From: Thermoplasmata archaeon
GTDB taxonomy: Archaea > Thermoplasmatota > Thermoplasmata > Lutacidiplasmatales > UBA184
Reading direction: 5' to 3'
Length of the DNA stretch: 64,000 bases
NCBI GenBank assembly: GCA_027314915.1
Contig: DAHUZZ010000003.1
Coordinates: 1 to 64,000 of the forward strand
Under the pieces are notes generated by a model. That model saw nothing but the letters and a program-made list of their open reading frames with translations, was not told the origin of the DNA and searched no databases. Both the position numbers and the translations under genes were made by a program. How positions within the stretch are numbered: position 1 is the stretch's first letter; each line of letters opens with the position of its first letter. This document shows positions 1 to 64,000 of this stretch, piece after piece.

Positions 1-340
1 GGCGCTTCAGCACGCGGTGGACGGTGACCCAGCTCACCCGGACCCCTCGACGTCGAAGGATGGCGTGGATTCGTAGAGCACCCCAGGCGGGGTGCTTTCG
101 CCTCAGCTGGAGGATGCGATGGACGAGGTTCCCGTGGACGCGGTTCGGGCTGTGGTGTGGACGCCGGGACTCGTCCCGGAGGCCTTCGCCGCCTTCTTCT
201 CGGTAGTTTCGGCACCAGTAGCGGAGCGTCCTCTCGGAGATCCCCAAGAGTTGGCAGATCTCTGCGGCCCGGACTCCCTTCTCAAGATGCTGCTTGACGG
301 CGTGCAGTCGAAGACGGACGTCCTCCTTGACCAAAGCCAC
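1..340 (-). CDS. Transposase/integrase N-terminal HTH part (IS481/IS3-like), truncated by window edge
   Basis: Minus frame from GTG at 340 reads VALVKEDVRLRLHAVKQHLEKGVRAAEICQLLGISERTLRYWCRNYREEGGEGLRDESRRPHHSPNRVH...HPAWGALRIHAILRRRGVRVSWVTVHRVLKR, a typical HTH plus pre-catalytic region. It runs off the edge and is missing from the ORF track. Confidence 0.75.
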   Translation of the reverse strand, partial: MALVKEDVRLRLHAVKQHLEKGVRAAEICQLLGISERTLRYWCRNYREEGGEGLRDESRRPHHSPNRVHGNLVHRILQLRRKHPAWGALRIHAILRRRGVRVSWVTVHRVLKR

Positions 341-413
341 CCTCTCCGGGGGGCGGCAATATGTCCTGACAATTCAGGCGGCAAGATGTCCGGCTACACT
401 ACACCTAGAACCG

Positions 414-1526
414 TCAGCGACCTCGGCGCGATCGGTCCACCGAAAGAAGTTCACGCTGTGCCCGAGGGGTCGGTGTTCGGGATGCGTGGGGCACGTGTCT
501 CGCATCTCGCTCCCGCAGGCCACCCTCGATCAGTCGATCAAAACATCGCGGGAAGTAGCGGGTCTCCGCCGGAAAACTGAGAAGTGCCTCGCGGACGCCC
601 GGGCGCTCGGAAACGTCCCTCGCCACATCCGAGGCCGCCGCGGCGCTCTCCACGTGGAACAGGAATCCGATGTACCGGTTTCGATCCCCGCGATAACTCT
701 CGGCTGACTCAAACCATCCGGGCACCGTCGGGGTGATGGGCAGGAGACGCGCGCCCGCGTCAATGATGGCCGCCCGCAGCGTCGCGAGTTCGCCCGACCG
801 ATCAAACCGGATCATGAGGTGTCCCACCACGCCGGGGAATCTCCGGTAATCGAGCAGCGGGTAGGCAAAAAATGCATGTTCGGTAAACATTGCACCGTAG
901 TTTCTAGCCACAGTGTGTGGAGTGGCTCCGAGGGCCTTGGCAAGCTCGATTGAGCGGGGACGCTCCGACTTCCGAAGCTCGTTAAGGAGCCGCCACTGGA
1001 ACGCGGACAAGGGGCGCTGCGGGCTCGGCAAATCGATCGAGACAGGAGGGGACTCCAAAGAAAGACCATCGATCCGCTCGAGGTACTCGATCCATCGATC
1101 GGAGGCCCCGTAACCCTCATCGACCAGGAGGATCCACGTGCGGTCGGCCAAGTCCGTGGAGACCAGGATCTCGCTCGAAAGATCCACGGCCTGAGAGAGG
1201 CCGTTTCGGGCCAGATTGGACTTGGTAGCGACCAGGAGCCCCACGAGTCGCGAGTGGACGAGCCCTGGGTTGGGGAAAATGGCCAGCCCTCGGAGTATCC
1301 CTCCGGCCGCCCGCCACTGGTTTGAGTGCGAGAGCACGGTGTTGCGGCTGACCCCGATCCCAAGGGCGATGCGGGCTGCGGGGATCAGTGGGTCTACGCC
1401 GATCGCGGGCTGAGTAGGGTTCACCTGGATCCGATCCAAGATGTCGAGGTCCAGCCGTTTCACGCCCCTCAACTCCGATGCGCTCCCTCGGGGTAAACGG
1501 ACAAGGGTAGATGAATGTAATGACAA
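414..1526 (-). CDS. Lrp/AsnC-like winged-helix transcriptional regulator (archaeal)
   Basis: N-term LDLDILDRIQ...IPAARIALGIGVSRNTVLSHSNQWRAAGGI and a second HTH-like segment LLNELRKSERPRSIELAKALGATPHTVARNY. Confidence 0.55.
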   Translation of the reverse strand: MSLHSSTLVRLPRGSASELRGVKRLDLDILDRIQVNPTQPAIGVDPLIPAARIALGIGVSRNTVLSHSNQWRAAGGILRGLAIFPNPGLVHSRLVGLLVATKSNLARNGLSQAVDLSSEILVSTDLADRTWILLVDEGYGASDRWIEYLERIDGLSLESPPVSIDLPSPQRPLSAFQWRLLNELRKSERPRSIELAKALGATPHTVARNYGAMFTEHAFFAYPLLDYRRFPGVVGHLMIRFDRSGELATLRAAIIDAGARLLPITPTVPGWFESAESYRGDRNRYIGFLFHVESAAAASDVARDVSERPGVREALLSFPAETRYFPRCFDRLIEGGLRERDARHVPHASRTPTPRAQRELLSVDRSRRGR

Positions 1527-1794
1527 ACAGTCGTTTTCCGTGGCCGGGCAATAAGATTGTCCTTACACCGTTACCATAATGACGAAACACGGTTGGTTCC
1601 GCAGTATCCGCAGGTGCCACCCGACCCTAGCTCCGGCCGCGGGGTCCGGCTCGTCGAACATCAAGGTCCGCCTTGATCCATCGCCACGGCGCGGTTCGGT
1701 CCGGGCGCAGGACATTCGGGCGATCCCGTCACGGGAAGCGAAGGTTGCGACGGCGGACCACGCCGGTGTTGAAGGCCCGGGGAGACATGAGGCT

Positions 1795-2205
1795 ATGAAT
1801 GAGGCTACGCGGAAGAAAAAGGACCGGAAGGGAACCTCGGTCCCGAGCAGGGCGCCCTTCGATTCCCCTCGGCCGAGTCAGCTCGGCACGTCAAAGTTCC
1901 CCCGGAACGAGGAGCCGGTGAAGGCGAATGATGCCGCCGCGCTTGCGCGGCTGCATCTCCATGCCCTCCTTGGTCAAGGGTCGTACCTGTATCGCGAGTT
2001 CTCCATTCGATCATCTCGCTCCAATCAGGCCAAGGAGATCTTCCTCGTTTCCGCGACGGTAGATTGCGCCGGGGTCGAAACGTGGTACACCCTGGAGTAC
2101 GACAAGTCCTCTGGCGCACTGGTCGATGTCTGGAAGGATGGGGTTCGAATGGCGGTCCTACCGAGCCCATCGTCGTACGGGCCGGGCCGGACAGGATCGC
2201 CGTAG
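1795..2205 (+). CDS. Hypothetical protein
   Basis: Coherent C-terminal sequence (KEIFLVSATVDCAGVETWYTLEYDKSSGALVDVWKDG); internal ATG at 1795. Confidence 0.45.
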   Translation: MNEATRKKKDRKGTSVPSRAPFDSPRPSQLGTSKFPRNEEPVKANDAAALARLHLHALLGQGSYLYREFSIRSSRSNQAKEIFLVSATVDCAGVETWYTLEYDKSSGALVDVWKDGVRMAVLPSPSSYGPGRTGSP

Positions 2206-2645
2206 GAGAGCCGCCCAACTGGCGCTCTTCCGAGCCGGTTCAACGCGGTCGCGTCTCCGCAAATTCACGGGACGGAGTCTTGGGTCTCGCCACTCTTGAG
2301 GCTGCCGCTGGAACGACCCACTTCCCTCCGGGGGAATGGCAGCTCTTCCTCGGGAATCCCAACGTGGGAGCGGTACCGGTGCGCGTGGATGCGACGGGGG
2401 AGCGGAACTGCCCAACGCCGGAGCGATCTTGTGATCCGGCGGGGGTAGCTAGGGTGACCGCGCAATCTGGCGACAGGGTCCGGTCCATATCGCAGCGCTG
2501 CCGCCTGCGCGACCGCGGCCAGATGCCCCCCCATGCACGCGATCTGTCGGGACTCTTGGGAGAGCGCTTCCCAGCTCTGGCTCTTCCGATACCCCTAGCT
2601 TCAGCGAAGCTCGCGCTTATACGAAGGTCGAGGTACCATGAGGAC

Positions 2646-3008
2646 GTGGCCGTCCTGAGCCCGAACAAGCATCTCATCACGACGTACATGAACGCGGACC
2701 GGTCGAAATCCGGGGAGCTCATGACCGACGACATCCAATGGGTAGAATGGGTGGATGGCGTCCCGCCAGCAGGGAGCGTGAACGAGGGGAAGGCAGCCGT
2801 CATGGGCAACGCCGGAGACGATGTGCTTCGTAACGAGATCACCCGGATGACCGAGGAAGGCAACGTCGTGGTCGTCGAGGGCATCTGCCACGTGACCAAG
2901 AAGGATGGCAGTACCCTGAAGGTCCGATTTTGCAACGTCTTCGAGCTGAAGGGCGGCCAAGTGAAGCGCCAGGACTCCTTCGGGGCCTTGCTCAAGGATT
3001 CGACATAG
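2646..3008 (+). CDS. SnoaL-like/NTF2-fold protein
   Basis: VAVLSPNKHLITTYMNADRSKSGELMTDDIQWVEWVDG...VVVEGICHVTKKDGSTLKVRFCNVFELKGGQVKRQDSFG; GTG start in the frame of the larger ORF. Confidence 0.6.
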   Translation: MAVLSPNKHLITTYMNADRSKSGELMTDDIQWVEWVDGVPPAGSVNEGKAAVMGNAGDDVLRNEITRMTEEGNVVVVEGICHVTKKDGSTLKVRFCNVFELKGGQVKRQDSFGALLKDST

Positions 3009-3311
3009 GCCGCGAGTCCGCGCTCGGGGGGTCGGCGACCTCGGAACTCGAGACGGTCTGTGGGGGGGCTCGAACAACTCGCCATCGTTCCGCGGTCGAC
3101 GTTGGACGTTTCCGAGCAGGGACCGATTCGAAAGGATCGCCGGCCGGAGATCGCTGCGGCGGGGCCACGTATCCCGAAGGACGGGTCCATCGACCCGCCG
3201 TTGTACTCCAGCATCTGTGCCCCACCGGACTCCTGACCTCAGGCAGCGTGCACGCGGATCCCTTACCGGTCCCCCGACCGCCGGCGACAGCCCAGGTGGC
3301 CCCTCGCGGTC

Positions 3312-3881
3312 GTGGTCGGTTCCTCCCTTGCCGCCTTCGTGGTACTCTGGCTGTACGTACTCCCGAGTTCGCAGCCGGCCCCGGTCTGCACCGGCGACCT
3401 CGGGTACCAAATCCCCTGCGGTAGCGCAGGCCCCATCGGGCTCGGCCAGGCGAACAACCTCACCGCACTGCCCGGAGGCATTCCCACCGGTGGATGCCCT
3501 GCACCCATGCCCGGTCCGGCGAACGACTGTTTTTCCGTACCGGTCGCCAGCGTCAGCGAACAGTGGTCCGCCGCCCACATTTCATTCGAACTCGTGGACG
3601 CCAAGGGCACCGCACTGCCGATCCGCTCCCCGGATTCCGTCACCCTCGAAGCCCAGAACGGCTCGGGACTCGCGATCTGGACGCCTGCCGGTGGCTGGGG
3701 GTCGTGCAGCACAAGGACGTGCACGAGCCTTCCTTCGTACGCCGTCCGCCTACCGGTCGCCCTGACGGCCGGACCGAAGTTCGTCGTGTTTTCGGGGCAG
3801 CCGTCGCTTTCCGGCGAGTCGCTCCGCGTGCTGGGTCTTGGGCCCCTCGACCGTGAGACGACTTCGACGCCCTTCCCGTAA
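3312..3881 (+). CDS. Hypothetical secreted or membrane-anchored protein
   Basis: N-terminal hydrophobic helix (VVGSSLAAFVVLWLYVLPSS) followed by a Ser/Thr/Pro-rich extracellular-type sequence. Confidence 0.5.
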   Translation: MVGSSLAAFVVLWLYVLPSSQPAPVCTGDLGYQIPCGSAGPIGLGQANNLTALPGGIPTGGCPAPMPGPANDCFSVPVASVSEQWSAAHISFELVDAKGTALPIRSPDSVTLEAQNGSGLAIWTPAGGWGSCSTRTCTSLPSYAVRLPVALTAGPKFVVFSGQPSLSGESLRVLGLGPLDRETTSTPFP

Positions 3882-5002
3882 CCGTCCCCCCAAGAGCAAG
3901 CCCGCTGAGGTCAGCATCCACGGCGGCTCGCACCGTTCGGACCCCAGGGCGCTGGGCGATGCGATGTCAGGGCGAACCCGCTCCACGTCGCACCACCATG
4001 CGGACCACGGCTCGGGCATGACCTTCTGACTTGGAGTCCAGTACCCCTGCCCGAGCGCGCGTCCTCCCGGTGGCGAGAGAGGCAGCTTCAGCAACTGCCG
4101 TCGGCAGAAGTCCCGTCCGGCAGGATACGGCGACATCGTAGGGCGGACGAGTAGCCGCCGGTGGACGCGGACGACACGCGCCGCCCGGCCGCCACCGACT
4201 GACGGGCCCCGCGCACGTCAACGAAGGTTGACTTCCGGTTTATGCCGCCGGAGGCGGGCGGGCCCATCATGACCGTCCCTCGAAGATACGTCGCCCGGGT
4301 CTTCACGGCCACCGAGCCGGCGCCCGCCGAGCTGCCGAGGGTGATGACCCGCCACCCCGGGAGGTGCGACGTCGCCTCCGCGATCGAGTACGGCTTCCGC
4401 GACGAGCCCAGCCTCTTCCGTTCCGAGGGTCCGGCGGAGGGATGCGGCGCGGTCCGGCATCGGCTCCTTCTTCGCCGGGCGATCGGAGGGACCCCGCCGG
4501 CCGAACTCTCCTGGAGAGCCTTCGAGGTCTGCGAGGTTCATCTCCGCCAGATCCTTCGCGCCAGACCCCCCGCCCTCCCCGACGGAGCGGAGAGGGCCCC
4601 GCGGGGTCGGCTCCCGCCAGACCGGACCGACAGTCCGCGCGGTCCGGCGATCCCGGCCCGCTGACCACCCGGCGTCGGCCGGGCCGGCCCGGGAGCTCTA
4701 CGGCCTCCACCCGGACGACGGTATCGCCTCGCGCCGAACGCCGCCGCCTCGGCGCACCCACCGGGGGGACTCTCCGGAGGCGGAAGTGCGACCCCTCCCG
4801 TCGGGGCCGGCCCTGGAGCGTCCCCTACGTTCCGGGCCGGTTTGGGGAACCCCTAACAGGGGTCCGTCGCACCGCGCGCTTCCCTCGAGCCCGGCCGAAA
4901 TGTCTTTACTTGATGCGCGACCATCTGAACATCAGCCCGACAGGATCGTGGCTCCCCGCCGGGAGCTGCGGCCGGTGATTTTCCGACGACGATGGAGGTA
5001 GT

Positions 5003-5296
5003 GTGAAGGTAGTGGAAGAGGTCTCGACCGAGGAAGCCCTGCGGGCGCTGCGGGTGCAGTTCTCCCAGATCCTCGATCGATACGACGTGACCCCCGAGGA
5101 CCGAGTGGCGCTGGACCGCATCGAGCTCGAGTTCTTCCAGATCAAATCCGATCTTCTGGGAAAGCTCGACCGGCTCATGACGGCGCTGAAGGACGAGGCC
5201 CGCGAACGCTCGGAGGGGGCTTCCATCGATCCGGGGCCCTCGGCGCCCGGGGGGCCGCCGACCCGCCGGATGTCCCGAACCAGGCCCAGCCGCTAA
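5003..5296 (+). CDS. Small coiled-coil hypothetical protein
   Basis: Acidic/helical VKVVEEVSTEEALRALRVQFSQILDRYDVTPEDRVALDRIELEFFQIKSDLLGKLDRLMTALKDEA. Confidence 0.55.
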   Translation: MKVVEEVSTEEALRALRVQFSQILDRYDVTPEDRVALDRIELEFFQIKSDLLGKLDRLMTALKDEARERSEGASIDPGPSAPGGPPTRRMSRTRPSR

Positions 5297-5669
5297 AGGA
5301 TCACGAAGCGAAGCGCCTCCGGGTGCGCCCCGGCCGTGGCGGGCACGTTCCGGACGCCGCTCTCGCCGACCTCGGGCGCCCGCCCGTTGCGCCGGCTCAC
5401 CGGCCTCGGGTTTCGGATCCTGGTCCCGCACGAGGGCTACGACCGGGTCGGGGACCTCCGCCGCTCCGTGGCCCGGATCGGGTCCGTCGAGGACCGGGAG
5501 TCCCGGCTCGCGGCCGCCGACCTGCTGGACTGGGCCACCGATCACCCGGAGTAGGCCCTGCACGGCGCCGACGTGGTACGGGAAAGCCTGCCGCTCGCCC
5601 CCAGGGGATCTCCCGGGAGCCCCGGGGACCGGTGGTCCCCGGACGCGCGTCAACGGCGGCCGTCGCCTC

Positions 5670-6494
5670 TCAGACGGGGGGTCCCTCGGAACTGGGGGCC
5701 GGAGGGACGCGCGGGGCCTCGAGAGGGCTCGTGGCGGGCGCCGACCGCGGCGGGGAGGGGGCCGTCTGGAGCGCTTCGGCGATCCGCCGGTGGACCTCGG
5801 TGAGGAGCGATTCCCGGTCCTCGGCCCGCCGGATCATGACCGTCACGGCGAGCTCGGCCACCTGGGGGGAGCGGGAGCGCGTGGTCACCACCGGGGGGAA
5901 CCTGCGATCGAGCCGCATCCGCAGCTTGCCGAGCCGCTTGCGGAGCTCGCTCTCGAACTCCGCAAGGTCGACCGAGCCCGGCACCGAGAACGGGACCGTG
6001 AGCTCCTTCCAGGCCTGGGGGGACTCGTTGACCATCGGCTCCCGCATGAACATCGAGTTGGGCAGCGAGACCAGCCGGTCGTCCGCGGTGAGCAGGACGG
6101 TCGTCATGGCGTTGATCTCGATGACGCGGCCCTCGTGCTCCCGGATCCGGATCTGGTCGCCCAGCTTGAAGGGGCTGTAGACGTCGGAGAAGTACTTCGC
6201 GCCCAGGTTCTCGAGCTGCTCGCGGAGCGCGATGAGGGCGGCGATGCCGCACAGCGCGACCACCAGGAGGAGGACCTCCACACTGAGCCCGATCTCCTGG
6301 ATGGCCAGGATCCCGCCCATCAGCCAGATCACGACCGCCACGAGCCTCCGGGCTCCCAGCGCCACCTGGGGGCTGCTCTGCTGCATGAGCTCCCCCACGA
6401 GGAACGCGCCCACCCGCGCCACGAGCCAGGTGAGCCCGAGGATGATCGCGGCGTAGAGGAACGGGGTGAGGGCGGGGGGGAGGACGAACATCAA
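5670..6494 (-). CDS. MscS-family mechanosensitive channel
   Basis: N-terminal TM helices, then LENLGAKYFSDVYSPFKLGDQIRIREHEGRVIEINAMTTVLLTADDRLVSLPNSMFMREPMVN (MscS TM3/beta domain). Confidence 0.85.
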   Translation of the reverse strand: MMFVLPPALTPFLYAAIILGLTWLVARVGAFLVGELMQQSSPQVALGARRLVAVVIWLMGGILAIQEIGLSVEVLLLVVALCGIAALIALREQLENLGAKYFSDVYSPFKLGDQIRIREHEGRVIEINAMTTVLLTADDRLVSLPNSMFMREPMVNESPQAWKELTVPFSVPGSVDLAEFESELRKRLGKLRMRLDRRFPPVVTTRSRSPQVAELAVTVMIRRAEDRESLLTEVHRRIAEALQTAPSPPRSAPATSPLEAPRVPPAPSSEGPPV

Positions 6495-7864
6495 ATCTCC
6501 ACGAGCCCGTCGAGCATCGCCATCTCGCCGTGCATCGCCGTCTCGAGGCTGCAGACCTCGGCCGAGTCCCGCGCGGCCCGGGTGAAGCCCCGCCGGGGGG
6601 AGGAGCGCTCGAGGAGCCGGCGGAGCGCGCCCGCCATCGCTCCCAGGTCGTCCGGGTCGACCAGGAGGCCGTTCTCCCCGTCGCGGACGAGCTCGGCGAC
6701 GCCCGCGTTCCGGCTCACGATCACCGGTCGGTCATGGAGCCAGCTCTCGACGACGACCAGCCCGAACCCCTCCCGGACGGAGGGCAGCACCGTGAACCGG
6801 CACCGCTCGTAGAGGGCGTCCAGCTCCGACTGCCGAACGTGCCCGGTGAAGGTCACCCGGTCCGAGATGCCCAGCGTGAGCGCGAGCTGCTCGAGGTCGG
6901 CCCGGTACTGCGCGCCCTTGGACAACCCCACCCCGCCCGCCGAGCTCGAGAAGCTGCCGTTGCCGACGAGCACGAGCCGGGCCGTGGGGAACTCCGGGGC
7001 GATCCGCGCGAAGGCGCGGAGCGCCCGATCGAGGCCCTTCATCGGATCCATGCGCGCCACCGTCAGGATCACGACCTCCTCGGGCCGGATGCCGAACTGC
7101 TGGCAGACCCCCTCGATCTCGGTGGGGCCCGGCCGGCCGTACTCCGCCGGGTCCACGTACGGGTACAGCCGGACGATGCGGCCCGCGTGCCCGAAGGAAC
7201 GGAGGGCATCGCGGTACCGGTCGGAGCTCACCACCACGACGTCGTAGCTCGCGAGCGCGCCCGAGAGCACCGGACGCCACTCCGCGGGGATCGCGTCGGC
7301 CTCGAACGGGATGTGCCACCGGAAGATCTTCGGCTTGAGCGTGTCGAGCATCTGCCCGACCTGGAGCTGCTGGAAGTCGTGGATGTAGAACACGTCGAAG
7401 TCCTCCCGCTGATCGAGCCGCCGGAGGTACTCGGCCGTCCGGCGGTTGTAGAAGGCGTACTCGCTGAACTCCTCCGACCAGAAGAGGTCCTCCGCGGCTC
7501 CGGGGCCGGTCCCGTGCGCCGCCGACCAGATCGCCTCTTTCGTACGACCGTAGGCCGGCATCTTGTCGGAGGGGAGCCGGAGGTTGTGCAGGGTGAGACC
7601 GGGCAGGCGGACCACGGGCGGGCCGTTCGGGTTCAGCGCGACCCAGTGCGCCGCATGGACCCGGCCGTGATGGTGGAGCCACTTCACGAGCGGGAACACC
7701 ATCCGGGTGACCCCCCCGGGCGAGAACCGGTAGTCCGCGCCCTCCTTGAGCTCGGAGAGGTCGACCGAGTCCGGCCAGTACCGGGTCTGCCCGTTCTCCG
7801 GGATCACGGTGGAGAACTGGAGCAGCGGGGTCTGGGTGTTGATGCAAAGGTCCATCGGGTCCAT
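6491..7864 (-). CDS. GT4-type glycosyltransferase
   Basis: VVILTVARMDPMKGLDRALRAFARI, LVLVGNG, VTFTGHVRQSELDALYERCRFTVLPSVREGFGLVVVESWLHDRPVIVSRNAGVAELV; ATGA overlap with the MscS gene. Confidence 0.85.
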   Translation of the reverse strand: MDPMDLCINTQTPLLQFSTVIPENGQTRYWPDSVDLSELKEGADYRFSPGGVTRMVFPLVKWLHHHGRVHAAHWVALNPNGPPVVRLPGLTLHNLRLPSDKMPAYGRTKEAIWSAAHGTGPGAAEDLFWSEEFSEYAFYNRRTAEYLRRLDQREDFDVFYIHDFQQLQVGQMLDTLKPKIFRWHIPFEADAIPAEWRPVLSGALASYDVVVVSSDRYRDALRSFGHAGRIVRLYPYVDPAEYGRPGPTEIEGVCQQFGIRPEEVVILTVARMDPMKGLDRALRAFARIAPEFPTARLVLVGNGSFSSSAGGVGLSKGAQYRADLEQLALTLGISDRVTFTGHVRQSELDALYERCRFTVLPSVREGFGLVVVESWLHDRPVIVSRNAGVAELVRDGENGLLVDPDDLGAMAGALRRLLERSSPRRGFTRAARDSAEVCSLETAMHGEMAMLDGLVEI

Positions 7865-8006
7865 GGTCTCCCCGCGGAAGACGCCGGGCCGGCCGGCGGC
7901 ACGGTAGGGCTCCCGGGCTCTACACGGGACGGGACGCTCCAGAGCTTGAAGTTTGGCTTTCTCGGGTATCCCCCGTCGGAGCGGTGCCCCCGCCCGGGCG
8001 CGGCGT

Positions 8007-8234
8007 TCAGCCCGGACCCTGCCGAGCCTCACGCTCGGCGATGCGACGGCCCGCGTCCCCCGCGGGCGGCGAGGCGAACAGCCCCATGAGCGCGGGGAAG
8101 AGGGCGAGGAAGACCAGGAACTCGAGCAGGAGATTCGCCCCGGGAGGCGCGGTGCCCCGCGCGTTCAGGAGCGCGAGGAACGTGAGGGCGATCGCGATCG
8201 CCGCGAGCCCCCCGAGCAGGACCTTCGGCACCAC
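8007..8234 (-). CDS. Small two-TM hypothetical membrane protein
   Basis: VLLGGLAAIAIALTFLALLNARG...NLLLEFLVFLALFPALMGLFASPPAG. Confidence 0.45.
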   Translation of the reverse strand: MVPKVLLGGLAAIAIALTFLALLNARGTAPPGANLLLEFLVFLALFPALMGLFASPPAGDAGRRIAEREARQGPG

Positions 8235-8417
8235 CGGGTCCGTGAGGACGCGGCGGACCTTAGGCCCTCGGGCGGCGAGCGCCTGTCCGGCAGCGGCGGC
8301 CCGGCCCGGGGAGCCTCCATCGCCTCATCGCAGGGGGAGAGCCGCACCGATCGCGCCGGCCGCAAAGGGCATGGACCCCGCCCGGCTGCCCCGGTCGCGA
8401 GGGGGCGGGAACCTAAG

Positions 8418-9104
8418 GTGCGCGCACGGCGGGACGGAACGATCCGAGCAGTCCGCGCCGCCATTCCCGAAGCGACCCGGAGGCAGTGGTCGAGGACCTA
8501 TGCCGAGACGCCCTACCACGAACTTCCTTGGTTCTCTCCGCGGCCCTTCCCCTGGATCGCCGCCGGGGCGGCCCGCGGGGTGTGGCGGAGGGGCACCCCG
8601 GTCCTGGACGTCGGCTGCGGGGCGGGGACCAATGCCATCTTCCTCGCCCGCCACGGGCTCCAGGTCACCGGCGTCGACCTGGCTCCGGGCGCGGTCGACG
8701 TCGCCCGTTCGCGGTCCCGGAGAGTGGGCGCACGGGCCGAGTTCCGGGTCGCGGACGGGCTCGACCTCCCCTTCCCGGACCGCGCCTTCGGCGGCGCGAT
8801 CGATGTCGGTTGCTTCCACACGCTGCCCCCCGAGCTCCGTTCGGCGTACGCCCGGGAGCTCGCGCGGGTCCTCCGGCCCCGCGGCACGCTCCTTCTCGCC
8901 GTGGTGGCGCGGGAGTATCCGGGCGAGCGCGGTCCGCCGCACCGGCTCTCCCTCGAAGAGGTGACCCGCGCGTTCGAAGAGGAGTTCCTCATCCTCCGGT
9001 CGGAGTACCGCCCGAGCTACACCGGGCGCGCGATCCCGGGGGCGATGCCCGTGTACTGCCTCGAGCTCCGTCGGAGGAGCGTCCCCCGGCCGCCGTCCCG
9101 CTAG
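8418..9104 (+). CDS. Class I SAM-dependent methyltransferase
   Basis: VLDVGCGAGTNAIFLARHGLQVTGVDLAPGAVDVARSR...FRVADGLDLPFPDRAFGGAIDVGCFHTLP. Confidence 0.8.
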   Translation: MRARRDGTIRAVRAAIPEATRRQWSRTYAETPYHELPWFSPRPFPWIAAGAARGVWRRGTPVLDVGCGAGTNAIFLARHGLQVTGVDLAPGAVDVARSRSRRVGARAEFRVADGLDLPFPDRAFGGAIDVGCFHTLPPELRSAYARELARVLRPRGTLLLAVVAREYPGERGPPHRLSLEEVTRAFEEEFLILRSEYRPSYTGRAIPGAMPVYCLELRRRSVPRPPSR

Positions 9105-12076
9105 GTCGAACCCTCGGTCGGAGGCTCCTCGTCCCAGGCGGGGGGCGCCATCTCGTATCCCTCCACGGGCGGAGCCTCCTCGTCGGAGGGGACCTCCTCC
9201 TCGGGGGGCGGGGCCTCCCCGCGCCGTCGCCGCAGCAGCAGCGCCACGGCCAGGAGCGCGACGATCACGACGATCCCGATGATCGCGTAGGTGAGCACGC
9301 CGCCCCCGCCGAAGAGCCCCCCGGCGCTCGGGCTCGTCACGTTGAGCCAACCGGTCCAGCTCCCGGTGATCCCCCGGGTGTCGGTGACCAGGATGCTGAC
9401 GTGGTAATCGCCGGTCGCGCTGGGGGTGCAGCTGAGGCTCGATCGGTCGGCGCTGCTGCACCCGGTCGGGAGCCCGGAGTAGCTGTAGGTGTAGCTGCCG
9501 GAGCCGCCCGTGACCTGCACGGTGAGGGTCATCGACTGCCCCTGGACCGGGGGCGAGGGGTTCGTGGACACCCCGGTGACGGTCGGATCGGCCACCACCG
9601 TCACCGTCGTGTTGGCCATCGGGAGGTGCTTGCCGTCGAAGTCGATGCCGGTGACCTGGATGACCAGCGGTCCCACCGCGCTCGGCGCGCAGGTGAAGTT
9701 CCCGTTGGAGCCCGCCGCGGCCGGGCAGACCGAGGGGAGCGTCGTGGCCGTGAACCGGAACGGACCGATCCCCCCGACGGTCGTGACGTTGACGCTGAGC
9801 GTCTCGAGCGCGTCCACGAGCGTCGCCGAGGCGGTCACGACCGCCGTCGGATCCGCCACGACGGTCAGGTTGACCGACGCCCGGGCGATGCCCCCGCCCG
9901 CATCGGTCACGTTGACCCCGACCGTGAAGTTGCCCGTCGAGCCCGGCGAGCACTGGGGGCTCGGGGAGTTCGCGAGCGTGCAGCCCGTCGGCAGTCCGGA
10001 GAAGGCGTAGGACATCGACCCGCTACCTCCGGCGGTCGCGATCGAGAACTGCGCCGGCGTGCCGAGATCCACCGCGGGGGCGGAGACATTGAACGCCGTC
10101 ACCACGAGCGCCGGGTCCACGACCAGCGAGAGGTTCGCCCGGCTCGTGAAGCCGAACTCGTCCGTCGCCGTGACCAGGATCTGGTAGGTGAAGGCCGTGG
10201 TCGGGGTGCAGGGCAGCGGGTCGAGGTTGGCGGAGGTGCAACCGGCCGGGAGGCCGGAGTAGGCGTAGACGAAGGGAGCGGTCCCGCCCGCCACGCTCAC
10301 GTTGAGCTCGGTGGTGGCGTTCACGTCGACCGGCCCCGGGGTCGCCACGAACGCATCGATCGCCCCGACGGGGTTCACGACGAAGCTGGTGTTGCCGTAG
10401 ATGTGGTAGCCGTAGTCATCGATGGCGATGACCTCGACATGGTAGGTGCCCACCTTCCCCGGCTGGCAGGGCAGGACGGCGAGGTCCTGGGTGGGGCATC
10501 CGGTGGTGGGCAGCCCCAGGTAGCTGTAGCGGATCGGCGGCGTGCCGCCGTTGATCTTCGTGGTCAGGTTGAAACGCCCCCCGACGGTGACCGCGGGGTA
10601 CTGGGGGGTGAACGAGCCCAGGGTCGGCGCCGCCGCCACGATGAGCGTCGTCGTCGCGTTGTTCTCATGGCCATGGGTGTCGACGACGGTGAGGTTGACC
10701 GCGAAGGTCCCCGTGCTGGTCGGGACGCACCGGATCACCGTGACGTTTCCGCCGGTGCACCCGGACGGTAGCCCCGAGTAGCTCAGGTTCACGGGGACGT
10801 CGTTGGAGAAACCGGCCGCCGAGAACGTGACCCCCTGGCCCAGGTCGATCGCGGTCGGTGCGACGGCGAGGGAGCTGGGGAGGAGCGGCCCGTAGCCCCA
10901 GGTATCGTTCGTGATGTTGTTGCCCGCGCCGTTGTTCGACCCGCCGAACATGATCACGGAGGAGAGCTCCGGATCGTAGGCGGCCACCTGGAAGCCCCGC
11001 ATGTACGGCGTCACGGAGATGTTCTTGGTCTGGTCGTACCACTTTCCGCCGGAGAAGGCCCAGGTATCGCTGCTGCCGGGACCGGAGAGCCCGGTGGCGC
11101 CCCCGAAGAGGATCACCTGGCCGGTCAGGTTGTCGTAGGACAGCGGGGTGTACACGCGCGCCGAGGGGGCCGTCCCGTCCGAGGAGGAGAGGTCCGTCCA
11201 GGTGCCGTTGACGTAGGACCAGGCGTAGTTGTCCGGGCAGGTGGAGGAGGTGCAGCCGCCGAACATGAGCACGTAGCCGTCGGCGGCATCCCAGACGGCG
11301 GAGGCACGGTAGGTGCCGGGCGGCTTCCCGGTCACCTTGCTCGTGATGTCCGTCCAGTTCCCCGCCGCGTAGGTCCAGGTGTCGGAGAGGACGTTGCCGG
11401 AGGAGTCGGTCCCGCCGTAGAGGACGACGTACTTGTTGATGGCATCGTAGGCCATCACGCCGCGCCAGCGCTCGGACGGCGCGGGGCCGGAGACGGTGAT
11501 CTGGGTCCACTTATCGTGGACGAACGCCCAGGTGTCGTTGAAGTAGGTGACGCTCTCGTCGAAGCCGCCGAAGAGGAGGACGTAGCCGTCGAGCGGGTCG
11601 AAGGTCATCATCGCCACCGCGCGGCCGGACGGCGCGAAGATGAGGTTCTGCGACAGGTCCGTCCAGGTGCCGTTCGCGAAGATCCAGGTGTCCCCGAGGA
11701 CGCCGCTGGCTCCGTCGCCCCCGAAGAGGAGGACGCAGTGATCGATCGGATCGTAGGCCATCTGGGCGATGAACCGGGCGGGCGGCACGGCATGCCCCTT
11801 CATCGAACGCGAGTAGTCGGTCCAGTTCTGGGTCGTTCCGAGCGGGGACTCGACGGGGAAGAGGGGGTGGGATCTCGGGAGGAGCGCCTCCGCGGACGCG
11901 GTCAGGTTCAGCGTCCGGGGGGACGAGGGGGCCGAGACGGACCCCGCGGCCGGAGGATGCGCCGTCAGGAACGGGGTCGGCGTCAGCAGGAGCGCGGGGA
12001 GCAGCGCCGCCACCACCAAAAGGGCGACCCGGGTCGGCGAAACGGTTCGATTCCGTCGGGTTGGTCCTCGACCCAT
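9101..12076 (-). CDS. Giant surface protein: signal peptide, Kelch propeller, about six Ig-like repeats, C-terminal TM anchor
   Basis: Six Kelch repeats (e.g. DPIDHCVLLFGGDGASGVLGDTWIFANGTWTDL) then about six repeats with SYSGLPxGC...CxPxxxGxY; TM YAIIGIVVIVALLAVALLLRRRR with acidic tail. Confidence 0.85.
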   Translation of the reverse strand: MGRGPTRRNRTVSPTRVALLVVAALLPALLLTPTPFLTAHPPAAGSVSAPSSPRTLNLTASAEALLPRSHPLFPVESPLGTTQNWTDYSRSMKGHAVPPARFIAQMAYDPIDHCVLLFGGDGASGVLGDTWIFANGTWTDLSQNLIFAPSGRAVAMMTFDPLDGYVLLFGGFDESVTYFNDTWAFVHDKWTQITVSGPAPSERWRGVMAYDAINKYVVLYGGTDSSGNVLSDTWTYAAGNWTDITSKVTGKPPGTYRASAVWDAADGYVLMFGGCTSSTCPDNYAWSYVNGTWTDLSSSDGTAPSARVYTPLSYDNLTGQVILFGGATGLSGPGSSDTWAFSGGKWYDQTKNISVTPYMRGFQVAAYDPELSSVIMFGGSNNGAGNNITNDTWGYGPLLPSSLAVAPTAIDLGQGVTFSAAGFSNDVPVNLSYSGLPSGCTGGNVTVIRCVPTSTGTFAVNLTVVDTHGHENNATTTLIVAAAPTLGSFTPQYPAVTVGGRFNLTTKINGGTPPIRYSYLGLPTTGCPTQDLAVLPCQPGKVGTYHVEVIAIDDYGYHIYGNTSFVVNPVGAIDAFVATPGPVDVNATTELNVSVAGGTAPFVYAYSGLPAGCTSANLDPLPCTPTTAFTYQILVTATDEFGFTSRANLSLVVDPALVVTAFNVSAPAVDLGTPAQFSIATAGGSGSMSYAFSGLPTGCTLANSPSPQCSPGSTGNFTVGVNVTDAGGGIARASVNLTVVADPTAVVTASATLVDALETLSVNVTTVGGIGPFRFTATTLPSVCPAAAGSNGNFTCAPSAVGPLVIQVTGIDFDGKHLPMANTTVTVVADPTVTGVSTNPSPPVQGQSMTLTVQVTGGSGSYTYSYSGLPTGCSSADRSSLSCTPSATGDYHVSILVTDTRGITGSWTGWLNVTSPSAGGLFGGGGVLTYAIIGIVVIVALLAVALLLRRRRGEAPPPEEEVPSDEEAPPVEGYEMAPPAWDEEPPTEGST

Positions 12077-12311
12077 TCGCGGGCGCGACGTGCTCCCCAT
12101 CCATATACATTCTGTAATGAGACTCCCGGGGGAGCGGGCCGCCGGCCGCGGTGCACGGCGAACAGCACCCACCCCCCGCCGCGGAACCGCGGAGCGAAAA
12201 AGAGAGCGGCGGGCCACTCCGTACCCGTTCGGGGATCGCACCCCACCGCCTACCCAGCAAATACTGGCAACTCCTTCTGGAGGCTTGGAGGGCGGGCGCT
12301 TGGGGCCGCTC

Positions 12312-14843
12312 ATGAACGCGGGAAGGCGACGGCTCCCCCAGCTCTGCGCGGCCTGCTTGGGGGTGCTCTCGCTCTTCCCGTCCGGCACCCCCGCCGGGGT
12401 GCCACCGCCCGCGGTGGCCGCTCCCGTCGCGGGGGCGGCGCCGCTCTCGACGGGCGCGGCCCTTTCGGGCCGCCTCGCGCCGAGTGCCGCGGGTCCGGCG
12501 TGGCAGAACTGGCCGAACTACCTGGTCGGTTCGTCGCGGACCTCCGCGAACCTCGCCGAACGTACCCTCGCCCCGAGCAACGTCTCCCGGCTCCGGGTCC
12601 GCAGGTCCGTCGCCACCGACGGGCGGATCACGCCCTCCCCCACGGTGGTGAACGGCACCGTCTACGTCGGAGGAGGGGACGGATGCTGGTACGCGCTCCA
12701 CGCCACCACGGGAAGCGTGGACTGGCGGGTCTATGTGGAGAACATCTCGAACGACGGCCAGAACTGGGCGAGCCCGCTCCTGTACGAAGGCCACGCCTAC
12801 ATCGGGGTGTCCGACGGCGGCGTGGTCGGGAAGACGCCCGTCCCGGGGCAACTGCTGGAAGTGAACCTCACGGGCGAGCACACCGTCCGCGCGGCCTTCG
12901 AGGTGGTACCCCCCGGCCAGGCGGGGGGCACGATCGACGCCTCCCCCGTGGTCGACCCTGCGCGGAACGAGGTGGTCGTGGCCACGTCCTCCGCCATGGG
13001 CGAGACGCAGTCGCTTACGGACGCCGTCGTCGCCCTCAACGCGACGACGATGAACTTGACCGGTTCCTGGCAGGAGACGGCGGGATGCTACATCGGGTTG
13101 GGCTTCGGGGCGACCCCGTTGCTCTCCCCGGGCGTGAACGGCACGCCCATGATCGCGGCGTACAACATGAACGGCGACATCGTGGCCCCGGACCTCGCCA
13201 ACGCCACCGCGAACGGGAGCGGGCGCCCCACGTGGAAGTACAACGTCCACGCCGAGTCCCTGTCCCTGCAGTTTTCCCCCGGGGCCTACGCCGGGCACAC
13301 CCTCTACTTCTCGGTGGTCGACCCCGTCCTGAAGGGCACCGGAGATGCGGGGAGCTTGGTCGCCCTCGACGCGCTCCACGGTCGCGTGATCTGGGATCGG
13401 CCCCCGAACCAGAGTCCGCAGATGGGCGCGGTCACCTACGCGAACGGCATGGTCTTCGACCCAGAGAACGACGTCCTCGAGATCCGGAATGCGACGAACG
13501 GGGATCTTCTCACGAGCTTCACCCCGCCGGCCCTATCGATCGAGGACTCCGTCACCGTCGTCGACGGCCAGGTGATCTTCGGGGCGCGAGGCTACCTCTA
13601 CGACCTCGGGCTCCCCTTCCGCGGCACGGCGCAGGTCGGCCCCCAGGGATGGGACGCCGGCTCGCTGCTCCACTTCTCGGCGATCCCCACCGGTGGGGTG
13701 CCCCCGTACTCGGGGACCTGGGAGTTCGGCGACCAGATCAACGGCACCGGGCTCACCGCGCACCACGCCTGCGCCCAGGCCGGGAACTACACCGCCTCTC
13801 TCGTCTTCGCCGATGCGGGGGGTTCGAAGGTCACGGAGACGCTGAACCTCTCGGTCGTCCCGCCCTTGAAGGTCGCCCTCTCCGCGGGGCCTCGGCTCGC
13901 CGGGGATCCTGCGCTCTCGGTCCATTTCGAGAGCGTGATCTCCGGGGGCACCCTTCCGCGGAGCCTCTCATGGGACTTCGGCGACGGTTCTCCGAACGCG
14001 AGCTCGGCGGATCCTGTTCATGCGTACCTCACGCCGCGCAGCTATGCCGTCACCCTCACGGTCCGGGATCCTACCGGGGGGTCCTGGGAGTCCCGCACGG
14101 AGGTGGTCGTGCACGGCTTCCCCGCGCTGAACACCTCGGCCAGCACCCTCGAGCGCGAAGCGCCCCTCACGGTCGACTTCGCCTCGAGGGTCACCGGCGG
14201 CACCAATGCGTCGACCCCGATCGGGAGCTGGGGCGACGGATCGGCGAACACGACCGGCACGGACCCCGCGCATACCTTCTCCACGGCGGGCGTCTTCCTC
14301 GTGACGACCCGGGTGGTCGACGCGCTCGGGATCGTCGATGGAGCGACGCTGACCGTCTCCGTCGCGACGCCCCTGTCGGCGCTGCTGATCGCGACCCCGC
14401 TGGGGCCCTCCTGCCCCGCCGCGACGGAAGGCTACTCCTTCGTGGCGAGCCCGGGCGGAGGCGCGGGGCCGTTTCAGTACGGGTGGTCCTTCGGGGATGG
14501 GACGCTGGGCCCGGGCTCGAACCGCACCCTCGAACACCCGTACCGTGTCTCGGGCTCGATCCCGGTCACCCTGAACATCTCCGACGCGTTCGGCCACACC
14601 GCCTCCGATCCGGTCCTGCTCACGGTCCCGAAGGCGAGCTGCGGGCCCGGCCCGACCTCCCGGGGCCCCGCACCCTCGGGCACCCCGGGAGCCCTCGGGT
14701 GGTGGCTGCTCGCGGGGGCCTCCGCCGGGCTCGCGGCGGTCGGCCTCTCCGTCGCATGGGTCCGGCGGCGCCGGTCGCGGCCCCCGGGGGACCGCGGTCC
14801 CGCCGCCGTGCCACTCCCGGGACGCCCCGCAGGGAAGAGATGA
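12312..14843 (+). CDS. PQQ-like beta-propeller / PKD-domain surface protein with C-terminal TM
   Basis: VVNGTVYVGGGDGCWYALHATTGSVDWRV...WASPLLYEGHAYIG (PQQ-like blades); PKD motifs WDFGDGSPNASSADPVHAY, GSWGDGSANTTGTDPAHTF, WSFGDGTLGPGSNRTLEHPY; C-terminal TM plus RRRR. Confidence 0.85.
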   Translation: MNAGRRRLPQLCAACLGVLSLFPSGTPAGVPPPAVAAPVAGAAPLSTGAALSGRLAPSAAGPAWQNWPNYLVGSSRTSANLAERTLAPSNVSRLRVRRSVATDGRITPSPTVVNGTVYVGGGDGCWYALHATTGSVDWRVYVENISNDGQNWASPLLYEGHAYIGVSDGGVVGKTPVPGQLLEVNLTGEHTVRAAFEVVPPGQAGGTIDASPVVDPARNEVVVATSSAMGETQSLTDAVVALNATTMNLTGSWQETAGCYIGLGFGATPLLSPGVNGTPMIAAYNMNGDIVAPDLANATANGSGRPTWKYNVHAESLSLQFSPGAYAGHTLYFSVVDPVLKGTGDAGSLVALDALHGRVIWDRPPNQSPQMGAVTYANGMVFDPENDVLEIRNATNGDLLTSFTPPALSIEDSVTVVDGQVIFGARGYLYDLGLPFRGTAQVGPQGWDAGSLLHFSAIPTGGVPPYSGTWEFGDQINGTGLTAHHACAQAGNYTASLVFADAGGSKVTETLNLSVVPPLKVALSAGPRLAGDPALSVHFESVISGGTLPRSLSWDFGDGSPNASSADPVHAYLTPRSYAVTLTVRDPTGGSWESRTEVVVHGFPALNTSASTLEREAPLTVDFASRVTGGTNASTPIGSWGDGSANTTGTDPAHTFSTAGVFLVTTRVVDALGIVDGATLTVSVATPLSALLIATPLGPSCPAATEGYSFVASPGGGAGPFQYGWSFGDGTLGPGSNRTLEHPYRVSGSIPVTLNISDAFGHTASDPVLLTVPKASCGPGPTSRGPAPSGTPGALGWWLLAGASAGLAAVGLSVAWVRRRRSRPPGDRGPAAVPLPGRPAGKR

Positions 14844-14874
14844 GGCCCGTACCCGACCCGATCCCATACCTCCC

Positions 14875-15690
14875 ATGACGGTCGTACGGACCGGCTGTTC
14901 GTCGTGGACCTCGCCGGCCTGGAACGGCCGGTTCTACCCCGCGGGGCTCGCCGATGGCGAGCGGCTCGCCTTCTACGCCCGGTACTTCGACTGCGTCGAG
15001 GTCGACTCGACCTACTACGCCCCCCCGAACCCCCACGCGGTCCGGGGGTGGGCCCGCAAGACCCCGGAAGGGTTCTCCTTCACGCTCAAGCTCTTCCGCG
15101 AGCTCCTGGACCCGAAGCAGGGGCTCCAACCGGAGAAGCTGCGGGCGTTCGTGGCCACCGCCGGGGGGCTCGGCGAGAAGCTCGCCGCGATCCTGCTCCA
15201 GTTCCCGCCCGGCTTCCGGGCCCCGAGTTCGGGGTCCGGGGGAAACCTCGACTACCTGACGGCGCTGCTCGATCTCCTGCCGGCCGGGCCGCGCTACGCC
15301 GTGGAGCTGCGGGACGCGAGCTGGTTCTCCTCCCCGAGCGCCGGGGTCCTCCGGGCGCTCCTCCGCGCGCACCGGATCCCGCTCTGCTGGTCGTACCTGA
15401 CCTACCTGCAGGTCCCGCCCTGGAGGACGGCCGACTGGGGCTACGTGCGGTTCATCGGCGACCACACGACCGTTCCGGCGGAGGTCCACGGGAGCCTCCG
15501 GATCGACCGCACCCGGGAGACCGAGGAGTGGGCGCGGGTGCTGGGGGCCTCGGAGCTCGAGAGCGCCTTCGCCTTCTTCAACAACCACTTCGCGGGGTAC
15601 GCCCCGGAGTCGGTGAACCTCTTCCGGGCGAGCCTGGGCCTTCCGACCCTCCGCTTCCGCACCGAGAGCCAGCTCCGGCTCGACGCGTGA
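14875..15690 (+). CDS. DUF72 family protein
   Basis: VRTGCSSWTSPAWNGRFYPAGL...YARYFDCVEVDSTYYAPPNPHAVRGWARKTPEGFSFTLKLFRE...VELRDASWF. Confidence 0.85.
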   Translation: MTVVRTGCSSWTSPAWNGRFYPAGLADGERLAFYARYFDCVEVDSTYYAPPNPHAVRGWARKTPEGFSFTLKLFRELLDPKQGLQPEKLRAFVATAGGLGEKLAAILLQFPPGFRAPSSGSGGNLDYLTALLDLLPAGPRYAVELRDASWFSSPSAGVLRALLRAHRIPLCWSYLTYLQVPPWRTADWGYVRFIGDHTTVPAEVHGSLRIDRTRETEEWARVLGASELESAFAFFNNHFAGYAPESVNLFRASLGLPTLRFRTESQLRLDA

Positions 15691-15703
15691 CGCCCGACCG
15701 GTC

Positions 15704-18169
15704 CTACCCCCCCGCGGACGTGGGACCGCCCGAGCGGGGTCCGCCCTCCGTCCCGGGGAGCGCCCCCTGGTCGCGGAGGAAGCGGAGGTAGATCTCCAGC
15801 CGCTCGAGCCCCTTGACGACCCCGCGGCTCCCCTCGGGGAACGCGTGGGTCCGGAAGTACTCCCGGACCTCGTCGGGATGGTAGACGCCGAGCGTCGAGA
15901 TCGCCGCCTCCAGGGTCCGGGTGAGGAGCGGCGTGCCCGAGAGGAGGCGATCGACCTCGGGGAGCCTCCGCGCGAGCCACTCCCAGACGATCGAGGGCTG
16001 GGTCCGGGTGAGGGCGAGCGCGCTCAGCATGGTCCAGGATCGGGACGCGGGCATGCGGGGATCGAGCACCAGATCGAGCACGTCGCGGACGGCGGAGGCC
16101 TCCTCGAGCGCGACGAGGCCGCTCATCATCTGCCGGGCCTCATCCTCGCTGCCCGCCGCGAACATCCGGTCCCTCAGGACGGGGAACGCCTCCGGGCCGG
16201 CGGTGAGGGCGTAGGCGATGATCGTGGCGACCCGACGGTCCGCGGGGATCCGGTCGAGCTGGGCGAACCCCTCGGCCACCTCGCGGGCGTAGGAACGGTC
16301 GAGGACGATCCGGGAGACGAGGAGGGACGCGCCCAGCGCCGCCCAGGGCTCCGAGGCGCCGTCCCGGTCCCGCGCCTCCACCGTCGGTGCGATCTCCCGG
16401 ACGAACTCGAGCGCGGCGTGCGTCACCTCGGGAAGGAGCCGGGCGAAGGGGCCGAGCTCCGCCAGATCGTGGAGCACCTCGCCGCACGGGATCGGTCCGG
16501 GATGGCGGCCCGCCACGCGCACGAGCTCGAGGTACTTCCCGAGCGGCAGGCGACCGGAGACGACGAAGGAGAAGCTGTCGCGCAGGAGCCCCCAGCGGTC
16601 GAGCTCGGAGAGCTCGGCGTACCGGGCCAGCTGCTCCTCGAAGAGCGGGCCCTCGTAGAGGACCCGGTAGAAGCCCGCCCGGTCGGGATTGACCACGAGG
16701 GGACGCGACCCGTCGAGCGGGAGCCGCAGCTCGCGGCCCTCGAAGAGGACGCGCGCGACCTCACCGCCGGTCCGGTAGGTGAGCGGGATCGGCCAGAGCG
16801 TCGGCGAGCTCCCCCGGTCGAGGAGGAACCGCTCCTGCACGAGCTCGACCCCCGCTCCGATCCGCCGCACCCGGACCACGGGGTGGCCCTCGAGCCGGAT
16901 CCAGCGCTCCATGATGCGGGCCACCGGCTCCCGGCTCGCCGCCTGGAGCGACTCCCAGAGGTCCTGGCTCCGCGCGTTGCCGTAGGCGAAGCGCTTCAGG
17001 TAGGCGTTCACCCCGTCGCGGAAGGGGCCCTCGCCGAGGTACGCCTCCACCATCCGCAGGACGCCGGCCCCCTTCCCGTAGGTGATCTCGTCGGCCAGCT
17101 GGCCGAGCTCCGCGGGGGCGTGCACCTCGACCTCGATGGGATGCGTCGAGCGCAGCGCGTCCCCCTCGTAGGCCACCCGGAGCCCCACCGGGGGGGACAG
17201 GAAGAACTCGGTCCAGAGCTCGAGGTCCGGGTAGAGCTCGGCGTCGAGCTTCGCCTGCATGAACATGGCGAAGCTCTCGTTGAGCCAGAAGTCGTTCCAC
17301 CAGACCATCGTGACGAGGTTGCCGAACCACTGGTGCGCGATCTCGTGGGTGACCGTCTCGCGCACGCGGCGCCGGGAGCGCACGCCCGTGGTCGGATCGA
17401 CCAGGAGCCGGGTCTCGTGGAAGGCGATCGCCCCCCAGTTCTCCATCGCGCCGGCCCAGAAGTCGGTGAGCGACACCAGGTCGAGCTTCGGGAGCGGGTA
17501 GGGGATCCCGTAGTACCGTTCGAACCCGGCGAGCGCCCGGCCGGCGTGCTCGAGGGCGAACTCGCTCGCGTCCTCCCGCCCCGGCGGGGTCGCGGCGCGG
17601 ATCCGGACGGCGCCGCCGGCCCGCTCGCGGAGGGCGAAGCGCCCCACCGCGAGGAACACGAGGTAGGTCGACATCTTCGGGGTCGGGGCGAACCGGACCG
17701 TCTTCCGGCCGCCGGAGACCTCGGTCGACTCGGCGGGGGTGTTGAACAGGACCTCCGAGCCCGCGTCCGCCTCGATCGTGACCTCGAAGACGGACTTCTG
17801 CGCGGGCTCGTCGAAGCACGGGAAGACGCGCCGGGCCCCGTTCGGGTAGAGCATCGATCCCACGACGTGGCCGCCCGGGATCGCGGAGCGGTAGAGTCCG
17901 ATCAGCCCCTTCTCGAGGATCCGGCCCCGGAAGGCGGCCTCGATCCGGTGGCTCCCGGGCGTGGTGGGGGCGAGCCGGAGCTCCTCCCGTTCGGGGACGA
18001 GCTCGAAGTCGACCGGGTGCCCGTCCACGGCGAGCGACGTGATCTCGAGCTCGTGCGAACTCAGGACCAGCGGACCCGACGCCTCGAGGATCTCGATCGC
18101 GACGGCCCCGCGGAAGCTCCCGGCGCGCTCGTCGAGGTCGAGCTTCAGCCGGTACCGCGGGGCCTGCAT
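15704..18169 (-). CDS. M1 family zinc aminopeptidase (tricorn-interacting factor F2/F3-like)
   Basis: GAMENWGAIAFHE and VTHEIAHQWFGNLVTMVWWNDFWLNESFAMFM (GxMEN, HExxH-x18-E). Confidence 0.95.
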   Translation of the reverse strand: MQAPRYRLKLDLDERAGSFRGAVAIEILEASGPLVLSSHELEITSLAVDGHPVDFELVPEREELRLAPTTPGSHRIEAAFRGRILEKGLIGLYRSAIPGGHVVGSMLYPNGARRVFPCFDEPAQKSVFEVTIEADAGSEVLFNTPAESTEVSGGRKTVRFAPTPKMSTYLVFLAVGRFALRERAGGAVRIRAATPPGREDASEFALEHAGRALAGFERYYGIPYPLPKLDLVSLTDFWAGAMENWGAIAFHETRLLVDPTTGVRSRRRVRETVTHEIAHQWFGNLVTMVWWNDFWLNESFAMFMQAKLDAELYPDLELWTEFFLSPPVGLRVAYEGDALRSTHPIEVEVHAPAELGQLADEITYGKGAGVLRMVEAYLGEGPFRDGVNAYLKRFAYGNARSQDLWESLQAASREPVARIMERWIRLEGHPVVRVRRIGAGVELVQERFLLDRGSSPTLWPIPLTYRTGGEVARVLFEGRELRLPLDGSRPLVVNPDRAGFYRVLYEGPLFEEQLARYAELSELDRWGLLRDSFSFVVSGRLPLGKYLELVRVAGRHPGPIPCGEVLHDLAELGPFARLLPEVTHAALEFVREIAPTVEARDRDGASEPWAALGASLLVSRIVLDRSYAREVAEGFAQLDRIPADRRVATIIAYALTAGPEAFPVLRDRMFAAGSEDEARQMMSGLVALEEASAVRDVLDLVLDPRMPASRSWTMLSALALTRTQPSIVWEWLARRLPEVDRLLSGTPLLTRTLEAAISTLGVYHPDEVREYFRTHAFPEGSRGVVKGLERLEIYLRFLRDQGALPGTEGGPRSGGPTSAGG

Positions 18170-18197
18170 GCGGGCGGTGGGGAGGCCCGCCGGTCCT

Positions 18198-19367
18198 TCA
18201 ACCCTTTGGGGCGTCGCGCCCGGACGGGCGGAAGAGCTCCCGCGCGGCGACCAGGTGCATGATCTCGTCGGTGCCGTGGGCCACCCGCGCGCTCCGCAGG
18301 TCGCGGTACCGCTGGGCGAAGGGCAGCTCCTCGGAGTAGCCGGCGCCGCCGTGCACCTGGAGGGCGTGGTCGAGGACCGTGAGGGCCACCTCGCCCGCGT
18401 ACCACTTGGCGAGCGCGGCGTCGCCCTCCGTCGCCGTCCGGGCGTCGAGCCTCCGGAGCCCGCGTTCGACGAGCAGCCAGGCGGCCAGGAGCCGGGCCCG
18501 GTCCTCGGCGAGGGGGAACGCGACCGCCTGCTGCGCGGCGAGCGGCTTGCCGAACGCCGTTCGCGCGCCGGCGAACCGGACCGCCTCCTCCCAGGCGGCC
18601 CAGGCCACCCCGAGGTAGATCGCCCCCAGGAGGGCGCGCTCGTGGGAGAGCTCCGCCCGGAGGAGCTCGAAGGCCCGGCCTTCCGGTCCGAGCCGGGCGT
18701 CCGCCGGCACCCGGACCTCCTCGTAGACGACCTCCCCCCGGCGCATCCACCGTTCGCCGTAGTCCGGAACCACGCGCCGATGGATCCCCTCCTGACGCTG
18801 CGGGATCACGAACGCCGAGATCCCGCGCCCGTCCGTCCCCGGCCCCTCCGTCCGGGCGTAGACGAGGGCCGCGACGGCGTCCTCCGCGAACGCGGCCTGG
18901 CTCTTCGTCCCGCTCACGAGGTAGCTCCCGCCGTCGCGGCGCGCGACCGTCGCGATCGCCTGCACGTCGGAACCGGCGTGGGGCTCCGTGATCTGGTTGC
19001 CGACCACGAGCTCGCCCCGGAGCATCGGGGCCCAGTAGCGCGACCGCATCTCGTCGGAACCGTGCGTGCCGAGCAGGGACGAGAACTCCGGCTGGAGGGC
19101 GAGCTTCCCGAACATGGTGCCGCCCCGATAGGCCAGCTCGAAGAGGGTCCCTCCGGCCGTCTCGGCGGAGAGCCCGCGCCCTCCGAGCGGCGGGGGCACG
19201 GTGAGGCCCAGCAGCCCCGCCTCGCCCATCGCCCGGAACTCCTCCGCCGGGAAGGCGGGGGTCCGGTCGCGGCGGCGGCCGCCGGCCAGCATCTGGATCC
19301 GCGCGTCGAGGCGGCGCACCTCCTCCCGCGGCCCGCTCTCGGGCACGGGGAGCTCGGTCGCCGTCAC
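18198..19367 (-). CDS. Acyl-CoA dehydrogenase
   Basis: ITEPHAGSDVQAIATVARRDGGSYLVSGTKSQ...HERALLGAIYLGVAWAAWEEAVRF...QVHGGAGYSEELPFAQRYRDLRSARVAHGTDEIM; GTGA overlap with upstream gene. Confidence 0.9.
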   Translation of the reverse strand: MTATELPVPESGPREEVRRLDARIQMLAGGRRRDRTPAFPAEEFRAMGEAGLLGLTVPPPLGGRGLSAETAGGTLFELAYRGGTMFGKLALQPEFSSLLGTHGSDEMRSRYWAPMLRGELVVGNQITEPHAGSDVQAIATVARRDGGSYLVSGTKSQAAFAEDAVAALVYARTEGPGTDGRGISAFVIPQRQEGIHRRVVPDYGERWMRRGEVVYEEVRVPADARLGPEGRAFELLRAELSHERALLGAIYLGVAWAAWEEAVRFAGARTAFGKPLAAQQAVAFPLAEDRARLLAAWLLVERGLRRLDARTATEGDAALAKWYAGEVALTVLDHALQVHGGAGYSEELPFAQRYRDLRSARVAHGTDEIMHLVAARELFRPSGRDAPKG

Positions 19368-20683
19368 AGCCCCTCCCGGACGAAGTACGGCGGCGCCGGG
19401 GGCGGGGCGGCCGCGGGCGGGTGCTCTCCGATCGTCCCCTCCGCACGGAGGGACCGTATCCGCTCGGGCGGGTACCGGAGCAGCTCCCCGAGGATGCGCT
19501 CGTTGTCCTGGCCGAGCCAGGGCGCGCCCCTCCAGACGCCGCCGGGCGTCTCGGAGAACCGGGGCGCCACGCCGGCGCCCTTGACCCGGCCCGCGACCGG
19601 GTCCTCCCATTCGAGGAACATCCCGCGCGCGCGATAGTGCGGGTCGCGGGCGATCGCGGCCATGTCGTACACCCGGGAGATCGCCGTGTCGTGCTCGCGC
19701 CCGATCGACTCGAGCTCCGACACGCTGTGCTCGCCGCACCAGGCCGCCAGCCGGGCGTCCACCTCGGCCCGATGCTCGCGTCGCCAGACCTCGTCGTCGG
19801 CCGCCGCCTCGGGGAACCCGAGGAGCGGCCGCAGCCGCCGCCAGGCCTCGGGTGTCGGGGCCGCCACCACGACCCAGCCGTCCCGCGCCCGGAGGAGGTC
19901 GTAGGGATGGAGCCGGGCGTGGGCGTTCCCGTACCGGCCCCGGACGACCCCCCGGAGGAAGTAGTCGATGGCCAGGTTCTCGAGCAGCGTGAAGAAGACC
20001 TCGTACTGGGCGACGTCGACGACCTGGCCACGGCCCGTCCGGAGGCTCGCGAGGTGGCCCATGAGGGCCGCCCCGGCGGCGGCGAGCCCCGTGACCGTGT
20101 CGTTGAGGGCGGTGCCCGCGCGCATCGGGGCGCCCGGCTCGGGGTCCCCCTGGAGCGAGAGGAAGCCGCTGAAGGCCTGCCCGGTGAGGTCGTAGGACGG
20201 GGCGCGGAGCCGCTCCGGCTCGCCGGTCTGGCCGAACCCCGAGACGTGGACGATCGTGAGCCGGGGGTTGGCGGAGTGGACCGCCGCGTCCCCGAGCCCG
20301 AGCCGGTCGTAGCTGCCCGGTCGGGAGGACTCGATCCAGACGTCGGAGACCCGGAGCAGGTCGAGGAACACCGCCCGGCCGGCCGGCGATCGCAGGTCGA
20401 GCCCGAGCGAGAGCTTGTTCCGCGAGTACTGGACCCAGGACTCCGAGACCTGGCGGGGACGCTCCGCGCCCTCGGGGATCAGCGGCGGGAGGCTCCGCGT
20501 GGGGTCCGAGTACGGCGGGGCGAACGGAGGCCCCTCGACGTGGATCACCTCGGCCCCGAACTCGCCGAGGTAGGTGCCCGCCCACGGCCCCGCCACGAAC
20601 CGTCCGGAGTCGACGACCCGGAGCCCGGCGAGCGGGCCGAACCCGGGGATGAGCGGGGGCGGAGGTCCGGCGCCAGCGGCCAC
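19364..20683 (-). CDS. CaiB/BaiF-type class III CoA-transferase
   Basis: LAGLRVVDSGRFVAGPWAGTYLGEFGAEVIHVEGP...YSRNKLSLGLDLRSPAGRAVFLDLLRVSDVWIESSRPGSYDRLGLG. Confidence 0.9.
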   Translation of the reverse strand: MAAGAGPPPPLIPGFGPLAGLRVVDSGRFVAGPWAGTYLGEFGAEVIHVEGPPFAPPYSDPTRSLPPLIPEGAERPRQVSESWVQYSRNKLSLGLDLRSPAGRAVFLDLLRVSDVWIESSRPGSYDRLGLGDAAVHSANPRLTIVHVSGFGQTGEPERLRAPSYDLTGQAFSGFLSLQGDPEPGAPMRAGTALNDTVTGLAAAGAALMGHLASLRTGRGQVVDVAQYEVFFTLLENLAIDYFLRGVVRGRYGNAHARLHPYDLLRARDGWVVVAAPTPEAWRRLRPLLGFPEAAADDEVWRREHRAEVDARLAAWCGEHSVSELESIGREHDTAISRVYDMAAIARDPHYRARGMFLEWEDPVAGRVKGAGVAPRFSETPGGVWRGAPWLGQDNERILGELLRYPPERIRSLRAEGTIGEHPPAAAPPPAPPYFVREGL

Positions 20684-20715
20684 GCCGTACGGGCCGGCGG
20701 TAGCCCGATAACGCA

Positions 20716-20737
20716 CGAGGTTCCGTACGGAACCTCG
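20716..20737. promoter_or_regulatory. 22-bp perfect palindrome CGAGGTTCCGTACGGAACCTCG between divergent genes
   Basis: Self-reverse-complementary, between the CoA-transferase (-) and TenA/PqqC-like gene (+). Confidence 0.8.
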
Positions 20738-20776
20738 CGCTCCAAATAGGCCCGGCCGAAGCTCCGCCGAGGAGCG

Positions 20777-21502
20777 ATGAGCGAACCTCCCTGGATCCGG
20801 TACGAAGGGGCCCAGTTCCGCGACGAACTCACCCGGTTCAAGATGGGCCAGCACCCGTTCCGGACGCACCCCTTCTTCGACCGCATCGAACGCGGCGACG
20901 CCCCGCGGGAGCTCATCCACCGCTGGGCGGCCCAGTTCTACCCCTGGCTCGCGTGCGTTCCCATCGCCATGGCGGAGCGGTTCAGCCGCTGCCCCTGGGA
21001 GGCCCGGTTCGACCCCTACCGGAAGATGATCCTCGACCAGCTCCTCGAGGAGGCCGGCGATCCGAAGGGCAAGGAGCCGGGGCACCCGGAGCTGTGGCTC
21101 AGGTTCTGCGAGGGGCTCGGCCTGCCGCGGGCGACGATCCACGCGACCGCCCCGCTTCCCAGCACGCTCGTCGCCATGGACGACTTCCTCTACCTGAACC
21201 GCGAGGCGCCCTTCTTCGTCTCGGCGGGCGGCTCCTCCGAGCCCCCGAACGTCGAGCTCTGTGCGCGGCTCCTGCCGGCGTTCCGGAAGCACTACGGCGT
21301 GGGCGAACCTGCGCTCACCTACTACACCCTCCACGTGACGGCGGACGAGGACCACAGCCGGTGGGTGAACCAGATGGTGGCCGACTTCGCGAAGACCCCG
21401 GAGGTCCGCAAGGAGATGTGGGACGCGATGCTCCGCGGCTTCGCGCTCCACCGGCTCCTGATCGACGGCGCCGTCGGGACCGACGGGACGAACCCGCCGT
21501 GA
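20777..21502 (+). CDS. TenA/PqqC-like iron-containing redox-enzyme family protein
   Basis: HPFFDRIERGDAPRELIHRWAAQFYPWL...LEEAGDPKGKEPGHPELWLRFCEGLGL...YYTLHVTADEDHSRWVNQMV. Confidence 0.75.
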   Translation: MSEPPWIRYEGAQFRDELTRFKMGQHPFRTHPFFDRIERGDAPRELIHRWAAQFYPWLACVPIAMAERFSRCPWEARFDPYRKMILDQLLEEAGDPKGKEPGHPELWLRFCEGLGLPRATIHATAPLPSTLVAMDDFLYLNREAPFFVSAGGSSEPPNVELCARLLPAFRKHYGVGEPALTYYTLHVTADEDHSRWVNQMVADFAKTPEVRKEMWDAMLRGFALHRLLIDGAVGTDGTNPP

Positions 21503-21547
21503 GCCGGCCGTAGGGACGCACGGACCCCGCGGACCATCAGGACTCCG

Positions 21548-22315
21548 ATGTACGGTCACGATCTCCGGATGCACCGGCTGTTCCCCGAGCCGGGGCGCCG
21601 GCTCTTCTCGGTCCCGCTCGATCACTCCGTCACCCTCGGGCCCATCGAGGGGCTCGAGAGCACCGCCGCCACCGCGCGCGAGCTCCAGGAGGGCGGGGCG
21701 GACCTGCTCATCGTCGCCAAGGGCGCGGTACGCGACGTCGTCCCCGTCCTCTCCCCGCCCACCCTCCTCGGCATCCACCTCTCGGCCTCGACCGCGCTCG
21801 GGGACCGGGCGGACCGCAAGGTGCTCGTCGGCACCGCCGCCGAGGCCTCCGCGCTCGGCGCCGATCTGGTCTCGGTCCAGGTCAACTTCGGCGTACCGGA
21901 CGAGCCCGAGATGCTCCGCGACCTGGGCGGGATGGTCGATCAGTGTCGTGCCGCCGGCCTGCCGCTCCTCGTGATGGCCTACGTGAAGGGCCGCGCGACG
22001 CCCGGCGAGGCGGAGATACGGCACGCGGCCCGGGCCGCCGCCGACCTCGGTGCCGACCTGGTCAAGACCAGTTACCCCGGCACTCCGGAGGCGTTCCAAC
22101 GGCTCGTCGCGTCGACCCCCGTGCCGGTCCTCCTGGGGGGAGGCGTCCGGCTCGACGACGAGGCGGCCGCGCTCGGGCTGATCCGCACGGTCGTGGACGG
22201 GGGGGGCGCCGGCATCTGCATCGGACGGAACCTCTTCCAGCGCCCGCCGCTCGTGCCGTTCGCCCAGAAGGTCGCGCGGATCCTCCACGGGGAGCCGCGG
22301 CCCAACGCACGATGA
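21548..22315 (+). CDS. aroA': 2-amino-3,7-dideoxy-D-threo-hept-6-ulosonate synthase (ADH synthase, class I aldolase fold)
   Basis: RRLFSVPLDHSVTLGPIEGL...VKTSYPGTPEAFQRLVASTPVPVLLGGGVRLDDEAAALGLIRTVVDGGGAGICIGRNLFQRPP; heads the aro operon. Confidence 0.9.
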   Translation: MYGHDLRMHRLFPEPGRRLFSVPLDHSVTLGPIEGLESTAATARELQEGGADLLIVAKGAVRDVVPVLSPPTLLGIHLSASTALGDRADRKVLVGTAAEASALGADLVSVQVNFGVPDEPEMLRDLGGMVDQCRAAGLPLLVMAYVKGRATPGEAEIRHAARAAADLGADLVKTSYPGTPEAFQRLVASTPVPVLLGGGVRLDDEAAALGLIRTVVDGGGAGICIGRNLFQRPPLVPFAQKVARILHGEPRPNAR

Positions 22316-23337
22316 CGCGCGGTCGGGCGATCCTCGCCCTCGCGCCGGCCGATCGCGCGGCGCTCGCCACGATCCTCGCCCGGGCCCGGAGGCTCGGATT
22401 CCACCGGTTCGTGGGCGAGCCGGAACCGGGACCGGCCTCGGAGACCTGGTACCGGGCGACCGACGAGGGGTACTCCGACCTCGGCGACCCTCCCCGAGCC
22501 CGCGTGCGCCTCCGCGACGCGCACGACCCGGCGACCTGGGCGGAGCTCCGCGACGCCCGGCGGTCGGGCGAGTCCGTCGCGGTCCGATGGCAGGGCGACC
22601 GCATCCTCCCGCTCGAGAACCTGCTCGCCGAGCCCTCGGGCGGCGGGGAGCTGTGGGTGCTCGCCTCCACCGCGAGCGAGGCCCCGGGGCTCGTCGGGGC
22701 GCTCGAGCGGGGCGCGGATGCCGTGGTCGTCCCGGTGCGCTCCGAGCGCGACGTCGAGGAGCTCGCCCGGTTCCTCGAGCCGTCGCTTCCGGACGCGCTC
22801 GACTGGCACGCCGTGCCCGTCCGACGCGTCGAGCCGGCGGGCCTCGGGGACCGGGTGATCGTGGACACGACGTCGCTGCTGGATCCCAGCGAAGGGCTCC
22901 TGGTGGGCAGCGCCTCCGCTTTCCTCTTCCATGTGGCCAGCGAGGCCACCGGCTCCGCGCACACCCGGCCCCGGGCCTTCCGCGTGAACGCCGGGGCCCC
23001 GCACTCCTACGTCCTGCTCGCCGACGGATCCTCGCGCTACCTGAGCGAGCTCGCACCGGGGGAGGCCGTGCTCGTCGCGCGACCCCGGGGGGCGCTCCGC
23101 TCGGTGCGGGTGGGCCGGCTCAAGATCGAGCGGCGTCCGCTCACCCTGGTCGAGGCGGAGTTCGCCGGGCGAGCGCGTACCGTCTTCGTCCAGGAGGCGG
23201 AGACCGTCCGGCTCTCCGGGGAGTCCGATCGGATCGAGGTCACGCGGCTCACGCCGGGCGAGAAGGTCCTCGGCGTCCGGGCGGCACCGGCCCGCCACTT
23301 CGGCCAGGCCATCGAAGAGCAGATCGAGGAGCGATGA
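22312..23337 (+). CDS. aroB': 3-dehydroquinate synthase II (archaeal type)
   Basis: NLLAEPSGGGELWVLASTASEAPGLVGALERGADAVVV...SLLDPSEGLLVGSASAFLFHVASEA...HFGQAIEEQIEER; ATGA overlap. Confidence 0.88.
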   Translation: MTRGRAILALAPADRAALATILARARRLGFHRFVGEPEPGPASETWYRATDEGYSDLGDPPRARVRLRDAHDPATWAELRDARRSGESVAVRWQGDRILPLENLLAEPSGGGELWVLASTASEAPGLVGALERGADAVVVPVRSERDVEELARFLEPSLPDALDWHAVPVRRVEPAGLGDRVIVDTTSLLDPSEGLLVGSASAFLFHVASEATGSAHTRPRAFRVNAGAPHSYVLLADGSSRYLSELAPGEAVLVARPRGALRSVRVGRLKIERRPLTLVEAEFAGRARTVFVQEAETVRLSGESDRIEVTRLTPGEKVLGVRAAPARHFGQAIEEQIEER

Positions 23338-24830
23338 GCGATCGCCGGCTCCCCTCGATCGCGGCCTCCCTGCCCGGGCGCTCCGTGCCCGAGCTCCGGG
23401 CCGAGCTTCGAGCGGCCCGGGAGGCCGGCGCGGACCTCGCGGAGATCCGGGTCGACCGGCTGACGGACGCCGGCCCCGGTTCGGTCGACGAGCTGTTCCC
23501 GGCCGAACTGCCCCTCATCGCGACGTACCGGTCCCGGGCCGAGGGCGGGCACGGCGCGACGGACGCCGCCGCGCGCGGGGCGCTCCTCCTGGGGCTCGCG
23601 GCGCGCCCGTTCCGGTTCCTTGATCTTGAGCTGGCCCGGGACCTCCCGCTCCGGCCGGAGCTCGCGCGGGCGCTCGACCGACCGGGAGCCCCGACGCCGA
23701 TCCTCTCGGCCCACCTGCCCCAGGGGACCGCCCCCTCGGTGCTCCATCAGCTCGTGGCGGACTCGGTGCGGCCCGGGGCGATCGTCAAGGTGGTCCTTCC
23801 CGCCGACATCGGCGAGCTGCTCGAGGAGATCCTGCCCCAGCTTCCGCCGCCCGGCCTGGGGACGCACGTGGTCCTCACCACGGGGCGCTCCGGTCCCCTC
23901 CTCCGGGCCCTCAGCCGCCGGTTGCAGGCTCCGCTCGTCTATGCCGCGCTGCCCGAGCGGCCGGCGGTCGAGCCGGCGCAGATCCGCGCGGACCGTTTAC
24001 GGAACTACTTCCGCGGCCCCGAGGGGGCGCCCCTCTTCGGGGTCGCCGGCCGATCGGTCGCCCGGAGCCGTTCTCCCGAGCTCCACCACGCGTGGATGGA
24101 CGCCCTCGGACTCGCCGGCCTCTACCTTCCGCTCGAGTTCGTCGAGGGCGGGGAATTCCTTGGGGCGCTCCCGCACCTCGCGGCGTGCGGGTTCCGGGGA
24201 GTGAACGTCACCCATCCGTTCAAGATCGAGGCCCTCGAAGCCGCGGACCGCGCCGGGCCGGCGGCCGAGCGCGCGGGCTGCGCGAACCTGCTCACCTTCG
24301 AGGCGGGTACCGTCACCGCGGAGAACACCGACGTGGCGGCCATGATCCAGCGGCTCGGCGAACTGCGCGCGGCCCGGGCCCGGGGGATCGGCCGGGTCAC
24401 CATCCTGGGCTCCGGGGGCGCCGCCCGCGCCGCGCTTGCCGCGGCCGAGGCGACCGCCCTGCCGGCCGAGATCCGTGCGCGCAACCCGGCCCGCGCCGGC
24501 GAGCTCGCCCGGGAGTTCGGTGCGGAGGTGGGGCGGGATCGGCCGGCCGGGCCCGCCGACCTGCTCATCCAGGCCACGCCCGCGGGCACCCCGGGGGCGC
24601 CGACGCTCGAGGTGGACCTGGACGGACTCCTCGGTCCGGGCAGCCATGTCCTCGACTACGTCTACGACCCCCAACCCCGGTCCCTGGAGGAGCGGGCGCG
24701 CCGGAGCGGCGCGACGTACGAGGATGGGAGTCGGCTCCTCGTCTACCAGGCGGCGCTGAGCTTCGAGACGTGGTGGTCCCGCCAGGTCCCGGACGAGCTC
24801 CTCCGGGCCTCCCTGCCGGGGGCGGCATGA
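23334..24830 (+). CDS. aroDE: Bifunctional 3-dehydroquinate dehydratase / shikimate dehydrogenase
   Basis: N-terminal type I DHQD (ADLAEIRVDRLTDAGP...LIATYRSRAEGG) fused to AroE (FGVAGRSVARSRSPELHHAWMDALGLAGLYLPLEF...GVNVTHPFKIEAL...ILGSGGAARAALAA). Confidence 0.93.
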   Translation: MSDRRLPSIAASLPGRSVPELRAELRAAREAGADLAEIRVDRLTDAGPGSVDELFPAELPLIATYRSRAEGGHGATDAAARGALLLGLAARPFRFLDLELARDLPLRPELARALDRPGAPTPILSAHLPQGTAPSVLHQLVADSVRPGAIVKVVLPADIGELLEEILPQLPPPGLGTHVVLTTGRSGPLLRALSRRLQAPLVYAALPERPAVEPAQIRADRLRNYFRGPEGAPLFGVAGRSVARSRSPELHHAWMDALGLAGLYLPLEFVEGGEFLGALPHLAACGFRGVNVTHPFKIEALEAADRAGPAAERAGCANLLTFEAGTVTAENTDVAAMIQRLGELRAARARGIGRVTILGSGGAARAALAAAEATALPAEIRARNPARAGELAREFGAEVGRDRPAGPADLLIQATPAGTPGAPTLEVDLDGLLGPGSHVLDYVYDPQPRSLEERARRSGATYEDGSRLLVYQAALSFETWWSRQVPDELLRASLPGAA

Positions 24831-25717
24831 GGGGGCTCGGACGGGCCAGCGCGGCGATCTCCATCGTGAACGCCCTCCCGACCGGGTTCGGCGCCGCGGC
24901 CGCCCTCCGGCTCGGCCTCCACGCCGCGGTCGAGCTCCGACGGGCGGGGCCGGGGGAGGTCCCGGAGTACCGGGTCCGCCCGGAGGACACGCCGCTCCTC
25001 CGTGCCACCGTGGGGGCGGCGCTGCGGGCCTACGCACCCCTCGAGTCGAACCACGTCCTGCTCGACGTCGAGTCCTCGATCCCACCGGGCCGCGGGCTCA
25101 AGAGCTCCTCCGCGGTCACGGTGGCGGTCTTCGAGGCCATCGCCATCGCGCGGGGCCACGCTCCTCCCCCGGAGGAGGTCGCCCGACGGAGCGCCGACCT
25201 CGCCCAGCAGTCGGGGCAGAGCGCGACCGGGGCGTTCGACGACGCGGTCGCCTCGGCCGCGGGCGGGGTGGTGATGACCGACAACCGTCGCCGCGAGGTC
25301 CTCGCCCGCGCGGAGATGCCGCCGGAGCTCCTCTGCGCCCTCCTGATCCCCCCGGCCGAGCACGCCCCGTCGCCGCAGCTCGTCGACCGGTTCGCCGGGC
25401 TGGAGGAGGCATCGACGCGTGCCTTCGAGGCCGCGCGGGACGGCCGCCTCCTCGAGGCGATGGCCCGGAACTCCGAGCTGGTGGAACGGGCGATGGGCTA
25501 CCGTGTGGCCGCGACCCGGGACCGCCTGGTCTCCGCCGGCGCGGAACTGGTCACGGTCACCGGGATGGGTCCCGCGCTCGCCGTGCTCGTCCGGCCGCCG
25601 GGGTTGCCCGCGGTGCTCGACGAGCTGGGGAAGCAAGAAGGGAGGGTCATCGTCTCCGGGTTCCGCCGGGCGGGCGAGACCGTCGGGGGTTCCCCCGAGG
25701 TCCGGTCGGTCCCATGA
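24827..25717 (+). CDS. aroK: Archaeal GHMP-type shikimate kinase
   Basis: SIPPGRGLKSSSAVTVAVFEAIAIARG, QSATGAFDDAVASAAGGVVMTDN, VTGMGPALAVLV. Confidence 0.92.
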   Translation: MRGLGRASAAISIVNALPTGFGAAAALRLGLHAAVELRRAGPGEVPEYRVRPEDTPLLRATVGAALRAYAPLESNHVLLDVESSIPPGRGLKSSSAVTVAVFEAIAIARGHAPPPEEVARRSADLAQQSGQSATGAFDDAVASAAGGVVMTDNRRREVLARAEMPPELLCALLIPPAEHAPSPQLVDRFAGLEEASTRAFEAARDGRLLEAMARNSELVERAMGYRVAATRDRLVSAGAELVTVTGMGPALAVLVRPPGLPAVLDELGKQEGRVIVSGFRRAGETVGGSPEVRSVP

Positions 25718-27006
25718 GCGGCGTGCGACTCCTCGGGGGCGTGGTCGGGGGGCGCATCGCCGCTCCGCCCTCGAAATCCTACACCCATCGGGCGCTCGTG
25801 GCCGGCTTCCTCACCGGCCGACCCTACCACGTGCATCATCCGAACCCGGGGGAGGACGCCCGGGCCACCCTCTCCGGCCTCGAGGCGCTGGGGGCCGAGC
25901 TCGAGTTCCGCCGCAACGGCTGGACCCTGTGCGCCCGGCGCGGTACCGACGCCCCGCGCCCACGGTCCGGCGCCCGGGTCGACTGCCGCTCCTCCGGGAC
26001 GACGCTCCGGTTCCTGACCGCGGTCGCGGCCGCGCGGACGGGGGAGACGAGCTTCCGCGGGAGCCGGGAGCTCGCCCGCCGGCCGCTGACGGGGCTCCTG
26101 GACGCGCTGCGGGCCGGGGGCGCCCGGGTCCACGGCCCCCCCAAGGACCGGGCGCTCCCCTTCAGCATCCTCGGGAGGATCCGGCCGGGAGCGTACGAGC
26201 TCCCGGGCGACGTGAGCTCGCAGTACCTCTCGGCCATGCTCTTCGCCCTGCCCGGTCTCGCGGCGCCCTCGACGATCCGGGTCCGCGGTCGGCAGGTCTC
26301 GCGGCCCTACGTCGACGCCACGATCGCCGTCCTGCACGCCCACGGGGTGGACGTGCGGCGCACCGCGCTCGGGATCGAGGTGCCGGCGCCGCAGCGGTTC
26401 GTCGGACGCCAGTTCTTCGTGCCCGGGGACGTCTCCTCGGCCGCCTACCTCTGGAGCGCGGCCGCGCTCACCGGCGGCCGGGTCCGGGTCACCGGCATCG
26501 ATCCGCGGTGGCCCCAGGCGGACGTTGCCATCCTCGACCTCCTCGGGTCGATGGGGGCGCGAATCCATCGCGCGCGGCGGGCGATCACCGTGGAGGGCCC
26601 GGTCCGACGGAGGTTCGAGGCGGACCTGACCGCCGCCCCCGACCTCGCCCCGCTCGCCGCGGTCCTCGCGGCGTCGGTCCCGGGGGCGACCTCGGTCCTG
26701 CGGGGCGGCCCCCAGCTGCTCCACAAGGAGTCGGACCGGCGCGAGGGGTCGGAGGCGCTCGCCCGGGCGTTCGGGGCCGGGGTGCGTTCGGAGCCGGGAC
26801 GGATCGAGGTCACCGGCGGCCGGCGGCCCCGGGCGGTGCGGCTCGACGGCCTGACCGACCACCGCCTGGTCATGGCCGCGGCGGTGGGCGCCGCGTCGCT
26901 CGCCGCCCCGAGCCTCCTCTCCGACGCCGGGGCGGTCGACAAGTCCTACCCCGGGTTCTGGGCCGATCTCGCGCAGCTCGGCGTCGGGGTGGAGCGGAGA
27001 ACATGA
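25714..27006 (+). CDS. aroA: 3-phosphoshikimate 1-carboxyvinyltransferase (EPSP synthase)
   Basis: APPSKSYTHRALVAGFL...VDCRSSGTTLRFLTAVAA...PGDVSSQYLSAMLFALP...LHKESDRREGSEALARAFGAGV. Confidence 0.95.
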   Translation: MSGVRLLGGVVGGRIAAPPSKSYTHRALVAGFLTGRPYHVHHPNPGEDARATLSGLEALGAELEFRRNGWTLCARRGTDAPRPRSGARVDCRSSGTTLRFLTAVAAARTGETSFRGSRELARRPLTGLLDALRAGGARVHGPPKDRALPFSILGRIRPGAYELPGDVSSQYLSAMLFALPGLAAPSTIRVRGRQVSRPYVDATIAVLHAHGVDVRRTALGIEVPAPQRFVGRQFFVPGDVSSAAYLWSAAALTGGRVRVTGIDPRWPQADVAILDLLGSMGARIHRARRAITVEGPVRRRFEADLTAAPDLAPLAAVLAASVPGATSVLRGGPQLLHKESDRREGSEALARAFGAGVRSEPGRIEVTGGRRPRAVRLDGLTDHRLVMAAAVGAASLAAPSLLSDAGAVDKSYPGFWADLAQLGVGVERRT

Positions 27007-28088
27007 TGTCCTTCGGGCGGGGGTTCCGGGTCGAGCTGTTCGGATCGAGCCACGCCCCGCAGGTCGGCGCCGTGATCGAGGGGGTGCCCGAGGGGATGGC
27101 GCTCGACCTCGACGCCCTCCAGGCGATGCTCGACCGCCGGCGTCCGGTCGGCCGGTCGCTCGCTTCGCGTCGGCAGGAGGAGGACCGGCTCGTGCTCGAC
27201 GAAGGGATCGAAGGGGGCGTCGTGGTGGGACCCCGGGTCCGCGCGCACGTCGCGAACCTGGATGTCCGCCCGGCGGATTACGAGCCGTACCGGACGCTCC
27301 CCCGGCCGGGGCACGCCGACTATCCGGCCCGGACCCGGTACGGCCCGGAGGCGGACCTCGCCGGGGGCGGCATCTTCTCCGGCCGCATGACCGTGGGGCT
27401 CGTCCTCGCCGGCGCGATCGCCTCCCAGATGCTGAGGCCGAAGGGGTTCGACGTGGTGAGCTTCACGAGCTCCGTGGGCGGGATCGGGTGCGAGGTCGAC
27501 GAGCGCGGGCCGCTCCGCGAACTCGCCCACGCGGCCGGGCTCAACGAGGTGGGCTGCCCGGACCCGGACGCGGCCGAGGCGATGGCCCAGGCGATCGCGG
27601 AGGCGCGTCGGGCCGGCGACAGCCTGGGGGGCCTCGTCGAGACCCGGGCCGACGGACTCCCGGTCGGGCTCGGCGAGCCCTTCTTCGATTCCCTGGAGTC
27701 GGAGATCGCCCACCTGGCCTTCTCCGTGCCGGCGGTCAAGGGCATCGAGTTCGGGGCCGGGTTCGCCGCGGCCCGGATGCGCGGGAGCGAGCACAACGAC
27801 CCCTTCTACTGGGTCGAGGGCGCCGTGCGGACCCGGACCAACCACGCCGGCGGGATCCTGGGCGGGCTCTCGAACGGGATGCCGCTCCGGTTCCGCGTCG
27901 CGGTCAAGCCGACCAGCTCCATCGCCCGGCCCCAGGAGACGGTGGACCTCGCGCGGCGCACGCCGGCCACCCTCGTCGTCCGCGGGCGCCACGACCCCTG
28001 CATCGTGCCCCGGGCCGTCGTCGTGCTCGAGTCGATCACCTGGATCGCGCTCGCCGATCTGGCCCGGACCGGGGGGTTCGCGCCGTGA
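27003..28088 (+). CDS. aroC: Chorismate synthase
   Basis: FRVELFGSSHAPQVGAVIEGVPEGMALDL...RRPVGRSLASRRQEEDR...PGHADYPARTRYG...NHAGGILGGLSNGMPL. Confidence 0.95.
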   Translation: MMSFGRGFRVELFGSSHAPQVGAVIEGVPEGMALDLDALQAMLDRRRPVGRSLASRRQEEDRLVLDEGIEGGVVVGPRVRAHVANLDVRPADYEPYRTLPRPGHADYPARTRYGPEADLAGGGIFSGRMTVGLVLAGAIASQMLRPKGFDVVSFTSSVGGIGCEVDERGPLRELAHAAGLNEVGCPDPDAAEAMAQAIAEARRAGDSLGGLVETRADGLPVGLGEPFFDSLESEIAHLAFSVPAVKGIEFGAGFAAARMRGSEHNDPFYWVEGAVRTRTNHAGGILGGLSNGMPLRFRVAVKPTSSIARPQETVDLARRTPATLVVRGRHDPCIVPRAVVVLESITWIALADLARTGGFAP

Positions 28089-29137
28089 CGGGCCGCCTCC
28101 CCGTCGCGGTGCTCGGCGCCGGCGGGCTCATCGGACAGCACTTCGTCGAGCGGCTCCTCGACCATCCGGACTTCGAGCTCCGCGCGCTCACGGGGGGTTC
28201 CCGTTCGAGCGGTCGCCGCCTCGGGGAGCTCTGGCGGATCTCCGGTTCCCCGCCCGGAGCGGCCGAGGAGCTCCCGCTCGAGAGCACGTCACCGTCGGCG
28301 CTCGCCCGGCGCGGCATCCGCGTCGCCTTCTCCGGGCTCCCGTCCGGGGAGGCGGCCGCCGTGGAACGGGAGCTCGTGCGCCGGGGGATCCACGTCTTCT
28401 CGAACGCGAGCGACCACCGGGGGGCGCCCGGCGTCCCGCTGCTCCTCCCCGAGGTGAACGGTCCCATCCTGGCGCGGCAGGTGCGCCGCGGAGCGACGCT
28501 CCTCGTCACCAATCCGAACTGCACGGCGACCGGGCTCGCGCTCGCCCTCGCGCCGATCCTCCCGCATCTGCGTCCGCAGAGCCTCCATGTCGCCACCTAC
28601 CAGGCGCTCTCCGGCGCGGGGCTCCCGGGCGTCGCGTCCCTCGCCGCGTTGGACAATGTCCTGCCCTTCATCCCGGGCGAGGAGGAGAAGGTCGCGCGGG
28701 AGACGAACCTCCTCCTCGGCCGGGCCCGGGGCCGGACGGTCCGCCCGGCCGGCCTGCCGATCCTGGCGAACTGCGCGCGCGTCGGGGTCCGGGACGGTCA
28801 CCTCGAGGCGGTCTCGCTCGTGGCCCGCGGCCGCCCGACGGTGGCCGAGCTCACGCGGGCCTGGGAGGAGTTCGATCCGCTCCGGGGCCGCACCCTCGCC
28901 TCCGCGCCCCATCCCCCGGTCCGCTTCGATCCCCGGGACGACCGGCCCCAGCCGCTCCGGGACCGGGATTCGGGATCCGGTCGCACGCGGGGGATGCCGG
29001 TCGTCGTCGGTCGGCCCCGCTGGGAGCCCCCGTACTTCCGGTTCTTCGTGCTGAGCCACAATGCCGTGCGAGGCGGGGCCGGCGGTTCGCTGCTCAATGC
29101 GGAGTTCGCCCGGGAGGAGGGGTACCTTCCCTCATGA
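28085..29137 (+). CDS. asd: Aspartate-semialdehyde dehydrogenase
   Basis: VAVLGAGGLIGQHFVERLLDHP...NASDHRGAPGVPLLLPEVNG...TNPNCTATGLALALAPI...YQALSGAGLPGVAS. Confidence 0.95.
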   Translation: MTGRLPVAVLGAGGLIGQHFVERLLDHPDFELRALTGGSRSSGRRLGELWRISGSPPGAAEELPLESTSPSALARRGIRVAFSGLPSGEAAAVERELVRRGIHVFSNASDHRGAPGVPLLLPEVNGPILARQVRRGATLLVTNPNCTATGLALALAPILPHLRPQSLHVATYQALSGAGLPGVASLAALDNVLPFIPGEEEKVARETNLLLGRARGRTVRPAGLPILANCARVGVRDGHLEAVSLVARGRPTVAELTRAWEEFDPLRGRTLASAPHPPVRFDPRDDRPQPLRDRDSGSGRTRGMPVVVGRPRWEPPYFRFFVLSHNAVRGGAGGSLLNAEFAREEGYLPS

Positions 29138-30321
29138 CGCGGTCACGCGTCGCCCGATCCCCGGGGCCCCCCACGGTGATCAAGTTCGGGGGGTCGACCC
29201 TGACCACACCCGGCAGGGTGGTCCAGTGGATCCGCCGCACGCGCGAGCGCGCCCCGCGGCTGGTGGTGGTGGTCTCGGCGCGGGCGAAGGTGACGGATGC
29301 GCTCGAGCGGGCGCTCGATCGACCCGGGGATACCGCGGGCCACCAGAGGCTCCTGACCCGGCTGCGCCGCCTCCACCGGCCCCTCACGCCGGAGATCCGC
29401 GGCGAGCTCGGGCGGCTCCGCGGTCGCTTCCGCGCGCTCGAGCGCGGGGGGGCGAGCGACCCCGACCTTCGGCCGGCGATCAGCGCGACCGGAGAGCGCC
29501 TGGCGGCCGAGTGGATGGCCGAACAGCTCCGGGCGAACGGGCTGCCGGCCCGGGTCCTGCACGCCGATCGCGCGGGGCTCCGGGTGCGCGGGGGACCCGC
29601 CGCGCCCCGCGTCAATCTCCCGGGCTCGGCGCGGGAGTTCCGGGCCGCGGCGCGGGCGGCGCTCCGGCACGGCACGGTCGCGATCCTCACCGGCTACCTC
29701 GGTCGCGGACCGGGCGGAGCGGTGCGGACGCTCGGTCGCGGAGGCTCCGATTACACGGCCGTGGCGTGTGCGGCGATCCTCGGTGCCCGGGACGTGGTGC
29801 TCGTGAAGCGCGATGCGCCGCTGCGTGCGGCCGATCCGGCCCTCCTCTCGGGGGCGGCGCCGATCCCGGAGCTCAGCTACGCGCGCGCGGGACTGCTGGC
29901 CCGGCTGGGCGCGCGGGCGCTCCATCCCCCGGCGATCGCGCTCGCCCGGAGGACCCGGATCGGGATCCACATCACGTCGCTCCACGACCCCTCCCGCGCG
30001 ACCCGCATCGACCGGGGGACGCGGGACCCCGATCACCCGATCCTCGTCCTCCTCCCCGCGGCGCGCGCCGGGCCGGACGCCCGCCCACCGGCGGTCCGGG
30101 TCGCGGTCGTCGGCGGGGCGGCGGGCCGTACGCCCTCGGAGCTCCCGCCCACGGTGGACCGGATCCGGGTCCTGCGCGGGCTCACGGTCCTGGAGCTCGG
30201 GCTGGGCGACCCCGTGCAGGCCTTGGCCCGCCTCCACCGCTCGCTCGTGGGGGGAGCCCATCGGCTCCGGCAGGGTCAAGCTTATTCGACCGGGCCCTCC
30301 GTGGGGCGTTCGACCCGATGA
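29134..30321 (+). CDS. Aspartate kinase with reduced C-terminal regulatory region
   Basis: VIKFGGSTLTTPGRVVQWI...VVVVSARAKVTDALE...LGRGGSDYTAVACAAILGARDVVLVKRDAP...ALHPPAIALARRTRIGIHITSLHDP. Confidence 0.88.
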   Translation: MTRSRVARSPGPPTVIKFGGSTLTTPGRVVQWIRRTRERAPRLVVVVSARAKVTDALERALDRPGDTAGHQRLLTRLRRLHRPLTPEIRGELGRLRGRFRALERGGASDPDLRPAISATGERLAAEWMAEQLRANGLPARVLHADRAGLRVRGGPAAPRVNLPGSAREFRAAARAALRHGTVAILTGYLGRGPGGAVRTLGRGGSDYTAVACAAILGARDVVLVKRDAPLRAADPALLSGAAPIPELSYARAGLLARLGARALHPPAIALARRTRIGIHITSLHDPSRATRIDRGTRDPDHPILVLLPAARAGPDARPPAVRVAVVGGAAGRTPSELPPTVDRIRVLRGLTVLELGLGDPVQALARLHRSLVGGAHRLRQGQAYSTGPSVGRSTR

Positions 30322-30968
30322 GGACGTTCGTCAAGATCTGCGGCATCACCGACCCGGCGATCCTCTCCGAGATCCCGTACGGCGGGGGAGCGGGGTTCCT
30401 GATCGGGGCGCCCGAGTCGCCGCGCTCCCTGACCGTGGAGCAGGTGCCCCCGCTCATCGACCGGTTGCCGAACGGCGTCGAGGCGTGGGGGGTCGTCGTC
30501 GACCCCACCGCCGAGCTCATCCACCGGCTCTACGACGAGGCCGGCGTGGACCGCATCCAGGTGTACGGGCCGGTCCCCTCCGGCCTCGAGTTCCTGGAGA
30601 TCCACCCCCTGGTCCCGTCGCTGCCGGTGGCGCCGGAGGGGACGCCGGGAAGCCCCCCGACGGTGCCCCCGGCCGAGGACTATCCTCGGCTCCACCTCGA
30701 CGCCGCCGGTACCCCGTGGGTCTCGGGAAGCCTCCTCACGCCCGACTGGTCGGTCTGCGCGTCGCTCGTCGACGCCCATCCGGGACGGAAGTTCACCCTC
30801 GCGGGCGGGCTGAGCCCCGAGAACGTCGCCGAGGCGCTCACGCGGGTCCGCCCCTGGGGGATCGATCTCGCCGCCGGGGTCGAGAGCGCGCCCGGCCGCA
30901 AGGAGGTCGCCCGGATCCGGGCCCTCCTCACCGCCGTGGACGCCTACGAGAAAGAGCTCCTGACCTGA
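30318..30968 (+). CDS. trpF: Phosphoribosylanthranilate isomerase-like protein
   Basis: FVKICGITDPAILSE...ESPRSLTVEQV...LHLDAAG...KFTLAGGLSPENVAEALTRVRPWGIDLAAGVESAPGRKEVARIRALL. Confidence 0.8.
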   Translation: MRTFVKICGITDPAILSEIPYGGGAGFLIGAPESPRSLTVEQVPPLIDRLPNGVEAWGVVVDPTAELIHRLYDEAGVDRIQVYGPVPSGLEFLEIHPLVPSLPVAPEGTPGSPPTVPPAEDYPRLHLDAAGTPWVSGSLLTPDWSVCASLVDAHPGRKFTLAGGLSPENVAEALTRVRPWGIDLAAGVESAPGRKEVARIRALLTAVDAYEKELLT

Positions 30969-31010
30969 GCGGGCGCGGCCCCCGGGGGTGGGGATCGGAC
31001 CGCTTAAACG

Positions 31011-31847
31011 ATGGGGTTAGAGGATTCCGCGGGCCATGACGCTCGGGCGGTCTCTGCGGGGCCCACGACGTCCGAAGCTCCGCCGCGCCCGACGATCCTC
31101 CTGCCCCCCGTGCTGGACGGCTCCCCGGAGGAGTTCGACCCGCTGCTCCGTGCGCTGAAGGAGTCGGTCGCCCCGCTCTCGCACGAGACCGAGTTCGCCG
31201 CCTGGAACGAGCTGCCGGTCTGCTACGGCATCGGTTCCGAGGTGGTCCGCATCAAGCGCACCGTCGACTGGGCCGGGGTCCCGGCGGTCGACCTCCTCGG
31301 GGTCGGCGGAGGCGCGGCGATCGCGGTCGCGTTCGCGATGCGCTACCCGAAGCGGGTCGGAAGCCTCGGCCTCATCGAATCGCTGGGGTTCCTCCGGGCC
31401 CTGACGGCGGAGCTCGACGTCGCCGAGGAGGACGCGGCGGTCGTCGACCCGGCCCGTTGGAGCGACGAGACCGCCCTCGAGGTGCTGGTCCGCCGGACGG
31501 TCGATCCGAGCCTCTCCTCCGAGGTGTACCGACGGCTGCTCGCCTTGACGCGGGAGCACCGGCTCGCAGTACCGAAGGCCCGCGCCTTCCTCCGGGCGCT
31601 GGAGGAGTACCCGGCCGACCTGCACCTCCTGCGCCAGGTCACCGCGCCCGTCTACCTGGCCTGGGGGAGCCTCTCGAATCCGGTCTGGGTGCGTGCCCAC
31701 CGTGCGCTCGCCGAGCGGTTCCCCCGCTCGCGCACGCACGAGTTCCCGGGGCGGCACACGTTCGATCCCCCGCACCGCTCCGAGCCGGAGCGGGTGGCCG
31801 AGGACCTGATCTCGATGTGGTCGGAGCCGCGGCCGAAAGCCGCCTAG
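31011..31847 (+). CDS. Alpha/beta-hydrolase-fold protein (nucleophile elbow lacks Ser)
   Basis: VDLLGVGGGAAIAVAFAMRYPKRVGSLGLIES, RQVTAPVYLAWGSLSNPVWV, RTHEFPGRHTFDPPH. Confidence 0.65.
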   Translation: MGLEDSAGHDARAVSAGPTTSEAPPRPTILLPPVLDGSPEEFDPLLRALKESVAPLSHETEFAAWNELPVCYGIGSEVVRIKRTVDWAGVPAVDLLGVGGGAAIAVAFAMRYPKRVGSLGLIESLGFLRALTAELDVAEEDAAVVDPARWSDETALEVLVRRTVDPSLSSEVYRRLLALTREHRLAVPKARAFLRALEEYPADLHLLRQVTAPVYLAWGSLSNPVWVRAHRALAERFPRSRTHEFPGRHTFDPPHRSEPERVAEDLISMWSEPRPKAA

Positions 31848-32614
31848 CGGCGGGCGTACAGGACCCGGTCGTCGAGGTCGTTCCAGAGCGCGGCGACCCG
31901 CCGGAAGCCCGCGCGACGGAGCGCGCGGACGTGGACCTCCCATGGGGGCGTCGCGTGGTGGGGATGCTCGGCCCGGCGGCGGGTGCGTTCCTGGAACTCC
32001 GCCCGGAGCGCCGGCAGCCGTTCGGCGTCCGCCCACCACTTCTCCCAGCCCTTCCACGGGGCGCCGGCCGCGGCCGAGCGGTCGCGGACCTTCCGGGTCC
32101 GCCGCGAGAGCCGTTGGAGGTCCCGTTCGGCGGGGCCGAAGGGGAGGAGGTCGGCGTTGAGGACGATGCCCCCCGGCCGGAGGATCCGAGCGAGGTCGGA
32201 GTACAGCCGTCCCAGGGCGGGGGCCTTGAGCCAGTGGAGCGCGGAGGTGCTGAACGCGGCGTCGAACCGGCGGGCCGGGAGCGCGGCCGGGAACCCCGCC
32301 GATCCCAGCTGCGCGTCGATCCAACGGAGCCGCCCGCCCTGCGAGCCGAGCGCCCCCTGCCCGATCCGCAGGGTGACGGGATCGTAGTCCACCGCGCAGA
32401 CCCGCGCGCTCGGGAACCTCCGGAGCAGGCGGACGCTCAACGAGCCGGGTCCGCAGCCGAGGTCGAGGGCGGAGAACCTCCGGCCGAGCGACGCCTCGGC
32501 CAGGTCGAAGATCCGGGCGAACCGGGCCTCCCGGTCCGGGAGGAACATCTCCTGCTGGGCATCCCAGCGCGCGAGCCACGGGCTCCAGTCCGTCTCGGGG
32601 CTCCTGCGGACCAC
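31844..32614 (-). CDS. SAM-dependent methyltransferase (trans-aconitate methyltransferase-like)
   Basis: FSALDLGCGPGSLSVRLLRRFPSARVCAVDYDPVTLRIGQ...FDAAFSTSALHWLKAPALGRLYSDLARILRPGGIVLNADL. Confidence 0.85.
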   Translation of the reverse strand: MVRRSPETDWSPWLARWDAQQEMFLPDREARFARIFDLAEASLGRRFSALDLGCGPGSLSVRLLRRFPSARVCAVDYDPVTLRIGQGALGSQGGRLRWIDAQLGSAGFPAALPARRFDAAFSTSALHWLKAPALGRLYSDLARILRPGGIVLNADLLPFGPAERDLQRLSRRTRKVRDRSAAAGAPWKGWEKWWADAERLPALRAEFQERTRRRAEHPHHATPPWEVHVRALRRAGFRRVAALWNDLDDRVLYARR

Positions 32615-32715
32615 GGCAGGGGCCAGCGGGCACCGGGATTTGAGCTCCGTTCCCCCGGAGCGTCCCGTTGCGACAACCTAAGTACTCAAGGGGAGACCAC
32701 CGGTCGGGTCACGGG

Positions 32716-33473
32716 ATGGGCTTCGCCGAATTCCTGGCGGTCACCCTCCTGATGGGGCTGTCGATCTTCCTCTCCCTCCCGCTGGTCCTCCGCCGGAGCC
32801 GCCAGGCGCGCACGACGACGCTCCTCGGCGCGCTCGCGATCGGGATCCTCGTCTTCCTGCTGGCCGACATCTTCGGCGACGTCCTGGGGGTCCTCGCGAG
32901 CCGGACGAACACCTACCTCACCGATCCCGTCCCCGACCTCGCCTTCGTGGGCGGCGTGCTGCTCGCCTTCCTCTTCCTCTACCTCTTCGAGTCGCGCGAG
33001 GGCGCGGGGACGCCCTCCGCCCGGAGGCTCGCCATCATCATCGCCGTCGGGATGGCGTTCCAGAACCTGACCGAGGGGCTCGTCTTCGGCGTCGCCTGGT
33101 CCGCCGGGACGGTGGGCCTCGAGGCGGTGGTCTTCCTCGGGTTCGTGATCCAGAACATCACCGAGGGGTTCCCGATCGGCGCCCCCTTCTTCGGCGAGAG
33201 CGAGCGGCCGGCGGGGCTCCTCGCGAGCCTCTTCTTCCTCGCCGGCATCACGACGGTCCTCGGGGGCGTGATCGGCTACTTCCACACGACGGTGCTCGTC
33301 GAGGTCTTCTTCGACGCGCTCGCCATCGGGGCCATCCTCTACGTGCTCGTCCCCATGCTCCGGGGCGCGTTCCGCCCCCTCGCGACCCCGGAGGCGGGCC
33401 GCGCCCGGGACCGGCTCGTCTACCTCGGGCTCCTGGGAGGCTTCCTCCTGGGCTTCCTGTCAACGCGATCTGA
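32716..33473 (+). CDS. ZIP-family metal transporter with an apparent 1-nt deletion near the C-terminus
   Basis: TM-rich; VGMAFQNLTEGLVFGVAW and GFVIQNITEGFPIGAPFF match ZIP TM4/TM5 motifs. The literal ORF runs to 33690 antisense to endA; restoring one G near 33459 gives GFLVNAI* at 33471-33473. Confidence 0.8.
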
Positions 33474-33497
33474 ACGGGAGCGCCCGGCCGGGCCGTC

Positions 33498-34559
33498 TCA
33501 CGGGCGCATCCGTTCGAGCGCGAGGCAGCGCACGGAGCCGGCGGGGTCCACCGCGGCGAGCAGGAACTCCTTGCGGACGCCCTGCGCGAGCCGCACGTGG
33601 CCCGCGACGGTGGGCCACGGGGCCTTCAGGTCGCTCGGCGCGGCCTGGATCAAGTACCGGGCGTGCGTGTGCTCCGGGTCCCGTACGTAGGCGCGGAAAT
33701 GGGCCCCGTACTTGAACCCGGTCTTCACCACGAGCCCGCGGTCGCGCAGCCAGCCGTAGGCGCGGAGCCGGAGCTCGAGCTCCGGCTCGAGGCGCCGCGC
33801 GCGCCGCCGCACCACCTCCTCGGCGAGCGGCCGGTGGGTGGCGGCCGAGCGGAACGCGAGCGCGCCCCGCGAGGCGAGAAAGATCGCCTCGACGAGCGAG
33901 AGCTCGAGCCGGGCGCCGATGCGGCTGCCGAACCCCTGTTCCCGGCCGAGGAGCTCGACCCCCGCCGGCTCGGTGAGCAGGACCCGGTCGTCGCTCACGA
34001 ACGCGGGGATCGGCGCCGCCGGCCCGCGGGGCGGATGGACCCCCTGCGGGAGCGGGGCGGTGACCCGGTAGTAGGTCAGGTCCGACTCCTCGTCCACGAC
34101 GCCCAGGAGGAGCATCTTCCGGGCCCCGTGCGCCCGGTCGAACGTTTCGGCGAGCCCGGCCAGGTCGAAGGGCGCGCGCTCGCTGATCGGCTGCACCCAG
34201 AACTTGGAGGGCGTCTTGTGGAGCGTACCGCCCCGCGGCAGGACCGCGAAGGTGGCCGGCGGGGGCGAGTCCCGTACGATGTAGCCCCGCTGCCTCAGGT
34301 CCCGGTAGACGAGGTACCGTACCGGGAACTCCGGGTCGGCCCGGACCGCCCGCCGCAGCACCTCCGTCCACGGCGCGGGCCGCGACCGCTCGTCCACCAC
34401 CTCGAGCCGGCCCATCTCGGAGAGGTAGACCGACTCGGGCCGCTCGAGGGAGAGCCCGTCGGGGCGCACGGTGCCGAAGAAGCCGCGGCCGTAGATCGTG
34501 CCGGCCTCGGAGGGATCCTCGATCCGGACCGTCCCGTCCGACGCGAGCCGACCGCTCAC
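33498..34559 (-). CDS. endA: tRNA-splicing endonuclease, two-unit form
   Basis: RYLVYRDLRQRGYIV...KFWVQPI and second unit LRLRAYGWLRDRGLVVKTGFKYGAHFRAYV...HARYLIQ...RLAQGVRKEFLLAAV. Confidence 0.92.
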   Translation of the reverse strand: MSGRLASDGTVRIEDPSEAGTIYGRGFFGTVRPDGLSLERPESVYLSEMGRLEVVDERSRPAPWTEVLRRAVRADPEFPVRYLVYRDLRQRGYIVRDSPPPATFAVLPRGGTLHKTPSKFWVQPISERAPFDLAGLAETFDRAHGARKMLLLGVVDEESDLTYYRVTAPLPQGVHPPRGPAAPIPAFVSDDRVLLTEPAGVELLGREQGFGSRIGARLELSLVEAIFLASRGALAFRSAATHRPLAEEVVRRRARRLEPELELRLRAYGWLRDRGLVVKTGFKYGAHFRAYVRDPEHTHARYLIQAAPSDLKAPWPTVAGHVRLAQGVRKEFLLAAVDPAGSVRCLALERMRP

Positions 34560-35104
34560 GCGGGGACCCCGCGCAGATCCGTCATGGAGGCGAGCGCCTC
34601 GAGCTCCACCCCGACCGCGCGGAGCCGCTCCCGCGCGCCCGCCTCGCGGTCGACGACCGTCACGGCGCGCTCCACCGTCGCCCCGGCCTCCCGCAGGAGC
34701 CGGACGGTCTCGACGAGCGATCCACCCGACGTCGTCACGTCCTCGAGCACGAGGACGCGCGCCCCGGCCCGAAGCTCCCCCTCGATCCGGCGGCCCGTCC
34801 CGTGCGACCGTTCGCCCTTGCGGACGATGACGTAGGGCCGCCCCGTCGCGAGGGCGGTGGCCACGACCAGCGGCACCGCCCCGAGCTCCATGCCGGCGAG
34901 CAGATCGTCGGGCCCCACGCGGGGCGCGAAGGCCCGGGCGAGCATCTCGAGCCGCTCCGGCCGGGTCCAGACCTGCTTGATGTCGACGTAGACGTCGCTC
35001 TCGGCCCCGCTCGTGAGCACGAACCGGCCGAACCGGACGGCGCCCGCCTCCAGGATCATGGCCCGGAGCTCGGCGGGGCTCGGGGCACTCCTCTTCGGCG
35101 TCAC
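34556..35104 (-). CDS. pyrE: Orotate phosphoribosyltransferase
   Basis: GAVRFGRFVLTSGAESDVYVDIKQVWTRPE...AGMELGAVPLVVATALATGRPYVIVRKGERSHGTGRRIEG...VLVLEDVTTSGGSLVETV. Confidence 0.95.
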   Translation of the reverse strand: MTPKRSAPSPAELRAMILEAGAVRFGRFVLTSGAESDVYVDIKQVWTRPERLEMLARAFAPRVGPDDLLAGMELGAVPLVVATALATGRPYVIVRKGERSHGTGRRIEGELRAGARVLVLEDVTTSGGSLVETVRLLREAGATVERAVTVVDREAGARERLRAVGVELEALASMTDLRGVPA

Positions 35105-35115
35105 GGCGGACCCGG

Positions 35116-35694
35116 TCACCAGGGGACCTTCTTCAGACCGGCCCAGTAGCCCACGTAGTTGAAAATGATATGGAGCCCGATCGTGAAGAGCGCGGTCCAG
35201 AGCACGGCCGCGACGGAGAGGAAGGTCGGCCCGAAGACGTCGGGGTAGAGCACCAGCCCGAGGCCGACCGGCACCAGGACGAAGAGGAGCTGGTCGAGGA
35301 GGAAGACCCGGCCGCCGGGGGGGACGCCGCGCCGCCGCTTGAGGAAGGAGCCGACGGCGTCGCCCGTGAGCGCCCCCATCGTGAGGAGGAGGACGACCGG
35401 CACCGCGCCCGCGAGCGTCCCGGCGTAGGCCGGGACGACCCGGAGATCCGGCGGCGCGATGGCGACCAGGTAGTTCTGGAATAGACCGACCCAGAGCGGG
35501 AAGAGCGAGCCCACCAGGAAGCCGCTCCAGGTCTTCGAGCTCCCCAGGATCCGACGACCGTCGTAGGGCCAGCTCCGTCCGAGGTCCATGGAGGGTCCCC
35601 GCCCCTTGGGGAAGGTCGCCGCCGCGTTCGCGAGGTAGGCCGGCAGGAGCACCCAGAGCACCTGCGCCGGGACGAGGTACCACGCGGAGACCAT
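35116..35694 (-). CDS. carS: CDP-archaeol synthase
   Basis: LLPAYLANAAATFPKGRGPSMDLGRSWPYDGRRILGSSKTWSGFLVG...GALTGDAVGSFLKRRRGVPPGGRVFLLDQLLF. Confidence 0.93.
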   Translation of the reverse strand: MVSAWYLVPAQVLWVLLPAYLANAAATFPKGRGPSMDLGRSWPYDGRRILGSSKTWSGFLVGSLFPLWVGLFQNYLVAIAPPDLRVVPAYAGTLAGAVPVVLLLTMGALTGDAVGSFLKRRRGVPPGGRVFLLDQLLFVLVPVGLGLVLYPDVFGPTFLSVAAVLWTALFTIGLHIIFNYVGYWAGLKKVPW

Positions 35695-35703
35695 CGGGGT
35701 ACG

Positions 35704-37347
35704 CTACGGGCTCCGGACGAATTCGCAGATCGTGCGCACCACGCCGCCGAGCAGCGCCGGGTCGACGCTCTCCTCCGCCTCGTGGATGTGGGCGGACCGG
35801 TCCATGCTGCCGAAGACGAGCGCGGGGAGCGGGGCGCCCGAGGGGGTCCTCACGCCGAGGAGGCTGCTCGCGTCGGTCCCGCCGTACTCGCCGTACACGC
35901 CCTCCACGCCGAAGACCTCCCGCATGATCCGGTCGAGCTTCACGACCATCGGGTGGTCGGGCGCCAGCGCGTAGCCGCCGCGCTGCCGGTCCGGCGGGGC
36001 CGAGATGGTCGCACCGATGGGGTGGTGGGCGCCCCACTCCTCGATGGCGCCTAGGCCCCGGCGGCGGCCCTCCTCGAGCCCCATCTCCGGCGGCAGCCTC
36101 AGGTCGACCCCGAAGGAGGCGGAGACGAACCCCTCCTCCTCGATCTTCGCGTTGCCGACCGTCTCGTCGAGGAGCGCGAGCGCCGCCGGGACGGGGTTCA
36201 GCGCCTGGTGCGGGTAGCCGGCGTGGTAGCTCTTCCCGACGAGGGACAGGGCGAGCGCGCCGGGCGGCACCACCACGGCGGAGGAGACGAGCGGGGTGAG
36301 CCGGAACGGCCGGGGGACCTGGGAGGGGAGCCACCTGCCGAGCTCGATGAGCTTCTCGCCCGGACCCTCGAAGACGAAGGTGACCGACTGGGCGATCTGG
36401 TTCGTCGCGTCGGTCTCGGCGTGGATCCGGGTGAGCCGGGGCCGGAGCGCGCCGCGCGCCGGCCCCTCGAGATCGAACCGGGTCACCGTCGCCCGGCCCG
36501 TGATCACGGGCTCGGGGGCGGCGTGCTCCGGCCAGTCCGGCGAGCGGTAGGCGGACCTCCACTCCCGGGCGAGCTCATGGAGCCGGACGAGCGAGACGCC
36601 GTAGGCCACGACCGCGGAGTAGCCCACCGGCCGGTCGAAGCCGGCGTCCAAGAAGAGGACCCCGGAGGAGCCGGCGCAGACGTGCGGGCTCCCGTCGGGG
36701 ATGAGCGCCACCTCCGCCCGGAGGATCCGGCTCGGGTCCGACTCGGGCAGCGACGCGTCGTGGGCCTTGATCGCCTCGATGCCTCCCGAGCCGCCGGTCT
36801 CCTCGTCGCAGCAGAGGAGGAGCCGGACGTTCCGCGGCGAGCCGCCCTCCCGGGCGAGCCGCCGCAGCGCGAGCAGTCCGCCCACGACCCCGCTGCCGAG
36901 GTCGTCGTTCGACCCCCGGCCGTACAGCCGCCCGTCCTCCCGGAGGGTGAGCACGTGCGGCGGGCTCTGCCATCGGGGCAGCTGCTCGACGGGCACGGGC
37001 ACCACGTCGTAGTGCGCGAGGATGAGCACCCGCTCCGGCGCCCCCACGTCGAGATCGACGATCACGTTGGGGCGGGCGATCCCGTGCAGCCCGGCCGCTT
37101 CCCCGCGGGACATGGGATCGTAGATCCGCGCCCCGAACCCGAAGCCGCGGGCGACCCGCACGAGCTCCTCGGCGACCACCGGGTAGTTCGGCTTCTCCCA
37201 GCGGCCGTGGGCGGGGTCCTCCAGGTTCGTGGGGGCGAGCGCGACCAGCCGGGCGAGGAGCTGGAGCCCCTCCGGATCCCCCAGCCGTTCCGCCAGGCGG
37301 GTCCCGGAGTCACCGGAGAAGCGGGCCGGCCCCGCCGACCCGCTCAT
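35704..37347 (-). CDS. M20-family peptidase/deacylase
   Basis: VLILAHYDVVPVPVEQLPRWQSPPHVLTLREDGRLYGRGSNDDLGSGVVGGLLALR...LLLCCDEETGGSGG. Confidence 0.88.
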   Translation of the reverse strand: MSGSAGPARFSGDSGTRLAERLGDPEGLQLLARLVALAPTNLEDPAHGRWEKPNYPVVAEELVRVARGFGFGARIYDPMSRGEAAGLHGIARPNVIVDLDVGAPERVLILAHYDVVPVPVEQLPRWQSPPHVLTLREDGRLYGRGSNDDLGSGVVGGLLALRRLAREGGSPRNVRLLLCCDEETGGSGGIEAIKAHDASLPESDPSRILRAEVALIPDGSPHVCAGSSGVLFLDAGFDRPVGYSAVVAYGVSLVRLHELAREWRSAYRSPDWPEHAAPEPVITGRATVTRFDLEGPARGALRPRLTRIHAETDATNQIAQSVTFVFEGPGEKLIELGRWLPSQVPRPFRLTPLVSSAVVVPPGALALSLVGKSYHAGYPHQALNPVPAALALLDETVGNAKIEEEGFVSASFGVDLRLPPEMGLEEGRRRGLGAIEEWGAHHPIGATISAPPDRQRGGYALAPDHPMVVKLDRIMREVFGVEGVYGEYGGTDASSLLGVRTPSGAPLPALVFGSMDRSAHIHEAEESVDPALLGGVVRTICEFVRSP

Positions 37348-39158
37348 ACGAGCAGCGCCACCACCAGGAGCGACGAAGCGACCAGGAGGGAGAAGGTGAG
37401 CGCCGCGGCGTTCGCGAACACCGAGATCGTGTCCCCGAGCGAGGTCAAAAGCCGAGCGGTGTAACCGGGCCCCAGGACCCGTACCGAGGGGACCTCGGTC
37501 GAACCGGCGGAGACCGTCACCGGCACGAGCTCGCGGAGCGCCGCGTCGACGACGCCGAGGATGTCGTGGATCAGGTCGCCTGCCGGGTAGCGCTCCCCGA
37601 GGATGTTCACCGATCCGTCCACCTCGTGCACCACGTGGTTGTCGGTGGTCATCACCTCCGCGGCCGTGACCCGGTCCCGGAGGGCGTCCAGGATCTGCTG
37701 CCGGAGCCCGACGAGCAGGTTGTTGCCGTCGATGAGGACGTAGGCGGTCCGGGTCCCGGCGGCCTCGAGGACGAGGGCCCGGATCCCCTCGGGCCCGATG
37801 CCGTGGAGCGCGACCGAGTAGCCCGTCCGAGCGGCGACGCCGGCCCGCACCGGGCCGGGCCGGGCCGCGCCCAGCGCCGCCTCGATCGCCGCGGGGAGCT
37901 CGCGGACGAGCTGGCCGTGCACCGGCGATCCGAAGGTGATGTCGCCGGTGTCGTTCTCGTAGGAGTTGTGGCAGTCGATGAAGGCGACGACGGGCCGCTC
38001 GCCCGCGTAGGATCGCCCGTAGAAGGGGGCGATGATGGCGTAGTCGATGTCGTCGCTCGCCGCCGGCGCCTGCGTGATGAGCGCGAGCACGGCGTCCCCG
38101 AGCACCTGGGCCCGGACCAGCGAGGTCGGCGAGGGGCTCAAGAGCGGGCTCGCGCGCATCCGTTCCACCGGTGCGAGCCGGCCGGAGAGCTCCTGGAGGG
38201 CGAGCCGGATCCGGTCCACCTCCGCCTCGCCCGGCAGGTCGAGGTCGTGGTTGCAGGGCGTGTGGGGCACGAAGACCATCCCGGCGGACTCCCCGAGCGC
38301 CGTCGCGATCTTGCGCGGGAGGTCGCTCGCGCCGACCGCGGCGAACGGCCCCGGGTGCACCGTCGGGAGCGCGATCGTCGCGAGGCGGCGATCGCCGGCG
38401 GTGAGGGCGAGGAGCGTGACCTTGAGGTCGGCCAGGATCGCCTTCTGCCCGAAGAAGTTCTCGAGCTGGCGGGTCGCCCACGGGTCGCGCATCGAGACAT
38501 GCTCCATGAGCGGGCGGAGGAGCCCCACGCCGGAGAAACCGAACTCCCGGCGGATCGGCCGGTCGGAGATCGCGAGCAGCTCCACCGAGCAGAGGAACCC
38601 GAGGGAAAGGAGCGCCACCGTGCCGGCGATCAGGGCCGCATCCGGCGGGACGAGCGCGAAGAGGAAGAGGAGCGCGAACACCGGCTGGAGCAGCCCGGGC
38701 GGGAGCGAGAGGCCATGGTGCGGCCGGGACACCCCGAAGAGGCTCAGGTGCCGGAACCAGAGCCCGGCGGAGAGCCCGACGAGGATCATCCACTCGACCT
38801 CGGGGAGCCCGATCCCGGGCAGGGCGGATACCAGGATCCTCCACACGAGGAGGAAGGGGAAGGCGAGCCCCTCGCTGATGAGCGCGAGGAGCGCGGAGCG
38901 GCGGAGCGAGATCCGCCCCCCGAGCGCGCGCGCGAACGGCGAGGTCAGCAGGCTCGCGAGGAGGGCGGGCGCGAAGAAGACGCCGAGGATCCCCGCCAGC
39001 AGGAGGAGCGGCGGGTCGCCGGCGAAGGCCAGCAGCCCGAGCACGACGGCGGCGATCAGCTGGAGCGCGAACGCGACGGCCGGACGGGGCGCGGGCGGGA
39101 TGAACCGCGAGTAGCGGGCCCCCCGGTCCGTCGGGGCGGGCCGCAGCCTACCGCGCAC
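37344..39158 (-). CDS. DUF2070-family membrane protein
   Basis: Multiple N-terminal TMs, then HPGPFAAVGASDLPRKIATAL...HTPCNHDLDLPGEAEVDRI...FIDCHNSYENDTGDITFGS...TTDNHVVHEVDGSVN. Confidence 0.82.
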   Translation of the reverse strand: MRGRLRPAPTDRGARYSRFIPPAPRPAVAFALQLIAAVVLGLLAFAGDPPLLLLAGILGVFFAPALLASLLTSPFARALGGRISLRRSALLALISEGLAFPFLLVWRILVSALPGIGLPEVEWMILVGLSAGLWFRHLSLFGVSRPHHGLSLPPGLLQPVFALLFLFALVPPDAALIAGTVALLSLGFLCSVELLAISDRPIRREFGFSGVGLLRPLMEHVSMRDPWATRQLENFFGQKAILADLKVTLLALTAGDRRLATIALPTVHPGPFAAVGASDLPRKIATALGESAGMVFVPHTPCNHDLDLPGEAEVDRIRLALQELSGRLAPVERMRASPLLSPSPTSLVRAQVLGDAVLALITQAPAASDDIDYAIIAPFYGRSYAGERPVVAFIDCHNSYENDTGDITFGSPVHGQLVRELPAAIEAALGAARPGPVRAGVAARTGYSVALHGIGPEGIRALVLEAAGTRTAYVLIDGNNLLVGLRQQILDALRDRVTAAEVMTTDNHVVHEVDGSVNILGERYPAGDLIHDILGVVDAALRELVPVTVSAGSTEVPSVRVLGPGYTARLLTSLGDTISVFANAAALTFSLLVASSLLVVALLV

Positions 39159-39900
39159 GGGCCCGCCTCACCTCGGAGAGGATCTCCTGGAGCCCCCCGT
39201 CGAGCCGCTCCTCCTCGGTCACGGTGCCGGTGACGAGGAGCTGCGCCCCGGCGGAGAGGAGCCGCGCGGCGTCCGCCCCGGTCCGGATCCCCCCGCCCAC
39301 GATGAGCGGGACGGAGAGGACGCTCCGCACGGCGCGGATCATCTCCTCCGGCACCGGCTGCGGCGCCCCCGAGCCCGCTTCCAGGTAGATCATCTGCATC
39401 CCGAGGAACTCCCCGGCGAGCGCGTACCCCTGCGCGGAAGCGAGGTCGTCGCGCGCCACCGCGTCGACCTGCCCGACCTCGCCCACCCGCATCCCCGGGG
39501 CGACCACGAGGTACCCGAGCGCGATGGGCTCGATCCGCATCGCCCGGACCGCGAGCGCGGCGCGGGCCTGGGCCCGGATCACCAGGTCGAGGTTCCGCGA
39601 GTTGAGGAGGCTCATGAAGTAGATCGCGTCGGCGTCGGGCGAGAGCGACGCGGGCCCCTCGGGGAAGATGATCGTCGGGACCGAGACGGCCGCGCGCACC
39701 GCCCGGGCCGCCTCGCCCATGCGGGCGTTCGAGATCCCCGTGGACCCGCCCAGCATGATGGCGTCGCTCCCCAGGTCGACCGCCCCCCGCGCGAGCCGGG
39801 CGGCGACGGGCCCGGGCGACTTCTCCGGATCGATGAGCGTCAGGTGGACGGGGCCCTTGGCGAGCCGCTCCCGGAGGTAGGTGAGGACCCGTCCGACCAT
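39148..39900 (-). CDS. Geranylgeranylglyceryl phosphate synthase
   Basis: VHLTLIDPEKSPG...SDAIMLGGSTGIS...PTIIFPEGPASLSPDADAIYFMSLLNSRNLDLVI...MIYLEAGSGAPQPVPEEMI...LIVGGGIRTGADAARLLSAGAQLLVTGT. Confidence 0.95.
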   Translation of the reverse strand: MVGRVLTYLRERLAKGPVHLTLIDPEKSPGPVAARLARGAVDLGSDAIMLGGSTGISNARMGEAARAVRAAVSVPTIIFPEGPASLSPDADAIYFMSLLNSRNLDLVIRAQARAALAVRAMRIEPIALGYLVVAPGMRVGEVGQVDAVARDDLASAQGYALAGEFLGMQMIYLEAGSGAPQPVPEEMIRAVRSVLSVPLIVGGGIRTGADAARLLSAGAQLLVTGTVTEEERLDGGLQEILSEVRRARAR

Positions 39901-39918
39901 CCGCGCCGACCGACCCCC

Positions 39919-40767
39919 CTACCGGAACGCCGTGACCAGGAACGCCACGAGCGCCACGGTCATCGCGTACTTGCTCACGCGCTGCGCCTGGTGGAGCCGC
40001 TCGGGCAACCGGGCGACCGAGACCACGAACAGCGCGTCCGCGGCGGCCACCGATGCGAGGTAGATAATGCCGACGACGCTCGTCAGCGGCACCAGGTAGA
40101 GGAACGGCAGCGGGCTCAGCACGAGGGCGACCGCGACCGCCCCCCGGGCCACGGCGGAGGCGACCGGGAGCCCCCGGGTGCGGGGGAGCGTCCGCCGGTC
40201 GACGTCCCCCGCGGCATCCTCCATGTCCTTGATCACCTCGCGGCTCAGCGTCGCGAAGAACGCCATCAGGGCGAACGGGACCACCAGCTCCGGCGCCCCC
40301 ACCGAGGCCGCCCCGTAGAGGAAGACGAGCCCGGTCAGGAGGGCGACGAAGAGGTTGCCCGCGATGCCGACCGCCTTGAGCCGGAGCTCGTAGCCGAAGA
40401 GCGCCAGGAGGGCGATCCCCAGGATGACCCCGAGGAGCGGACGGGTCGGGATCTGGGGCAGGACGACGAGCACGGCCAGGACGAACAGGGCGATCCCGAT
40501 CCCGCGGGCGGTGCCCGGCGAGATCTCCCCGCTGACGAGCGGGCGGTCCGGGTGGTTCACCCGGTCCGACTCCCGGTCGAGGAGGTCGTTGAGGACGTTG
40601 CCCCCCGCGGTGACGCACGCGGTCGAGACGGCGGCGAGGAGGAGCGCGACATAGCTCCCTTCGGTGAGCGAGAGCCCGACGCCCGCCGCGGCCCAGCCCC
40701 CCACGACGGTCCCGACGAGGGAGACGAGCACGTTCCCGATCCGGACGAGCCTCAGGACCGGGTGCAC
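39919..40767 (-). CDS. Digeranylgeranylglyceryl phosphate synthase (UbiA family)
   Basis: TACVTAGGNVLNDLLDRESDRVNHPDRPLVSGEISP...FATLSREVIKDMEDAAGDVDRRTLPRTRG. Confidence 0.93.
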   Translation of the reverse strand: MHPVLRLVRIGNVLVSLVGTVVGGWAAAGVGLSLTEGSYVALLLAAVSTACVTAGGNVLNDLLDRESDRVNHPDRPLVSGEISPGTARGIGIALFVLAVLVVLPQIPTRPLLGVILGIALLALFGYELRLKAVGIAGNLFVALLTGLVFLYGAASVGAPELVVPFALMAFFATLSREVIKDMEDAAGDVDRRTLPRTRGLPVASAVARGAVAVALVLSPLPFLYLVPLTSVVGIIYLASVAAADALFVVSVARLPERLHQAQRVSKYAMTVALVAFLVTAFR

Positions 40768-40831
40768 GGGGGCGCGATGGGGGCCGCCCGGTCATACCCT
40801 TTTCGCCGGAGGCCTCCGCCCGCGGTCACGA

Positions 40832-40839
40832 TTTATAAC
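40832..40839 (+). promoter_or_regulatory. TATA box (TTTATAAC) for a probably leaderless M16 operon
   Basis: About 26 bp upstream of the GTG start at 40859 in a GC-rich background. Confidence 0.65.
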
Positions 40840-40858
40840 CCCCCTCGCTCGGAGGGCC

Positions 40859-42178
40859 GTGGCGACCGCGGTCGGGCCCGGGGGTCCGGTCGAGGCGTTC
40901 CGCCTCGGCAACGGGCTCCGGGTCCTGCTCGCGCCCCGGCCGGGCGCCTCGACCGTCAGCGTGTGGGTCTGGTACCGGGTGGGTTCCAAGAACGAGTGGC
41001 CCGGGGCGACCGGGGCCTCCCACTGGGTCGAGCACATGATGTTCAACGGCTCGCCCCGGTTCCCCAAGGGCGTCATCGACCGGGCCGTGATGGACGTCGG
41101 CGGGCAGCTCAACGCCTTCACCGACGTCGACTTCACCGCCTACCTCACGACGGTGCCCGCCGAGCACGCGATGGTCCCGATCCGGATCGAGGCCGACCGG
41201 ATGACCCGCGCCCGGATGACCGAGGCGGAGGTGGAGCGCGAACGCTCGATCGTGCTCTCGGAACGGGACGGGAACGAGAACTGGCCGGAGTTCCGGGCCG
41301 ACGAGGAGCTCTACGAGCTCGCCTTCCGCCATCATCCCTACCGCTGGGACCCGCTCGGCTTCCGTTCCGATATCGAGCGGATGGACGCGCGGCGGCTCGC
41401 CGACTACTATCGGCGGTTCTACGGCCCCCGGAACGCGACCCTCGTGGTCGTGGGCCGGTTCGAGCCGCGCCGGCTCGCCCGGGAGGTCCGCCGGAGGTTC
41501 GGCGGCCTGCCCGCGACCGGAGAGCGGCCCGGGGTCGGCTCGGTGGAGCCGCCCCAGCGCGGCGAGCGCTCCGCGACCCTCACCGGCCCCGGGACCACGC
41601 CGTTCCTCATGGCGGGCTACCGCACCCCGGGGATCCGGGACCCCCAGACGCCGGCGCTCCTCCTCCTCGATACGCTGCTCGGCGGCGAGACCCGGCTCTT
41701 CTCCGGCTCGGGCTGGGGGCGCGGCGGAGAGCACCCGTCGGCGCGCCTGTACCGGAGCCTCGTCGAGCCCGGCCTCGCGGTCCGGGCCTCGAGCGAGTGG
41801 CGCCCCCGGGAGCATCCGGGGCTGTTCGTCCTCCATGTCCAGGCGGCCTCCGGAGTGACCCTCTCGCGGGTCGAGGAGGTCCTCGCCGAGGAGATGCGCC
41901 GGGTGGCGGCCGAGGGCCCGACCCCGCGGGAGCTCGCGGAGATCCGCGAGAAGATCCGCGCCTCCGCACGCCTGGCCTACGAGGGCCCCACGCGGACCGC
42001 GTTCCGGCTCGGCTACTTCGCCCAGCTCGGCGACCCCGGGTTCGAATCGCGGCTCCTCCGCGGCCTGCTCCGCACGCCCGCGAGGGCGATCCGGGACGCC
42101 GCCGCCCGCCTCTTCCGGCCGGACTCGCGGGTCGTCGTGCGCTACCTTCCGACCCCGGAGGCGCCCCGTGCCCGCTGA
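40859..42178 (+). CDS. M16 peptidase, catalytic subunit
   Basis: NGLRVLLAPRPGASTVSVWVWYRVGSKNEWPGATGASHWVEHMMFNGSPRFPKG; HWVEH fits HxxEH. Confidence 0.92.
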   Translation: MATAVGPGGPVEAFRLGNGLRVLLAPRPGASTVSVWVWYRVGSKNEWPGATGASHWVEHMMFNGSPRFPKGVIDRAVMDVGGQLNAFTDVDFTAYLTTVPAEHAMVPIRIEADRMTRARMTEAEVERERSIVLSERDGNENWPEFRADEELYELAFRHHPYRWDPLGFRSDIERMDARRLADYYRRFYGPRNATLVVVGRFEPRRLAREVRRRFGGLPATGERPGVGSVEPPQRGERSATLTGPGTTPFLMAGYRTPGIRDPQTPALLLLDTLLGGETRLFSGSGWGRGGEHPSARLYRSLVEPGLAVRASSEWRPREHPGLFVLHVQAASGVTLSRVEEVLAEEMRRVAAEGPTPRELAEIREKIRASARLAYEGPTRTAFRLGYFAQLGDPGFESRLLRGLLRTPARAIRDAAARLFRPDSRVVVRYLPTPEAPRAR

Positions 42179-43463
42179 CGAGATCGGTCCCCTCCGGTTC
42201 GAGGCCGGTCGCCTCGACCGGGGCGCGGAGCTCGTCCGCCAGGGCCCGCCCGCCGGCGCGGCCAGCTTCGCCCTGACGGTCGTCACGCCGGCCGGATGGG
42301 GCCTGGAGCCCCCGGCGCAGGCGGGCATCGCGCTCATGGCCTCCGAGCTCGCCACCGCCGGCGCCGGGACGCGGAGCCGCCTCGAGGTGGCCCGCGAGCT
42401 GGATCGGCATGGGGCGAGCCTCGTCACGGACTGCCACCCGGAGTGCTCGGAGATCACGCTCTGGGGTCCGGCCGACCGGCTCGAGGAGCTCCTCCCGCTC
42501 CTCGCGGACGCCGTGATCCGCCCCCGGTTCGATGCGCGCGAGGTCGCGCGGCTCCGGCGGCAGATCGTCGAGCGGCAGATGCGCGAACGGACCCAGCCGG
42601 ACCGCCGGGCCGAGCGCGAACTGTTCCGACGCATCTATCCCAAGGGCCATCCGTACCGCGAGACCGGGCTCGGCTCGCCCGCGTCGATCGCGAAGATCGA
42701 CCGCGACGACCTCCGGAGGTTCCACCGGACCTGCCGGACCGCCCGGGCGAGCGTCGTGGCGGCCACCTGCCGGGAGCCGCTCGACCGGCTCGCACCGCTG
42801 CTTGACCGGGCGTTCGAGGGCTGGGACGGCGGACCGCAGGCCCCGTCGCCGGCGCTCCCCCGGCCCTCCGCCCCCTCGGCGCCGTACCGCGTGGACGTCC
42901 CCGGGGGCAGCCAGGTGGAGATCCGGGTCGGGGGAGCGACGCTCGCCCGGGACGATCCCGGCTATCCGGCGGCCTTCCTCGCCAACGAGATCCTGGGAGG
43001 CCGGCCGGTCATCTCCCGCCTGTTCCAGCGTCTGAGGGAGAAGGAAGGGCTCGTCTACCACGCGAGCAGCTCGCTCGAGTCGATGCGATGGGGCGGCTAC
43101 TGGATCGCGCAGGCCGGGGCCGATGCCGCCAAGGCGCCGAGGGTGCTCGACCGTTTGACCGAGGAGACCCGGATCCTCGCGCGGCGCGAGCCGCCGAGCG
43201 GGGAGCTCGACCGGGTCCGGGAGAGCTACATCGGCTCGCTCCACCTGCAGGTCGAGACCACCGCCTCGGCGCACGAGCTCGCCACCGAGGTCGCCTACTA
43301 CCACCTGCCCACGACCTTCTACTCCGAGTGGCCGGACCGCATCCGCGCCATCTCGCCCCGCGAGGTCCGCGAGGGCGCCGAGCGGGGGCTGGATCCCGCG
43401 CGCGCCGCGACCGTCCTCGCGGGTCCCCTGGGGCGAACCTCCGACGGAGCTATCCGTCCGTAG
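42168..43463 (+). CDS. M16-like peptidase, non-catalytic partner
   Basis: Same fold; GGRPVISRLFQRLREKEGLVYHASSSLES retains the R/Y motif, but HxxEH is replaced (AGIALMASELATAG). Confidence 0.85.
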   Translation: MPADEIGPLRFEAGRLDRGAELVRQGPPAGAASFALTVVTPAGWGLEPPAQAGIALMASELATAGAGTRSRLEVARELDRHGASLVTDCHPECSEITLWGPADRLEELLPLLADAVIRPRFDAREVARLRRQIVERQMRERTQPDRRAERELFRRIYPKGHPYRETGLGSPASIAKIDRDDLRRFHRTCRTARASVVAATCREPLDRLAPLLDRAFEGWDGGPQAPSPALPRPSAPSAPYRVDVPGGSQVEIRVGGATLARDDPGYPAAFLANEILGGRPVISRLFQRLREKEGLVYHASSSLESMRWGGYWIAQAGADAAKAPRVLDRLTEETRILARREPPSGELDRVRESYIGSLHLQVETTASAHELATEVAYYHLPTTFYSEWPDRIRAISPREVREGAERGLDPARAATVLAGPLGRTSDGAIRP

Positions 43464-43525
43464 AGGGGTCCATACGCATCGAGGGGAAGCGCATCATTAA
43501 GAGCAAGTAGCCCCTGCGCCCGACG

Positions 43526-43777
43526 ATGCCCCCTTCCGTGCGAAATATCGGCATGCTCCGCAAGAACATCACGATCACGCCGGAAGAGGCGGCGTTCCTC
43601 GAGCGCCATCCGGAGATCAACCAGAGCGCGCTCTTCCGTCAGGTCATCGAGAGCATGATGATGGCCGAGAAGGCGCCCCATGTCGCGTCGGTCCGCGACC
43701 TGAGGCTGGGCAAGGCGGTCTACCGCAGCGGGGCCGTCATGTTCCAGCGCAGCGCGAAGCGCGAAGCGGTCGAGTGA
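43526..43777 (+). CDS. Small putative DNA-binding protein (RHH-like)
   Basis: MLRKNITITPEEAAFLERHPEINQSALFRQVIESMMMAEK resembles ribbon-helix-helix proteins. Confidence 0.5.
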   Translation: MPPSVRNIGMLRKNITITPEEAAFLERHPEINQSALFRQVIESMMMAEKAPHVASVRDLRLGKAVYRSGAVMFQRSAKREAVE

Positions 43778-43791
43778 TCTGAGCCGCCGGA

Positions 43792-44625
43792 TCATCCGGA
43801 GGGTGGCCCGGCGCGTCCCGGGGCATCCTGATCGCGCAATCGGCCCCCGAGGCGGTTCCATGCGCCGCGTTCGGCGTCGGCCGCCCGGGCGTAAAGGATC
43901 CCTTCGGCCCCCGGCGTGAGCTCCCAGGCCGCGCGCGCCACGTCGGGCTCGACGGCCCCGAGCGCGTGCCGCGGGATGAGGTGCCCGAACGCCCAATGCC
44001 GTCGCAGGGCGAGGTCCGCGAAGTGGGGCATGTAGTGGCCTCCTCCGACGCCGAGCGCGACGCGGTCGACGGGATCCTCCTCGATCGTGGGGATCGCCTC
44101 CGCGATCGCATGGAGGACCTCCGGGGCGGGGCGGTCGAAGTCCTCGCCGCCGCCCACCTCGAGGAAGAACGCGGGGTGCCCGAGCGCCGGCCCGTGATGC
44201 GTCGCCTCGTAGGTGGCCGGGATCCCGATCCGGTCGCCCGCCTCCCGGAGGCGGCGCAGGGCCGAGGCCATCAGCCGCGGGGCCGTGGGGGAGAGCGTCC
44301 GTGGAAAGCCGCCGACCTCCGCGGAGCCGGTGAGGTTGCCCAGCGGATGGACCGTGAAGCAGCGCGGCCCGGTCTCGCTCCGGTGGAGGGAGACGAAGAG
44401 GAGCGGGACCCGCGCCGACCGGAGGACCTCGGGGAGCAGCTCGTCGAGCCCGTTGTCCTCCACGTGCCACCCCGGTCGGTGGAGGGTCCAGACCTCGTCG
44501 GTGAGCCGGCGGATCGGGGTGCCTTCGACGTGGCCCCACGCGGTGGGGAGGCCGCCCCAGCGCTCCGCGACCCCTCGGGCGACCGGGTCCCGGTCGCTGA
44601 GGATGACGAGGAACCTCGGGCTCAC
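43792..44625 (-). CDS. dtdA: D-aminoacyl-tRNA deacylase (archaeal DTD2/GEK1 type)
   Basis: VSLHRSETGPRCFTVHPLGNLTGSAEVGG...YEATHHGPALGHPAFFLEVGGGEDF...VALGVGGGHYMPHFADLAL...FGHLIPRHAL; GTG start at 44625. Confidence 0.88.
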   Translation of the reverse strand: MSPRFLVILSDRDPVARGVAERWGGLPTAWGHVEGTPIRRLTDEVWTLHRPGWHVEDNGLDELLPEVLRSARVPLLFVSLHRSETGPRCFTVHPLGNLTGSAEVGGFPRTLSPTAPRLMASALRRLREAGDRIGIPATYEATHHGPALGHPAFFLEVGGGEDFDRPAPEVLHAIAEAIPTIEEDPVDRVALGVGGGHYMPHFADLALRRHWAFGHLIPRHALGAVEPDVARAAWELTPGAEGILYARAADAERGAWNRLGGRLRDQDAPGRAGPPSG

Positions 44626-44815
44626 GCACTCCCTCGTCCCGCGGGACGCACTCCTTGGCTTAGAGCCTGCCCGACGGTTGGACGGGCGACGTGCGGCGCG
44701 GCGTCGCGGGGTCGCCCCCGTCGCCCCGGACGCGGCGGGAACCACCTTGGGCGGGACGCCCGCGAGAGGACAGTTTTTATCGAGGCGGCCCCGTGGCCCG
44801 CGAAGGGCAACCTCC

Positions 44816-45250
44816 ATGCCGGGACTGGAAGATCCGAACGCCATCATCGCCCGACTGCGCCCCGTGCCCCTCTTCTCCAAGCTCAGCAAGAAGCAGATGA
44901 ACACGCTCGCCGGGACCGCGACCGACCGGAGCTACCCGCCGGGCGACACCATCGTCAAGGAGGGGGAAACGAAGACCGGCTTCTTCCTCATCACGGGCGG
45001 GAAGGTCGCGATCGAGAAGGGCGGCCGCCAGGTCGCGACGCTGGCCGCGGGTCAGTACTTCGGGGAGATGTCGCTGATTGACGAGATGCCCCGCTCCGCG
45101 ACGGTGAAGGCGCTGGAGCCCACGCGCTGCCTCGTCGTCTTCCCCTGGGAGTTCTGGAGCTCGGTCGGGAACGATCCCGACGCCATTCGGTCCCTCTTCC
45201 GCGAAACGGTGCGTCGGCTCCGCGAGACCCCCTCCGGTCCCTCGGAATAA
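44816..45250 (+). CDS. Cyclic-nucleotide-binding-domain protein
   Basis: RLRPVPLFSKLSKKQMNTLAGTATDRSYPPGDTIVKEGETKTGFFLITGGKVAIEKGGRQVATLAAGQYFGEMSLIDEMPRSATVKAL; no HTH visible. Confidence 0.9.
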   Translation: MPGLEDPNAIIARLRPVPLFSKLSKKQMNTLAGTATDRSYPPGDTIVKEGETKTGFFLITGGKVAIEKGGRQVATLAAGQYFGEMSLIDEMPRSATVKALEPTRCLVVFPWEFWSSVGNDPDAIRSLFRETVRRLRETPSGPSE

Positions 45251-45329
45251 GGGCCGGGCGGGGGCCCGGTCGGAGGAGATCGGCGCCGCGGCCCGGCTCA
45301 GGCTCCCGGCGGGCGGACCGGCCGCGGTC

Positions 45330-45701
45330 CTACAGGCCGAGACGGCTCCGGAGGTAGTCGAACGCCGCGGCTCCCTTCGGGGTGCGCTTCTCCACATTCG
45401 GGCGCCCGGACCCGGGCGGGACCCGGCTCGGATCCCGGTAGGCGAGGACCGCGTCGAACGCTTCGGCGGTCCAGCTTATCACCACGTCGGGAGGGCCGAC
45501 CGAGCCCTCGAACGCCTGGCTTTGGCCGTCGGGGCCGACGTGCAGCGTCGCGCTTGCCCCGGGGCTGACGAACCACCAGGTCTGAGGAAGGTACCGCCGA
45601 AGGAGGCCGCCGAACAGCGGGTGGGACAGCCGCGGTTGCAGCTGCGCCGTGACCTGAGGGGCAACGTGGGCGGCGAGGTGCTCGGCGAGGGTGGGGGGCA
45701 T
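45330..45701 (-). CDS. SCP2-like small protein (tentative)
   Basis: SPGASATLHVGPDGQSQAFEGSVGPPDVVISWTAEAFDAVLAYRDPS resembles SCP2 sterol-carrier domains. Confidence 0.45.
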   Translation of the reverse strand: MPPTLAEHLAAHVAPQVTAQLQPRLSHPLFGGLLRRYLPQTWWFVSPGASATLHVGPDGQSQAFEGSVGPPDVVISWTAEAFDAVLAYRDPSRVPPGSGRPNVEKRTPKGAAAFDYLRSRLGL

Positions 45702-46173
45702 GAGGGGCTCGGACGGGACGTCACGTCGACCCCAAATAAGCCCGAGGACCCGGCGCACGGCCGCCGCGGGCCGCGTGCGCGGGCGTGGCGCGCCGTACCC
45801 CGGCCGTGGCCGCTCGAACGGGGCCGGACCTCGACGGAAGGGGAGGTCCGGCTCCTTCGCCTTTCTCGCACTGCGTCGATCGGGACCGCGCGGCCCTGGG
45901 TCGTGGCGCGGCCGGGCCGGGCCGGACACCCCCGTGGATCGCCGGCGGTAGGGGGAGGCGACCCTCCCCAGCGGCACCCTCCGGTGGTCACCTCGCGGTC
46001 ACCGGTCCCGGGCGGAGAAGTTGTCAGCTCGGGGACCCCACGCGGGTGGGTAGCAGCGTCTTAAGGGAGGGTCAATTCTTGGAGGGACGATTCCAGATGA
46101 TCGAGACGCGCCCCGCCGGGTCGCCTCCCCACGCAGGGGATCTCGCTCCGCACGGCCCGGGGGGTCCCAGGTC

Positions 46174-46629
46174 ATGACCCCGTCGCCCCGTACCGTGCTC
46201 TTCATCTGCGTCGAGAACGCCGGCCGTTCGCTCATGGCGGAGGCGTTCTTCAACGCCGACCCGCCGCCGGGGTGGATCGCCGTGTCCGCCGGGACCCGAC
46301 CGGCCCCCGCGGCGAACCCCCGGACCGGGCCGATGCTCCGGGAGGTCGGCCTGCCGCTGCCCGCGCACGGGCCGGTGCTCCTCACGAGGGAGATGATGGA
46401 TGAGGCCCGCGTGCGCGTCACGATGGGCTGCCTCGACGACGCGAGCTGCCCGGCCCATCTCAAGGGCCTCGAGCTGCGGGACTGGTCCCTCCCGGACCCC
46501 GCGCGGCTGGATGACGCCGGGTTCCGCGGCGTGCGCGACCAGATCCGGGCCCGGGTGAAGGGGCTCCGGGCCGAGCTCGCCCTCGCCGATCCCGAGTCGA
46601 CCGGTCGGGCGGGGGATCGGACCCGTTGA
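46174..46629 (+). CDS. arsC: Low-MW phosphatase-fold protein, likely arsenate reductase
   Basis: VLFICVENAGRSLMAEAFFN (CX5R loop), VRVTMGCLDDASCPAHLKGLELRDWSLPDPA. Confidence 0.82.
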   Translation: MTPSPRTVLFICVENAGRSLMAEAFFNADPPPGWIAVSAGTRPAPAANPRTGPMLREVGLPLPAHGPVLLTREMMDEARVRVTMGCLDDASCPAHLKGLELRDWSLPDPARLDDAGFRGVRDQIRARVKGLRAELALADPESTGRAGDRTR

Positions 46630-47351
46630 TCCGCGCCTCGCTCCGCCCGTGGGCGGCGGAGCTCCTGGGGACCGCCCTCCTCGTCGGCATCGGCACCGGG
46701 ACGATCGTGGCGGCCGGCCGCATCGGGGGGATCCCGCAGTGGGCGATGGCGATCGCCTGGTTCCTCGCCGTGTTCCTCCCCATCCAGCTCTTCGCCCCGG
46801 TCTCCGGCGCCCACCTGAACCCGGCGGTCACGCTCGCGCTGGCCACCAGTCGCCGGGTACCCTGGAGGATCGTCCCCGGCCACGTGGCCGCCCAGCTCCT
46901 CGGCGCGCTCGCGGGGAGCGCGGTGGTCCTCCTCCTCCTCGGTGCGGGGCAGCATCTCGGGGCGACGATCCCGGTCGGAAGCTCGCTCGTGCTCGACTTC
47001 GCGGGGGAGGCGCTCTTCACCGCGCTGCTGGTGGCGAGCGTCTTCGTGCTCGCGGATCGGGGACCGGGCCGGTACCATTGGCGCGACCTCTTGCCCGCAC
47101 TCGCGGTGGGAGCTTCGACCTACCTGATCGGGCCCCTCACCGGCAGCTCGCTCAACCCGGCCCGTACCCTGGCCCCGGCCCTCCTCTCGGGCACCTACAC
47201 CGGTCTCGGGCTCTACCTCACGATCGTGCCGATCGCGGCGCTCGCGGTGGCCCTCACCTGGTCGCGGCCCCGGCGAGGGGGCCGGGGCTCCGCGGCGGGC
47301 GCTCCGCCCCCGGAACGGGAGACGCCGGGGGACCCGTCACGATCTTCGTGA
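46626..47351 (+). CDS. MIP/aquaporin-family channel
   Basis: Two NPA motifs: SGAHLNPAVTLAL and GSSLNPARTLAPAL; TM-rich; TTG start overlapping the arsC stop. Confidence 0.9.
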   Translation: MIRASLRPWAAELLGTALLVGIGTGTIVAAGRIGGIPQWAMAIAWFLAVFLPIQLFAPVSGAHLNPAVTLALATSRRVPWRIVPGHVAAQLLGALAGSAVVLLLLGAGQHLGATIPVGSSLVLDFAGEALFTALLVASVFVLADRGPGRYHWRDLLPALAVGASTYLIGPLTGSSLNPARTLAPALLSGTYTGLGLYLTIVPIAALAVALTWSRPRRGGRGSAAGAPPPERETPGDPSRSS

Positions 47352-47519
47352 GCCGGCCCCCGACCGAGTCCCGTCCTACCGCTCCGGGCGATCCGGCAAG
47401 GAACCGGATCCCGCAGCGCCCGCGTCCTGCGCCGGCAGGGTGCGCGGCCCTCGGCGAACGGTTCCTTCCCGGGTACCCCGCGTTCGGCTCGATCGACTCC
47501 CGCGGGTCGGGGTGCGGGC

Positions 47520-48479
47520 TCAGCTCCCCCGGGCCGGCGCCGGACGATTCGCGGGTCCCGGCGAGGGTCCGGGTCCGCTCTTCAGCCCGCCCACGAGGTG
47601 GATGAGCTCGATGAGAAAGTCGCTTCGGGGCGGCTCTTCGACCGCCCCGTGGCAGACCGCGTCCACGACGACCACGTAGCTCGCCATCGTGGCCGCACCG
47701 ATGCTGACCCGCAGCGTCTCGGGGCGGGCCACCCACGGACTCTGTCGCAGGCGCTCCGCGGCGAGCGGCAGCAGGACCTTCGGGTCGACGTCGGGCGGGA
47801 CCTCGTACTTCGTGCGGACCCAGCGCTCCACGACGTCGTGGGCGAGCACCGCGGCTTGGATCACGATGTTGTTCGGCAGCCGCACGAGGGTCCCATCGTC
47901 GCGCCGAACGACGGTGTACGCGAGCCCGATCGACCGAAGGACGCCGGTGAAGCCGAGGACCAGGAGGTCGTCCGAGTAGAACTTGGGAGGGTAGGCCGGG
48001 CCGAGGAACGGGTACTGCCACGTGGTGATCGTGATCCGGTCGCCCTCGCGGAACGGTCGGACGATGAGCAGCGTCACGCCCGCGATGACATTCCCGAGGG
48101 CGGTTTGGGCCGCGAGCCCGATGACGAGGCCCGCGAACGTCCCCCCGGCGAGCAGGGCGGTCCCGTTGACGCCCAGGGCGTACAGGACCACCAGGGCGAC
48201 CACGGCGTAGGCGGCCAGTCGGTACACATCGAGCACCCGATACGCGCGGTCCGGGCCGAGCCGCTTCTCCGACTCCCGCCGCAGCCCGCGCCCGATGAGC
48301 ATGACCGAGAGGACGCCCACCACGGCGACGAGCGCGGCGACCAGGTACCGATCGAGGGAGGGAGGAACGAGGTGGTGTGCGCTCAGGAAGAGATACAGGG
48401 CCACCGCCAGGACGATCAGGGCGGCGCTCCCGAGCGCGACCGCCATCCAACGGTTGCGGTTCGCAGCTTCCATGGGCAC
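47520..48479 (-). CDS. MscS-family mechanosensitive channel (second copy)
   Basis: GLVIGLAAQTALGNVIAGVTLLIVRPFREGDRITI...LLVLGFTGVLRSIGLAYTVVRRDDGTLVRLPNNIVIQAAV. Confidence 0.88.
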   Translation of the reverse strand: MPMEAANRNRWMAVALGSAALIVLAVALYLFLSAHHLVPPSLDRYLVAALVAVVGVLSVMLIGRGLRRESEKRLGPDRAYRVLDVYRLAAYAVVALVVLYALGVNGTALLAGGTFAGLVIGLAAQTALGNVIAGVTLLIVRPFREGDRITITTWQYPFLGPAYPPKFYSDDLLVLGFTGVLRSIGLAYTVVRRDDGTLVRLPNNIVIQAAVLAHDVVERWVRTKYEVPPDVDPKVLLPLAAERLRQSPWVARPETLRVSIGAATMASYVVVVDAVCHGAVEEPPRSDFLIELIHLVGGLKSGPGPSPGPANRPAPARGS

Positions 48480-48632
48480 CTATGCCGAGCGTCCCCTTTA
48501 CCCGTGCTGTACGGGCCCTGCATCCCCGAGTAGGGAACCGCCCCGTCGCGCAAGAACCGGGTCGGGCCATCCCCACGGTTCGACGTCGGGCGCGGAGCGT
48601 GTCGCGGGCCTCTTCACCGCATCGAGAACGGA

Positions 48633-49172
48633 GTGCACCTCTCGCTAGTCCCGAGGAGATATCGTGCGGGCCGCTCGAGGCCGGGAGGATCCCTGGTCGA
48701 AACCTCCCCTGCGGCCCGGATCTACGGTGCGTTCTGCGCCCTCGCGTTCGCCCTGAGCGGCGTGATGCTCCTCACCGATACGAATCTGAGGACCGACCTC
48801 GGAGCGGTAGCGAGCGGCTACTTCCTTCCCTGGGACGTGGTGCTCGTGACCGCCCTCGCGGATCTGGTCGGCGCCGTGCTCCTCAGGGCGGTCCCCTCGC
48901 GGCGCGCGATCGCGGCCGGCGTGGTAGGATCCGGTTGGCTGGCCCTGGTCTTCGTCGGCGATCTCTTCACCTACCGCAGCGTCGGATTCGCCACCGCCAC
49001 CGGTTTCGCGCAGTACCTGTTCGGGATCACCTACTACGGGGGAGACGTTCGTTACCTGTACGACCTCGTGCTCGTGGTCTACCTCGCGGCCTTCGTCTTC
49101 GGAGCGGCGGCGCTGGCCAGGACCCGGAGCCCCGTGCCCCCGACCGGCGGGTCCGACCCCGGCCCGCCGTAG
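48633..49172 (+). CDS. Hypothetical four-TM membrane protein
   Basis: IYGAFCALAFALSGVMLLT...VVLVTALADLVGAVLLRAV...AAGVVGSGWLALVFVGDLFTYRSV...LVLVVYLAAFVFGAAALA. Confidence 0.6.
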   Translation: MHLSLVPRRYRAGRSRPGGSLVETSPAARIYGAFCALAFALSGVMLLTDTNLRTDLGAVASGYFLPWDVVLVTALADLVGAVLLRAVPSRRAIAAGVVGSGWLALVFVGDLFTYRSVGFATATGFAQYLFGITYYGGDVRYLYDLVLVVYLAAFVFGAAALARTRSPVPPTGGSDPGPP

Positions 49173-49440
49173 CCTTCTCCCCGGAGCTCCTCGGTCGCGC
49201 TCTCGACTTCCAACCCGACCGGCCCGGCCGGTCGAGACGAACCTGGACGGGAGGTCCGCTCGCTCCGAGGGGCCCGAAAGCGAGGGCCGGGGGAGCCCCG
49301 AGGAAACTAGGTGCTCCCGGCGGGGAGCCTATTGACTATTCATGGGTTGTTACCATGACGTCTCTGGGCTCGGTCCACGCACCGTCTTCGAGGGCCGCTC
49401 CGGCAACCCGGGATCCGTGCTCCATCTCCTCCGTTCGCTC

Positions 49441-50394
49441 TCAACCGGAAGAGAGCCTACCGAAACGGTAGCGGAGGTTGCCGAACTTTCCTCGGAGGAT
49501 CTGCTTCAGCAGCGCGCCGGTACTTGGGCCGTTGTAAATTGCGAAGTCCTCGAAGGCATGAGCGCCGGGCCTCGACTTCACCGCCTCGGCTGCATCGCGG
49601 ACGGCCTTGAGGCGATCCACGGTCATCGTGAGCGCCTTCTCGTGCGGTTGGTATCGGGCCCCTACGGGATAGTCACGGAACGGCCTATCGGACATCTCGA
49701 TGTGTCCTCCCAAGACTCGGGTCACGGCGCGGCTACCCGCGAAGCGGACGAGCCGGTCGAGGCTACAGAGAAAAGCGTCGAAGTCGAACGCGTACAGGCG
49801 AGCGGGGCAGACCGTATCGCCGGTCAAGAGGAACCCCGTCCATCGATCGAAGATCGCGATTGAAGCGGGGTGGTGGCCGGGAATCGAAAAGACCTCGAGT
49901 ACGCGTCCTCCAAGGTCGAACCGACCGACAGCGTCCAGGTTCTCAGAGAGTCCGAAGAACCCTCGAACCGCCTCGGGCTCTTTCCCGACGATTCGGGTGA
50001 AGGGACGGTCGATGAACTGAGCGTCTCCCGCACGGTGGTCGGTGTGAGAGTGGCTGTGGGCCACCACGAGTTCGTAGTTCGCCCGAGGATGATGGGTCAG
50101 CCACCCGCTGATCAGTCGGTCGATGACGACTCGTATGGGGAAGCGTGCAGGGTCCGAGGTGGCTCCCGTGTCCACGAGGAGTGCCCGTTGGTTCCCGAAC
50201 AGAAGGTAAAGGAACGGAGCCTCGAACGAAACGTCCTTGCTCTCGCGAAGCACGAACGTGTGCTCATCATAGGAATGCACCTGGATCGGTGGATCGGTCC
50301 GGTGCCTCGGCGAAGCGGAACCATGGATCCAACGAACCTCCATCTGCCCCGCCATCGGTGCGTCGGTCTCAAAGTCGATAGCTTCGCGGCTCAT
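49441..50394 (-). CDS. MBL-fold metallohydrolase
   Basis: LLVDTGATSDPARFPIRVVIDRLI...ELVVAHSHSHTDHRAGDAQF (HxHxDH)...VFSIPGHHPASIAIFDRWTGFLLTGDTV. Confidence 0.88.
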   Translation of the reverse strand: MSREAIDFETDAPMAGQMEVRWIHGSASPRHRTDPPIQVHSYDEHTFVLRESKDVSFEAPFLYLLFGNQRALLVDTGATSDPARFPIRVVIDRLISGWLTHHPRANYELVVAHSHSHTDHRAGDAQFIDRPFTRIVGKEPEAVRGFFGLSENLDAVGRFDLGGRVLEVFSIPGHHPASIAIFDRWTGFLLTGDTVCPARLYAFDFDAFLCSLDRLVRFAGSRAVTRVLGGHIEMSDRPFRDYPVGARYQPHEKALTMTVDRLKAVRDAAEAVKSRPGAHAFEDFAIYNGPSTGALLKQILRGKFGNLRYRFGRLSSG

Positions 50395-51032
50395 GGCTCT
50401 CGGCGCCCCCGGCTCGGCGCGAACGACCGTGAAACACCGTCAAACAGCGCGCTCTGGATCGAGCGAAGAATGCGGGGCGCTCGGTTCCTTCTTGGCGTGG
50501 CGAGCGCCCACTCCAGGGTACATCCGTCGAGTAGGGCGAGCAGGATAGCTGCCGTGCCTTCTGCGTCGAGATCGGCGCGGTACTCTCCGCGCTGCACGCC
50601 TTGAAGTAGGAGCCCGGCGAAGAGTTTGTGATGTCGCTCGTACCGGGCATCGATCTGGCTCCGGAGCGATCGTCGGTGCGCGGCCGATAGAAGCAACTCG
50701 AGGTTCAGCCGGAGCTGATCCGTTGAGGCGGCCTGTGCCCAGTCGAGGTAGGTCGTGAGCAGTTGGTTGATTCGCTCGGTGGAAGAGGCCGGGTCTGAGA
50801 ACCGGCTCGTGACTTCCTCGATCCGGCGTTCCAGCGTGAGGTCCTGAAGGGCCAGGAGGAGCTGTTCCTTGCTCTCGAAGTGCCCGTAGAGGGCCCCTTT
50901 GCTGAGTCCGCTGGCTTCGACGATATCGTCCATCGACGTCTCGTGGATTCCCCGTTGACCGACAACCCGGCGGGCGGCGGCAAGAATCCGGTCTCGAACC
51001 TCGGCCCGACGGGCCTCGGAGATCTTGGGCAT
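50391..51032 (-). CDS. TetR-family transcriptional regulator
   Basis: EVRDRILAAARRVVGQRGIHETSMDDIVEASGLSKGALYGHFESKEQLLLAL; ATG at 51032; ATGA overlap with the MBL gene. Confidence 0.92.
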   Translation of the reverse strand: MPKISEARRAEVRDRILAAARRVVGQRGIHETSMDDIVEASGLSKGALYGHFESKEQLLLALQDLTLERRIEEVTSRFSDPASSTERINQLLTTYLDWAQAASTDQLRLNLELLLSAAHRRSLRSQIDARYERHHKLFAGLLLQGVQRGEYRADLDAEGTAAILLALLDGCTLEWALATPRRNRAPRILRSIQSALFDGVSRSFAPSRGRREP

Positions 51033-51059
51033 GTGGTAAGGAATACGCCAGCCGTACAT

Positions 51060-51077
51060 AAACCGACTGGTCGGTTT
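51060..51077. promoter_or_regulatory. Perfect TetR-type operator AAACCGAC-TG-GTCGGTTT
   Basis: 8-bp perfect inverted repeat about 28 bp upstream of the TetR ATG. Confidence 0.8.
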
Positions 51078-51211
51078 TAATCGGAGCCGGACCTCGTCGA
51101 CCCTCGATCCCCCTGGTGATTCCAGCTGTCGATTCCCGGTACGCAAGAACGGCCGGGCGCCCTGGGGGCAGCTTCCGGGCCCCCTCCGGGACGGGTCGGT
51201 CTCAGTCCCCC

Positions 51212-51247
51212 AACGTAAGATTTTATAGGTCACTGAGAACTTACGTT
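51212..51247. promoter_or_regulatory. TA promoter/operator: AACGTAAG ... TTTTATA ... CTTACGTT
   Basis: 8-bp perfect arms 51212-51219 and 51240-51247 flank the TATA-like TTTTATA at 51221-51227; start codon at 51253. Confidence 0.7.
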
Positions 51248-51252
51248 CGCCG

Positions 51253-51681
51253 ATGGCGGCCCCTCGTTTGCCCGCCCACTGTTACCGCTGCGGGTACTAC
51301 TGGTTCCCGAGGCGGGTGCAGGTCCGCATCTGTCCCCGATGCAAGTCGCCCTACTTCGCGACCCCTCGGTTGCGGATCCCAACCTTCGGTGGGGGCCTGG
51401 GAATTGAGGCCGTGATCGGGGACCGACGTCCGGCCGTCATCCGACTCGCCGAACGGTATGGCGCTCGCGAGGTGAGGGTGTTCGGCTCCGTGGCCCGAAG
51501 GGAAGCCACCCTCGCAAGTGATGTGGATCTGTTGGTATCCCCCGTGATGCGCCGTTACGATCCCATCTCCCTCCAGCGTGAGCTCACTCGGCTGCTCGGT
51601 CGCAGGGTCGACGTGGTTACCGAACAGTCACTTCACTGGTGGGTCCAACCCCAGGTCATCGCCGAGGCGATTCCCCTGTGA
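51253..51681 (+). CDS. mntA: Zinc ribbon fused to MNT nucleotidyltransferase (MntA-like antitoxin)
   Basis: CYRCGYYWFPRRVQVRICPRC zinc ribbon, then VRVFGSVARREATLASDVDLLV (GSxARxE..SDVDLLV). Confidence 0.85.
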   Translation: MAAPRLPAHCYRCGYYWFPRRVQVRICPRCKSPYFATPRLRIPTFGGGLGIEAVIGDRRPAVIRLAERYGAREVRVFGSVARREATLASDVDLLVSPVMRRYDPISLQRELTRLLGRRVDVVTEQSLHWWVQPQVIAEAIPL

Positions 51682-52022
51682 CCTCCGATCGAACGACCGA
51701 GCGGCTCGCCCTCGCGATCGAGCACCTTCAGAACGCGGTCGAGTACTCACGACGGGGTCGGGAGTTGTTCCTCGACTCCGGGAACCCCGACACTCGACGA
51801 TTGGTCGAGGGCGAGCTCCGAAAGGCGTTCGAATCCCTCGATCGGCAGGGGGACGCCTTCTTCCACGCAAACCCTGCCCTGGACAGAGAATGGATTGGAG
51901 GAGTTCGTCAGTTGCTGACCCACGACTACGCGGACGTCGATCCGGGGACACTTTGGAAGCTCGTCCGCGAAGATGCGCCTCGGTTGCTGCGCCGACTCGT
52001 TCGGGCTACTGCCCCGACGTGA
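51678..52022 (+). CDS. hepT: HEPN-domain protein (HepT-like toxin)
   Basis: RLALAIEHLQNAVEYSRRGRELFL...VRQLLTHDYADVD (Rx4HxY motif); GTGA overlap with the MNT gene. Confidence 0.8.
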   Translation: MTSDRTTERLALAIEHLQNAVEYSRRGRELFLDSGNPDTRRLVEGELRKAFESLDRQGDAFFHANPALDREWIGGVRQLLTHDYADVDPGTLWKLVREDAPRLLRRLVRATAPT

Positions 52023-52102
52023 GCACCTACGACGCACGTCCGCGGTTCAGTTTCTCACGGCAGACCGGCTCGGGGGTCGCGTCGTACGTGCTCACTTCGA
52101 GC

Positions 52103-52526
52103 TCACGGGGGCTTCTCTGCGTCGCGGGCATGCGCTAGCAGAGAGCCCCAGAGGAAATCCTGTCTCTTCGGGTCGATCTTCCCGAGCGAGCACGGCCTGC
52201 CGTCGATGAACACCCGGTCTGCGTGGTAACGCAGTCCGTACTGCAGCAACGCTCCCAGGATCGGCGCGGCATCCTTCCCTCGGGGGATGAGGTGGTAGCG
52301 AACGCGTCTTCGGTCCAGTGGGTCCGCGGCCCGGATGATCGCTCCTTCGTGGAGAAGATTGCGAAGCTGGAGGGGCAACGCGCGGGGGGGTGGGGCCCGG
52401 ATTCCGGCGGAGGATCTGGCCGAAGGTCGGGTCGCCGAGGAAGGCGACGTCCCGAAGGACGAGCAGCGCCCACTTCCGTCCGAAGCACTCCAGGCTCTCG
52501 GGGATCGGGCAGATTTCGAACGGCAC
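52103..52526 (-). pseudogene. HxlR-family regulator, frameshifted at a G7/C7 run
   Basis: Frame 1: VPFEICPIPESLECFGRKWALLVLRDVAFLGDPTFGQILRRNPGPTP. Frame 2: LPLQLRNLLHEGAIIRAADPLDRRRVRYHLIPRGKDAAPILGALLQYG. Junction at the 7-G run 52384-52390. Confidence 0.75.
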
Positions 52527-53408
52527 CTGAGACGTGAGCGGATGAGGGGACGGTGAAGACCGAGGCACAGATTTCAGTATGCTGGGATGTCGGTTCCGAT
52601 AAGAAGATCGTAGACCAATGTTACGAACGACGACCATCGGATCGAGTCGAGGCCCGGGCTATCGTGTGCCCGCACGATGCACTGCGTCGCGCGAGCCGCC
52701 GACCCCGTAGACGTTGTGAATTACCGCGGAATGGCGAGCTCAGGTTTGCGCACGGGTTCTTGCGGCGTTTCTCTGCGGACCTCTCTCGCCGAGCGCAAGA
52801 ATCCCTCCGTAGAAAGCATCGGAGGGGTCCCCTCGGCTTCGGCGGGCGGGTCGCTGGAACGGAGCGCCGACCATCGCCTCCGCTCGGCTCCGCAGTGTGC
52901 GGAGGGTCTTTGGGGTCTGGGCTCCGATACCAAGATCGGCTCGACCTTCTCTCCGCGCGCGTACGTTGGATACCCGGAGGCGGCGCCTCCTCCACCGGCT
53001 CGTCGCCCTTTGCTCCGGTTCGCTTGCAGGAACGCTCCCCCGGTGAGACGTCGGGGAATCCCGCTGGGTGAGTTGCGGGCCGCGCCTGCCCTTCCCGTGG
53101 CCCTTGGCCATGGGCGTCGGGCCGGCCTCGAATCGCGGGGCCGGCGCTGCCCGGTTCCCCCGGTCGGTCCCTCGGCGGCCCCCGTGTGCGCGGAGAGCGC
53201 GCGCGGTCGCACCGCCGTACCTCGAACCGGGTACTGGGCGGAGGGCGAAGATCTCGTCGCCGGCATGAGGGGCGCCTTCACTCGCCGCACGCGCGAGAAT
53301 ACGTACGCGATCCCGCCTCCACCCCGGATTCATTACCCCTCGTGCCCGATGTGGGAGACGTAGAGGACACCCGGCCTCGATTCCCGGGTCGGTCGGACGG
53401 TTGCCCGT

Positions 53409-54700
53409 TCAGCCTTGGCGGAGGACTGCCCGATCCATCCCCATGGCGGAAACGATCTGCCAACCTCCCGTCAGGAATCCCGGTAGCTCGTCCACGCTCA
53501 CCAGCTTCTCGGCGGGCGCAGCGGACGCACCGGGGACCTTCTTCCGAATCAATTCGCGCGCCTCCTCTAACGACAACTTGGCCGGGTCGATCTGCCGTAG
53601 CTCTTCGTTGCTGTAGCCCATCACACCGAGGATCGTCGTCAGGACCTCCGCGTGGGTGGTCACCCGGTTCAGCGGAGGGTACGGGGAGAGGAGCGGCTCG
53701 CACCGTCGGTACGCGTCCCGCATATCCTCGACCGGCGTCGGGGTCAGGCGGGGCCGCCCGAGGGTGTCGTGCCGTTGGGTGATGTCCCCTTGGTGGCCGA
53801 GCCAGAGCTCGGTGTAGGCGAGCGCCACCTTCCCCTGGGACTCGGCGAACCGCACTTGGGACGCGAAGAACGAGCGGGGGACCTAGGGGCGCTGGCCGGT
53901 GAACCCGCCAGCTTGGAACGCCGTGCGGACGGCGTCCGAGACGTTCAGCGCCCGGAAGAACGGCTTGTCGACGTTCCGGACATGGATCAGGTCGGTCTCC
54001 GGGCCCAGCGCCTCACCCCGAGCCAACCGCTCGGCAAGGTGCTCCCGCAAGGAGCCGCACCCCTCCTCCCCGAGGAAGGTGAGGTAGCCGTGCCGCGCCT
54101 TCGAGAGTTCGGGGCGGACGACGACAAGGGCAGGGGAATGGGAGGACGCGACGTCGTCTCGGCCGATCCGGAGTTCGGGGAGGTCCTTGCGTCGGAGGCC
54201 GTCGGTCCCAAGGTAGTTGCCGAGGACGTGGGGGCGGACCCCGGAGAACGTCATGAGGGCACAGATGACGCGGTTCCTGGGCGTCGCATCTTTGAGAATG
54301 GCTCGCCGCTCGTCCTGGGGGGGACCCGCTCGTCTGCGAGGGTCGGGGCCCTCTGAGCGTCCCGGACCTTGACGCGCAGGTCGATCTTGAGGCCGTGGTG
54401 GAGGAGCCACGACTCGACGCCCTTGAGGTGGGCGGCGGTCGAGGAGCCGGCCTGGCCGCGCTTCTGCTCGGCCTGGACGTCGTCGTGGAGGAGGTCCCGG
54501 ACCCGTGGAGGCTCCATCGAGGCGAGCGCTTGAGGGCGGACCCGCATGAGTCGGCAGAAGAGGGAGAGAGAGCGGAGACGCACCTCGGCGGTCGCACGGG
54601 AACCCTGGGCGAGGTTCTCCCACCAGCGGCGGAGGTCGGGATCCTCCAGCGCGACGGTGCGCCGAGGGCGGAGGCGCGCGCGGCGGACCCTGGGGAGGGC
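53409..54700 (-). pseudogene. Archaeal tyrosine recombinase, degraded
   Basis: N-term LEDPDLRRWWENLAQGSRATAEVRLRSLSLFCRLMRV; frameshift at G7 54317-54323; core ICALMTFSGVRPHVLGNYLGTDGLRRKDLPEL; in-frame TAG at 53883-53885 (RP*VPRSFFASQ); C-term LWLGHQGDITQRHDTLGR with His at the expected catalytic Tyr. Confidence 0.85.
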
Positions 54701-54796
54701 TTGAACGTAGAATGGTAAAACCCACCGAGTAAGGAGGTGCTCCCGGCGGGAATCCCCTCCAAAGGGGGGTAATACTCGAACTACATCTCCCTCCCG

Positions 54797-56134
54797 GTGC
54801 CGACCGCCCTCCCCTCGACCAAGAAGACACGGCTCGAAGATCCTCTCGTCCACGAGTGGTGGGACGTGCTGTACACCAACTCCCCCGCCACCGGGGACAA
54901 CTACCTGAGGCAGCTCTACAGGTTCTGCCTGGTCGCCGGCACGACGCCCGCCGCCCTCAGAAACATGAGCGCCATGGCGCTGCAGCGCACGGTCAACAAG
55001 TGGATCGCGCTCGTGGCGCGGACGCCCAGCGAGCGGACCAAGAAGCCGATCGAAGCCAGCTCGCGGAGCACGCAGTGGAAAGCCGCCAAGTCCTACTTGG
55101 AGCATGTCGGGCGCAAGTCCGTCTTGGCGAAGGTCACCAAGGTACGAATCGCGGGTTCGCGAACCAGTACCAGGCGCCGTGAGGAGATCGTTCCGACTCA
55201 GGAGGAGGTCGGTCGGATGCTTGCCGCCGCCGGCCCGAGGGCCCGGATGGTGCTCGCGATATCGAAGGACTCGGGCGTTCGGCCGGGGGCGCTCGGATCC
55301 TATACCGGGGACGAGGGCCTCCGGATCAGGGACGTCGAGGGCCTCACCGTGGTCGGCGACAAGATCGTCGTTCCGGAGTGGCCGGCGATGCTCACGGTGT
55401 ACGACCGGTTCCCAGGCGACGAAGAGAGCTACTTCACTTGGCTCGGCAACGAGGCCCTTGAAGCGATCCGCGCGTACCTCACACAACGCCTCAAAGGCGG
55501 GGAAGAACTCGGGCCGGATTCGCCGCTCCTCGACAACCGGGGCGCGAAGCATCTCTTCGTCCCGACGAAGAAGATCTGGAACATCACTTCGAAGCCGCTC
55601 CGGCGCTCCGGGTTCGTCGGCCGCCCCTACCTTACCCGTAGCTACTTCGTCCAGCAGCTGGAGCGGGCCCAACAAAAATGGAAGTTCCCCTCCGAATGGA
55701 AGATCGCGTGGGAGGGGCACGCGACCGACGAGCGAGGTCGCCTCCGGATGCAGATTCCCTACGGGACCGGGAAGGGCCGCCACAACGAGGCTTACTTGAA
55801 GGACCACCGGGACGCGTACCGCCACGCGTACGAGTTCCTTGCCACGGTTCCGGCTCGGGAGGACTCCGAGGCGGAGGACCGCCTGGTCCGGCGAATCCTC
55901 GAGCGTCTCGGGTTTAGCGGAGAGCAGCTCGACCGACTTCTCCTCGCCGACCCCGACGAGCTCAGGCGCCAGGTCGCCGAAAGGCTCCGCCCGCCGGCCC
56001 GGGCTCCGGGCCGTCGGAGCGAACCGCTCGAAGAGGCCCGCCGGCTCGCTGCCACCGGCGAGTGGGAACCTGTCCACGTCGCGGACGGCCAGGTGATCCT
56101 CGAACGCGTACACCTACCGCTTCCTCCGGAGTAG
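54797..56134 (+). CDS. Archaeal tyrosine recombinase/integrase, intact
   Basis: LEDPLVHEWWDVLYTNSPATGDNYLRQLYRFCLVAG...ISKDSGVRPGALGSYTGDEGLRIRDVEGL...SGFVGRPYLTRSYFVQQLERAQ...WEGHATDERGRLRMQIPYGTGKG; colinear with the degraded neighbour. Confidence 0.85.
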   Translation: MPTALPSTKKTRLEDPLVHEWWDVLYTNSPATGDNYLRQLYRFCLVAGTTPAALRNMSAMALQRTVNKWIALVARTPSERTKKPIEASSRSTQWKAAKSYLEHVGRKSVLAKVTKVRIAGSRTSTRRREEIVPTQEEVGRMLAAAGPRARMVLAISKDSGVRPGALGSYTGDEGLRIRDVEGLTVVGDKIVVPEWPAMLTVYDRFPGDEESYFTWLGNEALEAIRAYLTQRLKGGEELGPDSPLLDNRGAKHLFVPTKKIWNITSKPLRRSGFVGRPYLTRSYFVQQLERAQQKWKFPSEWKIAWEGHATDERGRLRMQIPYGTGKGRHNEAYLKDHRDAYRHAYEFLATVPAREDSEAEDRLVRRILERLGFSGEQLDRLLLADPDELRRQVAERLRPPARAPGRRSEPLEEARRLAATGEWEPVHVADGQVILERVHLPLPPE

Positions 56135-56776
56135 GCTCAGCCACCGAGGGGCCAGGACCTCGAACTCCGCCTCGGTGATCTTGTCGGCTTCGCCCAGAAT
56201 CGCGTCTCTGGCGGGATGATCGGGAGGAAGCGCGAGCGCGTCTTGCTTGTCGAGCGATAGATCGACGTACTCGGGATCGTTCGAAGTTTCCAGAACTGAC
56301 AGGGAGGAAGAGGTTGTTCCATTCAAGCTTGGCGCCTTCGGCGGCGGAGGCCCGACGGACAGGGCGACAGTCGAGGCGCGCACGGCCTTGCGAATGGTGG
56401 TTGTCCTTCGTGACGGAGACCTCGGCCTCTCGGGTCCCCGCGCGAGCAGCACGCGAGCCCGGCGGAGGTGAGCCCGTAGCGTTCGGACCGCATGGGCCCG
56501 GACTTCCTGGATCAACTCGATCCCCGGCGTTGCTGGTTCGATCGGCATCGCCGCAGTTCGGGCAGCCTGACTGATCGCTATGCTCAGTGCATACTCGAGG
56601 TCGGCGGGATCTTGTAGGTCGAGATTCTCGTACTTCACGCGTCGTTGCGTGTCGAGATGCTCGCGACCGTCTGGATCGTCATCCGACCGACGTTCCGGGA
56701 AGCGCGTCGACCTACAAGAACATGCGCGAAACTTTGGGAATCGGCCAACGAAACTCAACGTGACCGATGCCGTCAT
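56114..56776 (-). CDS. Hypothetical protein
   Basis: LDLQDPADLEYALSIAISQAARTAAMPIEPATPGIELIQEVRAHAVRTLRAHLRRARVLLARG...ILGEADKITEAEFEVLAPRWLSLLRRKR; 3' end overlaps the integrase 3' end. Confidence 0.6.
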   Translation of the reverse strand: MTASVTLSFVGRFPKFRACSCRSTRFPERRSDDDPDGREHLDTQRRVKYENLDLQDPADLEYALSIAISQAARTAAMPIEPATPGIELIQEVRAHAVRTLRAHLRRARVLLARGPERPRSPSRRTTTIRKAVRASTVALSVGPPPPKAPSLNGTTSSSLSVLETSNDPEYVDLSLDKQDALALPPDHPARDAILGEADKITEAEFEVLAPRWLSLLRRKR

Positions 56777-56867
56777 TTCTTGACGGGGCTGAGGCGCCCG
56801 GGGGGGGCGAGTGTCGGTCGGATCCCCCCCGGGGAAGTGGCCGGCTTCGGGTGGTCCACGCTCGCCC

Positions 56868-57008
56868 GGCCCTAATACCCATCCGATCCGCGGCGGGGCT
56901 CCACCGTTCCCCGGCGGAGATCGCGGCGGCGCGCCGGCGGAAATCACGGCGGAATCCCCCAGCGGAGGGCCGCTCCACCATCGGTACCGTCGAATGGGTA
57001 TTAGGGCC
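56868..57008. repeat. Perfect 15-bp inverted repeat GGCCCTAATACCCAT / ATGGGTATTAGGGCC in a divergent intergenic region
   Basis: Arms 56868-56882 and 56994-57008; related TGGGTATTAGGG at 59591-59602. Confidence 0.85.
56911..56952 (+). repeat. Imperfect 19-bp direct repeat (iteron-like)
   Basis: CCGGCGGAGATCGCGGCGG (56911-56929) and CCGGCGGAAATCACGGCGG (56934-56952); two mismatches, 23-bp period. Confidence 0.7.
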
Positions 57009-57030
57009 AGAGGAGGTATCTCCGCTGGCG

Positions 57031-58371
57031 ATGCCGCCGAAGGCTTCGCCACGTACCGCTGGGACCTCCGCCCAGAACACCGCCGTGGCCGCTGGGGATT
57101 CCGCCGAAGCCGGCGGAGCCGCCGCTGAGGGCTCCGCCGAGGACCGCCGGGTCGGCGCGGAGCGTGCGGCGACCTCCGCCGACATGGAGAGGGCGCGGGC
57201 GAAGGCCGACCGGATCCGGCTCCTGGCGGGCATGGGCGTATCCCCGAGCGCGATCGCGAGGGACTCGTCGGTGCCCGTCCGCGCGGTCCGCGCTCTCCTT
57301 GAGGAGTCACCTCCGACCGGCCCTGTCGACCCCGCCGCGCCGGCCCCCCCGGACGAGCCACCCGCTCCGTCGCTGTCGAAGTCCACTCGTGAGCGACTCG
57401 AGAAGGCGATGGCAGCGCTAGGGCCTGCGCCCAGGAACGATCCGTTCGACCTCTCGAACATCCAGCCACCGGCGCCCGACGGCGGCGCCGGCATCGCGCT
57501 GGGCAGGAACTTCTCGATCATGACGAACGAGGACGCGTTCATGAAGAGCGCCCTCACGTTCGGCGTCGACAATGGGATCGCGGCCGGGATCGGGATCCAG
57601 TTCTTCAACTCCGGACGGAAGGTCTCCGACTACCGGGAGTTGGAGGCCATCATCCGCCGGGCGGGTGTCAGGCCGAACATCAGCAGCTCAATCGTTTCGA
57701 CCTACCGTAGCCTAGTGGATCCGAACGCCGGCAAGCTGGCTCCTGGCGCCTGGTCCCCAGCGGGCGACGAAGACGACGCGATCACCCGGACGCGCCAAGC
57801 GCTCCTAGCAGATCGACTGGAGCGCCTCGAGGGGTTGCGCCTGGATCGCCTCGAACGTGAGCTCGTGGGCGGAACCGGCGGCGCGTCGTCGGCCGAGCCG
57901 GAGGTCGTTCGCCTCCGCGCCGAGCTCGACGTCCTCAAGCGTGAGAAGGACCAGAGGGCGCTGCTCGACGGAGTCACCGCCCAGCTTAGCGCTCAGATCA
58001 AGCCGCTCCAGGATCAGCTCGCCGAACTGCGGTCCCGTCCGGCGGCCGGTCCCAAGTCGCTGACCGATGTCCAGGCCGGTGTCTACGAGAGCGTGGCGGC
58101 GGCGTTGATCAAGACCGCCGACAACAAGTTGGCCAGGTCCGGCGCCGGTCAGGCCTTCTTGCAGAAGCTGGTCGCGGAGGTCGGGCCCGGCTGGGCTCGC
58201 AAGCTGTCCGTCGAATTGAACCCCGACGGCCCGCCGCCCGAAGTCCTGGCCGCGACGGTTCCCACCGAGGCGGATCTTCTGCTCGCCGCCGCGAGCCTCG
58301 GAGGTCATCCCGCCGCGGTCGAGCCGGAGACGGCGCCTGCGCAGCGCACCCCGTCGTTTCGGTACAACTAG
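57031..58371 (+). CDS. Hypothetical element protein with N-terminal HTH-like and C-terminal coiled-coil regions
   Basis: RLLAGMGVSPSAIARDSSVPVRAVRALLEE (HTH-like); coiled coil RTRQALLADRLERLEGLRLDRLEREL...VVRLRAELDVLKREKDQ; RBS-like GGAGG upstream. Confidence 0.75.
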   Translation: MPPKASPRTAGTSAQNTAVAAGDSAEAGGAAAEGSAEDRRVGAERAATSADMERARAKADRIRLLAGMGVSPSAIARDSSVPVRAVRALLEESPPTGPVDPAAPAPPDEPPAPSLSKSTRERLEKAMAALGPAPRNDPFDLSNIQPPAPDGGAGIALGRNFSIMTNEDAFMKSALTFGVDNGIAAGIGIQFFNSGRKVSDYRELEAIIRRAGVRPNISSSIVSTYRSLVDPNAGKLAPGAWSPAGDEDDAITRTRQALLADRLERLEGLRLDRLERELVGGTGGASSAEPEVVRLRAELDVLKREKDQRALLDGVTAQLSAQIKPLQDQLAELRSRPAAGPKSLTDVQAGVYESVAAALIKTADNKLARSGAGQAFLQKLVAEVGPGWARKLSVELNPDGPPPEVLAATVPTEADLLLAAASLGGHPAAVEPETAPAQRTPSFRYN

Positions 58372-59046
58372 ATGATCGACGTCAACACCGCGACAGGCCG
58401 ATCCGAGTTCGTGCGGAAGGCGCTTCGGGTCGCAGTGGCGGAGATCAACGCTTCCGCAGCTCAGCTTCCGCCGCCTCCGCCCTCCCTCGCGGGCCGTTCG
58501 GTCACCGTGATGGTCGTCGTGCTTAACGACGCGACCCAGGCGCGCTTGGTCACCCAGAACGTCGACGACGGCCGCGGCGGCACGCGCCTGGTCCGGATGC
58601 CGGACTTGAACCTGCTGACCTCGCCCGTTCGGGTCGAGGGCACCGCGGTGTGCCTCCGCTTCGGCCCGGGGGTGCATGCCGAGATCGTGACCGAGGTCGT
58701 GAGCGAGACCAACGCCTCCGCGTTCATGGCGTTCGACACGTTCGTGTGCTTGACGTTGGGTTACACTTCCAGGCGGTTGCCCGACGGCTCCGTGGAGAAG
58801 GAGCCCTTCGACCTCGCGCGCGGTTTTCTCCGCGGCGTCGTCGACGGTCCGAACGTCGAAACTTTGCTTCCGGAAATGGCCCAGCTCGGGGATGCCCTGG
58901 TCCTGGTCCGCCGCCGGTTGGATTCGTTGCGCGCCCAAGCTACCGCAGGGATCGCGCCGCCTGAGGCCGCCGCCGAACTGGCCACCCCCGGGCCGCGACG
59001 GATTACCCCTGTCCCCGGATCTTCCGGTCAGGAGAGCGGCGCGTGA
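58372..59046 (+). CDS. Hypothetical element protein
   Basis: Directly abuts the previous stop; coherent sequence MIDVNTATGRSEFVRKALRVAVAEINASAAQ...GLGYTSRRLPDG-type core. Confidence 0.65.
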   Translation: MIDVNTATGRSEFVRKALRVAVAEINASAAQLPPPPPSLAGRSVTVMVVVLNDATQARLVTQNVDDGRGGTRLVRMPDLNLLTSPVRVEGTAVCLRFGPGVHAEIVTEVVSETNASAFMAFDTFVCLTLGYTSRRLPDGSVEKEPFDLARGFLRGVVDGPNVETLLPEMAQLGDALVLVRRRLDSLRAQATAGIAPPEAAAELATPGPRRITPVPGSSGQESGA

Positions 59047-59255
59047 CGCCGGGCGAGGACGCGATCCCCGAGATGGTCGCCAAGCGGCCGATCCTGGCCC
59101 TCGTCGCCGGCAGGGTCCAGACCGAGCTGGGCAAGCTCGACGACGCGCTCGCCCGCGTCGGGGCTCTCGAGTTGAGGCTCGCGGAAGTGGAGGTCCGGGT
59201 CGGCGCCCTGGAAGCCAAGAGGGCGCGCCGGAAGAAGTGGGCGAGCGGGAAGTGA
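59043..59255 (+). CDS. Small coiled-coil element protein
   Basis: GRVQTELGKLDDALARVGALELRLAEVEVRVGALEAKRARRKK; GTGA overlap. Confidence 0.6.
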   Translation: MTPGEDAIPEMVAKRPILALVAGRVQTELGKLDDALARVGALELRLAEVEVRVGALEAKRARRKKWASGK

Positions 59256-59259
59256 TCTC

Positions 59260-59586
59260 GTGTGGGCTTCCACGCGCGAGGCCCGGTCCGGCCCGGTCAT
59301 CGGCCTGGTCGAGATCATCGTGCCCGTGCCGGGCGACGGGCGGCAGCTGATCGTAGCACGCCTGACCGAGAGGATCTCGTTCACGATCGGGAGGCGCATC
59401 AGCGTGCCGATGATCGTCCGGACTGTCGACGTCGAGAAGGTGAGGTCCCCCGTGATCCGCGTCCAGGTCGCTCGGGAGCAGGATACGCCACGCAAGATGA
59501 GCGAGCAGCTCGCGGCGGCGTTGGTCAAGGAGATCGAGGCCGTGATCGAGGCGGAGCTCGAGGGCGGGAAGCTCGGGATCGGCTGA
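59260..59586 (+). CDS. Hypothetical element protein
   Basis: GLVEIIVPVPGDGRQLIVARLTERISFTIGRRISVPMIVRTVDVEKVRSPVIRVQVAREQ. Confidence 0.6.
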   Translation: MWASTREARSGPVIGLVEIIVPVPGDGRQLIVARLTERISFTIGRRISVPMIVRTVDVEKVRSPVIRVQVAREQDTPRKMSEQLAAALVKEIEAVIEAELEGGKLGIG

Positions 59587-59624
59587 CGGGTGGGTATTAG
59601 GGGTAGCCCGCCGGTCCGGCGACG

Positions 59625-59936
59625 ATGCCGACCCCGATCTTGGACGCCATCCGCGGCGCGATCGCCCGACGCCAACGCCTCACGGACTTCCGGGGCGTCG
59701 TCGCACGCCCCGGTCCGAGCAGTGCCAGATACACCGATGCGCCGAAACTCGCTCCTCCGCCCGGGAACTTGCCGGCGCTACGGCAGTCGTTCCATGGCGT
59801 GGTCGTTCCCGACACGTACGAGCGGGCGCCGGCGCCCGCGCGGGATCGCGGATCGGTCCCCGGCGGCACGCCGTCCGCGTCGGCGGCCCCACCTCGATCG
59901 AGGAGCGAGCTGTTCGGCTTCCAGATTCCGCCCTGA
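59625..59936 (+). CDS. Hypothetical Pro-rich element protein
   Basis: MPTPILDAIRGAIARRQRLTDFRGVVARPGPSSARYTDAPKLAPPPGNLPAL; start about 22 bp after the third GGTATTAG motif. Confidence 0.5.
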   Translation: MPTPILDAIRGAIARRQRLTDFRGVVARPGPSSARYTDAPKLAPPPGNLPALRQSFHGVVVPDTYERAPAPARDRGSVPGGTPSASAAPPRSRSELFGFQIPP

Positions 59937-59937
59937 G

Positions 59938-60516
59938 ATGACCGTGCCTGGCAAGCGAGCCGATCCGAAGGTCCGACGGTCGGGTTACCGCTCGATCCGC
60001 CCGGCCGACCATCCGGGCGGTCCCTGGATCGGTCACTCGAACGCCGCCGGCATGGTCGACCTGGGGCCGCACCCGCTCGCCGTCACCTACGCGCCGACAG
60101 GCCCCGCGCCGCCCGCCCCGAAGCCGACCCCCGTGCCGACGGTGGTGATCCACCCGACGTACAGCTCGAAGCGCCGGATCGGTCAGGTCGGCGTACTGCG
60201 TCTCGACGACGCGGAGGTCCCGCCGCCGTGGGTCGAGGAGCGGCCCCTCCCTGGGCCGCCGGACGCTGCCCCCGCGGTCGCGACCGTCCGCCACGTGCCC
60301 ATGCGCGCCGAGGACTGCTTGCCCTACGTCCCCGAGGGCACCCGCGCCATCGAGGGCATCCCCCCGGTCAACGCGGGGGAGCAGGCGGAGCGCACGGCGG
60401 CCTGGGGCGAGGCGTTCGGAGGGGTGATGTTCGGGGCCCCGCTCGTGGCGGGCAGCCTCGTCCTCCCGCCGTCCACCCCGATCGTCCTCACCCACCAGGA
60501 GGGGATCGGCCAGTGA
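59938..60516 (+). CDS. Hypothetical element protein
   Basis: MTVPGKRADPKVRRSGYRSIRPADHPGGPWIGHSNAAGMVDLG...EGTRAIEGIPPVNAGEQAERTAAWGEAFGG. Confidence 0.6.
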   Translation: MTVPGKRADPKVRRSGYRSIRPADHPGGPWIGHSNAAGMVDLGPHPLAVTYAPTGPAPPAPKPTPVPTVVIHPTYSSKRRIGQVGVLRLDDAEVPPPWVEERPLPGPPDAAPAVATVRHVPMRAEDCLPYVPEGTRAIEGIPPVNAGEQAERTAAWGEAFGGVMFGAPLVAGSLVLPPSTPIVLTHQEGIGQ

Positions 60517-60611
60517 GCGCGCTCGCCTGGTTCGTGCCGGTGGTTGTGGGCGTGGCGGTGTTCCTCGTGATCCGCGCCGTGGGGCTCCGGGCCGCGGCCA
60601 CCGCCGGCTGA
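60513..60611 (+). CDS. 32-aa single-TM micropeptide
   Basis: GTGA overlap with the upstream gene; VSALAWFVPVVVGVAVFLVIRAVGLRAAATAG. Confidence 0.45.
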   Translation: MSALAWFVPVVVGVAVFLVIRAVGLRAAATAG

Positions 60612-61029
60612 TCGCCGGGCGTGTGCCACGGCGGGCGGGAGATGGCGGGGAACGCGCGCCCGCGATCGCCCTGTTGCCCGAGGGCCGTCCTCGATCCGGC
60701 GTACAAGCCGCGTGCGTCCGAGGGGACGACGCGCCATCCCCTCTACAGCCAGCGAATCCCTCGGTTCCGAAGGTACGTCTGTTCGTCGTGCCGGGCCCCG
60801 TGGGTGTACGACGTCCAGAACGACACTTGGAAGTCCACCTGGTAGCCCGATCCCCGGGGTGGGTTCTTGGGCCGGACGCTCCTACGGGGCCCCGTCGGGC
60901 CGAAGTCGGAGCAGCGCGCGAGCGCCCTACCGGCACGGGTCCTACACTCCGAGCAGGAGCGCGATGATCCGCCGCCAAGCGGGGAGCAGCATCCCGTCGA
61001 TTCCAAGGAGCTGAGGAGTGCCGTGGCGT

Positions 61030-61046
61030 ACGGTACTTAGTACCGT
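61030..61046. repeat. Perfect palindrome ACGGTAC-TTA-GTACCGT spanning the stop codon of the 61037 gene
   Basis: 7-bp perfect arms; the minus-strand TAA stop is exactly the 3-nt spacer. Confidence 0.75.
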
Positions 61047-61834
61047 TTGTAACTCTCTGTCCGGGAGACCACTGAGGACCCTTCGGGCATCAGCGTCGCG
61101 ACGAGCCCTGAGGGCTTGGCGGCCGGCGGCGGGGGCGAGGCGGGCGGTTCCTGCAGTCCGGCGACCGGTGGCTCCGCGAAGTTGATCTTGTTGTGGATGG
61201 CGTTCTCGATCTCGCTCTTGCAGCGCACGAGGTCCTTGTTCGCGTTCTGCCAGTTGAGAGCGTTGCCGTACACCACAAGGGCCGACACGACCCCCGCCAG
61301 GATCAGGAGGACGTACACCGTTTGTGAGAAGTCCGAAGATCCGGAGATATAACCGGCGAATGTGATGGAGGCGACGATCAGAAGCACCGCTAGGGCGGCC
61401 CACCCCTGCCGGGTGTACGAGGCGCACTTGTCGTACAGGACCCTCAGTCGTTCGATCCGTTCCTTGTTCCCGGTGCGCTCTCGGGCCTGTGCTAGGAGCT
61501 TTTCGAGGTCGGCCCGGAGAGCGGGGGCCTTGAGTCGAATGATCTCCTCTAGCGCGTGGACCGTGGCGCCTCCGTCCGCGGACGTTCCGGTAGCGGACCC
61601 CCGGCCGCTCTGCATCGCCTTCCAAAGTTCCGAAGTTGCGAGCGATCGTGCGAACTCTTGGGTCGCAAGATCGTCGAGGTCCTTGCACTTCTTCCAGTTC
61701 TCGTCGTAGAACTCCTTCTTGTCGGCCTCGTACTGACGAGCGGGTGCAGCCCCGCCCAGGAAGTAAAGATCCGCGGCGCCCGCGATGGCCGCCACGACCA
61801 ACGCGCCCAGAAGCGCGGGATCCGGCGGCGTCAT
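61037..61834 (-). CDS. Membrane protein: N-terminal TM, coiled coil, 2-TM hairpin
   Basis: LLGALVVAAIAGAADLYFLGG; EKLLAQARERTGNKERIERLRVLYDKC; WAALAVLLIVASITFAGYISG...VYVLLILAGVVSALVVYGNAL. Confidence 0.75.
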   Translation of the reverse strand: MTPPDPALLGALVVAAIAGAADLYFLGGAAPARQYEADKKEFYDENWKKCKDLDDLATQEFARSLATSELWKAMQSGRGSATGTSADGGATVHALEEIIRLKAPALRADLEKLLAQARERTGNKERIERLRVLYDKCASYTRQGWAALAVLLIVASITFAGYISGSSDFSQTVYVLLILAGVVSALVVYGNALNWQNANKDLVRCKSEIENAIHNKINFAEPPVAGLQEPPASPPPPAAKPSGLVATLMPEGSSVVSRTESYKRY

Positions 61835-62364
61835 GCGGGGGGAGACCCGAGGACCTCCTCCCTGATCTTGGAGTTCACGGTGTACGCCGGGTAGCTGGAG
61901 TAGACGTAGAAGAGGAGAGCGCTGAGCGGAGCCGCGTTGAACCTGGACTTGATGGAGTAGAAGCCTTGGGCTGTCTCTTCCGGGAGGCCTATCCAGACAC
62001 CGGCGCCGCGGGAGTACCCCGCCTGGGTCAGGCCGACCCGGGCCGCCTCCTGATGCCCGGACTTCTCTTGGGACACCATGCCCATCTCGGTCAGACGCTC
62101 CAGCTCCCGCTGCACAGCGTACGAGGACGGGCCGTAAGGCCCTGCGGTGAACTCGAAAGCGAGTTCCCCCCGCCGCCCGGGTTCTGTCTCGGCCTGGACG
62201 AGGAAGAGCTCCTTCATGAGTCTAGTCCGTCCGTCGACCGGCGCGGCGAACGTGAGCTTCCCCGAATCGTTCTTGCCGTCCGGGCAGACGAGGATCGCGT
62301 AGATCGCCGCCTCGGCGTCGAGCCGCGCGGTCTGTTCCGCGCGGATCCCGCCCGTGGGATCCAT
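61831..62364 (-). CDS. HTH-type protein, possibly YwgA/SocA-like
   Basis: RTRLMKELFLVQAE...LAFEFTAGPYGPSSYAVQRELERLTEMGMVSQEKSG resembles (Y/F)xxGPYS..L..DLe.L...G(L/M)(I/V); ATGA overlap with the TM gene. Confidence 0.55.
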   Translation of the reverse strand: MDPTGGIRAEQTARLDAEAAIYAILVCPDGKNDSGKLTFAAPVDGRTRLMKELFLVQAETEPGRRGELAFEFTAGPYGPSSYAVQRELERLTEMGMVSQEKSGHQEAARVGLTQAGYSRGAGVWIGLPEETAQGFYSIKSRFNAAPLSALLFYVYSSYPAYTVNSKIREEVLGSPPA

Positions 62365-62538
62365 GTGTCTAGCTGCGGGAGCGGCCGTCTTAAACCCCCC
62401 GCCCGCGCGGTAACGCGTTCGACACCGTCGATCGCCGGCGTGGGCGACGCCGTTCGGAAGATAAGGAGTTGGGGGGGGCCCGCGCGGTGCCCCCGGATGG
62501 GCCGCGCGGACCGGCCACCGCGCGGTTCCGCCGCGACG

Positions 62539-63576
62539 TCACTTGATGTAGACCTTGGCGCCGCGTTCGGTGAGCGAACCCGCGGAGTCGTTGAAGGCCT
62601 GCGTGTCGCGGAGGCCCCCGGTGCAGAGGACCACGATCACCCTGTTGCCGAACAGCTTCTGGTAGCCCTCGACCTGGCCGGTCAGCGTTTGGAGCGGCTG
62701 CCGGGTCTTCGGGTACTTGATCTCGATGACCGCGCCGCACGCGACGAGGTCCGCCCGAGTTCCCCCTACCGCCATCTGGTGGACCACCTTCTGGCTCCGG
62801 AAGTGGCCCGAAATGGCCCCGGCGAGCTCCGCCTCGTAGTTGATCTCCTCGTCCCAGTGCTTGGTGAAGGTGTACGAGTCGAGGAACTTGCAAAGGTCAT
62901 CGAACTGGCCGACGTCTGGTTGGGACGCGAGCGGGGGGGCCGGACCGGAGGACGCGGCGGGCGCGGAGTGCGACGGGGTAGGCGCCGCCACCACGTGGTC
63001 AGGGACGCGGATCTGAGGGGGAGCCGGGGCGGTCGCGACGGCAGTGCGTTCCGCGTCGGAGAGGGCCGAATCGCTCGCCGTGGCGGCGGGTTTCGGTTTG
63101 GGTGCCCAGCCCTGCTTCTTGCCCAAGTCGACCAAATGGGCCTGGAGCCGACCCTTCTCGCCGATCAGCATGTCCTTGGCGTCCATCTGGAAGAAGCTCT
63201 TCTTCGCCGGAAGGGGGAGATCCAGATCGCGCAGGAGCTTCCGCATGTCCTCCTCTGACATCCGCCCGAACACCTCGTCCAAGGAGAGCGTCGAGTCCGC
63301 GAGCACTCGATCGGCCAGCTCGTCCTTTGGTCCGCTAGGGGACCTGCCAGACTTCTCGAGGATCGCCGAGAGGTCGCTCTTTCCGAGATACTTTCGCACC
63401 GCGAGCTCGGTCACCGTCTGGGACGGCGTCGCTTCCGTTTGCCCCACCGGCCGGGCGAACGGGGACCCGAGATAAAGGGAAACGGTCGTAGCTCGAGCTG
63501 CCCGATCCCCTGCGGGAAAAGGGGGGGTCCTCAGCTCGACGAGGCGAACTCGACCGCCGAGAAGGGTCCCAGTCAT
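62539..63576 (-). CDS. SAP domain plus PD-(D/E)XK nuclease-like protein
   Basis: SDLSAILEKSGRSPSGPKDELADRVL (SAP); C-term YEAELAGAISGHFR...GTRADLVACGAVIEIKYPKTRQPLQTLTGQVEGYQKLFGNRVIVVLCTGG (D-x-EIK then QxxxY). Confidence 0.75.
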   Translation of the reverse strand: MTGTLLGGRVRLVELRTPPFPAGDRAARATTVSLYLGSPFARPVGQTEATPSQTVTELAVRKYLGKSDLSAILEKSGRSPSGPKDELADRVLADSTLSLDEVFGRMSEEDMRKLLRDLDLPLPAKKSFFQMDAKDMLIGEKGRLQAHLVDLGKKQGWAPKPKPAATASDSALSDAERTAVATAPAPPQIRVPDHVVAAPTPSHSAPAASSGPAPPLASQPDVGQFDDLCKFLDSYTFTKHWDEEINYEAELAGAISGHFRSQKVVHQMAVGGTRADLVACGAVIEIKYPKTRQPLQTLTGQVEGYQKLFGNRVIVVLCTGGLRDTQAFNDSAGSLTERGAKVYIK

Positions 63577-64000
63577 TCGTGAGCCGGGCGGCAACGGCCG
63601 CACATGCACTGCATCTGTTGAAGGTCCGTATCGGCCACGTGGCCGGGAAGGACCGCGCGTGTGAACAGCTCGCCCAGAGCAACGAACGCGCCGCGTTCGG
63701 GATGCGTCCTAGCCGACTTCAAGAGGAGCTTCTTGTGCTCGATGACGTCGTGAACCGCATCCCACGCGAGTGCGTCGGCTTCCCGGTTTTGGTCCTCCGG
63801 GACCCAGCACCAGTCCACGGAGGCGAACGCCTTGCCCACCTCTCGAATGAGCTTCTCGCGGTGGGCGATCGCCCGCGCGTCGGCCACACCTGGCCGTACG
63901 GGGGAACCGGCCGCGAGACGCTCCATTAGGGACTTCGAGTCTCCGTACATTCGAACCCGACCGGCGAAGCCCCTCTCTCTCAGGTAGTGGAGCGCTGAGA
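63573..64000 (-). CDS. RNase H-like protein, C-terminal part (5' end outside window)
   Basis: SALHYLRERGFAGRVRMYGDSKSLMERL...VDWCWVPEDQNREADALAWDAV; ends with a Cys-containing tail QMQCMCGRCRPAHE; ATGA overlap with the nuclease. Confidence 0.7.
   Translation of the reverse strand, partial: SALHYLRERGFAGRVRMYGDSKSLMERLAAGSPVRPGVADARAIAHREKLIREVGKAFASVDWCWVPEDQNREADALAWDAVHDVIEHKKLLLKSARTHPERGAFVALGELFTRAVLPGHVADTDLQQMQCMCGRCRPAHE

Follow-up and report, generated by a model that had tools for sequence, protein, structure and literature searches.

Probable independent cargo in a tRNA-Glu-integrated element of a Thermoplasmata archaeon: an RNase HI-like protein and a sparse SAP-like/PD-(D/E)XK nuclease

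Two adjoining minus-strand genes at the right edge of the window (the 64,000-nt stretch analysed here, which belongs to a 144.6-kb contig whose adjoining DNA was included) are carried by a 13.9-kb element (54735-68637) that has integrated into a tRNA-Glu(CTC) gene at its 3′ end. One encodes an RNase HI-like protein and the other a nuclease that joins a SAP-like N-terminus to a PD-(D/E)XK domain. The most probable explanation is that the two genes represent variable, independent cargo of the element and are neighbours by chance, rather than the parts of a two-part system. The nuclease, carried as element cargo, adds a member to a sparse orphan family of archaeal nucleases.

The integrated element

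An earlier note on this DNA placed the two genes next to an integrase-bearing element, and this context is confirmed by att repeats that flank the element and by an integrase that adjoins one of them. The left att copy (54735-54751, TCCCGCCGGGAGCACCT) repeats over 17 bp the tRNA-Glu 3′ end at contig 68620-68637, and this repeat was absent from all 60 Markov-simulated sequences. The element integrase (54797-56134, plus strand, 445 aa) begins 46 bp past this copy, and 43 of 103 family genomes contain relatives of it. The G+C content of the element is 68.6%, compared with 73% in its flanks. An older, second element at the same tRNA-Glu site has left a remnant (49308-54735) that includes a broken integrase (approximately 53409-54661) and, at its outer end, its own att copy (49308-49324, CCCGCCGGGAGCACCTA).

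The tRNA-Glu(CTC) gene lies beyond the window at contig 68622-68728 (L001:8623-8729), and the att of the element falls within its 3′ exon. Its T-loop contains an insert of 31-32 nt, which is read around by ARAGORN and is probably an intron. This insert is conserved: 11 relatives match over the full length at 84-92%, and other genomes of the family match the first 62 nt only.

On the plus strand, genes of unassigned function occupy 57169-60516, the first of which has a homologue in the sister element described below. The minus-strand genes are ordered as a Prim-Pol-like protein (contig 65852-67867, 671 aa), a 193-aa protein that matches no family (contig 64974-65555), a second tyrosine recombinase comprising the catalytic domain only (contig 64277-64891, Pfam E 6e-11), the RNase H-like protein, the nuclease, a 177-aa protein and a membrane protein. 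The name Prim-Pol is putative, being taken from two homologues that match Prim-Pol when the 671-aa sequence itself matches no family. The 177-aa gene (61831-62364), whose product matches PADLOC candidate family PDC-M19A (E 1.3e-10) as well as phrog_14939 and looks by eye like a winged helix, overlaps by 4 nt the gene for the membrane protein (61037-61834, 265 aa, with a sub-threshold SLATT-like match, E 0.045). The resulting two-gene cassette (61037-62364) is possibly a defence cassette in its own right. An archaeal IF5A gene is also found nearby on the contig; together with named relatives at class level, it assigns the host to the Thermoplasmata.

Searches of viral contigs with the nuclease, the RNase H, the Prim-Pol-like protein, the second recombinase and the first plus-strand protein revealed no close relatives, and a profile scan returned three weak partial matches.

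A sister element without either gene

An element in another genus (L086) encodes a recombinase that is 80.6% identical to the second recombinase described above, together with a Prim-Pol homologue (37%). Nucleotide homology between the two elements stops at contig 64271, just beyond the recombinase stop codon, and counterparts of the RNase H-like, nuclease, 177-aa and membrane-protein genes are all missing from L086. Since L086 retains the core of the element without the RNase H-like and nuclease genes, these two genes constitute variable cargo. No gene of this element type is better conserved than the catalytic-domain-only recombinase, which has relatives of 39-46% in four more genomes.

This comparison bears on a possible role for the cargo in replication or maintenance, in which the Prim-Pol-like protein would make primers for the RNase H-like protein to remove, with the nuclease processing replication or recombination intermediates. 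Both genes share their strand with the genes for the Prim-Pol-like protein and the recombinase, and the Prim-Pol domain is present in homologues of the replication protein, but L086 possesses the recombinase and the Prim-Pol homologue with neither gene. Because L086 does without both, neither is needed by the element type. We consider a joint replicative role improbable, leaving some room for a part played by the cargo in replicating or processing the element's own DNA.

The SAP-like/PD-(D/E)XK nuclease

The nuclease open reading frame (62539-63576, minus strand, 345 aa counted from the ATG at 63576) comprises a SAP-like N-terminus, a disordered, flexible linker rich in proline and alanine, and a C-terminal PD-(D/E)XK domain. 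The earlier assignment of the C-terminal domain to the PD-(D/E)XK superfamily is upheld by both model and alignment. The AlphaFold2 model has a modest mean pLDDT of 70, but its C-terminal domain reaches approximately 90 and folds as helix-helix-three strands-helix-strand-helix-strand. Residues E244, D276, E285 and K287 are invariant across nine diverged homologues, and QxxxY is kept in the closest relatives. Thus, the core fold and the D and (E)xK residues that define the superfamily are all present. The SAP motif fared less well: the pattern reported earlier is there, is kept in the two closest homologues (L109 and L110) and appears as a helix-loop-helix in the model, but it scores 19.7 bits against a Pfam cut-off of 23.9 bits, and a Pfam SAP match is obtained for only one of nine family members.

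By Foldseek, the best PDB match to the model is the CdiA-CT toxin 4g6v (E 4.5e-3, probability 0.99), with restriction enzymes and the Can2/Cdn1 nucleases further down the list, all of these matches being weak. A sequence search of the PDB gave nothing useful, none of the libraries searched contains a curated family for this nuclease, and the plasmid and phage collections contained no relatives of it. Neither the nuclease nor the RNase H-like protein had a match in PADLOC 2023.

Overlapping reading frames and the nuclease start

The TGA of the RNase H-like gene (63573-63575) does overlap an in-frame ATG of the nuclease frame (63574-63576), as had been noted, but the translational coupling drawn from this overlap is doubtful. 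Residues 1-47 of the nuclease are disordered in the AlphaFold2 model (pLDDT 32-41) and have no counterpart in the homologues, which begin near codon 44-48 of the window frame; in one homologue, an in-frame stop immediately precedes this start region. The overlap might therefore be incidental, and the nuclease probably does not start at the overlapping ATG. Codon 44 is a GTG (63447), and 29 nt upstream of it lies a TTTATC stretch, rich in AT, at the distance expected of a leaderless archaeal gene. This promoter argument is weak by itself, as we estimate that chance alone places an AT-rich stretch at that distance a few percent of the time. Nonetheless, a leaderless GTG fits better than the overlap ATG, and translation may begin there to give a product of 302 aa. 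The recombinase, RNase H-like and nuclease genes lie on one strand with tight spacing, the RNase H-like gene starting 14 bp after the recombinase gene, which is consistent with a single transcript.

A diverged RNase HI-like protein

The RNase H-like gene (63573-64262, minus strand, 229 aa) is cut by the window edge at 64000, and its remainder was read from the contig. Its earlier assignment stands: the protein matches Pfam RVT_3 above the cut-off (E 1.4e-5), and its AlphaFold2 model adopts the RNase H fold and matches RNases HI (3hst, E 4.5e-9, TM (target) 0.84). When aligned to a profile built on 26 chromosomal RNases HI, the metal positions are occupied by D16, D83 (at the E48 position), D108 and D163, yielding D-D-D-D in place of the DEDD tetrad, with Asp83 replacing the catalytic Glu. 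The TNN motif, invariant in 26 of 26 chromosomal enzymes, reads SVH, and GDSQ reads GDSK. An insert of 25-30 aa spans approximately residues 51-78, where pLDDT is about 48-61 and the alignment could be wrong; from the sequence, E59 within this insert might conceivably substitute for the catalytic Glu. In RNase HI, the catalytic Glu position binds metal and TNN contacts the RNA strand. Because these metal-binding and RNA-contact positions are altered, the activity of the protein is uncertain.

Alternatively, the element might have acquired the gene from a host RNase HI, and this copy might now be decaying or repurposed, with no enzymatic role. Its best relatives are RNases HI of the family, of which 96 of the 102 other genomes contain one each, and the Asp at the E48 position, SVH for TNN and Lys for the Gln of GDSQ are changes of the kind that this origin would leave. 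However, the frame runs unbroken for 229 aa, the model folds well and the protein keeps the catalytic Asp residues at the three other positions, and we give this reading a lesser, though appreciable, chance. As for the idea that the host lost its chromosomal RNase HI and that the element copy took its place, the host assembly is 84% complete, and a gene neighbouring the chromosomal locus was not found in it either.

Co-occurrence of the two genes

Full-length nuclease relatives occur in two of the 102 other genomes of the family, at 31% (L109) and 33% (L110) identity to the window copy, and the domain is found in eight of 389 other genomes of the phylum. Neighbours were checked for the two full-length relatives, a small sample, and for seven domain-level relatives in the phylum. 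None of these nine has an RNase H beside the nuclease. RNase HI is encoded on a different contig (G451) or 63 kb away (G416) in the two genomes that contain the full-length relatives. The conserved co-occurrence by which the earlier note proposed to judge the pairing is thus missing from the other genomes. In L003 and L034 the nuclease also neighbours a membrane protein, a resemblance that we judged to be chance, as the proteins are not recognisably related. At the L110 locus (G416:C4:308000-326000), the nuclease homologue is separated by approximately 6 kb from genes for three proteins: a methyl-directed restriction enzyme of the DpnI family, one that is HNH-like and a large one resembling a HATPase by eye.

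The earlier note had further suggested that the pair could act on RNA:DNA hybrids or R-loops. As a two-gene module for defence or element maintenance, the RNase H-like protein would remove or bind the RNA of a hybrid or R-loop and the nuclease would cut the exposed DNA. The overlap of the two frames on one strand, the confirmation of both folds and the acidic residues at all four RNase H metal positions are compatible with such a module. It is nevertheless quite unlikely, as the nuclease start probably lies away from the overlap and both the catalytic Glu and the RNA-contacting motif are lost from the RNase H-like protein. Moreover, an RNase H/nuclease system is unsupported because the cargo is missing from L086, no relative has an RNase H neighbour and the ATG overlap is possibly incidental. 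Still less probable is a lineage-specific two-component nuclease, in which an RNase H-fold protein without the RNA-contact motif would recognise hybrids or R-loops of rival elements and direct the SAP/PD-(D/E)XK nuclease to them. Literature searches on the RNase H/nuclease pairing, E48D and PDC-M19 found nothing direct.

Discussion

Under the preferred explanation of independent cargo, the SAP-like end would anchor the nuclease on DNA, and the flexible linker would let the PD-(D/E)XK domain make metal-dependent cuts through E244, D276, E285 and K287. Its most likely use would be the degradation of competing or invading DNA, although we put a role in defence or competition at somewhat short of an even chance; the case for defence is circumstantial, consisting of the L110 context near the DpnI-family enzyme and the PADLOC candidate match of the 177-aa gene. 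The RNase H-like protein would be no subunit of the nuclease but a divergent form of RNase HI, either working by itself on hybrids or structured nucleic acid or having only weak catalytic activity.

These observations document, for an archaeal class that has received little study, mobile elements whose cargo is exchangeable, and they describe a sparse SAP-like/PD-(D/E)XK nuclease family. The RNase H pairing is a negative result: here, the overlap of reading frames did not by itself point to a conserved module.

Comparison with known systems

The RNase H-like protein shares its fold, D16, D108 and D163 with archaeal RNases HI (Sulfolobus tokodaii 3aly/2ehg, Halobacterium 4e19) and with the RNase H domain of Rv2228c (3hst). 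It differs from these enzymes in having Asp for Glu, no TNN, an insert before helix A and extra C-terminal helices. With the PD-(D/E)XK superfamily, for which the motif is D-(D/E)xK-QxxxY, the nuclease shares the alpha-beta-beta-beta-alpha-beta core and the E/D/ExK set, and its closest relatives also share QxxxY; its SAP-like N-terminus and long linker set it apart. Homologues match phrog_28707 ('nuclease') at 7e-9 and 1.6e-6, whereas the window nuclease does so at only 0.0076. A review of tRNA-integrating archaeal elements (PMC8371274) leaves Thermoplasmata unmentioned. The element described here has in common with those carrying tyrosine integrases an att in the 3′ part of a tRNA gene, an integrase beside the att and tandem or nested remnants, and it differs from them in its cargo.
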